Shown here: positions 1 to 64,000 of the stretch, piece by piece | Position numbering within the stretch: the stretch's first letter is position 1 | How the letters are laid out: the number at the start of each line of letters is the position of its first letter | Source: Lachnospiraceae bacterium | GTDB taxonomy: Bacteria; Bacillota; Clostridia; Lachnospirales; Lachnospiraceae | NCBI GenBank assembly: GCA_022845895.1 | Contig: AP025573.1 | Span: 484,001-548,000, forward strand | Direction: 5' to 3' | Length of the DNA stretch: 64,000 bases | Notes under the pieces: model-generated | Told to the model about the DNA's origin: nothing | The model's input: only the letters and a program-made list of their open reading frames with translations | The model's database searches: none | Made by a program: the position numbers and the translations under genes

Positions 1-42
1 CGGGCAAAGGTCAAGAACAAGGACAGGGAGGTATCGCTATGA
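1..42 (+). CDS. 3' end of a PcfB-like (DUF3801) ICE protein, partial
   Basis: The first frame is open from the window edge and ends at a TGA at 40-42, reading RAKVKNKDREVSL. The stop overlaps the ATG of the VirD4 gene (ATGA), as expected for translational coupling in a transfer operon. In CTn-type elements the gene before virD4 is usually a PcfB/DUF3801 relaxosome protein with a Lys/Arg-rich tail. The assignment rests on position and the basic tail only, because the rest lies outside the window. Confidence 0.45.
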   Translation, partial: RAKVKNKDREVSL

Positions 43-1847
43 AGCCGGAAATCAAGAAGCTGCTTATCCTAAATCTCCCGTATCTGCTCTTTGTCTGGCT
101 CTTTGATAAAGTGGGCGCGGCTGTCCGGCTCTCCCCCGGCGCGGACGCAAGCGCAAAGCTGCTACATCTTGGGGACGGTTTTACCGCCGCCTTTTCCAGT
201 ATCGCGCCGAGCTTCCACCCGGCAGACTTAGCTTTAGGCATTGCGGGGGCGGTCATTGTCCGGCTGATTATCTACACCAAAGGCAAGAACGCGAAGAAAT
301 ACCGCCGCGGGACAGAATACGGTTCGGCGCGTTGGGGCGGGGCTGACGACATAAAGCCGTACACCGACCCGGTATTTGAGAACAATATCCCCTTAACGCA
401 GACGGAACGGCTCACCATGAACAGCCGCCCGAAGCAGCCGAAATACGCAAGAAACAAAAATATCCTTGTAATCGGCGGTTCCGGCAGCGGCAAGACCCGG
501 TTCTTTGTGAAACCGTCGCTCATGCAATGTACGTCAAAGGATTTTCCAACGTCGTATATCGTCACTGACCCGAAAGGAACACTGATTTTGGAAACCGGGA
601 AAATGTTACAGCGGTACAAATACCGTATCAAAGTGCTAAATACGATTAACTTCAAAAAATCCATGAAATACAATCCCTTTGCCTATCTGCGGAGCGAAAA
701 GGACATTTTGAAGTTAGTCAATACCATTATCGCCAACACCAAAGGCGACGGGGAAAAATCCGGCGAGGATTTCTGGGTGAAAGCGGAAAAGCTCTACTAC
801 ACCGCGCTAATCGGCTACATCTGGTATGAAGCCCCGGAGGACGAGAAGAACTTCACGACGCTGCTTGAGATGATAAATGCGTCGGAAGCCCGCGAGGACG
901 ACGAGGATTTCCAGAACCCGGTTGACCTCATGTTTGAACGTCTGGAAGAAAAAGACCCGGAACATTTTGCAGTCAAGCAGTACAAAAAATACAAACTTGC
1001 GGCGGGCAAGACCGCAAAAAGCATACTTATCTCATGCGGCGCGAGGTTAGCCCCATTCGACATTAAGGAGCTGCGGGAGCTTATGGAAACCGACGAAATG
1101 GAGCTTGACACCATAGGCGACAGAAAGACCGCCCTTTTCGTCATCATCAGCGACACCGACGACACTTTTAACTTTGTCGTTTCAATCCTTTACACACAGC
1201 TATTCAACTTGCTTTGTGACAAGGCAGATGATGAATACGGCGGGCGGCTTCCCGTCCATGTTAGGTGCTTACTTGATGAATTTGCGAATATCGGGCAGAT
1301 ACCAAAGTTTGAAAAGCTCATTGCAACGATACGGAGCCGGGAAATATCCGCGTCAATCATCTTGCAGAGCCAGTCACAGCTAAAAGCCATTTACAAAGAC
1401 AACGCCGATACCATAGTCGGCAACTGCGACACCACGCTTTTCTTGGGCGGCAAGGAGAAAACCACCCTTAAAGAAATATCGGAAATTTTAGGAAAAGAAA
1501 CGATAGACAGCTTTAACACGTCCGAAACAAGGGGGCGGGAGCTTTCGCATGGGCTGAACTATCAGAAATTGGGAAAGCAGCTTATGACGGAAGATGAAAT
1601 TGCAGTCATGGACGGAGGGAAATGTATCTTGCAGCTACGCGGGGTGCGCCCGTTCTTTTCGGACAAATTCGACATAACGAAGCACCCGAAATACAAGTAC
1701 CTGTCCGACGCAGACCCGAAGAACGCCTTTGACATGGAAAAGCACCTTAAACGCCGCCCCGCCATTGTCAAGCCCGACGAGGTTTTTGACTATTACGAGC
1801 TTGACGCGGCAGACTTACAGGAGGACGCAGACCATGAGGAAACGTAG
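39..1847 (+). CDS. VirD4/TraG-like type IV coupling protein (CD1115 family)
   Basis: 602 aa. This is the DNA-pumping ATPase that links the relaxosome to the conjugation channel at the membrane. The N-terminus has two hydrophobic stretches (about residues 9-30 and 64-80). A Walker A motif GGSGSGKTRF lies near residue 145, and a Walker B region CLLDEFANIGQIP near residue 410 is typical of TraG/TraD proteins. The start is fixed by GGGAGG seven bases before ATG. The gene overlaps its upstream neighbour by four bases and the next small gene by 14, so it belongs to a tight operon. Length and motif order fit the VirD4-like family of Clostridium difficile CTn elements. Confidence 0.93.
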   Translation: MKPEIKKLLILNLPYLLFVWLFDKVGAAVRLSPGADASAKLLHLGDGFTAAFSSIAPSFHPADLALGIAGAVIVRLIIYTKGKNAKKYRRGTEYGSARWGGADDIKPYTDPVFENNIPLTQTERLTMNSRPKQPKYARNKNILVIGGSGSGKTRFFVKPSLMQCTSKDFPTSYIVTDPKGTLILETGKMLQRYKYRIKVLNTINFKKSMKYNPFAYLRSEKDILKLVNTIIANTKGDGEKSGEDFWVKAEKLYYTALIGYIWYEAPEDEKNFTTLLEMINASEAREDDEDFQNPVDLMFERLEEKDPEHFAVKQYKKYKLAAGKTAKSILISCGARLAPFDIKELRELMETDEMELDTIGDRKTALFVIISDTDDTFNFVVSILYTQLFNLLCDKADDEYGGRLPVHVRCLLDEFANIGQIPKFEKLIATIRSREISASIILQSQSQLKAIYKDNADTIVGNCDTTLFLGGKEKTTLKEISEILGKETIDSFNTSETRGRELSHGLNYQKLGKQLMTEDEIAVMDGGKCILQLRGVRPFFSDKFDITKHPKYKYLSDADPKNAFDMEKHLKRRPAIVKPDEVFDYYELDAADLQEDADHEET

Positions 1848-2004
1848 CGCAGAGGAAAAACAAAAGCAGCTTGAACGGTTTTTAATGAATGTTGCGGAAG
1901 CCGCCGACGCTGCATTATGGGAGTATTGGCGGGAAAAGGAAGCGGAACACCGCCGTTTTGCAACGGAGTATGTCACGCGCCGGGGGCTTATCCCGCAACA
2001 GTGA
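1834..2004 (+). CDS. Small charged ICE protein, function unknown
   Basis: 56 aa starting MRKRSAEEKQKQLERFL and ending RRGLIPQQ. An AGGAGG lies nine bases before the ATG inside the end of virD4, so translation is probably coupled. The protein is highly charged and predicted helical, with no membrane segment or metal motif. I do not recognise a named family. Its position between virD4 and the Maff2 gene makes it part of the transfer operon. Confidence 0.6.
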   Translation: MRKRSAEEKQKQLERFLMNVAEAADAALWEYWREKEAEHRRFATEYVTRRGLIPQQ

Positions 2005-2029
2005 CAGCATGGCAGACCGCCGGGGGACA

Positions 2030-2131
2030 GGGGAAGCTACACTTCCCCTACGCTGCCTTGCGGCAGCTACCCCTTTGTGAACTTGCGGGAAGCGAACACC
2101 TTGCTACGCAAGCTATTCACTTCCCGCAAGT
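2030..2131 (+). other. Triple-hairpin non-coding segment in the transfer operon
   Basis: Bases 2005-2415 hold no convincing gene. Three hairpins follow one another: GGGGAAG/CTTCCCC (2030-2048), GCTGCC/GGCAGC (2052-2067), and a perfect 12-bp stem ACTTGCGGGAAG/CTTCCCGCAAGT (2081-2092 with 2120-2131) enclosing a smaller CTTG/CAAG stem. The remaining bases to 2311 show no further feature I can name. The density of perfect stems suggests a structured RNA or a protein-binding DNA site; the function is unknown. Confidence 0.5.
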
Positions 2132-2311
2132 CTGAAAAAAACGTCCGGCAGCACAGCGGAACACAGAAAGGAGCGATTGAAGCAATCACATCTATCCATA
2201 CCGGCTACATGATACGCGCCCCCACTTTCCGGCGCAGTACACAGCGGCAGGAGCCGCACCCCTTACAACTGAATACCGCCGCGCCGCAGAACTTACGCAG
2301 CGCGGGGACAG

Positions 2312-2338
2312 CCGCCTTTACCAGAGGGCGGTTTTTTT
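2312..2338 (+). terminator. Intrinsic terminator before the Maff2 gene
   Basis: A CCGCC/GGCGG stem, extended by weak pairs, is followed by seven T residues (2332-2338). It lies between the virD4 block and Maff2, so it may attenuate read-through into the channel genes. Confidence 0.65.
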
Positions 2339-2415
2339 GTGCGGCGGCGACCATACGCTGACCGCCTTTTGTCCGCTTGCCGGACAGCCGCAGACGCGGC
2401 AGAAAGGATATATTT

Positions 2416-2631
2416 ATGGCATTTTTCAATAGCGCAGTAGACGTTTTGCAGACCCTTGTTGTAGCACTTGGAGCCGGGCTTGGTATCTGGGGCGTAATCA
2501 ATCTGATGGAGGGCTACGGCAATGACAATCCGGGCGCAAAGAGCCAGGGCATGAAGCAGCTTATGGCGGGCGGCGGCGTTGCCCTTATCGGCATGACCCT
2601 TGTACCGCTGCTTTCCGGCTTGTTCGGTTAA
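2416..2631 (+). CDS. Maff2-family mobile element membrane protein
   Basis: 71 aa beginning MAFFNSAVDVL, the sequence that gives the Maff2 family its name. Two hydrophobic segments (about residues 10-31 and 50-69) flank a short polar loop containing GNDNPGAKSQ. This resembles the two-helix pilin-like or VirB2/VirB3-like proteins of conjugation channels, but that role is inference. GAAAGGA lies eight bases before the chosen ATG. The gene sits immediately before the TrbL-like gene. Confidence 0.85.
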   Translation: MAFFNSAVDVLQTLVVALGAGLGIWGVINLMEGYGNDNPGAKSQGMKQLMAGGGVALIGMTLVPLLSGLFG

Positions 2632-2650
2632 GAAGCGCGGGTAAAGGCTT

Positions 2651-3520
2651 ATGCAGAGCATACTTGACGCGATTAACGAATGGATAAAGGAAATCCTCAT
2701 AGGAGCCATAAACGGTAATCTGTCAACTATGTTCGGGGACGTAAACGAAAAAGTCGGCACTATCGCCGCAGAGGTAGGGCAGACCCCGCAAGGGTGGAAC
2801 GCAAATATATTCTCCATGATACAGACCCTTAGTGAAAATGTAATCGTACCCATTGCGGGGCTTGTCATTACCTACGTCCTATGCTATGAGCTTATCAGCA
2901 TGGTAACGGAAAAGAACAATATGCACGACGTTGACACTTCCATGTTCTTCAAGTGGGTGTTCAAGGCGTTTGTGGCAGTCTACCTTGTGACGCACACCTT
3001 TGACATTACTATGGCGGTGTTCGATATGGCGCAGCACGTTGTTTCCGGCGCGGCGGGGGTAATCGGCGGCAGCACAGAGATTGATGTTGCCGCCGCCCTT
3101 GCTTCCATGCAGGACGGGCTTGACGCTATGGAAATCCCCGAACTGCTCTTACTTGTCATGGAAACAAGCCTTGTGAGCTTGTGCATGAAAATCATGTCCG
3201 TACTGATAACCGTTATCCTCTACGGGCGCATGATAGAGATTTACCTTTACTGTTCGGTATCGCCTATCCCGTTTGCAACTATGACGAACCGGGAATGGGG
3301 GCAGATAGGAAACAACTACCTAAAATCCCTGTTCGCTATCGGTTTTCAAGGCTTCCTCATAATGATATGCGTCGGCATTTACGCCGTACTGGTGAACAAC
3401 ATGGTAATAGCGGACAATCTGCACAGCGCGATATTCTCCCTTGCAGCCTATACCGTTATCCTCTGTTTCTCCCTGTTCAAATCCGGCGCACTGGCGAAGT
3501 CGATATTCTCCGCGCATTAG
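2651..3520 (+). CDS. VirB6/TrbL-like conjugal channel protein (CD1112 family)
   Basis: 289 aa, polytopic membrane protein with about six hydrophobic segments, including VPIAGLVITYVLCYELI, WVFKAFVAVYLVTHTF and IGFQGFLIMICVGIYAVLV. It corresponds to the inner-membrane channel component of Gram-positive type IV secretion systems. It lies between Maff2 and PrgI as in CTn2/CTn4-type elements. The ribosome binding site is weak (AAAGG). The 177 bases that follow contain no gene. Confidence 0.88.
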   Translation: MQSILDAINEWIKEILIGAINGNLSTMFGDVNEKVGTIAAEVGQTPQGWNANIFSMIQTLSENVIVPIAGLVITYVLCYELISMVTEKNNMHDVDTSMFFKWVFKAFVAVYLVTHTFDITMAVFDMAQHVVSGAAGVIGGSTEIDVAAALASMQDGLDAMEIPELLLLVMETSLVSLCMKIMSVLITVILYGRMIEIYLYCSVSPIPFATMTNREWGQIGNNYLKSLFAIGFQGFLIMICVGIYAVLVNNMVIADNLHSAIFSLAAYTVILCFSLFKSGALAKSIFSAH

Positions 3521-3697
3521 CGGCGTGTCAAGGGCAGGGTGGAGATTTTCAGAGCGAAGCGGCGAAAATACGACCCGACCTTGACGCGGATAACCCCCAT
3601 AAAATACGGGCGGGCAAAGGGCATAAATTGACATTTGCCTTGATTACCCTTATGGAAAATTACAGCAACACCAAACCCAGAGAAAGGAGGTTTTTTC

Positions 3698-4099
3698 TTG
3701 GCGTATGTACCCGTACCCAAAGACTTATCCAAAGTCAAGACAAAAGTAGCGTTCAACCTTACCAAACGGCAGATTGTATGTTTTGCGGCGGCTCTCCTGT
3801 TCGGCTTGCCGCTTTTCTTTCTGCTCAAAGACAGCACAGGCACAAGCCTTGCGTCTATGGCTATGATTGCCGTCATGCTGCCCTGTTTCCTGTTCGCCAT
3901 GTATGAAAAGCATGGACAGCCCCTTGAAGTAGTGGTGAAGAACATCATTCAGACGAAATTCATAGCCCCCAAAGAACGACCATACAGGACAGACAACTTT
4001 TATTCCGTCTTAGAACGGCAGAGAAAACTTGAAAAGGAGGTATCAGCGATTGCAAAAGGAAACACGAAGAAACAGCGCGGCGGGAAGCGCAAAGCCTAA
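3698..4099 (+). CDS. PrgI-family conjugal transfer membrane protein
   Basis: 133 aa, starting at TTG with GAAAGGAGG seven bases upstream. It begins MAYVPVPKDLSKVKTKVAFN, the conserved PrgI start, followed by a hydrophobic pair (about residues 28-45 and 52-68) and a basic C-terminus. PrgI proteins are VirB3-like partners of the VirB4 ATPase in Gram-positive conjugation. The 3' end overlaps virB4 by 50 bases, consistent with coupling. Confidence 0.88.
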   Translation: MAYVPVPKDLSKVKTKVAFNLTKRQIVCFAAALLFGLPLFFLLKDSTGTSLASMAMIAVMLPCFLFAMYEKHGQPLEVVVKNIIQTKFIAPKERPYRTDNFYSVLERQRKLEKEVSAIAKGNTKKQRGGKRKA

Positions 4100-6488
4100 C
4101 CCGCCCCGCAAGCTCACCCGCGCCGAGAAAAAGCAGATTGCGGAAATCATCAGACAGGCAAAGGGCGACGGGAAAGCGCACACCGCGCAGCAGACAATCC
4201 CTTATATCCAGATGTACCCGGACGGTATCTGCAAGGTTACGGGACGAAAATACTCAAAGACCGTCGCCTTTGAAGATATTAACTATCAGCTTGCACAGGC
4301 AGACGACAAGACTGCCATTTTTGAGAACTGGTGCGACTTCCTAAACTACTTTGACGCTTCCGTTTCGGTGCAGCTCTCTTTCATCAATCAGGGGACGCAG
4401 CGGGGCGAAGCGGAAAAAGCGGTCAATATCCCGTCACAGGAGGACGCTTTCAATTCTATCCGCACAGAATACCGGGATATGCTGAAAAACCAACTTGCAA
4501 AGGGCAACAACGGGCTTGTCAAGGCAAAATATATCACCTTTGCCATTGAAGCCGACAGTCTGGGCGCGGCGAAATCCCGCCTTGCCCGTATCGAAACGGA
4601 CGTACTCAACAACTTTAAGCTCTTGGGCGTGTCTGCCCGCCCCATGACAGGCTATGAACGCCTTAAAATGCTGCATGGCATTTTCCACCCGGAGGGCGGG
4701 CAGTTTTCCTTTGATTTTTCATGGCTTGCCCCGTCCGGGCTTTCCACAAAGGACTTTATCGCCCCGTCCTCTTTCCGTTTTGGCGAGGGGCGTTATTTCC
4801 GCATGGGGCGCAAAATCGGCGCGGTTTCATTCCTTGAAATCCTTGCGCCGGAATTAAACGACCGTATCTTGTCGGACATTCTGGACTTGGAAACGGGCGT
4901 TATCGTCAATCTGCATATCCACAGTATCGACCAGACCGAAGCCATAAAGACAATCAAGCGGAAAATCACCGACCTTGACAAAATGAAAATCGAGGAACAG
5001 AAAAAAGCGGTACGCAGCGGCTACGACATGGATATAATCCCGTCCGACCTTGCCACGTTCGGCAGCGAAGCGAAGAACCTCTTACAGGACTTGCAGAGCC
5101 GGAATGAAAGAATGTTCCTCTTGACGTTCCTTGTGGTGAACATGGCGGACACGAAGCGGAAACTGGAAAATGACGTGTTCGCGGCGGCGGGCATAGCACA
5201 GAAGAACAACTGCGCCTTGACCCGCCTTGACTACCAACAGGAAGCGGGGCTTATGTCCTCTGTACCGCTTGGGGAGAACCTTATCCCCATTCAAAGAGGG
5301 CTTACCACGTCAAGCACCGCTATCTTTATCCCCTTTATCACGCAGGAGCTTTTCCAGACGGGCGCGGCGTTGTACTACGGCTTAAATGCCCTTAGTAACA
5401 ACATGATACTCTGCGACCGCAAGCAGCTAAAGAACCCCAACGGCTTAATCTTGGGTACGCCGGGAAGCGGGAAATCCTTTGCAGCCAAACGGGAAATGAC
5501 AAACGCTTTCCTCATTACCGACGACGACATAATTATCTGCGACCCGGAAGCAGAGTATTTTTCCCTTGTGCAGCGGCTTGACGGGCAAGTGATACGCTTG
5601 TCGCCTACGGGCAAGGGCATTGACGGGAAGCCCCAGTATGTGAACCCTATGGATATTAACCTCAACTATTCCGAGGACGACAGCCCCCTTGCGCTGAAAT
5701 CCGATTTTATCCTCTCCCTCTGCGAGCTTGTCATAGGCGGCAAGGAGGGCTTGCAGCCCGTCGATAAGACCGTCATTGACCGCGCCGTTAGGAACGTGTA
5801 CCGCCCTTTCCTTGCAGACCCCGCCCCGGAGAAAATGCCGATTTTGGGCGACCTCTACGACGAGCTTTTGAAGCAGCCGGAGCCGGAAGCGGCGCGTATT
5901 GCGGCGGCGTTGGAGCTGTATGTTTCCGGGAGCCTTAACGTCTTTAACCACAGGACGAATGTAGAGCTGTCAAACCGCCTTGTCTGCTTTGACATCAAGC
6001 AGCTTGGGAAGCAGCTCAAAAAGTTAGGTATGCTCATTGTGCAAGACCAGGTATGGAACCGCGTCACCGTCAACCGGGCAGAAAGGAAATCCACCCGGTA
6101 TTTTATGGACGAATTTCATCTTCTCTTGAAAGAAGAACAGACCGCCGCCTATTCCGTTGAAATCTGGAAACGTTTCAGAAAATGGGGCGGCATACCCACA
6201 GCAATCACGCAGAATGTCAAGGATTTGCTTGCTTCCCGCGAAGTGGAAAATATCTTTGAAAACTCTGATTTTGTCCTCATGCTCAATCAGGCGGCGGGCG
6301 ACCGGGCTATCCTTGCAAAGCAGCTCAACATCTCCCCGCAGCAGATGAAGTATGTCACCCACACCGAAGCGGGCGAGGGGCTTATCTTCTACGGGAACGT
6401 GGTGCTGCCCTTTGTAGACCGCTTCCCAAAAGACACCGAGCTTTACCGGGTAATGACGACGAAGCCGGAGGAAGTGGGCGAAGCATGA
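4050..6488 (+). CDS. VirB4-like conjugal transfer ATPase (CD1110 family)
   Basis: 812 aa from the preferred TTG at 4050, which has GGAGG nine bases upstream; an in-frame TTG at 4029 would add seven residues but has no such site. The N-terminal VirB4 domain is followed by a Walker A motif LGTPGSGKSFAAK near residue 470 and a Walker B region YFMDEFHLLLKE near 690, then the conserved QNVKDLL segment. VirB4 powers assembly and substrate transfer of the mating channel. It overlaps both PrgI and the methyltransferase gene (ATGA). Confidence 0.95.
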   Translation: MQKETRRNSAAGSAKPNPPRKLTRAEKKQIAEIIRQAKGDGKAHTAQQTIPYIQMYPDGICKVTGRKYSKTVAFEDINYQLAQADDKTAIFENWCDFLNYFDASVSVQLSFINQGTQRGEAEKAVNIPSQEDAFNSIRTEYRDMLKNQLAKGNNGLVKAKYITFAIEADSLGAAKSRLARIETDVLNNFKLLGVSARPMTGYERLKMLHGIFHPEGGQFSFDFSWLAPSGLSTKDFIAPSSFRFGEGRYFRMGRKIGAVSFLEILAPELNDRILSDILDLETGVIVNLHIHSIDQTEAIKTIKRKITDLDKMKIEEQKKAVRSGYDMDIIPSDLATFGSEAKNLLQDLQSRNERMFLLTFLVVNMADTKRKLENDVFAAAGIAQKNNCALTRLDYQQEAGLMSSVPLGENLIPIQRGLTTSSTAIFIPFITQELFQTGAALYYGLNALSNNMILCDRKQLKNPNGLILGTPGSGKSFAAKREMTNAFLITDDDIIICDPEAEYFSLVQRLDGQVIRLSPTGKGIDGKPQYVNPMDINLNYSEDDSPLALKSDFILSLCELVIGGKEGLQPVDKTVIDRAVRNVYRPFLADPAPEKMPILGDLYDELLKQPEPEAARIAAALELYVSGSLNVFNHRTNVELSNRLVCFDIKQLGKQLKKLGMLIVQDQVWNRVTVNRAERKSTRYFMDEFHLLLKEEQTAAYSVEIWKRFRKWGGIPTAITQNVKDLLASREVENIFENSDFVLMLNQAAGDRAILAKQLNISPQQMKYVTHTEAGEGLIFYGNVVLPFVDRFPKDTELYRVMTTKPEEVGEA

Positions 6489-7444
6489 ACGGGCTGAAAA
6501 CTGACACCATCATCAACCGGGACGCGCTCTATGCCTTGCGGGAGCTTCCAGAGGAAAGCGTACACTGTTGCGTCACAAGCCCGCCCTACTATGCACTTAG
6601 GGATTATGGGCTTGATATGCAGATTGGGCGGGAGGACACGCCGGAGCAGTACATTGACAGGCTGACCGAGGTTTTCCGCGAGCTGCGCCGGGTACTGCGT
6701 TCTGACGGTACGCTCTGGCTGAATATTGCGGACACCTACTGCGGCACAGGAAATAAAGGCTACCATGCAGACCCGAAGAACCCGAAAGGCAGAAACGGAC
6801 AGCAGATTGCAAGAAACAACCGCGTTTCCGGCTGCAAACAAAAGGACTTAATCGGTATCCCTTGGCTTTTAGCGTTTGCCCTACGCGCTGACGGGTGGTA
6901 TTTAAGGAGCGACATTATCTGGCAGAAAGAAAACCCCATGCCGGAGAGCGTGAAAGACCGCCCTACCCGCTGCTATGAACATATCTTTCTGCTTACGAAG
7001 TCAAAGAAATATTTCTATGACGCAGCCGCCATAGCCGAGCCGTTAGCCCCCACAACGGCGGCGCGGTACCGCACCGGGCGCAGCGCGGGACAGAAATATG
7101 CGGACGAAATACCCGGACAGGGGAAAGTACAGGGGCTTAACCGGGCGCGAAGCGGCAGCTACTACGACGAAGCCCTCATGCCGACCATGCGGAACAGGCG
7201 GGACGTGTGGCTTATCAATACCGTTCCCTACAAGGGCGGGCATTTCGCCGCGTTCCCGCCAAAACTTGCCGAAACCTGTATCAAGGCGGGCTGTCCGAAA
7301 GGCGGCGTTGTGCTTGACCCCTTTTTCGGCAGCGGCACGACGGGGGCAGCCGCAAAGCAGCTTCACAGGCATTATATAGGCATTGAGATAAACGCCGAGT
7401 ATTGCGCCCTTGCAAGGGCGCGGATTGGAGGGACAGAAAAATAA
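6485..7444 (+). CDS. Beta-class site-specific DNA methyltransferase (N4-C or N6-A)
   Basis: 319 aa. The catalytic motif TSPPYYALRDYG comes first (about residue 31) and the SAM-binding motif LDPFFGSGTTG last (about residue 280), the beta-class order of the N6_N4_Mtase family. S/T-PPY is common in N4-cytosine enzymes, but the base cannot be settled from sequence. No restriction endonuclease is adjacent, so this is a solitary enzyme coupled to virB4 by an ATGA overlap. It probably marks the element's DNA against recipient restriction, which fits the ArdA domain encoded further on. Confidence 0.93.
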   Translation: MNGLKTDTIINRDALYALRELPEESVHCCVTSPPYYALRDYGLDMQIGREDTPEQYIDRLTEVFRELRRVLRSDGTLWLNIADTYCGTGNKGYHADPKNPKGRNGQQIARNNRVSGCKQKDLIGIPWLLAFALRADGWYLRSDIIWQKENPMPESVKDRPTRCYEHIFLLTKSKKYFYDAAAIAEPLAPTTAARYRTGRSAGQKYADEIPGQGKVQGLNRARSGSYYDEALMPTMRNRRDVWLINTVPYKGGHFAAFPPKLAETCIKAGCPKGGVVLDPFFGSGTTGAAAKQLHRHYIGIEINAEYCALARARIGGTEK

Positions 7445-7479
7445 AACAGTATCGAGCGCGTGAGAAAGTCACGCAGAAA

Positions 7480-9549
7480 ATGACCCGCGAGGGGGCTGTC
7501 GAGGTAAACGCCGCCACCGGGAAAAAGAAACGTATCAGCAAGCGGATAAGGGACGCGGACTTTGCAAAGACCGAAGCACCGCAGCAGCCGGAACAGGCAG
7601 CGCAGACCATACCGGGCGGCGCAGCTCCCACGCCCACAGCAGCCGCGCCGCCGCTTCCCCATGCGCCGGGGGCAGAACGGGAACAGGACACCGCCGCAGC
7701 CGAGCGCGTCTTAGAGCGTATCGACGGGGCGCGTACCAGAAAGGCGAGCAAAAAGGCGGCGAGGAAAGCACAGGCAGAAGCCAAAGCAAAAGAAAAATCT
7801 TCCCGCTTGCAGTTTACCGACGAGGAACGGGCAACGCCGGAGCTTGAAAAGTATATCCGAAAATCAGACAAAGCAGCCGACCGTCTGGACGCGGCAAAGG
7901 CGGCTATCCCCAAAGAAAAGAAACTTGTACGGGAGCGCACCTTTGATGAAGCCACCGGGAAAGGCAAGACCCGCCTACATTTTGAGGAACAGGAAAAGCC
8001 CATAGGAAGGAATAAGCCCCACAATAACCCGCTATCCCGCCCCGCACAGGAAGCGGGTATTTTCGTCCACAACAAGATACATTCCGTTGAAAAGGACAAT
8101 TCCGGCGTTGAGGGGGCGCACAAATCCGAAGAACTGGCAGAGCGCGGCGCAAAGTACGGGACGCGGAAAGTCAAGGAGGGCTACCGCAGCCACAAGCTCA
8201 AACCCTACCGGGCGGCGGCAAAGGCAGAGAAAGCGGCGTTCAAGGCGAATGTGGATTTCCAGTACCATAAATCCCTACATGACAATCCGCAGATTGCGGG
8301 CAATCCCCTTTCCCGCTTCATGCAGAAGCAGCAAATCAAGCGGCAGTATGCAAAGTCGGCAAGGAAAGGCGGCGCAAAAACGGCGCAGAAAGCCGCAGAG
8401 AACACCCGCAAGGCGGCAAAAAAGACCGCCGAGGAAACAAAAAAGGCAATCGCTTTTGTAGGGCGGCACCCGGCGGGCGTATGTATCGCCGTTGCCGCGC
8501 TGCTCTTATTCATCATGGTATCGGCGGGGCTTTCCTCTTGCGGCTCCATGTTCTCCGGCTTGATGAACGGCATACTTGGGACTTCCTACACGTCGGAGGA
8601 CAGCGACCTTGTGGCGACGGAAAATAATTACGCCGCAAAGGAAAACGAGCTTCAGCAGCAGATTGACAATATCGAAAGCACCCACCCCGGCTATGACGAA
8701 TACCGCTATGACCTTGACAGTATCGGGCATAACCCCCATGAGTTAGCGTCCTACCTCACCGCCCTTTTACAGACCTACACCCCGCAGAGCGCACAGGCAG
8801 AACTAAACCGCGTCTTTGCCATGCAGTACACTTTGACGCTGACGGAAGAAACGGAAATCCGCTACCGCACAGAAACAAGCACAGACCCGGAAACAGGGGA
8901 AACGACCAGCGAGGAAGTACCCTACGAGTACCATATCCTCAACGTGAAGCTGACGAACAAGCCCATTTCCGAGATTGCGGAGGAACTTCTAACGCCACAG
9001 CAGCTTGAAATGTACCGCGTCTATCTGGAAACAAGCGGAAACAAGCCGCTGATTTTCGGCGGCGGCTCCCCCGATATGGGCGCGTCCGAGGATTTAAGCG
9101 GCGTACAGCTTGTAAACGGCACACGCCCCGGCAACACCGCCGTTGTAGACCTTGCGAAGCGGCAAGTCGGCAACGTAGGCGGGCGACCCTTTTGGAGCTG
9201 GTACGGATTTAACAGCCGCGTGGAATGGTGCGCCTGTTTTGTTTCATGGTGCTACAATCAAGCCGGGAAAAGCGAGCCGCGCTTTGCCGGGTGCCAGTCA
9301 CAGGGCGTACCCTGGTTCCAGTCACGCGGGCAATGGGGCGCGAGGGGCTATGAGAATATCGCCCCCGGCGACGCTATCTTTTTCGACTGGGACGGGGACG
9401 GGAGCGCAGACCATGTGGGGCTTGTTATCGGGACGGACGGGGAGCGCGTCTATACCGTCGAGGGCAATTCCGGCGACGCCTGCAAGATAAAGAGCTACCC
9501 CGTCAATTACTCCTGTATCAAGGGCTACGGCTTAATGAATTGGAACTGA
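7480..9549 (+). CDS. CHAP-domain peptidoglycan hydrolase of the conjugation system (CD1108 family)
   Basis: 689 aa from ATG 7480. The N-terminal 350 residues are Ala/Lys/Glu-rich and cytoplasmic. One membrane helix (ICIAVAALLLFIMVSAGL-like, about residues 342-360) precedes an extracellular part, and the C-terminus is a CHAP amidase/endopeptidase domain with catalytic Cys in WCACFVSWC and His in DHVGLV. It would open the cell wall for the mating channel, in the role of VirB1. Start choice is uncertain: GGAGGG at 7427-7432 points to an ATA codon at 7441 that overlaps the methyltransferase stop, giving 13 more residues (IKQYRAREKVTQK). A TTG at 7402 lacks a binding site. Confidence 0.88.
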   Translation: MTREGAVEVNAATGKKKRISKRIRDADFAKTEAPQQPEQAAQTIPGGAAPTPTAAAPPLPHAPGAEREQDTAAAERVLERIDGARTRKASKKAARKAQAEAKAKEKSSRLQFTDEERATPELEKYIRKSDKAADRLDAAKAAIPKEKKLVRERTFDEATGKGKTRLHFEEQEKPIGRNKPHNNPLSRPAQEAGIFVHNKIHSVEKDNSGVEGAHKSEELAERGAKYGTRKVKEGYRSHKLKPYRAAAKAEKAAFKANVDFQYHKSLHDNPQIAGNPLSRFMQKQQIKRQYAKSARKGGAKTAQKAAENTRKAAKKTAEETKKAIAFVGRHPAGVCIAVAALLLFIMVSAGLSSCGSMFSGLMNGILGTSYTSEDSDLVATENNYAAKENELQQQIDNIESTHPGYDEYRYDLDSIGHNPHELASYLTALLQTYTPQSAQAELNRVFAMQYTLTLTEETEIRYRTETSTDPETGETTSEEVPYEYHILNVKLTNKPISEIAEELLTPQQLEMYRVYLETSGNKPLIFGGGSPDMGASEDLSGVQLVNGTRPGNTAVVDLAKRQVGNVGGRPFWSWYGFNSRVEWCACFVSWCYNQAGKSEPRFAGCQSQGVPWFQSRGQWGARGYENIAPGDAIFFDWDGDGSADHVGLVIGTDGERVYTVEGNSGDACKIKSYPVNYSCIKGYGLMNWN

Positions 9550-9587
9550 CAACAAAAAAATGAAAATCTGAAAGGAGAAATTTATTG

Positions 9588-9866
9588 ATGGCTATGAACA
9601 AAATTGAACGTATCGACAAGGAGATTGCAAAGACCCGCGAGAAAATCACCGAGTACCAGAATAAATTAAGGGGGCTTGAAGCGCAGAAAACCGAAGCGGA
9701 AAACCTGCAAATCGTACAGCTTGTGCGCTCCATGCGCCTTTCCCCGCATGAGCTTTCCGCTATGCTTTCCGGGGGCGGTATTCCGGGCATGGAAGCCGCG
9801 CCGGGCTACCCCGCAGAACCCGCAGACCACGACACCGAAGAAATGGAGGACACCGAGAATGAATAA
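9588..9866 (+). CDS. DUF4315-family ICE protein
   Basis: 92 aa, beginning MAMNKIERIDKEIAKTREKI, a heptad-like coiled coil over the first 45 residues, then an acidic tail. It matches the DUF4315 family found in CTn-type transfer modules between the CHAP hydrolase and the DUF4366 protein. AAAGGAG precedes the start; a TTG one codon upstream is possible. It overlaps the next gene by eight bases. Confidence 0.82.
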   Translation: MAMNKIERIDKEIAKTREKITEYQNKLRGLEAQKTEAENLQIVQLVRSMRLSPHELSAMLSGGGIPGMEAAPGYPAEPADHDTEEMEDTENE

Positions 9867-10569
9867 GAAAATCCTTAGAACACTGACCGCACTTTGCGCC
9901 GCCCTTATGCTTTCGGGCGGCTTTTCCGTCACCGCTTTTGCACAGACCCCGGAGGGAGAGGACGACACCAACGACAGCGGCGTTGTCTACGAGGAACCCC
10001 AAAAGGAAGAACCCCTTACCCCGGACGGGAACGCGACCCTTGTAGACGATTTCGGCGGCAACAAGCAGCTTATCACCGTAACGACCAAAAACGGCAATTA
10101 CTTTTATATCCTCATTGACCGGGACGACGAGGGCGAGAACACCGTACATTTCCTTAATCAAGTGGACGAAGCCGACCTCTTAGCACTTATGGAGGACGGA
10201 AGCACCGAAGCAGCCCCGCCCGCCGTTTGCAGTTGCACCGAAAAATGCGAAGCCGGAAAGGTAAATGTGAGCTGCCCCGTCTGCAAGGACAACATGACCG
10301 CTTGCAGCGGCAAGGAAGCAGAGCCGGAAACCGAGGAACCGCCGGAGCTGCCCAAAGAGAAAGGCAATGCGGGCGGGCTTGTGCTTTTCCTTGTCGTGGC
10401 ACTTCTTGGCGGCGGGGGCGCGTTCTATTATTTTAAGTTTATGAAGCCGAAGCAAAACGTCAAGGGCGGCACCGACCTTGAAGATTTCGATTTTGACGAC
10501 TACGACGAGGACGAGCCGGACGAGGGGGACGGGCTTTCTGATGAAGAACAGGAGGACGAGGAAGCATGA
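9859..10569 (+). CDS. DUF4366 / CD1107-family membrane-anchored ICE protein
   Basis: 236 aa. A signal peptide (residues 1 to about 29, ending AFAQ) is followed by an extracellular domain with a Cys cluster (CSCTEKCE...CPVCKDNMTAC), a membrane helix (GLVLFLVVALLGGGGAFYYF, about residues 174-193) and a very acidic cytoplasmic tail. The family is conserved in conjugative transposons. A surface or mating-pair role is plausible but unproven. It overlaps DUF4315 upstream and the next small gene by ATGA. Confidence 0.88.
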   Translation: MNKKILRTLTALCAALMLSGGFSVTAFAQTPEGEDDTNDSGVVYEEPQKEEPLTPDGNATLVDDFGGNKQLITVTTKNGNYFYILIDRDDEGENTVHFLNQVDEADLLALMEDGSTEAAPPAVCSCTEKCEAGKVNVSCPVCKDNMTACSGKEAEPETEEPPELPKEKGNAGGLVLFLVVALLGGGGAFYYFKFMKPKQNVKGGTDLEDFDFDDYDEDEPDEGDGLSDEEQEDEEA

Positions 10570-10754
10570 CCCTGTTTACCGACAATCCCTTTGAAAAGAT
10601 GATGATACAAAGACCGGGCGGGCGGCGTGACAATGCGCCGCCCGTTCCCCATTCCCCGGCTTGCGCTTCCTGTCCGTACAAAGGGCAGCTCCCTTGTGTG
10701 GGCTACTGTCTGAAACAGGTACAGGAGAAAAAGGCAAGTGAGCCGGAACGCTGA
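10566..10754 (+). CDS. Small Cys-motif ICE protein, function unknown
   Basis: 62 aa. It contains CASCPYKGQLPCVGYC, four cysteines spaced like a small metal-binding knuckle. The ATGA overlap with the DUF4366 gene shows it belongs to the transfer operon. It is the last gene before the low-GC Shedu-like insert, so it may mark the original end of this operon segment. Confidence 0.6.
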   Translation: MTLFTDNPFEKMMIQRPGGRRDNAPPVPHSPACASCPYKGQLPCVGYCLKQVQEKKASEPER

Positions 10755-10764
10755 AAATGGACTT

Positions 10765-11517
10765 TTAATTTTCGTTTGCAACATCTATGAGATTTTCGTA
10801 ATGCAAAAGTGTTATGTTATTTTCATTTTGCAGTTGGAGCTTTCTATCACGAATATTCTCAAAATCTTTACGGAGTCCGGCTATCACAGCATAGTAGATT
10901 TGATAAGGGCAATATTTGTATAATTGTCTGGGTAACTTTGTATTGGAGAATGAGTGCTTTTCCAATTCTGCTACAATTACATTCCAATTTGCAGCAATAT
11001 ACATTTGCCAATCCCTAACCTGTTCAATCCCTTTATTGATTACTTCCCCGAAACGAGTACCTTTTTCTTTTGTTATCCGCCCGTTGGGAGCTTCTAATTC
11101 CACAAAGACAAATTGATAACCGTCTGAACTATTACCTATGAGCAGATAATCAGCCACATAAGCCGACCCGATTTTGAACTCTGGAAAGATATAATTATCG
11201 TCATGGTGTCCTGTTCTGTAATAATGCCGTAATAAGCCAAACAAATAATTCCATGCACGATTAGAAGCTATCCAATTTAGTATAGCTCTTTCTGTTGTAT
11301 CGGAAGAAGTAATCAGTTGATAAAACTCTTTTGTCGTATCATATATAGGTGTGAACCTTGAATAATGGTTGTTGGGAAATAGCGAAGTAGCACACTCAAT
11401 AAAGTAATCCATTTCTTTGTTTTTACCGCGCCTGTAATGCCCGCCACGTTTTTTATTCATTGCTTCTTCCTGTTCATCAGTAGGAGCAAAAACATCGAAA
11501 GTATGTATTGATTTCAT
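10765..11517 (-). CDS. Shedu-like DUF4263 anti-phage nuclease (SduA-type)
   Basis: 250 aa on the strand opposite to the surrounding transfer genes, with markedly lower GC than its neighbours. The C-terminal half carries a PD-(D/E)XK-like core: DYLLIG, then FVELEAPNG, then GIEQVRDWQMYI. These match the D, ExE and Q positions of the Shedu DUF4263 domain. Shedu is a single-gene defence system that cleaves nucleic acid. The gene has its own promoter (11532-11560) and sits between two conserved ICE genes, so it is cargo protecting the host or element from phage. Family call is from memory of motifs; no search was run. Confidence 0.8.
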   Translation of the reverse strand: MKSIHTFDVFAPTDEQEEAMNKKRGGHYRRGKNKEMDYFIECATSLFPNNHYSRFTPIYDTTKEFYQLITSSDTTERAILNWIASNRAWNYLFGLLRHYYRTGHHDDNYIFPEFKIGSAYVADYLLIGNSSDGYQFVFVELEAPNGRITKEKGTRFGEVINKGIEQVRDWQMYIAANWNVIVAELEKHSFSNTKLPRQLYKYCPYQIYYAVIAGLRKDFENIRDRKLQLQNENNITLLHYENLIDVANEN

Positions 11518-11531
11518 ATTGTCACCTGTTT

Positions 11532-11560
11532 CTTATAGTAATGCTTAAAGTATAAACCAA
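11532..11560 (-). promoter_or_regulatory. Promoter of the Shedu-like gene
   Basis: On the minus strand a TTGGTT (-35) and TATAAG (-10) are separated by 17 bases, ending 15 bases before the start codon at 11517. This gives the insert transcription independent of the transfer operon. Confidence 0.55.
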
Positions 11561-11595
11561 TTTCAAACCTAAAACAACCGAAAGGAGAACAGAAA

Positions 11596-13680
11596 ATGAA
11601 ACTGATTATTGCAGAAAAGCCGAGCGTGGCGCAGACTATCGCCGCCGCGCTTGGCGTTAAGGAAAAGAAAGACGGATATATCGAGGGCGGCGGCTGCCTC
11701 ATTTCATGGTGCGTCGGGCATTTGGTACAGCTTGCGGAAGCTGCCGCCTACGGGGAGCAATATAAAAAATGGAGTTTTGAGAGCTTACCCATTCTGCCGG
11801 AGGAATGGCAGTACGCCGTTGACCCGGACAAGGGGAAGCAATTCAAAACCCTAAAAGAGCTTATGCACCGCGCCGACGTTTCCGAAGTGGTAAATGCGTG
11901 TGACGCGGGGCGCGAGGGAGAATTGATTTTCCGCTTTGTCTACGAAGCGGCGGGCTGCAAGAAGCCCATGCGCCGCTTGTGGATTTCCTCAATGGAGGAC
12001 GGGGCAATCAAGGCGGGCTTTGCTTCCCTCAAAGACGGGCAGGAATACGACGCGCTCTTTGCGTCTGCCCTCTGCCGCGCAAAGGCTGACTGGCTTATCG
12101 GCATTAACGCCACCCGGCTTTTCTCCTGCCTGTATGGAAAGACCTTGAACGTGGGGCGCGTCCAGACCCCGACCTTAAAAATGCTCACCGACCGGGACGC
12201 GGCTATCTCCCATTTCCAGAAAGAAAAATATTATCATGTGCGCCTTGATTTATCCGGCGCGGAAGCGGCAAGCGGGAGGATTTCCGACAAGGCAGAAGCC
12301 GACGCGCTGAAAGGGGCTTGCGAAGCGGAAACGGCGGTATGCGTTTCCCTCACCAGAGAGAAGAAAACCGCAGCCCCGCCGAAGCTCTTTGACCTTACCT
12401 CTTTGCAGCGGGAAGCGAACCGCATTTTCGGCTACACCGCGAAGCAGACCCTTGACCTTGCACAATCCCTTTATGAAAAGCGGCTCCTTACTTATCCGAG
12501 GACGGACAGCAGCTTTCTTACTGACGACATGGGCGGCACCGCAGCGGGCATTATCGCGCTGCTTTGCGAAAAACTCCCCTTTATGGCGGGCGCGGACTTC
12601 ACGCCGGAGGTTGTAAAGGTATTAGACAGTAAAAAAGTATCAGACCACCACGCAATCATTCCCACTATGGAGCTTGCAAAGGCTGACCCGGACGCGCTGC
12701 CGGAAAGCGAGAAGAATATCCTTACCCTTGCGGGGGCGCGTCTGCTTTTTGCCACCGCCGAGCCGCATATTTATGAAGCGGTTACGGCGGTTTTCTCATG
12801 CGCCGGGACAGACTTCACCGCAAGGGGAAAGACCGTACTTGCGGAGGGTTGGAAAGAGCTTCAACGCAGATACCGGGCGACGCTGAAAGATAAGCCCGAA
12901 GCGGAGGACGGGGAAAATGCAGACGTGACGCTGCCGAAGCTTTCCGAGGGACAGGGCTTTCCTAACCCCGCCGCAAAAGTAACGGAGCATACCACAACGC
13001 CGCCGAAGCCCCACAGCGAAGCAAGCCTTTTGTCGGCTATGGAACGCGCCGGGAACGGGGACACCGACCCGGACGCGGAACGCCGGGGGCTTGGCACTCC
13101 CGCCACCCGCGCCGCCGTCATTGAAAAACTGGTAAAGGGCGGCTTTGCGGAGCGCAAGGGGAAGCAGCTTATCCCTACCAAAAACGGGAACAGCCTTATC
13201 TGTATTCTGCCGGATATACTCACTTCCCCACAGCTTACCGCAGAATGGGAAAACAATCTGACGCAGATAGCAAAGGGAGCCGCAGACCCCGGCGAATTTC
13301 TGTCCGGCATTGAAGCTATGGCGCGGGAGCTTGTGCAGACACACGCCGCAGCACTGGACGGGAAAAAGGATTTGTTCCGGGAGGAAAAGCCCTCTGTCGG
13401 CAAATGCCCCCGTTGCGGTTCCCCCGTCCATGAGGGGAAGAAAAACTATTATTGCAGCAACAAAGAATGTGCCTTTGTCATGTGGAAGAATGACCGCTTT
13501 TTCGAGGAACGCAAGACCGCTTTTTCCGCGAAGATTGCCGCCGCGCTCCTTAAATCCGGCAAGGCGAATGTGAAGAAGCTCTACTCCCCGAAAACAGGCA
13601 AGACCTACGACGGAACTATCGTTCTGGCTGACACTGGCGGGAAATACGTCAACTACCGTATCGAAGTGCAGAAGAACTAA
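11596..13680 (+). CDS. topB: DNA topoisomerase III (type IA)
   Basis: 694 aa. The Toprim domain shows MKLIIAEKPSVAQTI at the start and DAGREGELIFR near residue 102. The active-site tyrosine lies in LLTYPRTDS near residue 298. A C-terminal zinc ribbon has CPRCGSPVHEG and YYCSNKECAF. Mobile-element topoisomerase III relaxes single-stranded or replicating transfer DNA. AAAGGAG precedes the ATG. The chromosome will carry its own TopA; this copy belongs to the element. Confidence 0.95.
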   Translation: MKLIIAEKPSVAQTIAAALGVKEKKDGYIEGGGCLISWCVGHLVQLAEAAAYGEQYKKWSFESLPILPEEWQYAVDPDKGKQFKTLKELMHRADVSEVVNACDAGREGELIFRFVYEAAGCKKPMRRLWISSMEDGAIKAGFASLKDGQEYDALFASALCRAKADWLIGINATRLFSCLYGKTLNVGRVQTPTLKMLTDRDAAISHFQKEKYYHVRLDLSGAEAASGRISDKAEADALKGACEAETAVCVSLTREKKTAAPPKLFDLTSLQREANRIFGYTAKQTLDLAQSLYEKRLLTYPRTDSSFLTDDMGGTAAGIIALLCEKLPFMAGADFTPEVVKVLDSKKVSDHHAIIPTMELAKADPDALPESEKNILTLAGARLLFATAEPHIYEAVTAVFSCAGTDFTARGKTVLAEGWKELQRRYRATLKDKPEAEDGENADVTLPKLSEGQGFPNPAAKVTEHTTTPPKPHSEASLLSAMERAGNGDTDPDAERRGLGTPATRAAVIEKLVKGGFAERKGKQLIPTKNGNSLICILPDILTSPQLTAEWENNLTQIAKGAADPGEFLSGIEAMARELVQTHAAALDGKKDLFREEKPSVGKCPRCGSPVHEGKKNYYCSNKECAFVMWKNDRFFEERKTAFSAKIAAALLKSGKANVKKLYSPKTGKTYDGTIVLADTGGKYVNYRIEVQKN

Positions 13681-13689
13681 AAACTTGAA

Positions 13690-13811
13690 TAGCAAGCATA
13701 GGAAGCGGGTACCCACTTCCGTAAATCCCCGTTGCGACGCTGACGCGCCGGACGGGGATTTTGCTTGTTGGGAAGTTTCCCAAACCCTCTTTTGCGGAGG
13801 GCTTCACCCTC
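13690..13811 (+). repeat. oriT-like element, left copy (inverted relative to 20972-21070)
   Basis: It starts with 34 bp (13690-13723) identical to the reverse complement of 21037-21070, itself almost palindromic around GGGTACCC. A stem AAATCCCCG/CGGGGATTT follows (13723-13761 region). Then comes 13761-13789, containing TTGGGAAGTTTCCCAA then ACCCTC, 28 of 29 bases matching the right copy. GAGGG/CCCTC (13797-13811) closes it. A hairpin followed by CCCTC resembles the nic region of MobQ/IncQ-type origins. Which copy is used for transfer cannot be told. Confidence 0.6.
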
Positions 13812-13919
13812 TAAAAATTTTCAAAAATATTTGGCAGAAATGCGGGCGTACCCGTAGTAGACCATGCAGCCAAAAAATGCAGCTTATGACGCTGCCGCAG
13901 AGAAAGGAGGTTTTTCACT

Positions 13920-16900
13920 ATGGCAAGTTTACGGGACACCGTAAAGGACTATCAAGACGAGCTTAGGGACGGTATCGCATGGGTGGCGTTCTGGAAACAG
14001 GGGCGTTCATGGAACGCGGAATATTTTCATCTTGATATGGACGATACGCTCTACCCGGAGGACAGGAGCCGGTTAGAGGAAATAAAAAGCATTGACCCCG
14101 CCGCCGTTATCTTAAACGGCTACTATTGCGGGCATTTAGGCGAGGACATGAGCCTTGACGAGCTGACCGCCGGAGTGCGTTACCACTACGAAAACAGCAT
14201 GAACGACATTGACGGTTTTATCGGAGCGCATGACGACAGGCTTCCCCCGGAGGTTATCGAGGAAGCGAGGGCAGCCGCCCATGAAGCGGGGCTTCCCTTT
14301 TCCGAAAAGCCCTACCGGGACGGGGAGGATTTTAACCCCTATGTATTTGACGGGAGCATGAGCATTGAGGATTTTGAGCTTATGCACCGCATGATTGAAA
14401 AAGAAAGGAGCGAACAAATGGCAGAACCGATTTTAAGCGGCTATCTTTCCAATCTTGGGAAGTACACCGAGGGCAGACCCGCGGGCGAATGGGTGACATT
14501 CCCCACGACTGCCGAACATCTGAAAGAAGTCTTTGACCGTATCGGGATTGACTTCAAGCACTATGAGGAATGGCATTTCACAGAATTTCAATCCACTATC
14601 CCCGGCTTGGCGGAACATTTAAGCGAGTATTCCCACCCCGACGAGCTGAACTATTTAGGGAAGCTCTTGGAAATGCAGTTTGACGACGACCGGGAGAAAT
14701 TCATTGCAGCCATTGAATACGGCGACCATGCCGACAGCTTACAGGACATCATCAACCTTGCACAAAACCTTGACTGCTACTGGATTTATCCGTCCGTCCA
14801 CAATGAAGAAGAATACGGGCGTTATCTGGTTGATGAACTGGAAGAACCCGAACTGCCCGAAGAAGCGAAAAAGTATTTCATGTATGAGGAATACGGGCGC
14901 GACGCTTCCATTAACGACGACGGTATGTTTACCGAAAAGGGCTATATCTACAACAACCGCAACACCTTTACAGAATGGTACGACGGGCGCGACGTGCCGG
15001 AGGAATACCGGGTAACGCCGCAGCCCCCGCAGCCGGAAAGACCCGACCCGTCAAAGGTAGAAATGGACGCAGCCGCGCCGGGGCAGAGAACGGCGCAGAC
15101 CGCAGAGCAGCCACAGGAGCCGCGCCCGGTTATCCCTATCGTGCTGACGAGCGAGAAGCCCGCCGAGAAATTAAAAGAGATTACCGACCGTCTGGAACAG
15201 GGTATTGCGGAACTCTTTGACAGCGAGCGTTACAAGGAATATCTGAAAGTCATGTCAAAATTCCATAATTACAGCTTCCGAAACACCGTCCTTATCGCCA
15301 TGCAGAAGCCGGACGCTTCCCTTGTGGCGGGCTTTTCCGCTTGGAAGAATAACTTTGAGCGAAACGTGATGAAAGGGCAAAAGGGAATTAAAATCATTGC
15401 CCCGTCGCCCTATAAAATCAAACAGGAAATGCAGAAAATCGACCCGCACACGCAGAAGCCCATAATCGGCAAGGACGGGAAGCCCGTCACCGAGGAAAAG
15501 GAAGTCACCATACCCGCCTACAAGGTGGTATCCGTCTTTGACGTTTCCCAGACCGAGGGAAAGGAGCTGCCGGACATTGCCATTGACGAGCTGCCGGGCG
15601 ACGTTGACCGCTACAAGGATTTTTTCGCAGCCCTTGAAAAGACTTCCCCCGTTCCTATCGCCTTTGAGAATATCGAGGGCGGCTCTCATGGCTACTACCA
15701 CTTGGAGGACAAGCGCATTGCTATCAACGAGGGCATGAGCGAATTGCAGACCTTAAAGACCGCCATTCACGAAATCGCCCATGCGAAGCTGCACGACATT
15801 GACCTCAACGCGCCAAAGGACGAGCAGCAGCCCCACATTGACCGCCGCACCCGCGAAGTCGAAGCGGAAAGCGTCGCCTATACCGTCTGCCAACATTACG
15901 GGCTTGACACGTCGGACTACTCTTTCGGCTATGTCGCCGGGTGGAGTAGCGGGCGGGAATTGTCCGAGCTGAAAAGCTCCCTTGAAACGATACGCAGCGC
16001 AGCCGCCGAGATTATCAATTCAATAGACGAAAATCTTGCGGAGCTGCAAAAGGCACAGGACAAGGAGCAGACCGCCGGACAGGAGCAGCCCACCAGAGAG
16101 GAACAGGCAGCCCCGCCGGAGCAGCCGCAGCCGGAAGCCCCGGCAAAGGCAGATACAGCCGGGAAAGAGAAGCCGGAAGCAGCCGCACCGGGAAAATCCG
16201 GCGCACAGGAAAAGGCGGGTGCAGCCCCGAAAGAAGCCTTTACCCCGGAAACGATTTACAAGGTGCGCCGGAACCCTTACAGCGACAGCCGGGAAAACAG
16301 CTACCTCTTGCAAGCCTATGTGACACAGGAGAACGGGCGGGCGAAAATGGGCGACGTGCTTTATACGGGAACGCCGGAGAAATGCCGCGAGCTTATGGGG
16401 CAGCTCAAAAGCGGCGAGCTGACCGAGGGCGACGTGAAGCAGCTTTACGCAAAGGCACAGGAAACGGCGCAGACCGCCGGACAGGACAAAGACACCTTTT
16501 CCATTTACCAGATAAAAGGCGGGGACGAAACAAGGGATTTCCGCTTTGAGCCTTACGACCGCCTGCAGGCGGCGGGGAATGTGGTTGACAGGGCGAACTA
16601 TGAGCTTGTCTATTCCGCGCCCCTTGCGCCGGAAACTTCCCTTGAAGATATTTACACCCGTTTCAATATCGACCACCCCAAAGATTTTAAGGGACACAGC
16701 CTTTCCGTTTCGGACGTGGTAGTGCTTCATCAGGACGGACAGGACGCGGCGCATTTCGTTGACAGTGTAGGTTTCCGGGAAGTGCCGGAGTTTTTACAGG
16801 AGCAGAAGCAGCTTACCCCGGACGACTTGGAAACGGGCGAAACTGTCAAAACACCGAGAGGGACTTTCCATGTAACCGCTATGAGCCGGGAGCAGATAGA

Positions 16901-17288
16901 AGCCGCCGGATATGGCTTTCACCACCAGTCGGACGACGGAAAGTATCTGATTATGGGGAATGGGACGCGGGCGTTTGCCGTTGCCGCAGAACAGGCGCAG
17001 CGGGACAATCCCTTGAAAACCGCCGAGCAGACCACAGAGCAGAACGGGAACATGATTGACGGTATCATCAACAACACCCCCACCGTTGACGAACTGGAAG
17101 CAAAGGTAAAGGCGGGCGAGCAGATTTCCCTTGTTGACCTGGCTAACGCTGTCAAAGCCGACAAGGAGCGCGGCAAGGAAGCGAAGCCGGAAAAGAAGCC
17201 CTCTATCCGGGCGCAGCTTAGAGCCGACAAGGAAAAGGCGCAGAAGAAAACCGCAAAGCAGAAGTCACAGGACTTGGAAAGGAGCTGA
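13920..17288 (+). CDS. Multidomain ArdA / ArdC-like / zinc metallopeptidase / YodL / DUF4316 antirestriction protein
   Basis: 1122 aa, AGAAAGGAGG before ATG. Residues about 165-360 look like ArdA antirestriction protein (GEWVTFPTT, acidic DNA-mimic composition). Residues about 410-480 match the ArdC/LtrC N-terminal ssDNA-binding domain (SKFHNYSFRNTVLIAMQKP). An HEIAHAKLH zinc metallopeptidase motif lies near residue 620. A YodL-like domain (KDTFSIYQIKGGDETRDFRF) follows near 860, and a basic SIRAQLRADKEKAQKK tail ends it. It probably shields incoming single-stranded DNA and blocks type I restriction in the recipient. The tail is shared with the next gene. Domain borders are approximate. Confidence 0.85.
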   Translation: MASLRDTVKDYQDELRDGIAWVAFWKQGRSWNAEYFHLDMDDTLYPEDRSRLEEIKSIDPAAVILNGYYCGHLGEDMSLDELTAGVRYHYENSMNDIDGFIGAHDDRLPPEVIEEARAAAHEAGLPFSEKPYRDGEDFNPYVFDGSMSIEDFELMHRMIEKERSEQMAEPILSGYLSNLGKYTEGRPAGEWVTFPTTAEHLKEVFDRIGIDFKHYEEWHFTEFQSTIPGLAEHLSEYSHPDELNYLGKLLEMQFDDDREKFIAAIEYGDHADSLQDIINLAQNLDCYWIYPSVHNEEEYGRYLVDELEEPELPEEAKKYFMYEEYGRDASINDDGMFTEKGYIYNNRNTFTEWYDGRDVPEEYRVTPQPPQPERPDPSKVEMDAAAPGQRTAQTAEQPQEPRPVIPIVLTSEKPAEKLKEITDRLEQGIAELFDSERYKEYLKVMSKFHNYSFRNTVLIAMQKPDASLVAGFSAWKNNFERNVMKGQKGIKIIAPSPYKIKQEMQKIDPHTQKPIIGKDGKPVTEEKEVTIPAYKVVSVFDVSQTEGKELPDIAIDELPGDVDRYKDFFAALEKTSPVPIAFENIEGGSHGYYHLEDKRIAINEGMSELQTLKTAIHEIAHAKLHDIDLNAPKDEQQPHIDRRTREVEAESVAYTVCQHYGLDTSDYSFGYVAGWSSGRELSELKSSLETIRSAAAEIINSIDENLAELQKAQDKEQTAGQEQPTREEQAAPPEQPQPEAPAKADTAGKEKPEAAAPGKSGAQEKAGAAPKEAFTPETIYKVRRNPYSDSRENSYLLQAYVTQENGRAKMGDVLYTGTPEKCRELMGQLKSGELTEGDVKQLYAKAQETAQTAGQDKDTFSIYQIKGGDETRDFRFEPYDRLQAAGNVVDRANYELVYSAPLAPETSLEDIYTRFNIDHPKDFKGHSLSVSDVVVLHQDGQDAAHFVDSVGFREVPEFLQEQKQLTPDDLETGETVKTPRGTFHVTAMSREQIEAAGYGFHHQSDDGKYLIMGNGTRAFAVAAEQAQRDNPLKTAEQTTEQNGNMIDGIINNTPTVDELEAKVKAGEQISLVDLANAVKADKERGKEAKPEKKPSIRAQLRADKEKAQKKTAKQKSQDLERS

Positions 17289-17291
17289 CCC

Positions 17292-18245
17292 ATGCCGGAA
17301 CAGAGTAAATTTGAAAACGTGGATTTGTTTGCTTCCCTTGAAGCGATTATGAAGCAGAACACAGGCTTTTACCAGAGCGACTTAGACATTGACAAAGAGA
17401 TTATCGCAAAGGCGGCGGCAAGCCCCCACAGGGAGGACAAGGCCCTTTTGTGGTTCTGCCGCCCGTCCGGGACGCACTGTTTCCGGGAGCGCGACGTTTT
17501 CCTCAAAGACACCGCGCCCCACAACACATGGCGTTTCTACATGGAGCAGACAAGCGACCGCGTCCTTGCCTATGCAATCGAGCTGACGGGAAAGGAGCGC
17601 GGGAAAATCAAGGGCAATCTGTACGAACTGGACTACTCTAAACATTATGAGCGCGTCAAGGAAAAGGAGCTGCCCGCCGATACGGTGAAGCTGATTTATG
17701 AGCGAGGGGAAAGGGAGATACCCGCCGGACGGTTCTTCAACGGCAACCCAGACCCGCAGCTTGGGAAGTTTGAACGCTTTGAAGCCCTACCCAACGACCC
17801 GGACGCGCTGCAATCGCTCTTACAGGAAGAACGGCGCAGCCGGGAGCAGCTTTCACCGGGGGACTTCAAGGCGCATATCACAGCCTTGCGGGACGGGCTG
17901 ATTGAAACGGAAGCGCGGCGCATTGTGCGGGAAATGAAGCGGCATTACGAGCCGAACAGCCCGAACAAGACCCATTTCATGGCAGAGCTTTCCCCGGCGT
18001 TCATGCGGCTTGCAGCCACAAAGGACACTGACCGCCTTTTCTCCATGCTGCCCTACAAGACACTTTCCTTTTCCAAAATCGAGGGCAGACATGGGATGTA
18101 TGCGCTGATTGACAAGGGGGAGAACCGGGACAGGGAGATAAGGAAGCCCCGCCCCTCTATCCGGGCGCAGATTAAAACGGACAAAGCAAAGACCGCCCCG
18201 AAAAAGGCGGCGGCGAAAACAAAAAATCACGATTTGGAGGTGTGA
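17292..18245 (+). CDS. Hypothetical ICE protein sharing the C-terminal tail of its upstream neighbour
   Basis: 317 aa, AAAGGAG before the ATG, three bases after the previous stop. No family is recognised. The body is soluble and mixed alpha/beta. The end reads RPSIRAQIKTDK followed by Lys/Ala repeats and DLEV, closely matching the KPSIRAQLRADK...DLERS end of the preceding 1122-aa protein. The shared DUF4316-like tail may be a common docking or nucleic-acid-binding segment. Confidence 0.75.
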   Translation: MPEQSKFENVDLFASLEAIMKQNTGFYQSDLDIDKEIIAKAAASPHREDKALLWFCRPSGTHCFRERDVFLKDTAPHNTWRFYMEQTSDRVLAYAIELTGKERGKIKGNLYELDYSKHYERVKEKELPADTVKLIYERGEREIPAGRFFNGNPDPQLGKFERFEALPNDPDALQSLLQEERRSREQLSPGDFKAHITALRDGLIETEARRIVREMKRHYEPNSPNKTHFMAELSPAFMRLAATKDTDRLFSMLPYKTLSFSKIEGRHGMYALIDKGENRDREIRKPRPSIRAQIKTDKAKTAPKKAAAKTKNHDLEV

Positions 18246-18247
18246 AC

Positions 18248-18454
18248 ATGACAAAACTGACCGTAGAGGAAACAAACCTTTTGAGCATTTACAAGACCGG
18301 GAGCCGACAGGGGCTTATCGTCGCCATGAACGCCGCGCTGCCCTTTATGGACGGGGAAATGCGGGACTTTGCAGCCCGTACCCTTGCCAAAGTGGAGCGC
18401 ATGGGCGAAGCGGAGTTTGCGGTGCTTCCCATTTACGCCGCTGATGAAGCATGA
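18248..18454 (+). CDS. Transposon-transfer assisting protein (TTRAP family)
   Basis: 68 aa, beginning MTKLTVEETNLLSIYKTGSR, the signature start of the TTRAP family of conjugative transposons. GGAGG lies nine bases before this ATG; a GTG two codons earlier is less likely. The gene overlaps the next by an ATGA. Its molecular role in transfer is not known. Confidence 0.85.
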   Translation: MTKLTVEETNLLSIYKTGSRQGLIVAMNAALPFMDGEMRDFAARTLAKVERMGEAEFAVLPIYAADEA

Positions 18455-18816
18455 GTGGGATTAAGCGGCTGACACCGCCCCAGAGCCGGAAAGTAAATGC
18501 GCTTGTGCGCCGGACGTGCTGCAACTGCGATAACGGGAACTGTATCTTACTGGACGACGGGGACGAGTGCGTATGTCCGCAGCTCATTTCCTATTCGCTT
18601 CTCTGCAAGTGGTTCCGGGTTGCGGTGCTTCCCGCCGACAAGCTGCTCTATGCGGAGCTTTACCAGACCGGGGACAGGAAGAAGTGTACCGAGTGCGGCG
18701 CGTTCTTTGCGTCAACCTCTAACAGTGTCAAATACTGCCCCGTCTGCCGGAAACGTATCACCCGCAGACAAGCCGCCGAGCGCATGAGGAAAAGACGCGC
18801 CCCTGTTACGCAGTAG
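18451..18816 (+). CDS. Cysteine-rich VLP-domain protein
   Basis: 121 aa. Two cysteine clusters are visible: CCNCDNGNCILLDDGDECVCPQ in the first half and CTECGAFFASTSNSVKYCPVC in the second, then a basic helix RRQAAERMRKRR. The VLP-like motif (AVLP) sits between them. This is the Cys_rich_VLP family of ICEs, probably a zinc-binding nucleic-acid protein. It overlaps the TTRAP gene by ATGA and its stop codon lies in a 12-bp inverted repeat. Confidence 0.85.
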   Translation: MSGIKRLTPPQSRKVNALVRRTCCNCDNGNCILLDDGDECVCPQLISYSLLCKWFRVAVLPADKLLYAELYQTGDRKKCTECGAFFASTSNSVKYCPVCRKRITRRQAAERMRKRRAPVTQ

Positions 18817-18916
18817 GCGCGGAAAATCCCTTGATTTACAGGGCTTTCCGGGCGTGAAAATCGGATAGGCGATACTTTATACCTTTACCCCCAAAAATGG
18901 CGTTCTACTGCGTAAC
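18805..18916. repeat. 12-bp inverted repeat flanking a short spacer
   Basis: GTTACGCAGTAG (18805-18816) and CTACTGCGTAAC (18905-18916) are perfect inverted copies 88 bases apart. Inside, GGAAA/TTTCC with CCCT/AGGG forms a smaller hairpin (18830-18860). The repeat covers the end of the Cys-rich VLP gene and the short gap where convergent transcription units meet. Function unknown. Confidence 0.55.
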
Positions 18917-18943
18917 ATTCACGAAAACAGCACCCATAAAAAG

Positions 18944-18991
18944 ACAGGGCGCGGAAGTCATATACTGGCTTCCGCGCCCTGTTCTTTTTTT
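18944..18991. terminator. Strong intrinsic terminator between convergent ICE operons
   Basis: A perfect 14-bp GC-rich stem ACAGGGCGCGGAAG/CTTCCGCGCCCTGT with an 11-base loop is followed by C and seven T residues on the plus strand. It separates the plus-strand ArdA-to-VLP operon from the minus-strand mobC-relaxase-HTH_16 operon and could act on both. Confidence 0.88.
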
Positions 18992-18993
18992 GC

Positions 18994-19245
18994 CTATCTG
19001 ACATTTCCCTTTTCCATTTCTTCAAGCGGGAACTGCGGGAGGGCTTCTATCAGCTTCTTTGTGATGGACTGGCGCATATCTTCGTTGATTTCCTGTTTCG
19101 TGCTTCCGTCCGGCTGTCTGACCGCTACCGTCGATAGCCTGTCGATTTCGTCCTTGTAGCACTCCACGACTTTCTCCACCGCCCATTTTTCCCCGGCAAC
19201 GGCGGCGCGTATGGTTTCATATTCCGGCATTTTCTGGTTTTCCAT
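18994..19245 (-). CDS. HTH_16-family helix-turn-helix protein
   Basis: 83 aa from the ATG at 19245, which has an AGAGGAGCG site upstream; a longer frame to 19281 lacks one. The sequence YETIRAAVAGEKWAVEKVVECY and EINEDMRQSITKKLIEALPQFPL matches the HTH_16 family that accompanies CTn relaxase operons. It is the last gene of the minus-strand mobilisation operon and likely a DNA-binding accessory or regulator. Confidence 0.82.
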   Translation of the reverse strand: MENQKMPEYETIRAAVAGEKWAVEKVVECYKDEIDRLSTVAVRQPDGSTKQEINEDMRQSITKKLIEALPQFPLEEMEKGNVR

Positions 19246-19308
19246 GCTCAACGCTCCTCTGCTTTTTGATAGCCCTATCATAGCACAGCGGCGGGGATTT
19301 TGCTATCC

Positions 19309-20655
19309 TTATCCGCGCTCTGTTCCCTTTTCCCGTTCCGGCTGCCTGTCTGCCTGTAAAATGCTGTCAATGTTCTGCTTGATAATATCGTATTCCCGGA
19401 CTTTCTTTTTCAGCTTCCCATAGTCGGCATAAAGGGCTTCTTTCTGCGCTTGGAGGGCTTCATATTCCGATTGCAGCGCGGCAAGGTTCGGGAGCTTTGC
19501 AATGCCCGCCGCTTTCAGCGACCTTGCGGCGGCTTCATGTAGGATAATCGCCTGTTCCTGTCCGGCGCGGTACTTCTCCCTGTTCCTTGCCTTGCGGTAT
19601 GCGTCATAGACGGGCTTTGTCTTTTGGTAGGTGGAAACATTCTTGATAAGCACCGCCATGTCCGCAAGCCGCTTTTCCGCGTCCTTCAATGCGTCTGCCG
19701 CCTGTCCGCTTTCCGCTGCCATTTCTTCAATCCGGCTGACTAAATCCGCGTACTGTTCAATCTTATGTTCCGTCAAGAAATTCATGGTCTTTGCTGCCTG
19801 TTTCAGATTGTGGATTTTCGCCCACTGTTCATAGCCCTTACTCTGCGCCGCCTTGATACTGTTCTCAATGTCGATAAGCAGCGAAACGCCGCGCTGCTCT
19901 CTGGGGGCTTTCGCCGCCTTTGCCCGTCTGCCCGCTATCCGTTCCCTTATGGCTTCCTCTGTATAATCCGCGCCGAGGGTTTTAAGACGGGTGAAGCGTT
20001 CCTGTCCGGGGGCGCGGCATGACACATATTTCCCCGGCTTTATCTCATAGCCCGCCGCCTGTAACCGCTGCAACAATTCCTCAAAACTGGAAACTTGGGG
20101 GATAAGCGCGTCAACGGCAATCTTTAGCTTGCCTTTCCAACTTGTACCCGTCTTTTCTGCCTGGTACTCCGCATAGCTCTTTCCCTTGCTGCCCTTGCCG
20201 GGAACGACGACGGACAAGCCATTTTCCCGACACAGCTTGTCGCTCATGTTCCGTATGCCGTAATAGCTCCTTTTGTTGGAATTATATTTGCGGTGGTCTA
20301 CGAAATTTACGGCGCAGAAAATAATGTGATTGTGGACGTGTCCTTTGTCAATGTGCGTCGTGAGTACATATTCATGCTGCCCCTTTGTTACCGCGTCGGC
20401 AAGCTGCTTTCCGATTTCATGGGCTTTCTGATAATCGACTTCCCCCGGCTCAAAGGACTGTATCAGATGAAAGGCTAAATTGTTCCCCTTTTGGAGTGCT
20501 TGGGACAAGGTATATTCAAATTCAATATCTGCCGTTTCATAGGAGCAGCCGAAAGAGGACACAAGCATTTTTCCGTCCGTCTTGTCCGGGTTTTCGATAT
20601 AGTCAAGGGCTTTGCTTAGAGTGCTTTTAATAGGCTTAATCTTTGTAACCGCCAT
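19309..20655 (-). CDS. Relaxase / mobilization nuclease
   Basis: 448 aa. The N-terminal relaxase domain begins AVTKIKPIKSTLSKALDYIENPDKT and carries the metal-binding histidine motif KGHVHNHIIFCAVNF near residue 105. The last 200 residues are a coiled coil. It nicks the element at oriT and pilots the strand into the recipient. Its first 40 bases overlap mobC, so the two are co-translated. One oriT-like copy lies just upstream of mobC, the usual arrangement. Confidence 0.93.
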   Translation of the reverse strand: MAVTKIKPIKSTLSKALDYIENPDKTDGKMLVSSFGCSYETADIEFEYTLSQALQKGNNLAFHLIQSFEPGEVDYQKAHEIGKQLADAVTKGQHEYVLTTHIDKGHVHNHIIFCAVNFVDHRKYNSNKRSYYGIRNMSDKLCRENGLSVVVPGKGSKGKSYAEYQAEKTGTSWKGKLKIAVDALIPQVSSFEELLQRLQAAGYEIKPGKYVSCRAPGQERFTRLKTLGADYTEEAIRERIAGRRAKAAKAPREQRGVSLLIDIENSIKAAQSKGYEQWAKIHNLKQAAKTMNFLTEHKIEQYADLVSRIEEMAAESGQAADALKDAEKRLADMAVLIKNVSTYQKTKPVYDAYRKARNREKYRAGQEQAIILHEAAARSLKAAGIAKLPNLAALQSEYEALQAQKEALYADYGKLKKKVREYDIIKQNIDSILQADRQPEREKGTERG

Positions 20656-20945
20656 ATCTCCGCAAGCACCCCCTTTATTTCCTCTATGTCCTCTTGGTAT
20701 GCGTTCCCCGTCGCGTTTACGCGGCGTGCTATCTGGTTGACGTTGACACCGATTTTCTGTATCTCTGCGGTCATTGCCTTTATATCGGCATGGTCTATCT
20801 GAATGATATACCCGTCAATGGCAATCTTCCGCAGATATGCCGCCATGTTCCGGGTGGGTACGAGCTTCATTTTTTCCAGTATTAAATCCCGTTCCGCTTC
20901 CGTCACTCTGAATTTGATTTGCACCGTTCTTTTGCGTCCGTTCAT
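20616..20945 (-). CDS. mobC: MobC-like relaxosome accessory protein
   Basis: 109 aa from ATG 20945, preceded by GGAAAGGAGCG. It starts MNGRKRTVQIKFRVTEAERD, a ribbon-helix-helix-type N-terminus, and contains the MobC-family segment NVNQIARRVNATGN. It would bind near oriT and help the relaxase. The oriT-like element begins 26 bases upstream of its start. Confidence 0.9.
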   Translation of the reverse strand: MNGRKRTVQIKFRVTEAERDLILEKMKLVPTRNMAAYLRKIAIDGYIIQIDHADIKAMTAEIQKIGVNVNQIARRVNATGNAYQEDIEEIKGVLAEIWRLQRLSLLKAL

Positions 20946-20971
20946 GTATTCGCTCCTTTCCTTTCCGTTCC

Positions 20972-21070
20972 GAGGGTTTGGGACACTTCCCAACAAGCAA
21001 TTTTCAACCGACGCGCCGCAGCGCGGGAGGGGAAAATACGGAAGTGGGTACCCGCTTCCTATGCTTGCTA
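20972..21070 (-). repeat. oriT-like element, right copy, upstream of mobC
   Basis: Read on the minus strand it has the same order as the left copy: the 34-bp near-palindrome (21037-21070), a variable GC-rich hairpin region, then TTGCTTGTTGGGAAGTGTC...ACCCTC (20972-21000). It directly precedes mobC and the relaxase, the normal place for an origin of transfer. The middle segment has diverged while the outer blocks are nearly invariant. Confidence 0.62.
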
Positions 21071-21206
21071 CGAATGTTTTTATCCCTTATGCCTTACTAC
21101 GGAGCTATGCCCGGTTTTGCCAAACTTCCGCAAAAGAAAAACGCTGCAATCCTCAAAAAAAGATTACAACGCTCTCTAAACCTTATTCAATTCTGACGGA
21201 CACTTC

Positions 21207-21485
21207 TTATCTGCCCTCTGTTTCGACTTCCGCTATCTCCTTTGCCGTTGCGCTCACAATCCGTATGCCTGTATCGCTCATACCGTCAAGAAGCGCGTCA
21301 AGCTGCCGCCGCTGCGTGTTCTTCTCTGGCGGCGTTTCCAAGTTCTCAATGTTCGCAAGGTAGCGCGGCGAGATAAACATTTCGTCGCTCACTTTCTTGC
21401 GGCTCTCCTTGCGCCCTGTCCGCGCCGCCTTTATCGCTGCCCCAAAAGCCTTGAAATCGTATTTCGGTACTGGTCTTTTTGCCAT
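21207..21485 (-). CDS. XRE-type HTH regulator, probably internally shortened
   Basis: 92 aa. It starts MAKRPVPKYDFKAFGAAIK and has a Cro/CI-like helix-turn-helix in SRKKVSDEMFISPRYLANIE. Family members I remember continue with a segment like GQHPSLQ..FYELVTRY.IS.DQFF before RRQLDALLDGMSDT; here YLANIENLETPPEKNTQRRQLDALL runs straight on, so about 25 residues of the last helices seem missing. If so, repression of the element may be altered. The gene faces away from the cargo promoter. Confidence 0.8.
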   Translation of the reverse strand: MAKRPVPKYDFKAFGAAIKAARTGRKESRKKVSDEMFISPRYLANIENLETPPEKNTQRRQLDALLDGMSDTGIRIVSATAKEIAEVETEGR

Positions 21486-21579
21486 AGTTATTCACCCTGT
21501 TACATTTTACTGTTCCCCTTTCTTCTTGGATATGTCTACACAATTCAATCAGTTAGCCAAAATAATTCATATGTATATG

Positions 21580-21608
21580 TTGACAATTAGCCGCTTTTTT
21601 TGTATAGT
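21580..21608 (+). promoter_or_regulatory. Consensus sigma-A promoter of the leader/KTR/methyltransferase unit
   Basis: TTGACA (21580-21585), a 17-base spacer and TATAGT (21603-21608). It lies 24 bases before the leader peptide start. It is the best promoter match in the ICE part of the window. Confidence 0.88.
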
Positions 21609-21631
21609 ATTATTAAAAGGGGGAAATGTTT

Positions 21632-21658
21632 ATGTTACATAGCATGCGTATTCGATAA
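21632..21658 (+). CDS. Leader peptide MLHSMRIR, ErmD-leader-like stalling peptide
   Basis: Eight codons and TAA, with AAAAGGGGG eight bases before the ATG. The peptide aligns without gaps with the start of the ErmD leader (MTHSMRLR): His3, Ser4, Met5, Arg6 and Arg8 are the same, and Leu7 is replaced by Ile. The R-x-R (+x+) motif is the known macrolide- and ketolide-dependent ribosome arrest sequence. Here the stop follows Arg8 directly. The coding bases also pair with 21710-21729, so ribosome position would change the downstream folding. An in-frame ATG six bases earlier is too close to the binding site. Confidence 0.78.
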   Translation: MLHSMRIR

Positions 21659-21707
21659 GCATTGAAATCAAAAAAGATTTTTCCCATTTTCAATATGGGC
21701 TTTTTTG
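21641..21707 (+). terminator. Attenuator: leader-overlapping stem and first intrinsic terminator
   Basis: CCCAT/ATGGG, reinforced by CAAAAAAG/CTTTTTTG, forms a terminator ending in six T residues (21669-21707). The leader segment 21641-21662 is complementary with a few mismatches to 21710-21729, a competing fold. A ribosome held on the leader codons would block that long-range pairing and shift the balance. The direction of regulation is inferred. Confidence 0.65.
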
Positions 21708-21807
21708 TCATGCTTATTTTGCGTATGCTATACAACAAAACTAACGATGTATAGACATAGTATAAAAACTATGCCTTAATTTTGTTGTAGTGTTATATGT
21801 ATAAATG

Positions 21808-21847
21808 CAGGTCAATGCTCATGTTGAGAATTGACCTGTATTTTTTT
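21808..21847 (+). terminator. Second intrinsic terminator before the KTR gene
   Basis: CAGGTCAAT/ATTGACCTG, 9 bp perfect, followed by TATTTTTTT. It lies 20 bases before the KTR start codon, so transcripts must pass it to express the cargo genes. A further inverted repeat TACAACAAAACTAA with TTAATTTTGTTGTA (about 21730-21789) lies between the two terminators and may form an anti-structure. Confidence 0.8.
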
Positions 21848-21866
21848 GCACAAAAGGAGAAATATT

Positions 21867-22052
21867 ATGCTTGAAAAATATTGGATAAAATGTCCAATTT
21901 GTAACGGAAAGACGAGGGTTCAAGTATTTTATAATACGGTATTAAGAAATTTTCCTCTTTTCTGCCCTAAATGTAAATTAACACATATCATTGATGTTGA
22001 AAAATTAGAAATCATAATCAAAAACTCTGAAAAACAAAAGGAAGGATATTAA
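21867..22052 (+). CDS. Cysteine-rich KTR-domain protein
   Basis: 61 aa from ATG 21867 with AAAAGGAGA upstream. It contains CPICNGKTR and FCPKC, the zinc-ribbon pair and KTR signature of the Cys_rich_KTR family, which is often found beside tet and other resistance genes on Tn916-like and CTn elements. Its stop is adjacent to the next ATG (TAAATG), so the two are translated together. A direct role in resistance is not known. Confidence 0.88.
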   Translation: MLEKYWIKCPICNGKTRVQVFYNTVLRNFPLFCPKCKLTHIIDVEKLEIIIKNSEKQKEGY

Positions 22053-23042
22053 ATGAAACACTTACCTAAAAGTACACTTACGGAAATATTGAATGACCCA
22101 TACGGATTTACTTACAAAGAAATGTCGGAAGTAATTGGAGAGGATAAAGCAAGAGCCTTATATGCGGAATTGTATAAACAGCCATTTCACAAAAAAAATC
22201 TATCAATATCAACAAAAAAAGTCTATAAAAGTAGCGATACTGAAAAGTATGTTTATGAATTGAAAGACAACAGGTATATCGAAACGGTTTTTATTAAACG
22301 GCGAGATGGTGGGACTGTTTGCGTAAGTACGCAAGTTGGTTGTTCTGTTGGCTGTATTTTTTGTGAGTCCGGACGCAATGGTTTCGTTCGTAATCTAACA
22401 CCATCTGAAATTGTGCAACAGGTCATATTGATACGTCAAAAAGTAAATCGTATCGTTTTTATGGGAATGGGAGAACCTTTATTCAATTACGACAACTTGA
22501 TTGCAGCAATCCATATTCTTCGAGATAGAAATGGACTTAACTTTCCAACCGACGGCATTACCGTATCAACAGTTGGTCCAGTTAATCAATTAAAAAAATT
22601 GCGCGAAGAACATCTAAAAATTCAGTTGACAATATCTTTACATGCAGCAACACAGGCTGCGAGAAACTGCATCATTCCTCATATGCACATGTACGCTATT
22701 GAAGATGTTGTTAAGCAAGCATTGTCCTATTCACAAAGGCATAATCGAAAAGTGGTATTTGCGTATTTGCTTTTACCAGGTATAAATGACCGTTCCTCAG
22801 ATATAAGGCAACTTGCAAAATGGTTTAAGGGCAAAAATGTTATGATTAACGTGCTGCAATACAACCCGACGAGTAATTCAAAAATTAGAGCACCACAAAA
22901 ACAAGAAATGGTTGCGTTCAAACATCAATTAGAGCAAACAGGACTTGAAGTTACCATGAGAGTTTCTCATGGTAGAGAGATTAAAGCAGCTTGTGGACAG
23001 TTAGCTAATACATATAATAAAGCCAAAAAACAACAAAAATAA
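22053..23042 (+). CDS. RlmN/Cfr-family radical SAM 23S rRNA A2503 methyltransferase on the ICE
   Basis: 329 aa. The radical SAM cluster motif is CSVGCIFC (CxxxCxxC, about residue 98). The motifs FMGMGEPLFNYDN and, at the C-terminus, AACGQL with the conserved methyl-carrying cysteine are all intact, so the enzyme should be active on A2503 of 23S rRNA. The N-terminal accessory domain is short and diverged. GEPL is RlmN-like, whereas Cfr has GEAL, so C2 or C8 methylation cannot be decided. Its low GC, antibiotic-type leader and KTR partner mark it as acquired resistance-type cargo rather than the housekeeping rlmN. Confidence 0.85.
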   Translation: MKHLPKSTLTEILNDPYGFTYKEMSEVIGEDKARALYAELYKQPFHKKNLSISTKKVYKSSDTEKYVYELKDNRYIETVFIKRRDGGTVCVSTQVGCSVGCIFCESGRNGFVRNLTPSEIVQQVILIRQKVNRIVFMGMGEPLFNYDNLIAAIHILRDRNGLNFPTDGITVSTVGPVNQLKKLREEHLKIQLTISLHAATQAARNCIIPHMHMYAIEDVVKQALSYSQRHNRKVVFAYLLLPGINDRSSDIRQLAKWFKGKNVMINVLQYNPTSNSKIRAPQKQEMVAFKHQLEQTGLEVTMRVSHGREIKAACGQLANTYNKAKKQQK

Positions 23043-23073
23043 TTTAATTAAAAGAGCCAGACGCACAGACGCA

Positions 23074-23121
23074 GAGCCGATAATATGCAGTTTGAAATAC
23101 TGCTGTTATCGGCTCTTTTTT
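23074..23121 (+). terminator. Intrinsic terminator after the methyltransferase gene
   Basis: GAGCCGATAA/TTATCGGCTC with an inner GCAGT/ACTGC pairing and six T residues. It closes the cargo unit 31 bases after the stop codon. Confidence 0.9.
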
Positions 23122-23292
23122 GATTTAATTTGTGCCCCCAATAACCATATTGGAGCAAAATCAGAACTGTTGCTTGTCGTTCTTTGATTTCCGCAGCAGC
23201 TTTGAAAAACCAAAGCCGCCGTTTCTTTTTATCTTCTAATGAAATGACGCGGTATCACTGTTAAAAGCGGCGGCTAAAAGGAGGTAGCCGCC

Positions 23293-23403
23293 ATGAAGCA
23301 CATACCATATCGACAAAATCCGACGGTCATTGACACATCAAAAAAAGCCCGACCACCGCCGGGGAAAACTACGTCTATCAATATGAACTGTCTAATCATC
23401 TGA
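23293..23403 (+). pseudogene. Small ICE ORF, probably frameshifted
   Basis: A strong AAAAGGAGG precedes ATG 23293, which opens 36 codons (MKHIPYRQNPTVIDTSKKAR...). After PPPG, a shift of one base at the GGGGAAAA run (about 23362) lets another frame continue as GENYVYQYELSNHLNTAYNT, which looks more protein-like than the current ending. I infer a single-base indel in a short conserved gene just before the sigma-like gene. The hairpin TGTCCG/CGGACA follows at about 23428-23446. Confidence 0.5.
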
Positions 23404-23578
23404 ATACCGCTTACAATACCTATACGTCTGTCCGGGCTTTTCGGACAGGCGTATTTTGCTGCTCAAAAAATTTTTTGAAAAAAATCCGAAAATCTTCGGC
23501 GTTTTTTTCAAAAGGCAGTATTGCCCCGCGAAAAGGGGGAAGCACCACCAACTTTCCAACGAGAAAGGGGGTGAGAAT

Positions 23579-24010
23579 GTGGAACCTAATCGCAGGGAGT
23601 TTATAAAACAGTGCGCTTTCCAGAAGTTTTGTAATACGGTACTGCACAATGAAGCGTGTGACGCTCACAAAGAGCTGCACAGGCATAAGGCAAGGGAGAT
23701 TACCTTTTCCGACTTGACCTTAGAAGAAGCGCGGCAGCTTCATACCTTTGATGAATATTTCAAAGGGGAAATCGCCTTTGAAAGAGCCGGGAAGAAAATC
23801 ACGCCGAAGCTGCTTCTTGAAGCAATCCGTACTTTGCCGGAAGAAAAGCGCAAAGCCGTACTCCTGTACTATTTCGAGGGAATGAACGACACCGAGATTG
23901 CGGAGCTGTTCGATACGTCGAGAAGCACGATACAGTACAGGCGGACAAGCTCTTTTGAGCTGCTAAAAAAATATCTGGAGGAAAATGCTGATGAATGGGA
24001 CGAATGGTAA
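23579..24010 (+). CDS. Sigma-70-like (region 4) transcription factor of the ICE
   Basis: 143 aa from GTG 23579, preceded by AAAGGGGGTGAG. The C-terminal half carries a sigma region 4 helix-turn-helix: AIRTLPEEKRKAVLLYYFEG then MNDTEIAELFDTSRSTIQYR. It likely activates excision or transfer genes, as in other CTn elements. It overlaps the next gene by 20 bases. A longer in-frame extension to 23456 is low-complexity and not supported. Confidence 0.88.
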   Translation: MEPNRREFIKQCAFQKFCNTVLHNEACDAHKELHRHKAREITFSDLTLEEARQLHTFDEYFKGEIAFERAGKKITPKLLLEAIRTLPEEKRKAVLLYYFEGMNDTEIAELFDTSRSTIQYRRTSSFELLKKYLEENADEWDEW

Positions 24011-24251
24011 CGAACCCGGCTACCCGGAAAAAGCCCTTGTTCCCTATCCTGTCATTTTGGCAGCGACAAAGGGCGACCCGGACGCTATGAAGATTGTCTT
24101 GCAGCATTTCAGCGGCTACATAGCCCGCCTCTCCATGCGGAAGCTGTACGACGAGCGCGGGAACGTCTATTTTGGCGTAGACCACGACATTCGGGAACGG
24201 CTGCAAGCAAAACTGATGATGGCTGTCCTCACCTTTAAGGCAGAGGAATAA
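23991..24251 (+). CDS. HTH_16-family helix-turn-helix protein
   Basis: 86 aa from the ATG at 23991, nine bases after GGAGG. YPVILAATKGDPDAMKIVLQHF and DHDIRERLQAKLMMAVLTF match the HTH_16 family. It is translationally coupled to the sigma-like gene, and this pair is a common regulatory unit of CTn elements. It is a distant paralogue of the protein at 18994-19245. Confidence 0.85.
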   Translation: MNGTNGNEPGYPEKALVPYPVILAATKGDPDAMKIVLQHFSGYIARLSMRKLYDERGNVYFGVDHDIRERLQAKLMMAVLTFKAEE

Positions 24252-24725
24252 ACCGCAGCGGCGGGACGCTTTCTCTCTCCCCCTTTTCCGTTCCGCTGCT
24301 GACGCGGCAGCAAAGCCATTCTGAACCTTGACAAAGAAAGCGGCGCAAGATAACGGCGGCGCAGCATAGGGCAAATCGGATACGTTCCTTTTGCGCCGAG
24401 CCATACGGTGGGTGCGCCATGACGCTATCCGGGTGAGGTTATCCCCGCCCGGACAGCCGAGCGACCAACACCGCGCCGGAAAGCAAGTGTAGCGGCTTGC
24501 GGGCGACGACACGCAAAATATACAATGATACTTCCTTACAGCCACAGTCCGAGCGTTAAGAGCGTCGCAGGCAATGGGTAGGGCTGCATGAGAACCATGC
24601 CGGGGTGAAATTCCCATGAGGTTATGCTAATAACCGTCCGATTAAAGCCTTTGTTTTCTTGAATAGTGGACTTGCTGCTATTCATAGACTGTATTATATG
24701 TTTGCGAAAGAAAGGGGGATTTTCT
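24252..24725. other. 474-bp gene-free ICE segment with small hairpins
   Basis: No gene is supported on either strand. The last third contains GGTTAT/ATAACC (about 24617-24632), GGG/CCC around GGGGTGAAATTCCC, and repeated Cys-poor GC-rich tracts. The segment lies between the HTH_16 gene and TnpW, where excision functions are often found. A structured RNA or recombinase-binding arm sites are possible, but nothing definite is visible. Confidence 0.4.
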
Positions 24726-24893
24726 TTGACGCAAAACCAGACGCCCGTTACCACAACGGAGCATAAAATCGGAAAAGTTACTTACCTTGTATGTTCGTCC
24801 GCAAGTGAACGCGCAACGGACACACTGGATAAAAAGATAAAGAAGCTCATTCGCAAGGACATGGAGCTGAACCCCGCAAACGCCCGGAAATAG
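24726..24893 (+). CDS. TnpW-family transposon-encoded protein
   Basis: 55 aa from TTG 24726, with AAAGGGGG eight bases upstream. The body EHKIGKVTYLVCSSASERATDTL and KKIKKLI matches the TnpW family of conjugative transposons. It precedes the recombinase gene by 100 bases and may assist excision; its biochemical role is not known. Confidence 0.82.
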   Translation: MTQNQTPVTTTEHKIGKVTYLVCSSASERATDTLDKKIKKLIRKDMELNPANARK

Positions 24894-24915
24894 GGCGTTT
24901 CTTCACATTTTATAC

Positions 24916-24944
24916 ATGACACAGGCAGCGGTATGTGGTATAAT
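24916..24944 (+). promoter_or_regulatory. Promoter of the serine recombinase gene
   Basis: ATGACA (24916-24921), a 17-base spacer and TATAAT (24939-24944), 49 bases before the start codon. TGGTA and TACCA (24936-24965) flank the start region as an inverted pair that could be an operator. Confidence 0.7.
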
Positions 24945-24948
24945 ATAG

Positions 24949-26670
<1,722 letters not shown>

Positions 26671-26683
26671 CATACATCAAAAA

Positions 26684-26730
26684 GAGGTAAGATAACACCC
26701 TCTGCAAAAAAGGTATCGTTATCTTACCTC
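26684..26730. repeat. 13-bp inverted repeat at the ICE right end
   Basis: GAGGTAAGATAAC and GTTATCTTACCTC are perfect inverted copies with a 21-base loop. No T-run follows, so a plain terminator is doubtful. The position, between the recombinase stop and the interrupted host gene, suggests part of the attachment region or a recombinase-binding site. Confidence 0.5.
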
Positions 26731-27045
26731 AACAAAGGAGAGGCCAGCCTTCAAAGCGCGGCCTATGACAACCATAAGAGCTATATCGGGCAGGTGCATC
26801 AGCCCGTAGCAGAGGGAATCGCCGGCTTCTGTTCTGAGATGATGGAGGCAAACGATGCGTACGGAGGCTGCCTCCGCCAGTATTTTTCAGACGGAATGAC
26901 CGTGGACGAAGATAAGTGGAAAAGCGAGCATGAGGCTTTGAAAGCGCATTATGACCAGCTTAATTCCACGCTGACCTATATCATAGAAACGATACGGAGC
27001 ATGGTCTCTATGGGGGACGCCCTGGGGCTGTCTATACGGATATGA
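26731..27045 (+). pseudogene. 5'-truncated LXG toxin gene, N-terminal fragment
   Basis: An open frame continues from the ICE end and reads GEASLQSAAYDNHKSYIGQV then HQPVAEGIAGFCSEM, followed by amphipathic helices. This resembles the LXG domain that targets toxins to the type VII secretion system. There is no ribosome-bound start; the first in-frame GTG (26794) lies inside the domain. The first part of the gene should lie on the other side of the element. The frame ends at TGA 27043-27045. Confidence 0.62.
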
Positions 27046-27947
27046 GCGGCTATCAGCGTATCGCCAATTCCTATCGTGAGGAGCTGGAAACCCTTTATGA
27101 GATCATAGAGGAGTACAGGGAAAATATCGAGAAGATTGGCGAGATGCTGATAGCCACATCAGGCATATATGAGGGAGCACAGCGCATGCAGAAGGTGCTG
27201 GCATCCGCCATATCGGCCATGTCCTGCGTGGGCTACAATGGGGCAACGAACGAATATGTCATAGTGCCGGTGAACCTGCAGCTGTTTGCGAAGATTGAAA
27301 AGGAAAGGCAGGAGATCCTCATAGCGAAGGTGCTGAACAAGCAGCTCGGTGACGAGCTTCTGGGGGAAGAGGAGTTCATGGCGCTTGATGCAGAAGAACA
27401 GCTGGAGTATGTCGACAAGGTGGCGAAGTTGATCGGGAAATATATCCCGAACCTGTCGGTGCAGATGCTGGACGGGGAGATGAGGATACCGTTGGCAGAT
27501 GGGCTTGTGCTGTATGGGGGAGTGGCAAAGCGCATAGGGACGGATCTGGAGAATCCCCATTCCGTAGATGTGGCCATATCAAAGAACAGGGAGATATTGG
27601 CCGATTGGGGAGTGAAGATTGGGAATCTGGAGGCGAAAAAGAGCGGTACAGAAACTGGTATTAAGTATTCTTTCGATTTGAACAGCAATTCGACTGCATA
27701 TACAGAAATATTTTATTCTGCGAAAGAAGAATCGACAAAAATTGAGTGGGGAGCCACGACGGCTTATAGAGATAGATGTTTTGTTACCAGTAAAATCGGT
27801 CTGGAATTTCGACAGACCAAAACGGACTGGGAGGAGAGCCTAATGGAAGCTTACGAACTGGAAATTACAGATGTGCCAAAGGAAGTCTTGGAATTACAGG
27901 GTATTCTACTACCGATTCCAGTGGGAGTACCTGTACCAGTAATATAA
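27042..27947 (+). pseudogene. LXG toxin, central and C-terminal part, out of frame with its N-terminus
   Basis: 301 codons, ATGA overlap with the fragment before it. The frame can be read back as VYTDMSGYQRIANSYREELE, so an indel near the GGGG at 27020 probably split one gene. Residues 1-110 are helical, the middle contains MRIPLADGLVLYGGVAKRIG, and the last 90 are beta-rich and AT-richer, ending in a hydrophobic LLPIPVGVPVPVI tail. The C-terminal toxin activity is not recognised. Loss of the 5' end and the frame break make a functional product unlikely. Confidence 0.6.
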
Positions 27948-27971
27948 TTGTAGGAGAGGATAAGGAAAGGG

Positions 27972-28658
27972 ATGGACAGGGAAAAAAGAGTCTTTGGATA
28001 TATCGGTTTAACGGTTACGATACTGCTATTGCTATATATTATATACGCGTATGAACAAGGAAGCAAGTTGCTGCCGGTCAAAACAAATTTGTGGAACGAT
28101 GAAGTGAAAATAGAACGCAAAATAAAAATTCCTGAAGGAAAAACGAAAGAGTTTATATTGCCAGCATTTTTGGTTGGTTTATATCATTCTTCAACTGGGA
28201 CGATAGATGATTCAATCGAGGGATTAGAAGATGGAAATGAAGACCATTCGTGGTTTGAAAAGCTTGAAGACAATGGGGATGGAACCCTTACCATGACTGT
28301 GACCGGGAAACAATTGGAGCGCTGGATAAGCACAAGAGAACATGCCATAAACACAAGAATAGAAAATAATAGAGAAAAAAACATGGAGATAAAAATAAAA
28401 AAAGACTATACAAAAGTAACATACATAATGAAAGAAGGATACGAGACATCCTTCATGGGATGGGGGATGGATGCACAGGTTATTCTAGGAAGTTTATTTG
28501 AGGCACAAGTTTTTACGGGAGTGGCTCAGGAAGACTGTTATGTGCGTGAAGTGGTAAAGAGAGAAACAGATGGAAAAGTAATTATTGATACAGATTCCCA
28601 AAATAGATATTTTGAAATCACTGATGCAGAGTGGTACGGGTCAGGAGAAACAGAATAA
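27972..28658 (+). CDS. Membrane-anchored probable immunity protein, copy 1
   Basis: 228 aa. One N-terminal transmembrane helix (about residues 8-26) follows a short basic start, so the rest should be outside the membrane. The body shares VERKIKIPEG-like, TMTVTGKQLE and CYVREVVKRE blocks with the next two genes. It lies 24 bases after the LXG toxin gene with GGAAAGGG before the ATG. Position, topology and tandem paralogues fit an immunity protein against a membrane-acting toxin, but the family is not recognised. Confidence 0.7.
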   Translation: MDREKRVFGYIGLTVTILLLLYIIYAYEQGSKLLPVKTNLWNDEVKIERKIKIPEGKTKEFILPAFLVGLYHSSTGTIDDSIEGLEDGNEDHSWFEKLEDNGDGTLTMTVTGKQLERWISTREHAINTRIENNREKNMEIKIKKDYTKVTYIMKEGYETSFMGWGMDAQVILGSLFEAQVFTGVAQEDCYVREVVKRETDGKVIIDTDSQNRYFEITDAEWYGSGETE

Positions 28659-28665
28659 GTATGGT

Positions 28666-28767
28666 AAGAATTGTGCACTTAAAATTACAGAATCACAAAA
28701 GAAAATCTATGAATCTCCAGGGGTTTTACTACAGTTATCGGTCAAAGTACCCGTGTCGGCAATATAA
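28666..28767 (+). pseudogene. Remnant of a toxin C-terminus between immunity genes
   Basis: The frame reads KITESQKKIYESPGVLLQLS then VKVPVSAI and stop. This aligns with the end of the upstream toxin (EITDVPKEVLELQGILLPIP then VGVPVPVI). No start codon or ribosome binding site serves it. It looks like the leftover tail of a toxin that once preceded the next immunity gene. Confidence 0.6.
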
Positions 28768-28794
28768 TCATAATGGGCGGAGGGGGATAGAGAG

Positions 28795-29481
28795 ATGGAG
28801 AAGATTAAAAGGGCCCTTGGATATATCAGCATGGCAGTCATGATACTGGTGTTATTATATGTAAAATATGCATATGAACGGGGACTGGAGCTTTGGCCGA
28901 TTAAAACGAAACTGCAGCATGATGAAGTGAAGGTGGAACGCAAGATAAAGATTCCGGAAGGAGAGACGATGGAGTTTATACAGCCCGCTTTTCTGATCGG
29001 CCTATGCCAATCGTCCACAGAGACTCCCGAAGATGTAATGGAGGAACTGGAAGAAGGAAACTATGGACATGAGTTGTATGAAGAGGCCAAATTAAATGAG
29101 GATGGAACGCGCTCCATGACCGTGACGGGTAAGCAGTTGGAGAACTGGATAAGTACGAGCGAAGAGGCCATAAATAGGAGAATAGAGGCTAATAAAGATA
29201 AAGGCATGGAGATAAAAATCAATAAAGACTTTACAAAAGTAACGTATACATTAAAGAAGGGGTGTAAGAAATCCTCACTTGAGTGGCTCATAGATGCTCA
29301 GGTCATCATGGGATGCTTGTTTGAGATACAGTCCTTCACTGGTATAGCGCCGGAAGACTGCCATGTACGTGAAGTGGTAAAAAGGGAGTCGGACGGAGTG
29401 GTGATTATTGATGCAGTGTCTCCGGGAGCGTATTATGAGGTAACAGATGCACAGTGGTATGGGGAAGAAGAAATAGAGTAG
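28795..29481 (+). CDS. Membrane-anchored probable immunity protein, copy 2
   Basis: 228 aa, starting MEKIKRALGYISMAVMILVL. One N-terminal helix then an exposed acidic domain. It is nearly identical to copy 3 over the first 110 residues (KVERKIKIPEGETMEFIQPA) and diverges towards the C-terminus, where specificity may lie. The AGCGGAGG-type binding site resembles that of copy 3. It is a paralogue of copy 1. Confidence 0.72.
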   Translation: MEKIKRALGYISMAVMILVLLYVKYAYERGLELWPIKTKLQHDEVKVERKIKIPEGETMEFIQPAFLIGLCQSSTETPEDVMEELEEGNYGHELYEEAKLNEDGTRSMTVTGKQLENWISTSEEAINRRIEANKDKGMEIKINKDFTKVTYTLKKGCKKSSLEWLIDAQVIMGCLFEIQSFTGIAPEDCHVREVVKRESDGVVIIDAVSPGAYYEVTDAQWYGEEEIE

Positions 29482-29492
29482 GCATAGGTGGC

Positions 29493-29588
29493 TCAATAAT
29501 CTTTAATTTACAGAATAACAAAGGCATTTATAGCTCTCCAGGGGCATTTCTACGGTTATCAGCCAGAGCACCTACGTCGATAATATAA
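29493..29588 (+). pseudogene. Second remnant of a toxin C-terminus
   Basis: The frame reads SIIFNLQNNKGIYSSPGAFL then RLSARAPTSII and stop. It aligns with the remnant at 28666-28767 (IYESPGVLLQLSVKVPVSAI) and with the toxin end. It has no start signal. The bases from here to the next start (ATAATCATAACG...GGAGGGG) repeat the same junction seen before copy 2. Confidence 0.58.
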
Positions 29589-29614
29589 TCATAACGAGCG
29601 GAGGGGAAAGGGAG

Positions 29615-30307
29615 ATGGAGAAGATAAAAAGGGCCCTTGGATATATCAGCATGGCAGTCATGATACTGGTGCTATTATATGTAAAATATGCATATGAACG
29701 AGGACTGGAGCTATGGCCGGTTAAAACGAACCAGCAGCATGATGAAGTGAAGGTGGAACGCAAGATAAAGATTCCGGAAGGAGAGACGATGGAGTTCATA
29801 CAGCCCGCTTTTCTAGTCGGTTTATCCCAATCATCAACTGAGACTCCCGAAGATGTGATGCAGGAACTGGAAGAAGGAAACTATGGACATGAGTTATACG
29901 AAGAGGCCAAATTAAATGAGGATGGAACGCTCTCGATGACCGTGACGGGTAAGCAATTGGAGAACTGGATAAGTACGAGTGAAGATGCCCTGAATAAGCG
30001 AATAGAAGATGGATGGGATAGAGGGCTGGAGATAACAATAAATAAGGATTTTACAAAAGTAACATATATTTTAAAAGAGGGGTGCGAGATTACGTCGTTA
30101 GAGTGGGGAATGTACGCTCAGGTCATCATAGGATGCTTGTTTGAGATACAGCCCGTTACCGGTATAGCGCCGGAGGACTGTTATGTGCGTGAAGTGGTAA
30201 AAAGAGAATTAGATGGAGAAAAAATAACACTTATTGATACAAATACTGATAATAGATATTTTGAACTAACTGATGCACAGTGGTATGGGGAAGAACAGAT
30301 AGAATAA
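29615..30307 (+). CDS. Membrane-anchored probable immunity protein, copy 3
   Basis: 230 aa, same layout as copies 1 and 2: one membrane helix at residues 8-26, then KVERKIKIPEGETMEFIQPA, SMTVTGKQLENWIST and EDCYVREVVKRE blocks. It is closest to copy 2. The last third differs (ITLIDTNTDNRYFELTDAQW), again suggesting recombination or selection at the C-terminus. Confidence 0.72.
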   Translation: MEKIKRALGYISMAVMILVLLYVKYAYERGLELWPVKTNQQHDEVKVERKIKIPEGETMEFIQPAFLVGLSQSSTETPEDVMQELEEGNYGHELYEEAKLNEDGTLSMTVTGKQLENWISTSEDALNKRIEDGWDRGLEITINKDFTKVTYILKEGCEITSLEWGMYAQVIIGCLFEIQPVTGIAPEDCYVREVVKRELDGEKITLIDTNTDNRYFELTDAQWYGEEQIE

Positions 30308-30360
30308 GCTTAGCCGGATTTAATAAACGGTTATTCAAACGAAAAGGAGCAATCAGCCAT

Positions 30361-30834
30361 ATGAATATTAAAAATAAGGTAAAATTATGCGGTGATACAC
30401 TTGATGCGGCGCTTCCGCCGGACTTTATACAAAGCGTCACAGGGAGGATGCCCGAAGGAGTGGAAGAGATATATCCGGATGTCGTGTTTGTCAATGATAT
30501 GGAAGTTTATGCTGCCTTTAAGATGAGGCCGTCAGAGCCAAAAGGGATAAAGCAGTGCCTGAAGGAACTGTACTGGGTATTGAGCAAGAAAGAGTGCGGT
30601 TTTAGCAAGATTGGCATATGGGAAAAAGAGGTGCATGATATACATATGGGAAAATTATGTTACAGTTCTTTGTCTGGAGATGCCGGGTGGTTCCACATGC
30701 TTGTCACATTTGAAGCGTTCGGCAGGCAGTATCTTTTTGCAGGGTACTGTAATATAGAAGAAAGACACATTTGGGAGGCTGTATTTAACGATATCGTCGA
30801 TACGATGGAGGTGAAGAGCGGACGAAATGGATAA
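30361..30834 (+). CDS. Unknown protein of the LXG locus, possible secretion partner
   Basis: 157 aa from ATG 30361 with AAAAGGAG upstream. No signal peptide. The C-terminal half contains FSKIGIWEKEVHDIHMGKLC and WFHMLVTFEAFGRQYLFAGY and is duplicated in the fragment at 31203-31472. The fold may resemble DcrB/PsbP-like proteins found in toxin loci, but this is a guess. It overlaps the next gene by eight bases. Confidence 0.6.
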   Translation: MNIKNKVKLCGDTLDAALPPDFIQSVTGRMPEGVEEIYPDVVFVNDMEVYAAFKMRPSEPKGIKQCLKELYWVLSKKECGFSKIGIWEKEVHDIHMGKLCYSSLSGDAGWFHMLVTFEAFGRQYLFAGYCNIEERHIWEAVFNDIVDTMEVKSGRNG

Positions 30835-31186
30835 GCATTGTGTAGAATACGAAGAGGGACGTAGGAAACTGGAGATTCAGCTGGCAGAGACGGAAGAAGA
30901 GCTCAAGAAGATAGAATACTGCCGTGAAGAGGCGCAGCAGCGGCACAGGGACATCTTTGCGCTGCTGGGACGTATTGTTAGCGAGGGGAACGGGGATGAA
31001 TTCTCAGGAAGGATAGAAGGCCGTGCGGAAAGGATGCGTCGCTGTGCCGCCGCCGCAGAAGCGCAGATGGACGAGCACGTCAAGACGCTTCAAAAGGAAT
31101 GCTGCAGGTTAAGAGAAACGATAGAGATATATGAGTTAGAATATGCAAAGGATGAAAGTGATGGAGAAAATAAAGAAAACCTTTAG
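30827..31186 (+). CDS. Coiled-coil protein of the LXG locus
   Basis: 119 aa, almost entirely helical with long heptads (RKLEIQLAETEEELKKIEYC, then CCRLRETIEIYELEYA). A central GNGDEFSGRIEG turn could separate two helices, as in the small alpha-helical partners of LXG toxins. That comparison is structural guesswork. Translation is coupled to the gene before it. Confidence 0.6.
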   Translation: MDKHCVEYEEGRRKLEIQLAETEEELKKIEYCREEAQQRHRDIFALLGRIVSEGNGDEFSGRIEGRAERMRRCAAAAEAQMDEHVKTLQKECCRLRETIEIYELEYAKDESDGENKENL

Positions 31187-31202
31187 TATTTAGAAGCAGC
31201 GT

Positions 31203-31472
31203 ATGAAGGAGATGTATGCTGCCGTGCAATCGGAGGAGCAGGGTTTTGAAGGGATTGGAATTTGGGAAAACCGGATACATGATATCGATATGGTTAAACT
31301 ATGCTACAGTTCAGAAACGGAAGGGAAGAGCTGGTTCCATATGATGGTTACGTTTGAATGTTTTGGCCGGCAGTATCTCTATGCATGTTACTGTAATTTG
31401 GAGGAAAGAGATATGTGGGAACCTGTATTTGATGACATAATCGAATCGACGGAAGTGAAAAAGGAATTATGA
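31203..31472 (+). pseudogene. Truncated duplicate of the 30361-30834 gene
   Basis: 89 codons matching only the C-terminal half of the 157-aa protein: GIGIWENRIHDIDMVKLCYS and SWFHMMVTFECFGRQYLYAC. The first 60-70 residues are absent, and the bases upstream show no strong binding site. It is probably a leftover of a tandem duplication in this locus, though a short product cannot be excluded. Confidence 0.55.
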
Positions 31473-31542
31473 TATTAAGGTTTGGGCCGTATGCGATAGG
31501 AGGTATTGTATCAAAAAAAATACAATATCTGCACAAAAAACC

Positions 31543-31571
31543 TTGCAAAAAGCGTTTGTTTCATATATACT
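31543..31571 (+). promoter_or_regulatory. Promoter of the S10 ribosomal operon
   Basis: TTGCAA (31543-31548), a 17-base spacer and TATACT (31566-31571). It lies 233 bases before rpsJ, leaving a long leader. An inverted repeat TATTGTA/TACAATA (31505-31528) sits just upstream. Confidence 0.72.
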
Positions 31572-31586
31572 AAAAAAGCTGTGACA

Positions 31587-31783
31587 TTGATAGCGTAGAA
31601 GCGTGAGGTTGCTGCCCATAGACGGCAGGTTTTCCGTGGAGCGAATGTCAAGTTAGGAAACTGGCGACAAGTCACTGTACGAACTATAACGGCCACTGGA
31701 ATGTGGTAACAACGTGTGAGTTTCTCACGACACACACGGGAGAGTGTACAGTCACCGCTTGTCGTACTGAAGTTATAAGTACG
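31587..31783 (+). promoter_or_regulatory. Structured leader of the S10 operon
   Basis: The 331-bp gap before rpsJ holds no gene. It contains TGCTGCC/GGCAG (about 31610-31628), a long-range stem GCGACAAG...ACTGTAC with GTACAGT...CTTGTCG (31664-31680 with 31746-31764), an inner GTGTGAG/CTCAC hairpin, and CGTACT/AGTACG (31763-31783) just before the binding site AAAAGGAGG. This layout fits a ribosomal-protein autoregulatory leader; the ligand (L4 in the enteric system) is an inference. Confidence 0.6.
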
Positions 31784-31803
31784 AAAAGGAGGCGACTTTT
31801 TTT

Positions 31804-32121
31804 ATGGCAAGTCAAGTAATGAGAATCACATTGAAGGCGTATGATCATCAGCTCGTTGATGCATCCGCAAAGAAAATCATCGAAACTGTAAAGAAAAATG
31901 GATCACAGGTGAGCGGACCGGTGCCACTTCCTACAAAGAAGGAAGTAGTCACAATCTTAAGAGCGGTTCACAAGTACAAAGATTCCAGAGAGCAGTTCGA
32001 GCAGAGGACTCATAAGAGACTTATCGATATCATCACACCTACACAGAAGACTGTAGATGCATTATCCAGACTGGAGATGCCGGCAGGCGTGTACATTGAT
32101 ATCAAAATGAAAAACAAATAA
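31804..32121 (+). CDS. rpsJ: 30S ribosomal protein S10
   Basis: 105 aa, the usual length. It carries the conserved [20 protein letters not shown] start and the long beta-hairpin around [13 protein letters not shown]10 binds the 30S head and also takes part in NusB-dependent antitermination. It is the first gene of the ribosomal supercluster and follows the structured leader. Confidence 0.98.
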
Positions 32122-32195
32122 GACGCAGTAATTCCTAAAATTTAGGATGAACGTCCATAGCGGCGTTCCGCTGTAAATCACAGGAGGTAATTATA

Positions 32196-32876
32196 ATGAA
32201 GAAAGCTATTTTAGCTACGAAAGTCGGAATGACTCAGATCTTCAACGAAGACGGTTCACTTACACCTGTAACGGTACTTCAGGCCGGACCTTGTGTCGTA
32301 ACACAGGTTAAGACGGCTGAGAATGACGGTTACGATGCAGTGCAGGTCGGCTTCGTTGACAAGAAAGACAAAACTGTCAACAAAGACAAGAGCGGGAAGA
32401 AAGAGATCGTTCACCGCCATGGAGTTACAAAAGCAGAGCAGGGACATTTTGCAAAAGCAGGAGTAACCGGCAAGAGATTTGTAAGAGAGTTCAAATTTGA
32501 AAATGCATCTGAATATGAGCTTGCACAGGAAATCAAAGCTGACATCTTTGCAGCTGGCGATAAGATCGACGCGACAGCGATATCAAAGGGTAAAGGTTTC
32601 CAGGGTGCAATCAAGAGACATAACCAGCACAGAGGACCGATGACACATGGTTCCAAGTTCCATCGCCACGCAGGTTCCAACGGTGCTGCTTCTGACCCGA
32701 GTAAGGTATTCAAAGGCAAGAAGATGCCTGGACATATGGGAAGCAAGAGAATCACGATTCAGAATCTTGAAGTTGTACGCGTAGATGCTGAGAACAATCT
32801 GCTCTTAGTAAAAGGTTCCGTACCGGGACCAAAGAAATCTTTAGTAACAATTAAAGAAGCAGTCAAAGCAGTCTAA
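32196..32876 (+). CDS. rplC: 50S ribosomal protein L3
   Basis: 226 aa, starting [16 protein letters not shown]. The extended loop that reaches the peptidyl transferase centre is visible as [21 protein letters not shown]3 loop changes are known to affect pleuromutilin and linezolid binding; nothing unusual is seen here. AGGAGG precedes the ATG. Confidence 0.98.
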
Positions 32877-32905
32877 GCTTGGACTCAGGAAGGAGGAAAC
32901 TAGAG

Positions 32906-33526
32906 ATGGCAAACGTATCTGTTTATAATATCGAAGGTAAAGAAGTTGGCACTATCGACTTGAACGATGCGGTATTTGGTGTGGAAGTAAACGAGCACCT
33001 CGTACACATGGCAGTTGTAAGTCAGCTTGCAAATAAACGTCAGGGAACGCAGAAGGCTAAGACACGTTCTGAAGTTTCCGGCGGCGGAAGAAAACCATGG
33101 AGGCAGAAAGGGACCGGTCATGCAAGACAGGGATCTACCAGAGCTCCTCAATGGACAGGCGGTGGAGTTGTATTCGCCCCGACACCGAGAGATTATTCAT
33201 TCAAGATGAATAAGAAAGAGAAGAGGGCTGCTCTTAAATCTGCCCTTACTTCTAAAGTAGAAGAGAAGAAATTCATCGTTGTCGATGAAATCGCATTTGA
33301 CGAGATCAAGACAAAGAATTTTGTAAATGTATTGAAGAACCTGGATGTATCTAAAGCATTAGTAGTATTAGAAGACGGCAATAGAAATGTTGAGCTGTCA
33401 GCAAGAAACGTAGCGGACATCAAGACGACAAAGACTAATACGATTAATGTGTATGATATCTTAAAATACAACACGGTAATTGCAACGAAAGCTGCTGTTG
33501 CCGGAATCGAGGAGGTGTACGCATAA
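32906..33526 (+). CDS. rplD: 50S ribosomal protein L4
   Basis: 206 aa from ATG 32906, following GGAGG. The exit-tunnel loop [20 protein letters not shown] is intact; this loop is the site of macrolide resistance changes elsewhere. L4 also represses its own operon in enteric bacteria. The stop overlaps the rplW start by one base. Confidence 0.98.
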
Positions 33527-33831
33527 TGGCTGATATTAAATATTATGATGTAATCCTTAAGCCGGTAGTTACAGAGAAGAGCATGGAGCTTATGGGTGAG
33601 AAGAAATATACATTCCTTGTACACCCACAGGCTACAAAGTCTCAGGTAAAAGAAGCTGTTGAGAAGATGTTCGACGGTGCCAAGGTAAAGAGTGTCAACA
33701 CGATGAACCGGGCAGGAAAGAAGAAAAGAGTGCGCGGTACGATGAAGTTCGGTATGACTGCAAAGACAAAGAAAGCAGTTGTCCAGCTTACGGAGGACAG
33801 CAAAGATATCGAGATTTTCGAGGGGCTGTAG
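33526..33831 (+). CDS. rplW: 50S ribosomal protein L23
   Basis: 101 aa, starting [21 protein letters not shown]23 lies at the tunnel exit and docks trigger factor and the signal recognition particle. It is translationally coupled to rplD by a TAATG overlap. Confidence 0.98.
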
Positions 33832-33990
33832 GCACTGGACACTTGACGAAAGTCAAGCGTCGGCGCCAACTTGAGTCTAGTGAGAAGGCCGTTCCCAAGC
33901 ATTAGTGAAGCCGGGCCGGAGGCGTAAGCTGAACTTAGGCGCACGGAACTGGAGATTCATTAGAGGTACCCTGACCATACGGATAGCAAC
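33832..33990 (+). repeat. Structured intergenic repeat, copy A
   Basis: The gap before rplB contains AAGGCCGTTCCCAAGC, a TTAGTGAAG block and CTTAGGCGCACGGAACT. GTTCC and GGAAC enclose the core as a stem. Related sequences lie at 38649-38765 and 44911-45012. Confidence 0.6.
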
Positions 33991-34026
33991 CGTGACATTA
34001 AACAAGTATTGAAAGGAGAAGTAATC

Positions 34027-34869
34027 ATGGGAATCAAAACATATAACCCATATACGCCTTCCAGAAGACAGATGACTGGGTCTGATTTCGCGGAAATCAC
34101 GAAGACAACTCCAGAGAAATCTCTGTTAGCTCCAAAGAGCAGACAGGCAGGACGTAATAATCAAGGTAAGATAACAGTTAGGCACCGCGGAGGCGGAGCT
34201 AAGAAAAAATATAGAATCATCGACTTCAAGAGAAAGAAAGACGGTATTCCGGCAACTGTAGTAGGAATCGAGTATGATCCGAACAGAACAGCCAACATCG
34301 CACTGATCTGCTACGCAGACGGCGAGAAAGCCTATATCCTTGCACCAGAAGGATTGAAAGCGGGCATGAAGGTCATGAACGGTCCTGAAGCAGAGGTGAA
34401 AGCCGGCAACTGCCTTCCTCTTTCTGAGATTCCGGTAGGTACGCAGGTCCACAACGTGGAGATGTATCCGGGAAAAGGCGGACAGCTTGTCCGTTCCGCA
34501 GGCAACAGCGCTCAGCTGATGGCCAAAGAAGGAAAATATGCAACTCTGAGACTTCCGTCAGGGGAGATGAGAATGGTCCCAATCATCTGCAGAGCATCTG
34601 TAGGCGTCGTAGGAAACGGAGACCACAACCTGATCAACATCGGTAAAGCAGGACGTAAGCGCCATATGGGCTTCAGACCTACCGTACGTGGTTCTGTCAT
34701 GAACCCGAATGACCATCCACACGGTGGTGGTGAAGGTAAGACGGGAATCGGACGTCCGGGTCCATGTACACCTTGGGGCAAGCCAGCACTTGGTCTTAAG
34801 ACGAGAAAGAAAAACAAAGCTTCTAACAAGATGATTGTAAGAAGAAGAGATGGTAAAGCGATTAAATAA
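34027..34869 (+). CDS. rplB: 50S ribosomal protein L2
   Basis: 280 aa from ATG 34027, preceded by GAAAGGAGAAG. The C-terminal catalytic-centre loop [18 protein letters not shown] is present with its conserved histidine. L2 is needed for subunit joining and peptidyl transfer. Confidence 0.98.
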
Positions 34870-34895
34870 TTCAGTTTTCAAGGAGGTTAGAACTT

Positions 34896-35177
34896 ATGTC
34901 ACGTTCTATTAAAAAAGGACCATTCGCAGACGCAAGCCTGCTCAAGAAGGTTGATGCAATGAACGCAGCCGGAGATAAGTCTGTCATCAAGACTTGGTCT
35001 CGCCGTTCTACAATCTTCCCAAGCATGGTTGGACATACAATAGCCGTTCATGACGGAAGAAAACATGTACCTGTATATGTGACAGAGGATATGGTCGGAC
35101 ACAAGCTCGGTGAGTTTGTTGCGACAAGGACATACAGAGGACATGGAAAAGACGAAAAGAAATCTAAAGTAAGATAG
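34896..35177 (+). CDS. rpsS: 30S ribosomal protein S19
   Basis: 93 aa, starting [20 protein letters not shown], the invariant S19 opening. It binds the 30S head with S13. AAGGAGG precedes the start. Confidence 0.98.
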
Positions 35178-35207
35178 TAACCATATATTCGAAAGGAGGG
35201 TTCATCC

Positions 35208-35594
35208 ATGGCAAAAGGACACAGATCCCAAATCAAGAGAGAGAGAAATGCTAACAAAGACACAAGACCTTCTGCAAAGTTATCTTATGCAAGAGTTTCT
35301 GTCCAGAAAGCATGTTTCGTATTAGATGCCATCAGAGGCAAGGATGTAACAACAGCGCTTGGTATTTTAACTTATAATCCAAGATATGCTTCCAGCTTAA
35401 TAAAGAAATTATTAGAATCTGCAATCGCGAATGCTGAGAACAACAACGGCATGAACGCTGAGAACCTTTACATTGCAGAAGCTTATGCAAACAAAGGACC
35501 AACAATGAAGAGAATCAGACCTAGAGCGCAGGGAAGGGCTTACAGAATTGAGAAACGAATGAGCCACATCACACTTGTGCTTGATGAAAGATAA
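35208..35594 (+). CDS. rplV: 50S ribosomal protein L22
   Basis: 128 aa. The beta-hairpin lining the exit tunnel is seen in [18 protein letters not shown], which lies near the macrolide site and is unaltered relative to the family pattern. GAAAGGAGG precedes the ATG. Confidence 0.97.
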
Positions 35595-35605
35595 GGAGGG
35601 CAGAC

Positions 35606-36262
35606 ATGGGACAGAAAGTTAATCCTCATGGTTTAAGAGTCGGCATTATTAAAGATTGGGATTCTAAGTGGTATGCAGAGAAAGAATTCGCCGATTACCT
35701 TGTGGAAGACCATGAAATCAGAACGTATCTTAAGAAAAGATTATACAGCGCAGGTATCTCCGGTATTGAAATCGAGAGAGCATCCGACCGCGTGAAGATT
35801 ATCATCTATACAGCTAAGCCAGGTGTCGTGATCGGTAAAGGCGGATCTGAGATTGAGAAAGTAAAAGGTGAGCTTAGGCAGTTCACAGATAAGAAATTGG
35901 TTGTAGACATCAAAGAAATCAAGAGACCGGACAAAGATGCTCAGCTCGTGGCTGAGAACATTGCGCAGCAGCTGGAGAACCGTATATCTTTCAGACGTGC
36001 GATGAAGTCCTGCATGTCCAGAACTATGAAATCAGGAGCGCTCGGTGTTAAGACTTCCGTATCAGGAAGACTCGGCGGAGCAGATATGGCCCGTACGGAG
36101 TTCTACAGCGAGGGTACGATTCCTCTTCAGACACTGAGAGCAGACATTGACTACGGATTCGCTGAGGCTAACACTACCTACGGCAAAGTTGGTGTGAAGG
36201 TATGGATTTACAAAGGCGAAGTTCTTCCGGAAAAAGCAGCAAAGGAAGGGAGCGATAAATAA
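35606..36262 (+). CDS. rpsC: 30S ribosomal protein S3
   Basis: 218 aa with a KH RNA-binding domain ([16 protein letters not shown]). S3 lines the mRNA entry channel. Its stop overlaps the rplP start by one base. Confidence 0.98.
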
Positions 36263-36699
36263 TGTTAATGCCAAAAAGAGTTAAACGTCGTAAACAATTC
36301 CGTGGTTCCATGAAGGGAAAAGCGCTTCGTGGAAACAAGATTACAAACGGTGAATATGGTATCGTTGCCATGGAGCCCTGCTGGATTCGTTCCAACCAGA
36401 TAGAGGCTGCCCGTATCGCTATGACACGTTATATCAAGCGTGGCGGTAAAGTATGGATTAAAATATTCCCTGATAAACCTGTAACTACGAAACCAGCTGA
36501 AACACGTATGGGTTCTGGTAAAGGAACCTTAGAGTACTGGGTAGCAGTTGTCAAGCCAGGCCGCGTCATGTTTGAAATCGCGGGCGTATCCGAAGAAGTT
36601 GCAAGAGAAGCGCTTCGTCTGGCTACTCACAAGCTGCCATGTAAATGTAAAGTAGTTTCTCGCGCAGACTTAGAAGGCGGTGATAACAGTGAAAATTAA
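36262..36699 (+). CDS. rplP: 50S ribosomal protein L16
   Basis: 145 aa, starting [20 protein letters not shown]. It contacts tRNA near the peptidyl transferase centre and the A-site finger. It overlaps both rpsC and rpmC. Confidence 0.98.
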
Positions 36700-36898
36700 T
36701 GCATTTGTAGAAGATTTAAAAACAAAATCAGCTGCAGAGCTGAATGAAGAATTAGTAGCTGCTAAGAAGGAACTTTTTAACTTAAGATTCCAGAACGCAA
36801 CAAACCAGTTAGACAATACAAGCAGAATTAAAGAAGTAAGAAGAAACATTGCCAGAATTCAGACAGTAATTACCGAGAAGGCAAATGCTGCGGAATAA
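36689..36898 (+). CDS. rpmC: 50S ribosomal protein L29
   Basis: 69 aa. The start is GTG at 36689, inside the end of rplP, giving the family-typical [18 protein letters not shown]. It forms two helices near the tunnel exit beside L23. Confidence 0.95.
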
Positions 36899-36918
36899 TC
36901 CGGAAAGGAGCTTAAACT

Positions 36919-37173
36919 GTGGAAAGAAATCTTAGAAAAACCCGCGTGGGCAAGGTTGTCAGCAATAAAATGGATAAGACCATAGTAGTTGCAGTAGAAG
37001 ATCATGTAAAACATCCGCTTTACAAGAAGATCGTAAAGAGAACATACAAGCTGAAAGCACATGATGAAGCAAATGAATGCAACATTGGCGACAAAGTAAA
37101 AGTTATGGAAACAAGACCTCTGTCTAAAGACAAGAGATGGAGACTTGTAGAAGTTATGGAAAAAGTGAAATAG
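36919..37173 (+). CDS. rpsQ: 30S ribosomal protein S17
   Basis: 84 aa from a GTG start after [29 protein letters not shown] and the OB-fold segment are standard. It binds the 5' domain of 16S rRNA early in assembly. Confidence 0.97.
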
Positions 37174-37192
37174 TATAAGGAGGGAAACCTGC

Positions 37193-37561
37193 ATGATACA
37201 GCAAGAAAGCAGACTTAAAGTAGCAGACAATACAGGTGCCAAAGAGTTACTGTGCATCCGTGTGCTTGGCGGCTCGACAAGAAGATATGCAAGCATCGGC
37301 GACATAATCGTTGCGACTGTTAAAGATGCAACACCAGGCGGCGTTGTTAAAAAAGGCGATGTAGTAAAAGCTGTAGTTGTTCGTACTGTATACAGTACAC
37401 GCCGTAAAGACGGTTCTTATATCCGTTTCGACGAAAATGCTGCTGTTATTATAAAAGATGACAAGACACCAAGAGGAACCCGTATCTTCGGGCCAGTAGC
37501 AAGAGAGCTCCGTGAGAAGCAGTTCATGAGAATTGTATCTCTGGCTCCGGAAGTACTATAA
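37193..37561 (+). CDS. rplN: 50S ribosomal protein L14
   Basis: 122 aa, starting [20 protein letters not shown], the expected length. It forms bridge B8 with 16S rRNA and is the docking site of the silencing factor RsfS. Confidence 0.98.
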
Positions 37562-37576
37562 GGAGGTGCGCGTAAG

Positions 37577-37888
37577 ATGTCAATGTTAAAAATTAAAAAA
37601 GGCGACACGGTAAAAGTGATTGCCGGTAAAGATAAAGACAAAGAAGGCAAAGTAGTAGCCGTTAACCAGAAAGACGGTAAGGTTGTCGTTGAAGGAGTCA
37701 ACATGCTGACAAAGCACACGAAACCCAGTGCTTCTAATCAGAATGGCGGCATCGTCCATCAGGAAGGGCCTATCGATGTTTCTAATGTAATGTATGTCCA
37801 CAAGGGTCAGGCCACGAGAGTCGGATTCAAGATGGAAGGCGACAAGAAAGTACGTTACGCTAAATCAACAGGCGAAGTGATTGATTAA
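37577..37888 (+). CDS. rplX: 50S ribosomal protein L24
   Basis: 103 aa with a KOW motif in KIKKGDTVKVIAGKDKDKEG. It is an early assembly initiator of the large subunit. A second in-frame ATG lies two codons downstream; the first fits the AAGGAGG spacing. Confidence 0.97.
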   Translation: MSMLKIKKGDTVKVIAGKDKDKEGKVVAVNQKDGKVVVEGVNMLTKHTKPSASNQNGGIVHQEGPIDVSNVMYVHKGQATRVGFKMEGDKKVRYAKSTGEVID

Positions 37889-37905
37889 TTTGAGGAAGGA
37901 GGTCC

Positions 37906-38451
37906 ATGACTTTGAGTAGACTGAAAGAACATTACCAGAACGAAATCGTCGAGGCGATGAATAAAAAGTTCGGTTATAAAAATATTATGGAAGTGCCAAA
38001 ACTTGAAAAAGTTGTTATCAACATGGGTGTTGGCGAGGCAAAAGACAATGCTAAGATCTTAGAGTCGGCAGTAGCTGACCTGGAGAAGATCACAGGACAG
38101 AAAGCAGTTATCTGTAAAGCAAAGAAATCTGTAGCGAACTTCAAGTTAAGAGAAGGAATGCCAATCGGATGTAAAGTTACTTTAAGAGGAGAAAAGATGT
38201 ATGAATTTGTTGACCGTCTGATCAACCTTGCATTACCTCGTGTACGTGACTTCAGAGGGGTCAACCCGAACGCGTTCGACGGCAGAGGAAACTATGCCCT
38301 TGGAATCAAGGAGCAGCTCATCTTCCCTGAGATTGAATACGATAAGATAGATAAGGTGAGAGGGATGGATATCATCTTTGTTACAACTGCAAAGACAGAC
38401 GAAGAGGCGCGTGAATTGTTAACACAGTTCAACATGCCATTTACAAAATAA
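37906..38451 (+). CDS. rplE: 50S ribosomal protein L5
   Basis: 181 aa. [19 protein letters not shown] and [20 protein letters not shown] are L5 signatures. It binds 5S rRNA with L18. AGGAGG precedes ATG 37906; a TTG two codons later is the alternative start. Confidence 0.97.
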
Positions 38452-38462
38452 GGAGGTAAATT

Positions 38463-38648
38463 ATGGCTAAGACAGCAATGAAAGTAAAACAGCAGCGTAA
38501 GCAGAAGTTCTCCACAAGAGAATACAATCGTTGCAGAATCTGCGGACGACCGCACGCATATTTAAGAAAATATGGAATCTGCCGTGTTTGCTTCCGCGAG
38601 TTGGCATATAAAGGACAGATCCCAGGCGTTAAGAAAGCAAGCTGGTAG
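38463..38648 (+). CDS. rpsZ: 30S ribosomal protein S14 type Z
   Basis: 61 aa, the short zinc-binding form, with [20 protein letters not shown] giving two CxxC pairs. Firmicutes use this form in the spc operon. Confidence 0.97.
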
Positions 38649-38765
38649 GCCGAAAGCGACTTAGTGAAAGCGAGCCGTCAGGCGAAGCTCGAACTTAGTG
38701 CAAGGCCGTTCTTGGAGCTTAGCGACACATCTATGTGAGCTTAGCGAGAAGAACTTCCACAAAAA
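38649..38765 (+). repeat. Structured intergenic repeat, copy B
   Basis: It contains CTTAGTGAAAGCGAGC, AACTTAGTG, AAGGCCGTTCTTGG and two GAGCTTAGCGA blocks around ACACA/TGTG. Here the closing stem is GTTCTT/AAGAAC, where copies A and C have GTTCC/GGAAC, so the pairing is kept while bases change. Confidence 0.6.
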
Positions 38766-38781
38766 AGGAGGTATAGGATAA

Positions 38782-39183
38782 ATGACTATGAGTGATCCAA
38801 TCGCAGATATGCTTACGAGAATCCGTAATGCTAATACTGCCAAACATGATACAGTAGATGTACCTGCATCAAAGATGAAGACCGCTATTGCGAACATCCT
38901 GTTAGATGAGGGTTATATCCAGAAATACGATATCGTAGAAGACGGCGTGTTCAAGACAATCCACATCACGTTAAAATACGGTGCAGACAAGAATGAGAAA
39001 GTTATCACAGGGCTTAAGAGAATCTCTAAACCAGGTCTTCGTGTGTACGCTAACAGTGCCGAGCTTCCTAAAGTATTAGGCGGACTCGGAACGGCAATCA
39101 TATCGACAAACCAGGGCGTCATCACAGATAAAGAAGCAAGAAAGCTCGGCGTAGGCGGAGAAGTATTGGCTTTCATCTGGTAG
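38782..39183 (+). CDS. rpsH: 30S ribosomal protein S8
   Basis: 133 aa, [18 protein letters not shown] start and GGEVLAFIW end. S8 is the spc-operon repressor in enteric bacteria. The following 86 bases up to rplF hold no gene. Confidence 0.98.
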
Positions 39184-39269
39184 CATGCAATGGGTGAAAG
39201 AGGTAATGCAACTGAAAACAGAGCGGGCTAAGCTCCCGTTCCGAGAATTTAAGTTAAGGAGGAACAGGT

Positions 39270-39812
39270 ATGTCACGTATAGGAAGACTGCCAATTGCAG
39301 TTCCGGCAGGTGTAACTGTTGAGATTGCAGAGAATAATAAAGTGACTGTTAAAGGTCCGAAGGGAACCCTTGAAAAAGAGCTTCCTGTAGAGATGGAAAT
39401 CAAGCAGGAAGGCGATACAATCGTTGTTACAAGACCGAACGACTTGAAGAAGATGAAATCTTTACATGGTCTTACAAGAACACTCGTCAACAACATGGTT
39501 GTAGGCGTAACGGACGGATACCAGAAGGTTCTGGAAGTGAACGGTGTTGGATACAGGGCGGCAAAATCAGGAAACAAGCTGACATTGAATCTTGGATACT
39601 CCCATCCGGTAGAAATGACGGATCCGGAAGGTGTTGAGACGGTCATGGAAGGCCAGAACAAGATCATCGTCAAAGGTATCGATAAAGAAAAAGTAGGCCA
39701 ATACGCAGCTGAGATCAGAGACAAGAGAAGACCGGAGCCATACAAGGGCAAGGGTATCAAGTATGCTGATGAAGTTATCAGACGTAAAGTTGGTAAGACT
39801 GGTAAGAAATAA
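39270..39812 (+). CDS. rplF: 50S ribosomal protein L6
   Basis: 180 aa with the two repeated L6 domains. [19 protein letters not shown] and the C-terminal [16 protein letters not shown] are characteristic. It lies at the GTPase-associated region. Confidence 0.98.
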
Positions 39813-39829
39813 ATAAGGAGAGTGTGAAA

Positions 39830-40198
39830 ATGGTTAGCAAAAAGTCAAGAAGCAAAGTTCGTGTTAATAAACACAGAAAATTACGTAACCGTTTCAGCGG
39901 TACGTCTGAATGCCCGCGTTTAGCCGTATTCAGAAGCAATAATCATATGTATGCACAGATTATTGACGATACAGTTGGCAGCACTCTGGTTGCAGCTTCC
40001 ACTCTTCAGAAAGATGTGAAAGCAAACCTGGAAAAAACCAACGACGTTGCAGCGGCAGCATATTTAGGTAAAGTGATTGCTGAAAAAGCAATCGAAAAAG
40101 GTATTAAAGATGTTGTCTTTGACCGAGGCGGCTTCATATACCAGGGAAAAGTTCAGGCATTAGCAGACGCAGCTAGAGAAGCTGGTTTGAATTTCTAG
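39830..40198 (+). CDS. rplR: 50S ribosomal protein L18
   Basis: 122 aa from ATG 39830, the start that fits AAGGAGAG. A GTG two codons earlier is less likely. [20 protein letters not shown]-type core is visible ([18 protein letters not shown]). It binds 5S rRNA with L5. Confidence 0.96.
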
Positions 40199-40212
40199 AA
40201 GGAGGAGCACAC

Positions 40213-40722
40213 ATGAAACAAGTACGAATTGATGCTGGTCAATTAGAATTAAATGAAAAAGTGGTATCAATTAAACGTGTTACCAAGGTTGTTAAGGGTG
40301 GTCGTAACTTCAGATTCACAGCTTTAGTAGTTGTAGGCGACGGAAACGGCCATGTTGGTGCAGGTTTAGGAAAAGCTACTGAAATCCCTGAGGCAATCCG
40401 CAAGGGAAAAGAAGATGCAGCTAAAAATCTTATTACTGTAGCATTAGATGAAAACGATAGTATTACACATGATTTTATCGGTAAATTCGGAGGAGCTTCC
40501 GTATTGCTTAAGAAGGCTCCGGATGGTACCGGAGTTATCGCCGGAGGACCGGCGCGTGCTGTAATCGAGATGGCGGGAATCAAGAACATCCGTACAAAAT
40601 CTCTTGGTTCAAACAACAAGCAGAACGTAGTTCTTGCTACAATCGACGGATTACGCCAGTTGAAGACTCCGGAAGAAGTAGCTAAGCTTCGCGGTAAATC
40701 TGTAGAAGAGATCTTAGGCTAA
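40213..40722 (+). CDS. rpsE: 30S ribosomal protein S5
   Basis: 169 aa. [20 protein letters not shown] is the conserved double-stranded RNA-binding region, where spectinomycin-resistance changes occur elsewhere. Nothing unusual is seen. Confidence 0.98.
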
Positions 40723-40736
40723 GGAGGTAGATCATA

Positions 40737-40916
40737 ATGGCAAATTTAAAAGTCACATTAGTTAAATCTACAATTGGTGCTGTACCAAAGCATAAGAAGA
40801 CTGTTGAAGCTTTAGGACTTAAGAAGTTGAACAAGACAGTTGAACTGCCGGATAACGCAGCAACAAGAGGTATGATCAAACAGGTTTGTCACCTGGTAAA
40901 AGTTGAAGAAGCATAA
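40737..40916 (+). CDS. rpmD: 50S ribosomal protein L30
   Basis: 59 aa, starting MANLKVTLVKSTIGAVPKHK and ending HLVKVEEA, the usual short L30. AAGGAGG lies seven bases before ATG 40737. Confidence 0.97.
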   Translation: MANLKVTLVKSTIGAVPKHKKTVEALGLKKLNKTVELPDNAATRGMIKQVCHLVKVEEA

Positions 40917-40943
40917 AATAACAATCAGATAGGAGGTGTCACA

Positions 40944-41384
40944 ATGGACTTATCTAACTTAAGACCTGCTGACGGCGCAAAACAGAGTGATAATTTCAGA
41001 AGAGGACGTGGACACGGCTCTGGAAATGGTAAGACGGCCGGCAAGGGACATAAAGGCCAGAAAGCTCGTTCAGGAGCTACAAGACCTGGTTTTGAAGGTG
41101 GCCAGATGCCGTTATATAGAAGAATACCAAAGAGAGGTTTCACGAACAGAAACTCTAAAGATATCGTTGGTATCAATGTAAGCGCTCTTGAAGTGTTCGA
41201 TAACGATGCGGTTGTTTCAGTTGAGACTTTACTGGAGCAGGGAATCGTCAAGAACCCGAAAGACGGCGTCAAGATCCTTGGCAACGGGGAGCTGACGAAG
41301 AAGCTTACAGTACAGGCAAATGCGTTCAGTGCAGGCGCTGCTGCTAAGATTGAGGCTTTAGGTGGAAAAGCAGAGGTGATCTAA
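40944..41384 (+). CDS. rplO: 50S ribosomal protein L15
   Basis: 146 aa. [20 protein letters not shown] and the Gly-rich [20 protein letters not shown] tract are typical. Its stop overlaps the secY start, coupling synthesis of the last ribosomal protein of this block to the translocon. Confidence 0.98.
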
Positions 41385-42700
41385 TGTTAGAAACTTTCCG
41401 AAAGGCATTTCAAATAAAGGATATTCGCAAAAAAATCGGATATACGTTTTTGATGTTAATCGTGATAAGAATTGGATCTGAACTGCCAACACCTGGTGTG
41501 GATCCAAGTTACATCAAAGATTTCTTTGCACAGAATACGGGGGAAGCGTTTAACTTGTTTAACGCTTTCACCGGTGGATCCTTTGAGCAGATGTCTGTGT
41601 TCGCTCTAAGTATTACACCATACATTACTTCTTCCATCATCATGCAGCTCCTTACGATAGCGATTCCGAAGCTGGAGGAAATGCAGAAAGAAGGAGAGGA
41701 TGGAAGAAAGAAGATTGTAGCGATTACACGTTACCTCACGGTTGCCCTTGCCCTCATTGAATCTACGGCGATGGCGGTAGGTTTTGGACGGAGAGGACTG
41801 CTTGTCGAGTACAACTTTGTAAATGCGGCAATCGTAGTCCTGACGCTGACTGCCGGAAGTGCGCTTCTGATGTGGATTGGTGAAAGGATTACAGAAAAAG
41901 GAGTCGGAAATGGTATCTCTATCGTACTTGTGATAAATATTATTTCTCGTATTCCAAACGACATGACAACGCTGTTTGAACAGTTCGTCAAAGGAAAAAG
42001 CCTTGCCTCTGGAGGGCTGGCCGTCGTCATCATCCTGGCAATCATCATAGCTCTCGTCGTATTTGTCATTGTACTTCAGGACGGTGAGAGAAGAATTGCG
42101 GTACAGTATTCGCAAAAGGTGGTCGGGAGAAAAACGTTCGGTGGACAGTCCACGCACATTCCGCTGAAGATTAATACCGCGGGCGTCATTCCGATTATAT
42201 TTGCATCATCTCTGATGCAGTTTCCAATCGTAATCGCATCTTTCCTCGGAAAGGACGGCGGAACGGGTATCGGAAGTGAAATCCTGCGGGGCATGAATCA
42301 GGGGAACTGGTGTAACCCGGAAAACCTGAAGTATTCCTGGGGATTGCTCGTATATATCATCCTCACCGTGTTTTTTGCCTATTTCTACACATCCATTACA
42401 TTCAATCCTTTGGAGATAGCAAACAACATGAAGAAGAGCGGAGGATTTATACCGGGTATCCGCCCTGGAAAACCGACAGTTGAATATTTGACAAGAATAT
42501 TGAATTATATTATTTTTGTCGGAGCATGCGGCCTTGTACTTATACAGATCGTTCCAATATTTTTTAACGGCTGGCTTGGGGCGAAAGTATCGTTCGGCGG
42601 TACGTCGCTTATCATCATCGTCAGTGTTGTGTTGGAGACTCTGAAGCAGATAGAATCACAGATGCTTGTACGTAATTACAAGGGATTTTTAAATAATTAA
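41384..42700 (+). CDS. secY: Preprotein translocase subunit SecY
   Basis: 438 aa with ten hydrophobic segments. The plug and first helices (GSELPTPGVDPSYIKDFF) and GVIPIIFASSLMQFP are standard. It forms the Sec channel for protein export and membrane insertion. Confidence 0.98.
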   Translation: MLETFRKAFQIKDIRKKIGYTFLMLIVIRIGSELPTPGVDPSYIKDFFAQNTGEAFNLFNAFTGGSFEQMSVFALSITPYITSSIIMQLLTIAIPKLEEMQKEGEDGRKKIVAITRYLTVALALIESTAMAVGFGRRGLLVEYNFVNAAIVVLTLTAGSALLMWIGERITEKGVGNGISIVLVINIISRIPNDMTTLFEQFVKGKSLASGGLAVVIILAIIIALVVFVIVLQDGERRIAVQYSQKVVGRKTFGGQSTHIPLKINTAGVIPIIFASSLMQFPIVIASFLGKDGGTGIGSEILRGMNQGNWCNPENLKYSWGLLVYIILTVFFAYFYTSITFNPLEIANNMKKSGGFIPGIRPGKPTVEYLTRILNYIIFVGACGLVLIQIVPIFFNGWLGAKVSFGGTSLIIIVSVVLETLKQIESQMLVRNYKGFLNN

Positions 42701-42710
42701 CACCATTTTG

Positions 42711-42737
42711 AACTCGCAGAATTTTTTTCTGCGGGTT
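42711..42737 (+). other. Hairpin between secY and adk
   Basis: AACTCGCAGAA and TTCTGCGGGTT pair with one G-U, giving an 11-bp stem. The T residues are inside the loop rather than after the stem, so full termination is doubtful; it may protect or process the transcript. Confidence 0.5.
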
Positions 42738-42764
42738 AAAATGCTATAAGGAGGAACACATATT

Positions 42765-43409
42765 ATGAAAATTATTATGTTAGGCGCGCCGGGGGCGGGC
42801 AAAGGAACTCAGGCAAAGAAAATTGCCGCGAAATTCAGTATTCCTCACATTTCAACTGGTGATATCTTCAGAGCGAATATTAAGAATGGTACAGAGCTCG
42901 GCAAAAAAGCCAAGACGTATATGGATCAGGGGCTGCTCGTGCCGGACGACCTGGTAGTGGATCTGGTCGTAGACCGGGTGAATCAGGACGACTGCCGCGA
43001 CGGCTATGTGCTTGACGGCTTCCCGAGGACGATACCACAGGCAGAGGCTTTGGATAAAGCGCTCGCGGAGCTCGGGCAGAAGGTGGACTTTGCCATAGAC
43101 GTAGACGTGCCGGACGAGAATATCGTACGCCGGATGGGTGGGCGCCGTGCCTGCGTGACATGTGGAGCCACATATCATCTGGAGTATGCGCCGACAAAGA
43201 AGGACGGCATCTGCGACACGTGCGGGGGCGGCCTGATCCTCCGTGATGACGACAAGCCGGAAACGGTGGAGAAGCGTCTTGGCGTATACCATGAACAGAC
43301 GCAGCCGCTGATAGACTACTATACAAATGCCGGCATATTAAAGACGGTTGACGGGACTGTGGATATCGAAGATGTCTTCCGGGCAATTGTAGAAATCTTA
43401 GGAGCGTAG
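42765..43409 (+). CDS. adk: Adenylate kinase
   Basis: 214 aa. P-loop [10 protein letters not shown] near the start; the lid carries a zinc site (CVTCG and CDTCG), as in Gram-positive enzymes. It interconverts ATP, ADP and AMP. Map follows after three bases. Confidence 0.98.
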
Positions 43410-43412
43410 GTT

Positions 43413-44168
43413 ATGCCGATCAGTATAAAATCGGGCAGGGAAATTGAATTGATGACAGAAGCCGGACGGATTCTGGAAATCGTCCACGATGAACTTGCCA
43501 AAGCGTTACATCCAGGTATGAGTACCAAGGACATAGACGTACTCGGGGAGGAAGTGATAAGGAGCTATGGCTGTATCCCTTCCTTCCTCGATTACAACGG
43601 CTATCCCGCATCTATCTGCGTATCCGCCAATGAAGAAGTCGTGCATGGCATACCAGATAAGCACCGCATTCTAAAGGAGGGCGATATCGTCAGCCTCGAC
43701 GCGGGGGTCATATATAAGGGATATCACTCCGATGCCGCACGGACGCACGGCATCGGAGAAATAAGCAGAGAAGCCGCTAAACTGGCAGAAGTTACCAGAG
43801 AAAGCTTCTTTGAAGGTATAAAATACGCAAAAGAAGGCAATTATCTATTTGAAATTTCGGCAGCTATTGGCAGATATGCAGAAAGCTTCGGTTATGGGGT
43901 GGTACGTGACCTGTGCGGCCACGGAATCGGAACAAATCTGCATGAAGCACCGGAGATACCGAATTATGAGATGAACAGAAAAGGCGTGAAGCTCAAGGCA
44001 GGAATGACACTTGCGATAGAACCGATGATCAATGCCGGTACCTGGGAAGTAGACTGGCTTGACGACGACTGGACCGTGGTCACGAGGGATGGCGCTTTAT
44101 CTGCCCATTACGAAAATACGGTATTGATAACAGACGATGAACCGAAACTTTTGACCTTATCGAAATGA
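43413..44168 (+). CDS. map: Methionine aminopeptidase, type I
   Basis: 251 aa. Metal ligands are seen in DAGVIYKGYHSDAART, GHGIGTNLHE, AIEPMINAG and YENTVLITDDE. It removes N-terminal methionine from new proteins. The gene continues the adk transcript. Confidence 0.98.
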   Translation: MPISIKSGREIELMTEAGRILEIVHDELAKALHPGMSTKDIDVLGEEVIRSYGCIPSFLDYNGYPASICVSANEEVVHGIPDKHRILKEGDIVSLDAGVIYKGYHSDAARTHGIGEISREAAKLAEVTRESFFEGIKYAKEGNYLFEISAAIGRYAESFGYGVVRDLCGHGIGTNLHEAPEIPNYEMNRKGVKLKAGMTLAIEPMINAGTWEVDWLDDDWTVVTRDGALSAHYENTVLITDDEPKLLTLSK

Positions 44169-44191
44169 TTTAAGTAAAGAGGACATCAGAT

Positions 44192-44455
44192 ATGGAAGAA
44201 GTAAAGACAGGAATGCTAGCAAAATCAAAGGCGGGTCATGATAAGGGTCAGGTTTATGTTATAATGGACACCGATGATGCATATGTATATTTAGCAGACG
44301 GCAGGATTAGAACTCTCGAAAGGCTGAAAAAGAAGAAAAAAAAGCATATACAGCCTATCAGGAGGGAGTTCGATGTGACAGCAGCAGATGATGCAGCTAT
44401 AAAACAGATACTTAAAAATTTTAATAAGGATAGAGAGAATCAGGAGGATTTATAA
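44192..44455 (+). CDS. KOW-domain RNA-binding protein (L14e-like)
   Basis: 87 aa. The KOW segment [20 protein letters not shown] is followed by [13 protein letters not shown]. Such genes lie between map and infA in many Clostridia and are thought to act on the ribosome. Only one base separates it from infA. Confidence 0.85.
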
Positions 44456-44456
44456 T

Positions 44457-44675
44457 ATGTCAAAAGCTGACGTAATTGAGATTGAAGGAAAAGTAGTGGA
44501 GAAACTGCCTAATGCCATGTTTCAGGTAGAGCTTGAGAACGGGCACCAGGTGCTCGCGCATATCAGCGGAAAGCTGCGTATGAACTTTATAAAGATACTG
44601 CCCGGAGACAAAGTGACATTGGAATTATCTCCGTATGACCTTTCAAAAGGAAGGATTATCTGGAGAGATAAATAA
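44457..44675 (+). CDS. infA: Translation initiation factor IF-1
   Basis: 72 aa, single OB fold, [20 protein letters not shown] to GRIIWRDK. It blocks the A site during initiation. AGGAGG precedes the start. Confidence 0.98.
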
Positions 44676-44689
44676 TATTCAAATATCTA

Positions 44690-44719
44690 TTGACTTTGTT
44701 TGACGGCAGGTGCTATAAT
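44690..44719 (+). promoter_or_regulatory. Promoter before rpmJ and the alpha operon
   Basis: TTGACT (44690-44695), an 18-base spacer and TATAAT (44714-44719). It lies 77 bases before rpmJ and could drive rpmJ-rpsM-rpsK-rpsD-rpoA-rplQ separately from the upstream genes. Confidence 0.75.
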
Positions 44720-44796
44720 ATATAAGCGTGTTTCTGGGCAAAACTGGAAACGCGCCGAAAACGTAGGCAGAGCAATGGATGAAAGGAGGATTTGAC

Positions 44797-44910
44797 GTGA
44801 AGGTTAGATCATCAGTAAAACCAATTTGCGAAAAATGCAAAGTAATTAAGAGAAAAGGAAGCGTTCGCATTATCTGCGAGAATCCAAAGCATAAGCAGAG
44901 ACAAGGCTAG
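44797..44910 (+). CDS. rpmJ: 50S ribosomal protein L36
   Basis: 37 aa from a GTG start eight bases after [28 protein letters not shown] with CxxC, a later Cys and His is the zinc-binding C+ form. Confidence 0.95.
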
Positions 44911-45012
44911 GTACCGAGCACTTAGTGAAAGCGAAGCTTAAACTTAGTGGGAAGACCGTTCCCAAGCCTTAGCGAAGTATTTTCGAGCTTAGGCGCACGG
45001 AACTTTCTATCC
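44911..45012 (+). repeat. Structured intergenic repeat, copy C
   Basis: It contains CACTTAGTGAAAGCGAAGC, AACTTAGTGGGAAGACCG, TTCCCAAGCCTTAGCGAAG and GAGCTTAGGCGCACGGAAC. GTTCC/GGAAC closes a stem with inner CGAA/TTCG and GCCTTAG/CTTAGGC pairing. It closely matches copy A at its 3' half. Confidence 0.6.
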
Positions 45013-45400
45013 ATGTTATCAAATTATGCACACAAAATAGGCGGCTGATAGTAGACACACCAGGAGGTGTGTAGACTATTTAAAATATACAAGGACGCAC
45101 CATTAGCCGGTGAATATCCTCGTATATTGCTTATAATACCGGCCCGTCATCACGGAGACATCCGGTGGCCGGAAAGGGCGTGCATACCGACACGCCTGGG
45201 AGCAGACAAAGCTCCCCAGTTAGAGACGATATGCAACTAAATGAGACGTGCACAGATTTCACAATTGGCTTTTGCAGGCTTGCCTGCATAAAGACAAATT
45301 GGGAAAGATGTATAGGGCGAAAGCCCGCATCGAGATGTAGCGAAGCGGAATCGAGATGGCACGGAAGAATTCAATCAAAAAGAAAATGGAGGAAATTCAC
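45013..45400 (+). promoter_or_regulatory. Long structured leader upstream of rpsM
   Basis: This 388-bp gap has no gene; a possible 45-base N-terminal extension of S13 lacks a binding site. Hairpins include ACACACC/GGTGTGT (about 45056-45073), CTGGGAGC/GCTCCCCAG (45196-45220), GCAGGC/GCCTGC (45274-45288) and GGGC-GAAA-GCCC (45315-45326). It resembles an autoregulated ribosomal leader (an alpha-operon S4-type target is one possibility), unproven. Confidence 0.5.
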
Positions 45401-45769
45401 ATGGCTCGTATAGCAGGTGTAGACTTACCAAGAGACAAACGTGTAGAAATCGGACTTACTTATATTTATGGTATCGGAAGGACGAGTGCGACACGTATCC
45501 TAAGCGAGGCAGGAGTCAATCCTGACATTCGCTGCAGAGACCTTACAGACGAAGACGTTAAGAAGATCAGTGCTGTAATTGAAGAGACCCAGACAGTAGA
45601 AGGTGACCTCAGAAGAGAGATTGCCCTGAACATCAAGAGATTGCAGGAAATCGGATGCTACAGAGGTATCCGCCACAGAAAAGGCCTTCCGGTTCGTGGA
45701 CAGAAGACGAAGACAAACGCAAGAACGAGAAAAGGTCCTAAGAGAACAGTAGCGAATAAGAAGAAATAA
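45401..45769 (+). CDS. rpsM: 30S ribosomal protein S13
   Basis: 122 aa from ATG 45401, ten bases after [26 protein letters not shown] and the basic KRTVANKKK tail are standard. It makes inter-subunit bridges in the 30S head. Confidence 0.97.
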
Positions 45770-45814
45770 GCAACACATTAATGAATAAAAAGGAAAGCGT
45801 AGGTTAGTTTTATT

Positions 45815-46210
45815 ATGGCAAAAAAAGTTACAAAGAAAGTGACAAAGAAACGTGTCAAGAAAAACGTTGAACGCGGACAAGCACACATCCAGTCATCATT
45901 TAACAATACGATTGTTACATTGACAGATGCTCAGGGTAATGCTCTTTCATGGGCAAGTGCAGGCGGTCTGGGATTTAGAGGTTCAAGGAAATCTACTCCT
46001 TATGCAGCTCAGATGGCAGCTGAGACAGCAGCTAAAGCGGCATTGGTACATGGCTTGAAATCAGTAGACGTTATGGTTAAGGGACCAGGTTCAGGGAGAG
46101 AAGCAGCAATCCGTGCACTTCAGGCATGCGGAATTGATGTTACAAGCATCAAGGATGTAACTCCGGTACCACACAATGGTTGCCGCCCACCGAAACGCAG
46201 AAGAGTCTAG
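45815..46210 (+). CDS. rpsK: 30S ribosomal protein S11
   Basis: 131 aa with a Lys-rich start and the conserved [15 protein letters not shown] and [11 protein letters not shown] end. It lies on the platform near the mRNA exit. Confidence 0.98.
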
Positions 46211-46299
46211 TGAGCAGCCGAAGATCGGATGCTTACTTTAAGCAAGTAGTGAAGCGGATTGCTGATATCCGCTGTTATAAATAGGAGGAAATCGTAGAT

Positions 46300-46893
46300 A
46301 TGGCAGTAAACAGAGTTCCGGTTCTTAAAAGATGTCGTTCACTTGGTATGGATCCAATCTTTTTAGGAATTGATAAAAAATCCAACAGACAGTTAAAAAG
46401 GTCTAACAGAAAAATGAGCGAGTATGGTCTCCAGTTACGTGAGAAGCAGAAAGCAAAATTTATCTATGGCGTATTAGAGAAACCTTTCAGAAACTATTAC
46501 AAGAAAGCAAAGCAGATGAACGGGATGACCGGCGAGAACCTGATGATTCTCCTTGAGTCAAGACTCGACAATGTCGTATTCCGTATGGGGCTTGCCAGAA
46601 CAAGACGTGAGGCAAGACAGATTGTCGACCACAAGCATGTAATGGTGAACGGAAAACAGATTAACATCCCTTCTTACATTGTGAAAGTCGGTGATGTTGT
46701 TGAAATCAAAGAAAAACACAAAAGCTCTCCGAGATACAAAGGAATCCTGGAGGTTACAGGAGGACGTCTGGTTCCGGGCTGGTTAGAAGTAGATACCGAA
46801 AACCTGAAAGGGACTGTAAAGGAACTTCCCGCACGAGATGCAATCGATGTTCCTGTAGACGAGATGTTAATCGTCGAATTATATTCTAAATAA
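46300..46893 (+). CDS. rpsD: 30S ribosomal protein S4
   Basis: 197 aa. The N-terminus (MAVNRVPVLKRCRSLGMDP) lacks the four-Cys zinc site, so it is the C- form. The S4 RNA-binding domain is at VVFRMGLARTRREARQIV. It initiates 30S assembly and often regulates its operon. Confidence 0.97.
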   Translation: MAVNRVPVLKRCRSLGMDPIFLGIDKKSNRQLKRSNRKMSEYGLQLREKQKAKFIYGVLEKPFRNYYKKAKQMNGMTGENLMILLESRLDNVVFRMGLARTRREARQIVDHKHVMVNGKQINIPSYIVKVGDVVEIKEKHKSSPRYKGILEVTGGRLVPGWLEVDTENLKGTVKELPARDAIDVPVDEMLIVELYSK

Positions 46894-46923
46894 TAACCCG
46901 TAACACCACAGGAGGTGGACTTA

Positions 46924-47883
46924 GTGTTTGATTTTAATAAACCGAATATTGAAATAACTGAGATTTCAGAAGATAAAAAGTATGGAAGATTTGTTGTGGA
47001 ACCTCTGGAAAGAGGTTATGGTACAACATTGGGTAACTCTCTTCGCAGAATCATGCTTTCTTCTCTTCCGGGGTCAGCAATCAGCCAGGTGAAAATCGAT
47101 GGCGTGCTGCACGAATTCAGTTCAATCCCGGGCGTGAAAGAAGATGTTACCGAAATCGTCATGAATTTGAAATCGCTGGCTATCAAGAACACATCTGAGA
47201 CAGATGAGCCGAAGACAGCCTATATCGAATTTGAAGGCGAGGGTGTTGTAACAGCGGCAGATATCCAGGTGGATCAGGATATTGAGATCATGAATCCTGA
47301 AACAGTTATTGCGACACTGAATGGCGGGGCAGACAGCAAGTTATACATGGAGCTTACCATCACAAAAGGCAGGGGATATGTAAGTGCTGACAAGAATAAA
47401 AACGACGAGTTACCAATCGCAGTAATTCCGATTGATTCAATTTACACCCCGGTGGAGCGTGTGAACCTTACAGTTGAAAATACACGTGTTGGTCAGATTA
47501 CAGACTTTGATAAATTGACATTAGACGTATATACCAACGGAACTTTGCTTCCGGACGAAGCAGTCAGTCTGGCTGCCAAGGTACTTAGCGAACACCTTAA
47601 ACTCTTCATCGACCTTTCAGAAGTTGCCCAGGCGGCAGAAGTCATGATTGAAAAGGAAGACGACGAGAAGGAAAAAGTGCTGGAGATGAGTATTGATGAA
47701 CTGGAGCTATCTGTACGCTCATACAACTGCCTGAAGAGAGCAGGAATCAATACCGTTGAAGAACTGACGAACAGAACACCGGAAGATATGATGAAAGTTC
47801 GAAACCTGGGACGCAAGTCCCTGGAAGAAGTGTTAGCAAAGTTAGACGAACTTGGCCTGTGCCTGAGCAGAGGCGAAGAATAG
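46924..47883 (+). CDS. rpoA: RNA polymerase alpha subunit
   Basis: 319 aa from GTG 46924, eight bases after GGAGG; a GTG at 46915 overlaps the binding site. The assembly domain has [20 protein letters not shown]. The C-terminal helix-hairpin domain ([19 protein letters not shown]) contacts activators and UP elements. Confidence 0.98.
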
Positions 47884-48047
47884 AGCAAATCACGAAGTGA
47901 TTTGCGATGCCGATTGAACTACTAACGTTCAAGCGGCTTCCACAACAATAATAACGCTGTCAGTAAGACCGAAAGAGCATGGCAGGGCATTTGGCTAGTA
48001 AGTCCGAAGAAGCATAACCAGATGTTGGATAATGGAGGATTAGAAAG

Positions 48048-48584
48048 ATGGCAAAATATAGAAAGCTTGACAGAACATCAAGCCAGAGGAAAGCATTAAT
48101 CAGAAACCAGGTAACAGCATTGCTCAACCATGGCAAGATTGTTACGACAGAATCTAAAGCGAAAGAAATCCGTAAAGTGGCAGAAGGCCTTATCGCTATG
48201 GCTGTAAAGGAAAAGGATAACTTCGAAGAAGTAACTGTCAAAGCCAAAGTTGCCCGCAAGGACAAGGACGGCAAGAGAGTGAAAGAAGTAGTAGACGGAA
48301 AGAAAGTTACTGTTTACGACGAAGTTGAAAAGAAGATTAAGAAGGATATGCCAAGCAGGCTTCACGCAAGACGTGAAATGCTGAAGGTCCTGTATCCTGT
48401 AAAAGAAGTTCCGGCCGCACAGGCAGGAAGAAAGAAGAATACGAAAGAAGTCGACCTTGTCGCTAAGATGTTTGATGAGATTGCACCGAAATATGTTGGA
48501 CGTAACGGCGGTTACACGAGAATCGTCAAGATTGGACAGCGTAAAGGTGATGCGGCTATGGAAGTTCTTCTTGAGCTTGTATAA
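48048..48584 (+). CDS. rplQ: 50S ribosomal protein L17, enlarged form
   Basis: 178 aa, against about 115-130 in most bacteria. The normal start (MAKYRKLDRTSSQRKALIRN) and end (NGGYTRIVKIGQRKGDAAME) are intact. The middle carries an extra lysine-rich stretch of about 55 residues (from about KVARKDKDGKRVKEV to VPAAQAGRKKN). The 164-base gap before it contains GCAAATCAC-GAA-GTGATTTGC. It closes the ribosomal supercluster. Confidence 0.95.
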   Translation: MAKYRKLDRTSSQRKALIRNQVTALLNHGKIVTTESKAKEIRKVAEGLIAMAVKEKDNFEEVTVKAKVARKDKDGKRVKEVVDGKKVTVYDEVEKKIKKDMPSRLHARREMLKVLYPVKEVPAAQAGRKKNTKEVDLVAKMFDEIAPKYVGRNGGYTRIVKIGQRKGDAAMEVLLELV

Positions 48585-48606
48585 TAGAATAGCTTAATAG
48601 ATGTAC

Positions 48607-48659
48607 GAAAACGGGGTCAGGCCCCTATGGATATTCCATAGGGGCCTGACCCCGTTTTC
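48607..48659. terminator. Long palindrome closing the ribosomal cluster
   Basis: A perfect 25-bp stem (48607-48631 with 48635-48659) with a 3-base loop, built around GGGGTCAGGCCCC. It lies 23 bases after rplQ and ends in TTTTC, so it can terminate transcription. GGGGTCAG-type palindromes are also typical of dispersed REP-like elements moved by RAYT transposases. Confidence 0.75.
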
Positions 48660-48719
48660 AATATCTGGCATAACGTGGCGAATGACAGAAGATAGACAAA
48701 GTAATTTGGGGCATATATC

Positions 48720-48748
48720 TTGACTTCATGAATGTGTAAGCCTATAAT
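48720..48748 (+). promoter_or_regulatory. Promoter of the TetR-family gene
   Basis: TTGACT (48720-48725), 17-base spacer and TATAAT (48743-48748), 31 bases before the start codon. Confidence 0.75.
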
Positions 48749-48778
48749 GGAGCCAACATAATTGATTGCGGAGCGGGT

Positions 48779-49426
48779 ATGAAAGAGAATATTTCCAGAG
48801 AACAGTTTATTAAGGCTACATATGAGGTTCTTTCGAAGGAAGGGATCCAGGCATTGAGCATCCGGCGTCTGGGAAAGATGATGGACTGCAATCCTGCCAA
48901 CATCTATCGGTATTTTACGGGGCTTGACGAGCTTGTGCTGTATGCGTCACTTCAGTTCTTAAGCGGATACCTCAGGGAAGTTGCAGGGTGCTTTGACCGG
49001 ATAGAAGACAGCCTGAAGCTGCATTTTGCGGTGTGGAGGTGCTTTGCCGAATCTTCCTTTGAAAAGCCTGAGATATTTGACAATCTGTTTTTTGGTAAAT
49101 ACAGCGGCAGGCTGGATCAGATAATGAGGGAATATTATGAGATATTCCCAGAAGAGATAGGCATGATTGAAAAGGGGAAGGAGGCTATATTTGTTAATGG
49201 TGATTTCAGCCACCGGGATTACCTGATGATTGAGAACTGCGTCAGGGATCATAGGTTGAGTGCCGAAGACGCCAGGCTGTTGAACAGCGCGAGCATCCAT
49301 CTGTATAAAGGTTATCTGAAGGATTTGCTGGACGCCAGACAGCAGGGGCAGGAACCAGATGCCGCAGGAAAGGCTGAGGAGTTTATGAAATGTCTGGAAG
49401 AGATTGTTTTCCGGTTTGTAAAGTAA
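48779..49426 (+). CDS. TetR/AcrR-family transcriptional regulator
   Basis: 215 aa. The N-terminal helix-turn-helix is LSKEGIQALSIRRLGKMMDC then NPANIYRYFTGLDEL. The ligand domain is not assigned. It lies just upstream of an ornithine cyclodeaminase-family gene with a palindromic site between them, so it probably controls that gene. Confidence 0.88.
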   Translation: MKENISREQFIKATYEVLSKEGIQALSIRRLGKMMDCNPANIYRYFTGLDELVLYASLQFLSGYLREVAGCFDRIEDSLKLHFAVWRCFAESSFEKPEIFDNLFFGKYSGRLDQIMREYYEIFPEEIGMIEKGKEAIFVNGDFSHRDYLMIENCVRDHRLSAEDARLLNSASIHLYKGYLKDLLDARQQGQEPDAAGKAEEFMKCLEEIVFRFVK

Positions 49427-49440
49427 TCATTCTGCCCAAA

Positions 49441-49456
49441 ATTAATCGCGATTAAT
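49441..49456. promoter_or_regulatory. Perfect 16-bp palindrome, likely TetR operator
   Basis: ATTAATCGCGATTAAT lies between the TetR gene and the cyclodeaminase-like gene, 48 bases before the latter's start. Size and symmetry fit a TetR dimer site. Confidence 0.65.
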
Positions 49457-49503
49457 AATTGGTATGACACTGTTCACTGAAAACTTGTAAAGGAGGAACT
49501 ACT

Positions 49504-50541
49504 ATGAACCTGGATGAAATGCTGAAGAAGGAAAAGGACAAAATCGAATCGAAAATCAAGATAGGAAGCGAGATTCTCTATCTGACGAAGGACCAGTGCA
49601 TCGAGGCAGGCCCGGATGTGAAGCAGACGCTCGAAATTATAGAAAAGACGCTGGATGCCCACGGCAGGAAAGAGTATGAGATGCCGGCAAAGATTGGAAT
49701 CCACCCGTATGATGACGTGTTCTATCATGCAATGCCTGCCTATGTACCGGGACAGATGGCGTGTGGAGAGAAATGGATAGAGTGTTATCCTAGGAATCCG
49801 AAAGAATATGGGCTCCCACAGACATCAGGGCTTATGATTCTCAATGAAATACTGACAGGGTTCCCGATGGTCATCATGGACGGGGCATGGCTCACAGCGA
49901 TGCGTACTCCGGCAGTTACTTCGATTGCTGCTGCGGCACTCCACCCCGATGCTGAGACGTTCGGCATGTTCGGGTGTGGCGTTCAGGGAATCGGACATGT
50001 GAGATATATCGTCCATAAGCTGAAAAACTTGAAAAAAATATATGTCTATGACGTGAGACGAGAGACTATGGAGCGGCTCGTAGAACAGGTAAAGGATGAA
50101 GTAGACGGAATCGAGCTGATCATGGCAGCATCACCCAAGGATGTGGCAGAAAACTGTGATGTCATGAGTTCTGCGACTATCATCACAAGAGAGAATATGG
50201 CCGTCGTGAAGAAGGAGTGGGTACATGCAGGACAGACAATCCTGCCGTGTGACCTGAATACGTTCTGGGAGGCGGATATCCAGAGGAATGCCGACAAGTA
50301 TATCGTTGACAGCCGGGATGAGCATGTGCTGTTTGACAGCATGGGATATTTTCCGGACGGGCTGCCTGAGATATATGCGGAGACAGGAGAGATTGTGGCT
50401 GGTATCAAAGAAGGCAGAGAACGGAAGGATGAACTGATCGTATGCTCTAACATAGGCATGTCTGTCTGTGACGTGGCCATGGCGAAGTATATCTTTGACT
50501 CAGCACTGGAGAGGAACCTGGGCACGGTATTGAAGCTGTAG
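49504..50541 (+). CDS. Ornithine cyclodeaminase / mu-crystallin family protein
   Basis: 345 aa. The conserved GAWLTAMRTPAVTSIAAAAL motif and the Rossmann segment FGMFGCGVQGIGHVRYIV show an NAD(P)-dependent OCD-family enzyme. The family includes ornithine cyclodeaminase, alanine dehydrogenase and ketimine reductases, so the substrate is uncertain. AAAGGAGG precedes the start. It probably answers to the adjacent TetR regulator. Confidence 0.88.
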   Translation: MNLDEMLKKEKDKIESKIKIGSEILYLTKDQCIEAGPDVKQTLEIIEKTLDAHGRKEYEMPAKIGIHPYDDVFYHAMPAYVPGQMACGEKWIECYPRNPKEYGLPQTSGLMILNEILTGFPMVIMDGAWLTAMRTPAVTSIAAAALHPDAETFGMFGCGVQGIGHVRYIVHKLKNLKKIYVYDVRRETMERLVEQVKDEVDGIELIMAASPKDVAENCDVMSSATIITRENMAVVKKEWVHAGQTILPCDLNTFWEADIQRNADKYIVDSRDEHVLFDSMGYFPDGLPEIYAETGEIVAGIKEGRERKDELIVCSNIGMSVCDVAMAKYIFDSALERNLGTVLKL

Positions 50542-50665
50542 AAACAGTTAACTGTCCTGCCGCAATAGTCAAGATTACAATGTAATATACGTATGGTACG
50601 GAGAACCGGGTGGATGGCTTAGCCGGGCTTATATGCCCACACTCGGTTCTTCTGTCGCGACCGGC

Positions 50666-50709
50666 GCTGGCACGACATACTTTCACTTGTGGTCGTGCAG
50701 CTTTTTTTT
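50666..50709 (+). terminator. Intrinsic terminator upstream of adhE
   Basis: GCTGGCACGAC with GTCGTGC-AGC (one bulge) and eight T residues. An imperfect GAACCGGGTGG...CACTCGGTTC stem at about 50603-50655 lies upstream of it; the two could be parts of one leader or the end of the previous unit. Confidence 0.75.
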
Positions 50710-50732
50710 GGCCGACGGGGTTACAAAAAATA

Positions 50733-50775
50733 TTGTTAAAAAAATATCAAAAAAGTATTGACAAATATTTAACGA
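50733..50775. promoter_or_regulatory. Two Rex-like operators at the adhE promoter
   Basis: TTGTTAAAAAAATATCAA (50733-50750) and TTGACAAATATTTAACGA (50758-50775) both resemble the Rex consensus TTGTTAA-N4-TTAACAA with a few mismatches. The second covers the -35 box. Rex senses NADH/NAD+ and commonly represses adhE in Firmicutes. Confidence 0.65.
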
Positions 50776-50786
50776 GGTACTATACT
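50758..50786 (+). promoter_or_regulatory. adhE promoter
   Basis: TTGACA (50758-50763), 17-base spacer and TATACT (50781-50786), 46 bases before the start codon. Confidence 0.85.
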
Positions 50787-50831
50787 AAGCCCTGAAGAAA
50801 GATAAACACTATTACGGGAGGAACATAAAAA

Positions 50832-53447
50832 ATGGCGAAGAAAAAGGAAGCAATACCAGCAGTTGTCGACAGCGTAGAGACTCTCGAAGCTAAAATGAAA
50901 GCGATGAGAGATGCTCAGAAAGTATTTGCTACATACACACAAGAACAGGTTGATAAGATATTCTATGAGGCAGCACTTGCGGCCAACAAGATGCGAATTC
51001 CGCTGGCCAAGCAGGCAGTCGAAGAGACAGGGCGCGGTATCGTGGAGGATAAGGTCATCAAGAACCATTATGCTGCAGAGTATATCTATAATGCATATAA
51101 GAACACGAAGACATGCGGGGTAATCGAAGAAGATGCCGCTTTTGGAATCAAGAAGATTGCAGAACCGATTGGCCTTGTAGCAGCGGTCATCCCGACGACG
51201 AACCCTACGTCTACGGCGATATTTAAGACGCTTATCTGCCTGAAGACGAGAAATGCAATCATCATCAGCCCTCATCCATCTGCCAAGTCTTGTACAATTG
51301 CGGCGGCCAAGGTCGTGCTGGACGCGGCAGTAAAGGCAGGTGCTCCGGAAGGTATTATCGGCTGGATTGATGTTCCGTCTCTTGAACTTACGAATATGGT
51401 TATGAAAGATGCAGATATTACGCTTGCTACAGGGGGCCCGGGCATGGTAAAGGCGGCCTACTCTTCCGGAAAACCGGCGCTTGGCGTGGGTGCCGGCAAT
51501 ACTCCTGTTATAATAGATGACACGGCGGATATCAAGATGGCAGTAAGTTCTATTATCCATTCCAAGACATTTGACAATGGTATGATATGTGCTTCGGAAC
51601 AGACCGTTACGGTTCTTGACAGCATATATGATGAGGTGAAGAAAGAGTTCGCCTATAGAGGGTGCTATTTCCTGAAGAAGGGCGAGGAGCTCGACAAGGT
51701 GCGTAAGACGATTATTATAAACGGCGCCCTCAACAACAAGATTCCCGGAAAGTCTGCCTATGAGATTGCTAAGCTCGCCGGTGTTGAAGTTCCGGAGGAT
51801 ACGAAGATTCTGATAGGCGAAGTCGAATCTGTGGATATCTCAGAAGAATTTGCCCATGAAAAGCTCTCACCGGTACTGGGAATGTACAGGGCGAAGACAT
51901 ATGATGAAGCGCTTGCAAAGGCAGAGCAGCTCGTAGCTGACGGCGGATACGGACATACGGCATCCCTGTACGTACATCCGGCGGAGCAGGAAAAGATTGC
52001 AAAACACGCGGCAGCTATGAAGACATGCCGAATACTTATCAACACACCTTCATCCCATGGCGGAATCGGTGACTTATATAACTTCAAGCTTGCTCCGTCT
52101 CTGACTCTTGGATGCGGTTCCTGGGGAGGCAACTCCGTATCAGAAAACGTTGGAGTAAAGCATTTGATTAACATCAAGACGGTTGCTGAGAGGAGAGAAA
52201 ACATGCTTTGGTTTAGAACGCCTGAGAAGGTATACTTTAAGAAAGGCTGCATGCCTGTAGCACTTGATGAACTTGGAACAGTTATGAAGAAGAAAAAAGC
52301 ATTTATCGTAACGGATTCCTTCTTATATAAGAACGGCTATGTTGCCCCGATTGAAGAGAAGTTAGACGAGATGGGCATCCAGCATACATGCTTCTATGAA
52401 GTGGCGCCAGACCCGACGCTGCAGTGTGCACAGAAGGGTACCGATCAGATGAAGCAGTTTGAGCCTGACACGATTATCGCTCTTGGCGGAGGTTCTGCCA
52501 TGGACGCAGCCAAGATCATGTGGGTGATGTACGAGCATCCGGAAGCTGACTTTGAAGACATGGCAATGGACTTCATGGATATACGCAAGAGGGTGTACAC
52601 TTTCCCGAAAATGGGTGAAAAGGCATACTTTGTGGCGATTCCGACCTCTTCAGGAACAGGTTCCGAGGTGACGCCGTTTGCAATCATCACAGATGCAGAC
52701 ACAGGCGTCAAATGGCCGATAGCTGATTACGAGCTGCTTCCGAATATGGCTATCGTCGATGTAGACAATATGATGACACAGCCAAAAGGACTTACAAGCG
52801 CTTCTGGCATCGATGTCATGACTCATGCGATAGAAGCATATGTATCAATCATGGCTACAGACTATACAGACGGGCTTGCGATGAAAGCAGTGAAGAATGT
52901 ATTTGAGTATCTGCCTTCTGCATACGAAAATGGGGCAAATGATCCGAAAGCGCGTGAGATGATGGCTAACGCCTCCTGTATGGCAGGCATGGCATTCGCC
53001 AATGCGTTCCTCGGGCTCAACCACTCCATGGCACACAAACTGGGCGCGTTCCATCATCTGCCGCACGGTGTAGCCAATGCAGTCGTCCTCACAGAGGTTA
53101 TCAGATATAATGCGGCAGAAGTGCCGACTAAGATGGGGACATTCTCACAGTATGAGTATCCACATGCGCTTGCAAGATACGCAGAACTGGGACGCTTCGC
53201 AGGTTGCCAGGGCAAGGATGATCAGGAAGTGCTCGACAGCTTCATAGCTAAGCTGGAAGATCTGAAAGAAAAGATAGGTATCAAAAAGACGATCAAAGAT
53301 TACGGCATCGACGAGAAATACTTCTTAGATACGTTGGATGACATGGTAGAGCAGGCCTTCAACGACCAGTGCACAGGAGCTAACCCGAGATATCCGCTCA
53401 TGAAAGAAATCAAAGAAATATACCTGAAATGCTTCTACGGTAAATAA
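50832..53447 (+). CDS. adhE: Bifunctional acetaldehyde-CoA/alcohol dehydrogenase
   Basis: 871 aa, full length. The N-terminal aldehyde dehydrogenase has the catalytic cysteine in NGMICASEQ and the GVGAGNTPV nucleotide region. The C-terminal iron alcohol dehydrogenase has GGGSAMDAAK and the metal-binding HSMAHKLGAFHHLPHG. It converts acetyl-CoA to ethanol and regenerates NAD+ in fermentation. AdhE proteins form spirosomes. A strong promoter with Rex-like sites precedes it. Confidence 0.98.
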   Translation: MAKKKEAIPAVVDSVETLEAKMKAMRDAQKVFATYTQEQVDKIFYEAALAANKMRIPLAKQAVEETGRGIVEDKVIKNHYAAEYIYNAYKNTKTCGVIEEDAAFGIKKIAEPIGLVAAVIPTTNPTSTAIFKTLICLKTRNAIIISPHPSAKSCTIAAAKVVLDAAVKAGAPEGIIGWIDVPSLELTNMVMKDADITLATGGPGMVKAAYSSGKPALGVGAGNTPVIIDDTADIKMAVSSIIHSKTFDNGMICASEQTVTVLDSIYDEVKKEFAYRGCYFLKKGEELDKVRKTIIINGALNNKIPGKSAYEIAKLAGVEVPEDTKILIGEVESVDISEEFAHEKLSPVLGMYRAKTYDEALAKAEQLVADGGYGHTASLYVHPAEQEKIAKHAAAMKTCRILINTPSSHGGIGDLYNFKLAPSLTLGCGSWGGNSVSENVGVKHLINIKTVAERRENMLWFRTPEKVYFKKGCMPVALDELGTVMKKKKAFIVTDSFLYKNGYVAPIEEKLDEMGIQHTCFYEVAPDPTLQCAQKGTDQMKQFEPDTIIALGGGSAMDAAKIMWVMYEHPEADFEDMAMDFMDIRKRVYTFPKMGEKAYFVAIPTSSGTGSEVTPFAIITDADTGVKWPIADYELLPNMAIVDVDNMMTQPKGLTSASGIDVMTHAIEAYVSIMATDYTDGLAMKAVKNVFEYLPSAYENGANDPKAREMMANASCMAGMAFANAFLGLNHSMAHKLGAFHHLPHGVANAVVLTEVIRYNAAEVPTKMGTFSQYEYPHALARYAELGRFAGCQGKDDQEVLDSFIAKLEDLKEKIGIKKTIKDYGIDEKYFLDTLDDMVEQAFNDQCTGANPRYPLMKEIKEIYLKCFYGK

Positions 53448-53457
53448 TATAATTTGT

Positions 53458-53500
53458 AATTAGGGACGTAACCTTTTTGAATTTTGTTACGTCCCTAATT
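53458..53500. terminator. Palindromic terminator after adhE
   Basis: AATTAGGGACGTAAC and GTTACGTCCCTAATT form a perfect 15-bp stem 10 bases after the stop. The loop, not the 3' side, holds the T residues. The GGGACGTAAC palindrome type is also compatible with a dispersed REP-like unit. Confidence 0.65.
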
Positions 53501-53689
53501 GCATTTTGTGGTGTACCTATATGAAGACAACCGTGTACCTTTAGAGAATGGTTAAAATATTAACAATAAAATATAGTGAAAATAAAAAGTTAAAAATATA
53601 TCAAATTCTCTTTCCAAATGAATCTTGGGGGTGTATAATGGCAGTATCTAATAAATGAACGGCTGTATATACTAAAAGGAGGCAGGGTT

Positions 53690-54445
53690 ATGAATATGGA
53701 AAATGCTGTATTGATTGTTGAGAGACCACATAAGAAGGTGTATAAATGTGAAAAGGACATTGTCAAAGTCTTTCATCCGGGGCATCCGAAGGCAGACGTG
53801 TTCAACGAGGCGCTGAATACTGCAAGGGTGGAGGCTGCGGGTCTTGATATACCGAAGGTTAAGGAAGTGACGGAGATTGACGGCAGGTGGTCTCTTGTCA
53901 TCGAATATAAAGATGGCAAGACGCTGGAAGAGATGATGGCTGTCGATGCAGATAATATGGAGAAGTATATGGAAGATTTTGTGGACCTCCAGCTCCAGAT
54001 GCACGGCAGGAAGTCCCCCCTGCTCAACAAGCTTCATGATAAGCTGGCCCGGCAGATTAACGGATTGAAGGAACTGGACGCCACGACGAGGTATGATCTG
54101 CTGACGAGGCTTGACAGCATGCCGAAGCATGATAAAGTCTGCCATGGGGACTTCAACCCGAGCAACGTGATTGTAGGAAAGAACGGTAAGATGACAATCG
54201 TCGACTGGGCACATGCCACGCAGGGCAATGCCAGTGCGGACGCAGCCATGACGTATCTGCTGTTCGCGTTGAAGAACAAGGAGACAGCGGACCTGTATCT
54301 GAAGATATTCTGTAAGAAATCTGACACTGCAAGGCAGTATGTACAGCAATGGCTTCCAATCGTGGCAGCAGCTCAGCTTACGAAGGATAACGAACTGGAA
54401 AAGGAATTCCTCATGAAATGGATAGATGTAATGGACTATCAATAA
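53690..54445 (+). CDS. Aminoglycoside/choline kinase-like phosphotransferase
   Basis: 251 aa. The kinase-like catalytic loop CHGDFNPSNVIV and metal motif IVDWAHATQG are those of the APH/choline kinase fold. Substrate is unknown; many chromosomal relatives act on small metabolites rather than antibiotics. AAAGGAGG precedes ATG 53690. The region 53501-53689 upstream has no gene. Confidence 0.85.
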   Translation: MNMENAVLIVERPHKKVYKCEKDIVKVFHPGHPKADVFNEALNTARVEAAGLDIPKVKEVTEIDGRWSLVIEYKDGKTLEEMMAVDADNMEKYMEDFVDLQLQMHGRKSPLLNKLHDKLARQINGLKELDATTRYDLLTRLDSMPKHDKVCHGDFNPSNVIVGKNGKMTIVDWAHATQGNASADAAMTYLLFALKNKETADLYLKIFCKKSDTARQYVQQWLPIVAAAQLTKDNELEKEFLMKWIDVMDYQ

Positions 54446-54483
54446 AAGCCGCAGCATTCCGACAGGGGTAATTAGATAACAAA

Positions 54484-54519
54484 AATCCGGAGAAGAATAC
54501 GTAAGTTCTTCTCCGGATT
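54484..54519. terminator. Bidirectional terminator between convergent genes
   Basis: AATCCGGAGAAGAA and TTCTTCTCCGGATT, 14 bp perfect with an 8-base loop. CTTTTTC follows on the plus strand and a run of A residues precedes, serving as the T-run for the minus-strand gene. Confidence 0.88.
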
Positions 54520-54554
54520 ACTTTTTCATACCGGATGTGCGGCAGACCTTGCGT

Positions 54555-55652
54555 CTACCAGAAGACGTTGCCGCCTACGTTGACGCCTGAAGCGCCTGTC
54601 CATGCAGCGTTGAACGAATAGCAGTTAAGAACTGCAGAATGCCTCGCTCCGCCAAGCGCCGCCTGGGCGGCTGAATAGGCTGATTGTGACGGCCCTCTCG
54701 CCAGAACCCGGTTCAGGCTGCCGTCCCATGTAGGCGCGAACTGGCCTGACTGGTAGATGACTCCGCTGATAGTATTCGGATAACTCGGGCTGGCTACCCG
54801 ATTCATGATAACCGTGGCAACAGCCAGCATCCCATCGTAGCTGCCACCGGCCTCGCACTCAAGTATAGCGGCAAATAACGCTGTATCAGATACATTGGCA
54901 TCTATAGAACCTCCGTTGTTGACAGTCCCTCCATTATTGCCGTTCGTATTGTTATTATTACCATTGTCAGTCTTGCCTGGCGCTGTAGTAGGGCCGGCAA
55001 CAGAATTATCCTGGGCGGTTCTGCTTGCCGCCGCCGCGGCTTTCGCACGTTCCAGCTGTGCACTGTACTCGGATAATTCACCTGAAGTAGAAGATATCTT
55101 CGCATTTAATGCTTCCTGCTTTGCTTCCAGGTCGCTTTGCAATCCCGCTAATTCTTCTTGTTGTGTTTCTAAGGTTCCCTGTTTCTTCTCAATGTCGGCA
55201 CGGGCTGTTTGAAGTTCGTCCAACATCTGTCTGTCGTATGTACTTATATTAGTTACAAATTCTGCCTTGTTTAGAAAATCAGCCATGTTTTCGGATGAAA
55301 AAAGAATCTCAAGCAATGAGGCGCTGCCGCCTTCATACATGAACTTGATCCTGTCCTTCATGGCATCATACTGGGCATCCTCGTTAAGCTTAGCGGCGGC
55401 TACATCCAGCTTGGACTTTTCGACCGCGGCAGACAGCTCCTCTATCTTAGAGGATGTTGCATCCAGTTCGTCACATAAAGCGGACAGCTGACTGTTGAGG
55501 TCATTGAGCTCCCCCTGCAGATCAGAAGTCTTTCCTTCTAACTCGTTTGTTGAAGGTTCTGCATATACCGACGTATTAACAGAAGCAATTGTTACGGCGC
55601 AAGTAAGACACATAGCAGCACGCAATATACGTTTCTTTTTCGTACTCTTCAT
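54555..55652 (-). CDS. Secreted SleB-type cell wall hydrolase with coiled-coil N-terminus
   Basis: 365 aa from ATG 55652, seven bases after GGAAAGGA. A signal peptide (KKKRILRAAMCLTCAVTIAS to about VYA) leads into a PcsB/CwlO-like coiled coil (about residues 35-230), an Asn/Gly-rich linker, and a Hydrolase_2 (SleB) domain with FAAILECEAGGSYDGMLAVA and VIMNRVASPSYP. It is likely an autolysin or peptidoglycan-remodelling enzyme outside the membrane. Confidence 0.9.
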   Translation of the reverse strand: MKSTKKKRILRAAMCLTCAVTIASVNTSVYAEPSTNELEGKTSDLQGELNDLNSQLSALCDELDATSSKIEELSAAVEKSKLDVAAAKLNEDAQYDAMKDRIKFMYEGGSASLLEILFSSENMADFLNKAEFVTNISTYDRQMLDELQTARADIEKKQGTLETQQEELAGLQSDLEAKQEALNAKISSTSGELSEYSAQLERAKAAAAASRTAQDNSVAGPTTAPGKTDNGNNNNTNGNNGGTVNNGGSIDANVSDTALFAAILECEAGGSYDGMLAVATVIMNRVASPSYPNTISGVIYQSGQFAPTWDGSLNRVLARGPSQSAYSAAQAALGGARHSAVLNCYSFNAAWTGASGVNVGGNVFW

Positions 55653-55767
55653 ATACATTTCCTTTCCCTTTTTAGCGAGTGCTTTTCTATTATACAACAA
55701 ATTGCTTTATAAAGCAAATTTTGTTAAAATAGTACATAGAATGTATGGACGTGGAGGAAAGGACCTT

Positions 55768-56355
55768 ATGAGAAAATACGAGGAAGAACACTATAAGTAT
55801 GATAATATCAAAGACGCGGTGTATCCGTGGGTTAAGGAGGCGCTTACCGATAATCATGCGCTTAACGGAAAGCATATATCCGAGAAAGATGCTCCGGTCG
55901 TATCTTTTGTCGGCGAGTTGAAAATAATCTTTGTAATTAAACGCGGCGATGATACGTTCGAGGTGTTGAAGGATAATATGCTGCCGCCTGGCTGCGATAT
56001 AGAAGAATTATATCATCTGTCCTGTGAGAATCTGATAAGAGATGTGGAATTTGTAATAGGCAATACGTGGTATGGCGCCTTTGCCATCATCGCAGACGGG
56101 CATCACGAGTGCAGTTCACTCTGTTTTAAGCATATATGGCAGGTATGCGTAGATAAGCTGAAAGACGATATAGTAGTCATGGCACCGACGAAAGACATGG
56201 TCTTATTTGCGGCAGCGGGACAGGAGGAAGTGGTCAGAAAGATGGTTGACCACGGAAGACAGGCGTATGATAGTTCATCAGATAAGATCAGCCAGTCGCT
56301 GCTTCTGTTTTCTAAGGACAGAAAGGAACTGACGGTATATGATAAACGATATTAA
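55768..56355 (+). CDS. DUF1444-like (YtpQ-type) protein
   Basis: 195 aa from ATG 55768, after GGAGGAAAGGA. The conserved-looking core includes VSFVGELKIIFVIKRGDDTF and the late VVMAPTKDMVLFAAAGQEEV. This suggests the DUF1444 family, of unknown function. The last 17 bases overlap the next gene. Confidence 0.6.
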   Translation: MRKYEEEHYKYDNIKDAVYPWVKEALTDNHALNGKHISEKDAPVVSFVGELKIIFVIKRGDDTFEVLKDNMLPPGCDIEELYHLSCENLIRDVEFVIGNTWYGAFAIIADGHHECSSLCFKHIWQVCVDKLKDDIVVMAPTKDMVLFAAAGQEEVVRKMVDHGRQAYDSSSDKISQSLLLFSKDRKELTVYDKRY

Positions 56356-57166
56356 GATGGTGGCATTTGACCTGGACGGCACGCTGCTGACGACGAAAAA
56401 GGAATTCACAGAACGGGCGAAGGACGCTATAACGAGAGCTGCCGCCCGTGGTGTCGTAATGCTTCCCGCTACGGGAAGGCCGCTGACAGCTATCCCGGAA
56501 GAGATTCTGTATTTTCCGGGAATCAGGTATGCGATAACAGCCAATGGCGGAAGAGTTATGGATACTGTCCGTAATAAAGTGATATTTGAAGAACTTGTCC
56601 CTCCGGAGATTGCGCGAAAAGTATTGGATATTTACGAACATTATGATACACTACGAGAAGTATATTATGACGGAGCGGGATTTGCAGAAGAAAAGATGCT
56701 CGTACGGATTAAAGATTTCTTCGGAATATCAGCAATGGCGGACTATATTCTGTCCACAAGGACGCCGGTTGATGATATCAGAAGAAAATTTGAAACCGAA
56801 GGCAGAGCGGTAGATAAAGTACAGGCTGTATTTGCTGATCTGGCAGATAAGCAAAAAGCGCTCGATGAGCTGAAGGCAGTGGAAGGAATCGAAGTGACCG
56901 GAGCGCTTGTCAATAATATCGAAGTAAGTGTTAAGGGAGTCAATAAGGGCAACGCGCTCTTGCGGCTCGGTGAGATGCTTCATATTAAAAGGGAAGAGAT
57001 TCTGGCGCTTGGTGACGGCGCTAACGATATAGAGATGCTGAAGAAAGCAGGCTTCGGCGTTGCTATGGAGAATAGTTCTGTCGAAGTGAAAAGTGCGGCG
57101 GACTTCGTGACAGTATCAAATGATGAGTACGGCGTTGCCAGGGTAATCGAAGAGTATGTGTTGTAG
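56339..57166 (+). CDS. Cof-type HAD-IIB phosphatase
   Basis: 275 aa. Motif I VAFDLDGTLL has the nucleophile Asp, motif II is PATGRPLTA, and motif IV is LALGDGANDIEMLKKAG. These enzymes dephosphorylate sugar phosphates or cofactors; substrate unknown. It overlaps the DUF1444-like gene. Confidence 0.92.
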   Translation: MINDIKMVAFDLDGTLLTTKKEFTERAKDAITRAAARGVVMLPATGRPLTAIPEEILYFPGIRYAITANGGRVMDTVRNKVIFEELVPPEIARKVLDIYEHYDTLREVYYDGAGFAEEKMLVRIKDFFGISAMADYILSTRTPVDDIRRKFETEGRAVDKVQAVFADLADKQKALDELKAVEGIEVTGALVNNIEVSVKGVNKGNALLRLGEMLHIKREEILALGDGANDIEMLKKAGFGVAMENSSVEVKSAADFVTVSNDEYGVARVIEEYVL

Positions 57167-57252
57167 CCTTATGGCAGGATAGCTGTATAAGATGTGGCGC
57201 AGGGTGCAGAAAGCGACTGCAGATACACTGTGGATTAAGAAGGGAGAAAAGG

Positions 57253-58080
57253 ATGTTAGATATTATTAAAGTTATTATTCTGGGGATTGTAGAAGGAATC
57301 ACGGAATGGCTGCCGGTCAGCAGTACGGGGCATTTGATACTTGTAGGGGATGTGCTGAAGCCGGGCATGTCGGACGGGTTTATGGAGATGTTCAACGTGG
57401 TTATCCAGCTCGGGGCTATCATGGCGGTTGTCGTACTTTATTTTCACAAGCTGAATCCATTTTCTCCACGCAAGTCGAGGAAGCAGAAGATGCTCACATG
57501 GCAGATGTGGATTAAAGTGGTAATCGCTTCTGTTCCGGCCGGGATTATCGGCATACTGTTTAATGATATTCTTGACGAACTGTTCTATAAACCATTGCCG
57601 GTAGCGGTCATGCTCATCCTGTACGGCGTGCTGTTTATCATAATCGAGAACCGTAATGCCCACAGGAAACCGAGCATAAGCCGGATATCCGACCTCACGG
57701 TACCGATGCTGCTGTGGATAGGGTTCTTCCAGATGCTTGCGCTGATTCCGGGGACGTCCAGATCGGGCGCGACCATCGTCGGCGCGCTGATTATCGGAGT
57801 TTCAAGAGAGATTGCGGCGGAATTCACCTTCTTCCTCGCGATACCTGCGATGTTTGGGGCAAGCCTCATAAAGCTCATCAAGTTCGGCTTCCACTTTACA
57901 GGTGCGGAATTCGGCCTGCTCATGCTAGGCTGCATCGTATCATTCGGCCTGTCCATCGTGGCGATTCGTTTCCTGATGGGCTACATCAAGAAACACGACT
58001 TCAAAATATTCGGATGGTACCGGATCGTGCTGGGCGGGATAATAGTCATATCGGCTGCGGTGCAGATTTTCCTCAAATAA
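57253..58080 (+). CDS. uppP: Undecaprenyl-diphosphatase
   Basis: 275 aa with eight hydrophobic segments. The active-site regions GIVEGITEWLPVSSTGHLIL and PGTSRSGATIVGAL are complete. It recycles the lipid carrier of cell wall synthesis and contributes to bacitracin tolerance. AAGGGAG precedes the ATG. Confidence 0.97.
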   Translation: MLDIIKVIILGIVEGITEWLPVSSTGHLILVGDVLKPGMSDGFMEMFNVVIQLGAIMAVVVLYFHKLNPFSPRKSRKQKMLTWQMWIKVVIASVPAGIIGILFNDILDELFYKPLPVAVMLILYGVLFIIIENRNAHRKPSISRISDLTVPMLLWIGFFQMLALIPGTSRSGATIVGALIIGVSREIAAEFTFFLAIPAMFGASLIKLIKFGFHFTGAEFGLLMLGCIVSFGLSIVAIRFLMGYIKKHDFKIFGWYRIVLGGIIVISAAVQIFLK

Positions 58081-58084
58081 ATGG

Positions 58085-58360
58085 GAGTTTAGTGAAGTGG
58101 ACGCCGCTGGGGAGGTATGGGGCAGATGCTCCGATGCGTCCGGGAACTGCGACTATCACACAGATTCCTAAGCCTGTGGAATGTTCGCCGATGGCGGCTC
58201 TCACCCCACAAGCCAAGGAATCTGGTGAGGATTCTTAAGTCCCTCCCGCTTAGACCTGCGCATCTGTCCCATACCTCCCCCTCGGCTATCTACTTTACTG
58301 GCACGGGCGAGGGCGGCTGTGTGACACTACTGGCTGATGGAAGTGCTTTGTTTGTGTAAG
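58085..58360 (+). repeat. Diverged structured repeat, copy 1 (plus)
   Basis: It starts GAGTTTAGTGAAGTGG. A 20-bp stem, 58109-58128 with 58261-58280, pairs GGGGAGGTATGGG against CCCATACCTCCCC and further bases with one G-U. CTCCGATGCG, ATTCCTAAGCCT, CTATCTACTT and GGGCGAGGGCGG-type blocks are shared with copy 2. Small open frames inside are not convincing genes. Confidence 0.65.
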
Positions 58361-58418
58361 TATAGAGATAGAGGGCTAAGCAAGCTAAGCCCTTTGCCGA
58401 AGAGAAATCCTAATATAA

Positions 58419-58483
58419 GAAGAGCCGGAATCAGGTACGGGGATGTGTATGAGATGACATCCCCTGCCTGGTTCCGGCTCTTC
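58419..58483 (+). other. Long hairpin between the two structured repeats
   Basis: GAAGAGCCGGAA...GGGGATGT pairs with ACATCCCC...TTCCGGCTCTTC, about 25 bp with small mismatches. No T-run follows. It may end the uppP transcript or separate the two repeat copies. Confidence 0.6.
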
Positions 58484-58619
58484 TTGCAGTAATGGCGTGT
58501 ACGCCTCGCTGCAAATGCTTGACAACGAACATATTCGCCAGCCTGATTCATCTGGACTAGCAAAACTCTTATCATTCATCTGCTCTATGTGTTATTCACA
58601 TTAAGCTTGCGATGTTTTA

Positions 58620-58902
58620 TCACTCAACTGTCGCAGCCAGCGGCCATCCGCTGGCCAGTAACGTCACACATCCGCACTCGCCCTTGTTAAATGAAGTAGA
58701 TAGCGGGCGGGGAGCCGGGTGGGAGATGCGCAGGTGTAAGCGGAAGAGGCGGAGAATCCTTTCCGTAGCCCTTATCCTGCGGGATGTAAGCCGCTGTCGG
58801 CGCGCATTCCGGAGGGGTAGGGATACGTGAAATAGTCAGAGCCTCGTACGCATCGGAGCAGATGCCACCCGGCTCCCAGTCCGCAGCCACTTCACTAAAC
58901 TC
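58620..58902 (-). repeat. Diverged structured repeat, copy 2 (minus)
   Basis: On the minus strand it begins GAGTTTAGTGAAGTGG (58887-58902) and follows copy 1 block by block. Its stem is GGGAGCCGGGTGG (58710-58722) with CCACCCGGCTCCC (58865-58877), differing from copy 1 at several pairs on both arms, so pairing is conserved while sequence is not. The rest of the 58081-59013 gap holds no other feature. Confidence 0.65.
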
Positions 58903-59013
58903 ACAATTCATTGCAGATTCTACTTGTTTTTCCCGGAAAACATGATAAAATATGTACTAGACTTGTATTTTTATGCAGAATAATTTATCAATTAGATTTG
59001 GAGGAATACTATT

Positions 59014-59793
59014 ATGAAAATCAAGAAATTAATGAGCGTACTGCTGGTTGGAGCTTGTGTCGTCTCCCTGGCCGCATGTGGTTCCAAGAAGGATGAGAAA
59101 AGTGACGATGGTGATAAGGAATCCAAAGACACGCTGGTAATGGCAACGAACGCGGAGTTCCCGCCATATGAGTTCCGCGACGGAGACAAAATCGTCGGAA
59201 TCGATGCAGAGGTCGCACAGGCTATCGCTGATAAGCTTGGAATGGAGCTGAAGATTGAAGATATGGCGTTTGACTCTATCATTCCAGCCGTTACAAGCGG
59301 AAAAGCTGACTTTGGCGCAGCCGGGCTTACCGTGACAGAGGACCGTAAAAAGAATGTCGACTTTACAGATACTTATGCAAAGGCAACCCAGGTAATCATG
59401 GTAAAGGAAGACAGCGACGTGGCAGGGCCGGACGATTTGGAAGGCAAGAAGATAGGTGTACAGCTTGGAACGACAGGCGATATGTATGCCGGCGACATCA
59501 AAGATGCAGAAGTGGAACGTTACAATAAAGGATTCGAGGCGGTCCAGGCCGTACAGCAGGGCAAGATTGACGCGGTAGTCATCGATGGCGAGCCAGCCAA
59601 AGAATTTGTAAAACAGGCGGAAGGGATTAAGATTCTGGACGAAGCGTTTACAGAGGAAGAGTATGCGCTTGCAGTAGATAAAGGAAATGACGATCTGCTC
59701 AAGAAGATCAATGACGCGCTGAATGAGCTGAAAGAAAATGGCAAGCTGGACGAAATCGTAGATAAATACATCAATGCAGATGATGCAGAATAA
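59014..59793 (+). CDS. Polar amino acid ABC transporter substrate-binding lipoprotein
   Basis: 259 aa. A lipoprotein signal peptide ends in LAAC (Cys22). The SBP family 3 signatures NAEFPPYEFRDGDKIVGIDA and FGAAGLTVTEDRKKNVDFTD are clear. It captures an amino acid outside the membrane; which one cannot be told. TTGGAGG precedes the start. Confidence 0.95.
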   Translation: MKIKKLMSVLLVGACVVSLAACGSKKDEKSDDGDKESKDTLVMATNAEFPPYEFRDGDKIVGIDAEVAQAIADKLGMELKIEDMAFDSIIPAVTSGKADFGAAGLTVTEDRKKNVDFTDTYAKATQVIMVKEDSDVAGPDDLEGKKIGVQLGTTGDMYAGDIKDAEVERYNKGFEAVQAVQQGKIDAVVIDGEPAKEFVKQAEGIKILDEAFTEEEYALAVDKGNDDLLKKINDALNELKENGKLDEIVDKYINADDAE

Positions 59794-59812
59794 AGAGATA
59801 AGGATGTAGGGT

Positions 59813-60505
59813 ATGTTACAGACATGGCAGGATAAATTCGTTGCAAATTTTATAGAAGAGAACCGCTGGAAATATCTGCTGGACGGTCTGAAGGTCACGC
59901 TTCAGATCACGTTTTTTGCTGTGCTCATCGGTATTGCGCTAGGGTTCCTTGTGGCAATCGTGCGCTCCACTTACGACAGGACAGGAAAGCTCAAGATTCT
60001 GAATCTGCTGTGCAAGCTGTACCTGACGGTTATACGTGGGACTCCTGTCGTCGTTCAGCTGCTTATCATATACTTTGTCATATTCGGAAGCACGGATGTC
60101 GACAAAGTGTTCGTGGCGGTTCTGGCGTTCGGCATCAATTCGGGAGCTTACGTGGCGGAAATATTCCGCTCTGGTATCATGTCCATCGACAACGGGCAGT
60201 TTGAAGCGGGGCGGAGCCTGGGATTCAATTACGTCCAGACGATGATACATATTATAATGCCGCAGGCATTCAAGAATGTACTGCCTGCGCTTGGAAATGA
60301 ATTTATCGTGCTCCTGAAAGAGACATCCGTATCCGGCTATATTGCCATGCAGGATTTGACGAAGGGCGGAGATATCATAAGGAGCCAGACATTTGATGCT
60401 TTTATGCCCCTCATCGGCGTCGCCCTTATCTACCTGGCCATGGTATTGATATTTACAAAGCTTGTAAATATGCTGGAAAGGAGGTTGAGGAGCAGTGACC
60501 ATTAA
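59813..60505 (+). CDS. Amino acid ABC transporter permease (HisM/GlnP type)
   Basis: 230 aa with about five membrane helices. It carries [20 protein letters not shown] and the EAA loop [20 protein letters not shown]. It lies between its binding protein and ATPase genes, overlapping the latter by 11 bases. Confidence 0.95.
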
Positions 60506-61238
60506 CGGAGAGACATTAATCAAAGTAGAAGAACTGCATAAAATATTTGGGGAGCTGCATGCACTTGACGGAGTATCCGAAGAAATACGCAAAGGGGAAG
60601 TGGTCGTTGTCGTAGGACCGTCAGGATCCGGCAAGTCTACCTTCCTGCGTTCCCTCAACCTGCTGGAAGTGCCGTCCAGAGGACATGTATACTTTGAAGG
60701 TACCGATATTACCGGCAGGAATGTGGATATCAACAAGCACCGCCAGAAGATGGGGATGGTATTCCAGCATTTTAACCTGTTCCCCCACAAGACGATACTG
60801 CAGAATATTACGCTTGCGCCTGTCAAGCTGCTGAAGAAGAGCAAGGAAGAGGCAGAAGAGAAAGCCATGGATCTGCTCAGGCTTGTAGGGCTGGAGGAGA
60901 AAGCGAACGCGTATCCTTCGCAGCTGTCAGGAGGACAGAAGCAGAGGATTGCTATCATACGTTCTCTGGCGATGGATCCTGAAGTGATGCTTTTTGATGA
61001 ACCGACATCTGCCCTTGACCCTGAGATGGTAGGGGAAGTGCTGGAACTTATGAAGCAGCTTGCCCAGGATGGCATGACAATGGTCGTGGTGACCCATGAG
61101 ATGGGATTCGCCAAGGAAGTGGCGACCCGGGTCATCTTTATGGATGAAGGACAGATAAAGGAACAGGCAAGTCCGGCAGAGTTCTTCGGAAACCCGAAAG
61201 AACCAAGGCTTCAGGAGTTCCTATCGAAGATATTATAA
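60495..61238 (+). CDS. Amino acid ABC transporter ATP-binding protein (GlnQ type)
   Basis: 247 aa from GTG 60495. Walker [11 protein letters not shown], signature LSGGQKQR, Walker [14 protein letters not shown] and the H-loop VVVTHEM are intact. It energises the adjacent permease. Confidence 0.96.
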
Positions 61239-61316
61239 AATCAGATGAATAACTAAAGTAATGAAGTCAAATATACCACCTGTGAAAGAGATTTGATATG
61301 GCACTATGATAAATAT

Positions 61317-61373
61317 GGAAAACCGTAGGTATATGCAATTCACTTTTCGTGATGCATAAAATCTACGGTTTTT
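61317..61373 (+). terminator. Terminator of the ABC transporter operon
   Basis: AAACCGTAG/CTACGGTTT with an inner TATGCA/TGCATA stem, followed by TTTTT. Confidence 0.8.
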
Positions 61374-61418
61374 CACTGCTAGATTTGTAGGCCTCCAGAC
61401 GTCAAACTCTGAGGATTG

Positions 61419-61877
61419 TTATTTTTCCTCCTGTTTTTTAAACGCTATAAAATTGATTCCAAATTTTATTCCAGCAAGTAGTAAAGATGTTCCTAATCCT
61501 GTGTAAAATACAGCTATAGCTACTTCTGGCATTAAACCATAAGATCTTATAACAATTCCGAATGTTATCATCATAGCCATAATAAAGAATGACCTAATAT
61601 CAAAAAAATTCCAAAAATATTGTTTTTCATTTAAGTACTCTGTTATTCGCTTTGTATGTTTTGTTACCAGTTTGTTAAATACGAAAAACCAAAACATAAA
61701 GAATATGATACTGGTGAGTGCTATATTCATAATCGAGAAATAGCTTATATATGCAAGAAAGCCAATTTTAGAAATATTAAAACCAGCAGCCATCCAAACC
61801 AGACTTGCAATAAGTAGTAACGTTTTTCTTTTTACTTTAATATTTACACCTCCCTGTCTGTTATGAACAAAGTTCAT
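61419..61877 (-). CDS. Small AT-rich four-helix membrane protein, unknown
   Basis: 152 aa from the only canonical start, ATG 61877. Four hydrophobic segments, for example IALTSIIFFMFWFFVF and VAIAVFYTGLGTSLLLAGI. GC is far below the neighbours, suggesting transfer. The ATG lies inside a palindrome and lacks a binding site. GGGAGGTG at 61847-61854 instead points to an ATT codon at 61841 as a non-canonical start, giving 140 aa. Function unknown. Confidence 0.65.
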   Translation of the reverse strand: MNFVHNRQGGVNIKVKRKTLLLIASLVWMAAGFNISKIGFLAYISYFSIMNIALTSIIFFMFWFFVFNKLVTKHTKRITEYLNEKQYFWNFFDIRSFFIMAMMITFGIVIRSYGLMPEVAIAVFYTGLGTSLLLAGIKFGINFIAFKKQEEK

Positions 61878-61993
61878 TTTGTTGTTTAATTTTTCCCACT
61901 TTAAAACAGTCGTTTTTATTTATCTCAAGAATTTTATCTTTTTATACTACCGTACTATTTATACATCACTTCTGCAATATGAACATTGTTCAT
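61863..61993. promoter_or_regulatory. Paired operator palindromes upstream of the membrane protein gene
   Basis: ATGAACAAAGTTCAT (61863-61877) and ATGAACATTGTTCAT (61979-61993) share perfect ATGAAC/GTTCAT arms with 3-base centres, 101 bases apart. They bracket the promoter region and probably bind one repressor. No regulator gene is adjacent within the window. Confidence 0.6.
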
Positions 61994-62400
61994 GTTTAGA
62001 TGTTATATCTTTTAATCCAATTTGTCAATAGTTACTTCAGAAACTGAATATTAAGATCTCTCCATTACCTGTGTACGCTTAACTCGAGCATATATCATTT
62101 TTAAACACGATAGTAACTGTACACCAATGACAACTACTGCCTATTAACCAGTTCCAATGAGGTCGCACTGAACCGGTCCGGGGTCAATGTCAAGAAATAT
62201 AAGGTTCTGGTACTTACCTTGTGTGGCCTGCGCGCGCGGATAGCAGGCATGATTGTAACAGCAAGACTCAATTGTATCAGCGATGAAAAGCTGATGTGGA
62301 TATGGCCCCATGACGATGCCGCGATTGTCTTCCATATACTTCGGGAGATAAATTAAGAGAGTCTTTTGCCTGGATTCATAGAAAGCCTCTATAAAGACAT
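61994..62400. other. Gene-free stretch before the riboswitch
   Basis: No gene is supported. A plus-strand open frame (about 62115-62357) reads YKVLVLTLCGLRARIAGMIV and ends HILREIN without a start codon. A minus-strand frame overlaps the riboswitch and lacks a binding site. The plus-strand one could be the remnant of a lost gene. Confidence 0.35.
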
Positions 62401-62404
62401 TAGG

Positions 62405-62575
62405 ATTATCAATTAGGACGTGAAAATTATCTGTGTTATCATATAAGCAGTAACGTATATAGTGATGCTGCGGCATTGAAAAGGGAATCTGGTGTGAATC
62501 CAGGACAGCCCGCTGAGATTCTTTTTGGTGGGGAAAGGACAGCGGCTGTGCTGTCCTTTCTCTGCCGTTTTTTTG
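62405..62575 (+). promoter_or_regulatory. Cobalamin riboswitch
   Basis: The core AAGGGAATCTGGTGTGAATC followed by CAGGACAGCCCGC (62481-62513) matches the conserved B12-box region (GGGAA, GGTG, AATCC, ACAG.CCCGC). Downstream GAAAGGACAGC/GCTGTCCTTTC (62533-62560) and a T-run at 62568-62574 form the likely expression platform. The 5' limit is approximate. It would tie the corrinoid methyltransferase genes to B12 supply. Confidence 0.8.
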
Positions 62576-62643
62576 CATAGGATATTCCTTCGGCCGCTTA
62601 TGCACGTGTTCTATATTCTAATTTGCGAAACAGGAGGAACGAG

Positions 62644-63291
62644 ATGGAGACGAAAGAAGCATTGCTGAAAAAGCTGTCGGACTGTGTGTTTGACATGGAA
62701 GATGAAGAAGTGGTGGATGTAGTAAAGGAGTATATCGCGTGCGGCTATGACCCTGAGGAGGGGATGCTAAGAGGCCTTGTGGATGGGATGAAACGGGCCA
62801 GCGGGCTGTACGAAGAGGGCGAGTATTTCGTTCCGGAGCTCATCGTATGCTCTGACGCCATGTATGCAGGAATTGAGGAATTCCAGAAATATCTGCTAGA
62901 TTCTGAGCATACGAGTATCGGAAAGGTGGCCATCGGAGTGGTGGAAGGGGACACCCACGATATCGGGAAAAATCTTGTGAAGATTATGATGGAGACTGGC
63001 GGATTTGATGTCTGTGACCTCGGACGTGACGTGCCTCTCGACAAATTTGTCGACTATGTAAAAGAAAATGACGTGGACATACTGTGCATGTCCTCCCTCA
63101 TGACCACTACGATGCCGGGAATGGGGATTGTCATTGATAAGCTGAAAGAAGCCGGACTGCGCGGCAAAGTAAAGATAATGGTAGGAGGCGCCCCGGTATC
63201 CCCTGCATTTGCTAAGAAGATAGGCGCAGACGGCTACACCGGCAGCGCCATAGAAGCGGCAGAATATGCAAAAAGCCTGGTTGATGCATAA
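62644..63291 (+). CDS. Corrinoid (B12-binding) methyltransferase protein, MtaC/MtbC type
   Basis: 215 aa from ATG 62644 with CAGGAGG upstream. An N-terminal helical cap (EYIACGYDPEEGMLRGLVDG) precedes the B12 domain with the cobalt-ligand motif GDTHDIGKNLV (DxHxxG) and MVGGAPVSPAFAKKIGADGY. It shuttles a methyl group on cobalamin between partner enzymes. The next gene is a matching UroD-type methyltransferase. The donor substrate is unknown. Confidence 0.93.
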   Translation: METKEALLKKLSDCVFDMEDEEVVDVVKEYIACGYDPEEGMLRGLVDGMKRASGLYEEGEYFVPELIVCSDAMYAGIEEFQKYLLDSEHTSIGKVAIGVVEGDTHDIGKNLVKIMMETGGFDVCDLGRDVPLDKFVDYVKENDVDILCMSSLMTTTMPGMGIVIDKLKEAGLRGKVKIMVGGAPVSPAFAKKIGADGYTGSAIEAAEYAKSLVDA

Positions 63292-63304
63292 GGGGGGAGC
63301 AGCC

Positions 63305-64000
63305 ATGATGGCTGAGATAAAAGATTTTCATTGTACGTACGACAACTCCGCTGGCATCAATGAAGAGGTGACGAGCAATCTTAACTTACAGTTTCCCGAC
63401 GCATATATGCACTGGGAGACGATGGCCGCCCTTTCAAAGGCGCTGAAGGTGCACGACGGGTCATCCTTCTGCGGGCTGCCCTTCTGCCATACGGTTGAGG
63501 CCGAAGCGATGGGCGGCATCATCAATTATGGGAATGAAAAGACGGGCCCAAGGGCCAAAGCATATATCTGTACGGCTCCGGAAGAGCTGCTAGAGCTGCC
63601 GGAGATGGACTTCCGGAAAGGAAGGATTCATGAAGTGCTCCTTGCCTGTCAGGCGCTTAGAAGGGAAGGCGAACATGTAGTGCTCCAGGTGTCCGGGCCA
63701 TTTACCATTCTGAATGTACTGATCGATGCGAAATATGTATTCAAGGCTATGCGCAAAAAGCCAGATCTGATGAAAGACGTATTCTGGAAGTTTGGGGAAG
63801 AGATTCTGCGTTTTATGGAAGAAGCCAGGAAGTATGGGGTGGATATGATCAGCTATGCAGATTCTTCCGGAGGGCTTAGTATCCTTGGCCCGAAGATGGC
63901 AGAGCAGGTAGTGGAAGACTTTACCTATGAATTTCTGAAAAGAGTCGAGGAGAGGATGGAAGGCGAGACGCTCGTACTTCTATGTCCAAAGACTACATTT
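63305..64000 (+). CDS. Uroporphyrinogen decarboxylase-family corrinoid methyltransferase, partial
   Basis: The first 232 codons are present; the gene runs off the window. AAGGGGGGAG precedes ATG 63305. The frame reads LPFCHTVEAEAMGGIINYGN, VVLQVSGPFTILNVLIDAKY and KYGVDMISYADSSGG, consistent with the UroD/MtaA-like methylcobamide transferase fold. It lies 13 bases after the corrinoid protein gene and under the same riboswitch, so it likely exchanges methyl groups with it. Confidence 0.85.
   Translation, partial: MMAEIKDFHCTYDNSAGINEEVTSNLNLQFPDAYMHWETMAALSKALKVHDGSSFCGLPFCHTVEAEAMGGIINYGNEKTGPRAKAYICTAPEELLELPEMDFRKGRIHEVLLACQALRREGEHVVLQVSGPFTILNVLIDAKYVFKAMRKKPDLMKDVFWKFGEEILRFMEEARKYGVDMISYADSSGGLSILGPKMAEQVVEDFTYEFLKRVEERMEGETLVLLCPKTTF

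Follow-up and report, generated by a model that had tools for sequence, protein, structure and literature searches.

REP/BIME sequences are dispersed palindromes that lie mainly downstream of coding regions, between tandem or convergent ORFs, often close and in opposite orientation (according to the part of PMC3733652 that treats their location). REP units, the RAYT-associated GTAG and CGTC REPs among them, are 20–40 bp long, and the hairpins described here measure ~210 nt within an Extibacter element of ~820 bp and span ~280–360 nt in other genera. Higgins is said to have raised, in 1988, the question of gene conversion in the evolution of REP sequences. ERIC/RU, YPAL, RUP and the bacterial MITEs are likewise mostly intergenic, non-autonomous and repeated sequences that form stem-loops (relevant sections of PMC2267715 and PMC2229807), and among the stem-loop family models in the former's relevant section 67 of 92 measure 31–200 bp (ERIC 115, YPAL 168) and the rest are larger. 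Since some of these families exceed 200 bp, size alone does not make the present element unique. Bidirectional intrinsic terminators occupy the same place between convergent genes, and the Rickettsia palindromic elements are dispersed palindromes, readable as peptide, that lie inside genes.

The element analysed here follows the uppP gene in the window, the whole 64,000-nucleotide stretch of DNA under study. By its place the family to which it belongs is REP/BIME-like, since an ORF stops close to at least one end of the element at 30 of 31 sites and close to both ends at 19; it is new in size, architecture and mode of evolution. Unlike the Rickettsia elements its copies lie at gene ends, and compared with intrinsic terminators its stems are much longer and a U-tract was found in none of 48 strand scans. 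The sharing of sites between species with replacement of the sequence, and the abutment to stop codons, go unmentioned for stem-loop families in the sections of PMC2267715 and PMC2229807 that deal with them. Among the titles and abstract openings listed by our literature search of open-access journal papers, none describes the Extibacter element family. We put at about even the chance that the element belongs to a non-coding family of giant palindromes, dispersed over the genome, by which gene 3′ ends are formed; the best reading of the family is that of unusually large REP/BIME-like palindromes that would be maintained by DNA recombination and whose two-way role at 3′ ends we infer from their place and their replacement.

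The element downstream of uppP and its copies

The element occupies positions 58082–58905 of the window (824 bp, no strand assigned), as delimited by an alignment of 25 units longer than 740 bp from the same genome and by the ends of those units. It is bounded by 19-bp terminal inverted repeats, TGGGAGTTTAGTGAAGTGG on the left (58082–58100, + strand) and its counterpart on the right (58887–58905, − strand; reverse complement TGTGAGTTTAGTGAAGTGG). The left repeat starts 1 nt past the stop codon of uppP (57253–58080, + strand), whose product, undecaprenyl-diphosphate phosphatase, was identified by a match to NF001391 of 399 bits against a cut-off of 293. The next gene (59014–59793, + strand) starts 108 bp past the element and probably encodes an amino-acid ABC transporter substrate-binding protein, to judge from best matches that lie below curated cut-offs.

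Inside the terminal repeats are hairpin A (58091–58300, + strand, ~210 nt), a spacer with a core hairpin (58417–58485, + strand; arms 58417–58441 and 58461–58485, 88% matched), and hairpin B (58684–58897, − strand, ~214 nt), which is inverted relative to A. The long stem of A is formed by arms 58103–58129 and 58260–58286 (27 nt, 89%) and that of B by arms 58703–58736 and 58851–58884 (34 nt, 76%). A repeat search aligned the two hairpins with each other in inverted orientation at 58074–58142/58845–58913 (69 nt, 74%) and at 58243–58295/58694–58746 (53 nt, 77%). The sequence-only reading had described two facing, diverged copies whose stems differ in a matched way on both arms, and all of these features are present in the window: the four stem arms are GGAGGTATGGG at 58111, CCCATACCTCC at 58268, GGAGCCGGGTGG at 58711 and CCACCCGGCTCC at 58865, and both copies fold far better than dinucleotide shuffles (−116.2 kcal/mol, z −8.96 for A; −99.7 kcal/mol, z −6.40 for B). 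The copies are thus real, but they are not an independent pair, as both are the ends of one 824-bp element.

The whole arrangement is repeated in the genome from which the window comes (G000; 4.16 Mb, one contig). Searches with copy A and copy B gave 72 and 67 matches, respectively, which include A–B cross-matches and reverse matches of the palindromes, and since scoring covered 40 of the 85 and 40 of the 91 candidates, the copy numbers are lower bounds; with remnants and the second copies in three regions included, the genome has ~40. Near full-length A places are 83–96% identical and B places mostly 81–95%. In the 37 regions that were taken for study (25 units longer than 740 bp were aligned), A, spacer and B recur jointly and in unchanged arrangement, and the spacer is conserved across the aligned units as well. 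Some copies are shortened or remnants in which the hairpin tips or one half are gone (e.g., L065, L086, L089–L093, L095–L097). Chance similarity is excluded for the element because it has so many further copies in its own genome. Of the two outcomes that would have told against the sequence-only reading, an absence of further copies and a substitution pattern typical of coding sequence, neither was observed. Core-hairpin matches were also seen at ~1349.9, 2118.7 and 3856.4 kb of this genome, outside the A–B copies collected.

Gene ends and shared sites in relatives

The ends of the elements were compared with the stop codons of ORFs open for at least 80 codons at 31 sites of the ~40 copies in G000. 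At 49 of the 62 element ends an ORF reading toward the element stops within −45 to +25 of the border, against a random expectation of 14.7% (10008 trials), and such a stop is present at both ends in 19 sites, at one end in 11 and at none in 1. The stop lies within −3 to 0 at 21 of the 62 ends (random 0.86%), and at 17 ends exactly one base separates the stop codon from the terminal repeat; further offsets peak at +5 (8 ends) and +11 (5 ends), which are in the same reading frame and place the stop codon inside the terminal repeat. A pattern for the terminal repeat identified the border at 47 of the 62 ends, shortened copies included, and the edge of the match was used at the other 15, so some offsets there are shifted. 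Elements usually follow one gene or lie between two convergent genes, and a cruder ORF scan made 2 of 33 sites (L065 and L078) look divergent.

NCBI places Extibacter in the Lachnospiraceae, and three congeners, G001 (“Dorea sp. D27”), G002 and G003 (Extibacter muris DSM 28560), were compared with G000. Among 61 genomes (the own genome and 60 relatives) hairpin A was matched in three, G000, G001 and G003, and so in this genus only. G002 has no match to hairpin A and carries instead a diverged family of the same plan: its inserts (eight examined) measure ~360–830 bp, are bounded by G-rich terminal repeats and mostly contain two inverted hairpins, and the hairpins of the two inserts checked for repeats consist of an outer stem, an inner stem of 33–38 bp and a tip of ~80 nt. 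The predicted fold of one of these hairpins has a forked tip and an energy of −197.8 kcal/mol (z −21).

When element sites were sampled in these genomes (20 in G003, 20 in G001 and 15 in G002) and their flanks were compared with the elements masked, 18 of 20, 18 of 20 and 9 of 15, respectively, had flanks in common with one of the 37 G000 regions; these counts include L139, L169 and L131, for which just one of the two flanks of a given region is shared. The uppP site holds an element in all four genomes. The order of its parts in G003 is that of G000 (with a deletion in A) and in G001 it is the opposite (a run of N interrupts it), and the palindrome behind uppP of G002 shares only the core hairpin with the G000 family. 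Elements at orthologous sites are hardly more alike than elements at different sites: for hairpin A the values are 0.924 (10 orthologous pairs) and 0.914 (326 non-orthologous pairs) between G000 and G003, and 0.900 (14) and 0.893 (462) between G000 and G001; for hairpin B they are 0.882 (8) and 0.881 (316), and 0.900 (10) and 0.900 (395). The small orthologous excess in hairpin A leaves room for some vertical signal. Orientation is opposite in 7 of 30 scorable orthologous pairs, four with G003 and three with G001 (30 of 37 pairs were scored; the ambiguous pairs L063–L133, L073–L153, L082–L163, L086–L157 and L092–L139 were dropped, and two G002 pairs lack A/B arms). Fixed sites, orthologs hardly closer than non-orthologs, and flips are best read as copies that overwrite each other, as far as these comparisons can suggest. 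A family whose sites stay put while their sequence is exchanged allows concerted evolution at dispersed intergenic places to be measured directly.

Two further observations concern G001. At L087 (463.3–470.1 kb of G000) and L165 (332–339 kb of contig C4 of G001) the left flanks are 99.8% identical and the adjoining right flanks ~94%, where other flanks of these two genomes are mostly 85–94% identical; it looks as if a recent transfer or recombination might have had its edge inside the element. At L099 (2250–3828) and other G001 sites an N run is flanked by two half elements that are nearly identical, which is probably a scaffolding artefact at the palindrome.

Orthologous places that lack an element were sought with the flanks of six G002 sites in G000, G002 and G003, and orthologous stretches were compared in four cases in G000 and three in G003. 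At the site of L125 both G000 (L250) and G003 (L254) carry a long hairpin with T-rich arms that was detected as a terminator on both strands, and at the site of L126 G000 (L252) has a terminator-like hairpin that was detected on one strand. At the L118 site the unaligned stretches of the relatives are 56 and 29 bp long, and no terminator was detected in them (L249, L253). At the L130 site the element of G000 is decayed and gave a single terminator match, a weak one; in G003 the site is a short stretch, one end of which resembles an element, and its terminator matches are weak and lie off the junction. L120 has its counterpart in the G000 sites of L063, and for L128 one flank only was found in G000. 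The elements themselves gave no U-tract terminator in 48 strand scans of 24 long G000 elements, where mononucleotide shuffles gave 6.0 (loops of 3–8 only), and a separate terminator scan found none in the window at 57900–59100, where 0.9 were expected. Terminator-like hairpins thus stand at some of the element-free orthologous sites, in the very place that the elements occupy elsewhere.

These observations suggest how palindromes of this kind could form gene 3′ ends. The hairpin would have replaced a bidirectional terminator of the sort still present at some element-free orthologous sites. Because a palindrome reads nearly alike on both strands, the mRNA of each flanking gene would meet a very stable hairpin, which might act as a road-block to polymerase or ribosome, as a barrier to antisense read-through or in protection of the 3′ end. 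The sequences would be maintained by DNA events: template switching between the arms of a hairpin could alter them in step, and other copies could serve as donors for gene conversion or for repair, perhaps where SbcCD has cleaved extruded hairpins. Since the two ends of the element are alike, repair could place the copy either way round. Should transcripts indeed end at these elements, predictors that look for a hairpin and a U-tract would miss a group of gene 3′ ends in one part of a major gut family. Several points count against a 3′-end role. A hairpin that lacks a U-tract is not expected to stop RNA polymerase on its own, remnant copies indicate that a function, if there is one, is dispensable at some sites, the relatives lack both an element and a detectable terminator at the L118 site, and around 13 of the 62 ends a stop codon of this kind is missing. 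A bolder version, which we think unlikely, takes the elements to be “homing palindromes” and a separate way of closing transcription units: giant hairpins that would replace bidirectional terminators at fixed Lachnospiraceae gene ends, act on the RNAs of both strands at the same time and be overwritten continually, in either orientation, through repair of breaks that the hairpins provoke, so that gene ends would evolve in concert.

The element could instead be a selfish, MITE-like mobile element whose 19-bp TG...CA repeats would be used by a transposase supplied in trans, whose bias toward gene ends would reflect harm done by insertion elsewhere, and which would have no host function. Terminal inverted repeats (the pattern is found at 47 of the 62 ends of the 31 sites), many copies, variable orientation and the restriction of hairpin A to one genus among the 61 genomes all fit such an element, and so do the stop codons at offsets +5 and +11, which lie in the terminal repeats and end the flanking ORFs. 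The sites are nevertheless shared by different species, the diverged family of G002 included, and no target duplication was recognisable in seven comparisons of filled and empty sites, whose borders have diverged. ORFs of 90 or more codons inside the copies examined (at most 151 codons) appear on reading to be translations of the palindrome, and none of them was named a transposase; nor does insertion predict that flanking stop codons should adjoin the element directly, without any remainder of the earlier intergenic DNA. We give a selfish element of this kind a chance well short of even.

Pairing, covariation and the remaining alternatives

Compensatory changes in the stems had been proposed from the sequence of the window, and true double changes bear them out. 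RNAalifold gave 59 pairs for 57 A hairpins, 9 of them with double changes, and 52 pairs for 54 B hairpins, 16 of them with double changes (57 of 59 full-length A hairpins were aligned, L071 and the second L163 copy being left out, and all 54 of B; copies that bear N or lack an end had been dropped earlier). The inner stem of B occurs in two block versions that are switched on both arms (~44 and 10 copies) within the same outer stem, as if modules had been swapped between copies. The tip of the diverged hairpin was aligned from 19 sequences of G002, G000, G001, G003 and two other genera, and 35 of its 42 pairs are changed on both sides (20.7 in shuffles), 95.8% of its cells pair (73.9% in shuffles and 32–45% with one side slid), and its covariation score is 0.643 against 0.229; the rows are related and several are near-duplicates, and counts of shuffles are not probabilities. 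In this alignment 199 cells are changed on both sides, against 17 wobble and 33 unpaired cells. The second arm of most tips has, across genera, an internal loop like CUGAG/CGAAU that is compatible with tandem G–A pairs (alignment A3, about columns 58–62 and 90–94).

If RNA of one strand were selected, G–U should exceed A–C at the paired positions, and this wobble count provides a simple separator of one-strand RNA covariation from covariation at the level of DNA or of both strands. In hairpin A the count is 104 G–U to 23 A–C cells, 35 to 20 without the columns in which wobble is the majority, and 13 to 17 when counted by pairs; in hairpin B it is 19 to 35 cells and in the diverged tips 17 to 15. 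Apart from hairpin A counted by cells, the numbers favour neither strand consistently, and pairing seems to be maintained either in the DNA itself or in RNA made from both strands. The earlier idea of a selected RNA or DNA structure holds in so far as this is a structured repeat, but RNA alone is too narrow a reading of it, as A–C is overall about as frequent as G–U.

That template switching can make two arms change in a matched way has been published (PMC8794818, in the portion that concerns it), and as it can yield compensatory changes without selection, covariation by itself is no proof of selection. The family could accordingly be a neutral by-product in which template switching keeps the arms complementary, gene conversion homogenises the copies and nothing is selected. 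The lack of a consistent excess of G–U over A–C would be expected of it, as would the preponderance of double changes over wobble and unpaired cells in the tip. Retention of the same sites, although flanks of G000 and G002 at shared sites are only ~75–89% identical, is not explained in this way, nor are the location at gene ends, the abutment to stop codons and the conserved letters in the internal loop of the diverged tip, and we judge a wholly neutral origin improbable. Another conceivable role, by analogy with BIMEs, is that of a chromosome-organising site that might bind topoisomerase, condensin or a nucleoid protein, or whose cruciforms might absorb supercoils between convergent genes. 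The convergent or tandem location and the strand-symmetric pairing would fit such a site, and E. coli BIMEs interact with gyrase and IHF (PMC2267715, section on these repeats); we nonetheless think this very improbable.

A structured RNA made from a single strand, be it a gene or a cis-regulator (the suspicion of the sequence-only reading), would account for the strong folding, the covariation and the G–U lean of hairpin A by cells. The count by pairs in A, the cells of B and those of the tip show no comparable lean, no sigma-70-type promoter was found at 57900–59100 (a weak scan, with 1.0 expected in shuffles), and the element has no Rfam match at gathering level, in keeping with the sequence-only reading, to which no family of this sequence was familiar; in searches of seven loci taken from the genus and from two other genera, all eight Rfam matches (microRNA, RAGATH-8 and leader models) were below the gathering score. 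We give a one-strand RNA hardly any credence. Window matches above the gathering score are ordinary ones: pemK RNA (24522–24619), an S10-Clostridia leader (31588–31670) and an S4-Clostridia leader (45172–45224). A decayed protein-coding repeat, the fossil coding origin raised from the window and suggested by eye by the similar proline-rich peptides that the halves can be read as, is strongly disfavoured and next to negligible: the best frames stay open in 45 of 57 copies (one reverse frame of A) and in 10 of 54 of B, and none runs through every copy; codon positions differ in diversity within short blocks, but they do so with no consistent 3-base period; and two peptides of element halves matched no Pfam family.

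Two other candidate explanations, a phage or plasmid origin and the loss of SbcCD, were set aside. The element had no match in plasmid and phage collections, and its exact core pattern did not occur in viral contigs; in a collection of genome contigs the core pattern occurs in 28 stretches, four of them outside the genus (Rubrobacter, Verrucomicrobiales, Chitinophagales and an Oscillospiraceae MAG), which we take for chance. Loss of SbcCD as the cause of the palindromes' survival was rejected on the basis of SbcD, which scored over the cut-off in all seven element-bearing genomes tested (G000–G003 among them), and also in 5 of 7 genomes for which no element match was listed. Dozens of very long palindromes are thus kept by genomes that encode an SbcD homologue.

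Forked hairpins in other Lachnospiraceae

A covariance model search of the family had been proposed as a check for further copies, and a model (R1) built from the diverged tip found giant hairpins well outside the genus. It matched at least 23 of 397 family genomes in at least 19 of 334 genera, the genus Extibacter (3 genomes) included, and six family genomes have at least nine matches each; in a sample of the order at least 3 of 354 genomes were matched, all of the same family, and in a sample of the phylum at least 1 of 368, the own genome only among the matches listed. E-values are rough, and strict filters and scoring limits make these counts lower bounds. The model outperformed sequence search across the family genomes: when all 397 were searched for the spacer or for a G002 element, with two candidates scored per genome, what matched beyond the genus was for the most part short and weak.

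When 366-nt stretches around 26 tip loci of other genera were folded (−135.5 to −333.6 kcal/mol), 25 were dominated by one long hairpin with 77–138 nested pairs around the tip, and the 26th, L246, is cut by a contig end. These hairpins are ~270–360 nt long in relatives, against ~210 nt in the window. Among 30 tip loci (four of them in the genus) 13 lie between convergent genes, 13 between tandem and 3 between divergent genes, and 1 is at a contig edge; for comparison, the 56 gene pairs of the window are 7 convergent, 42 tandem and 7 divergent. On reading, the ORFs that neighbour the tip loci look like ordinary genes. At several of the tip loci hundreds of bases separate the tip from the closest ORF end, and exact abutment to stop codons was seen in G000 only.

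Two genomes of the A–B family also have one forked hairpin each that is like those of G002, at ~261.2 kb in G000 (L211/L223) and at ~78.5 kb of contig C4 in G001 (L222). In one further genome (G257; L213, 800–1660) a forked hairpin lies directly behind an ORF that resembles, by eye, the C-terminus of a transposase similar to IS1182-type proteins.
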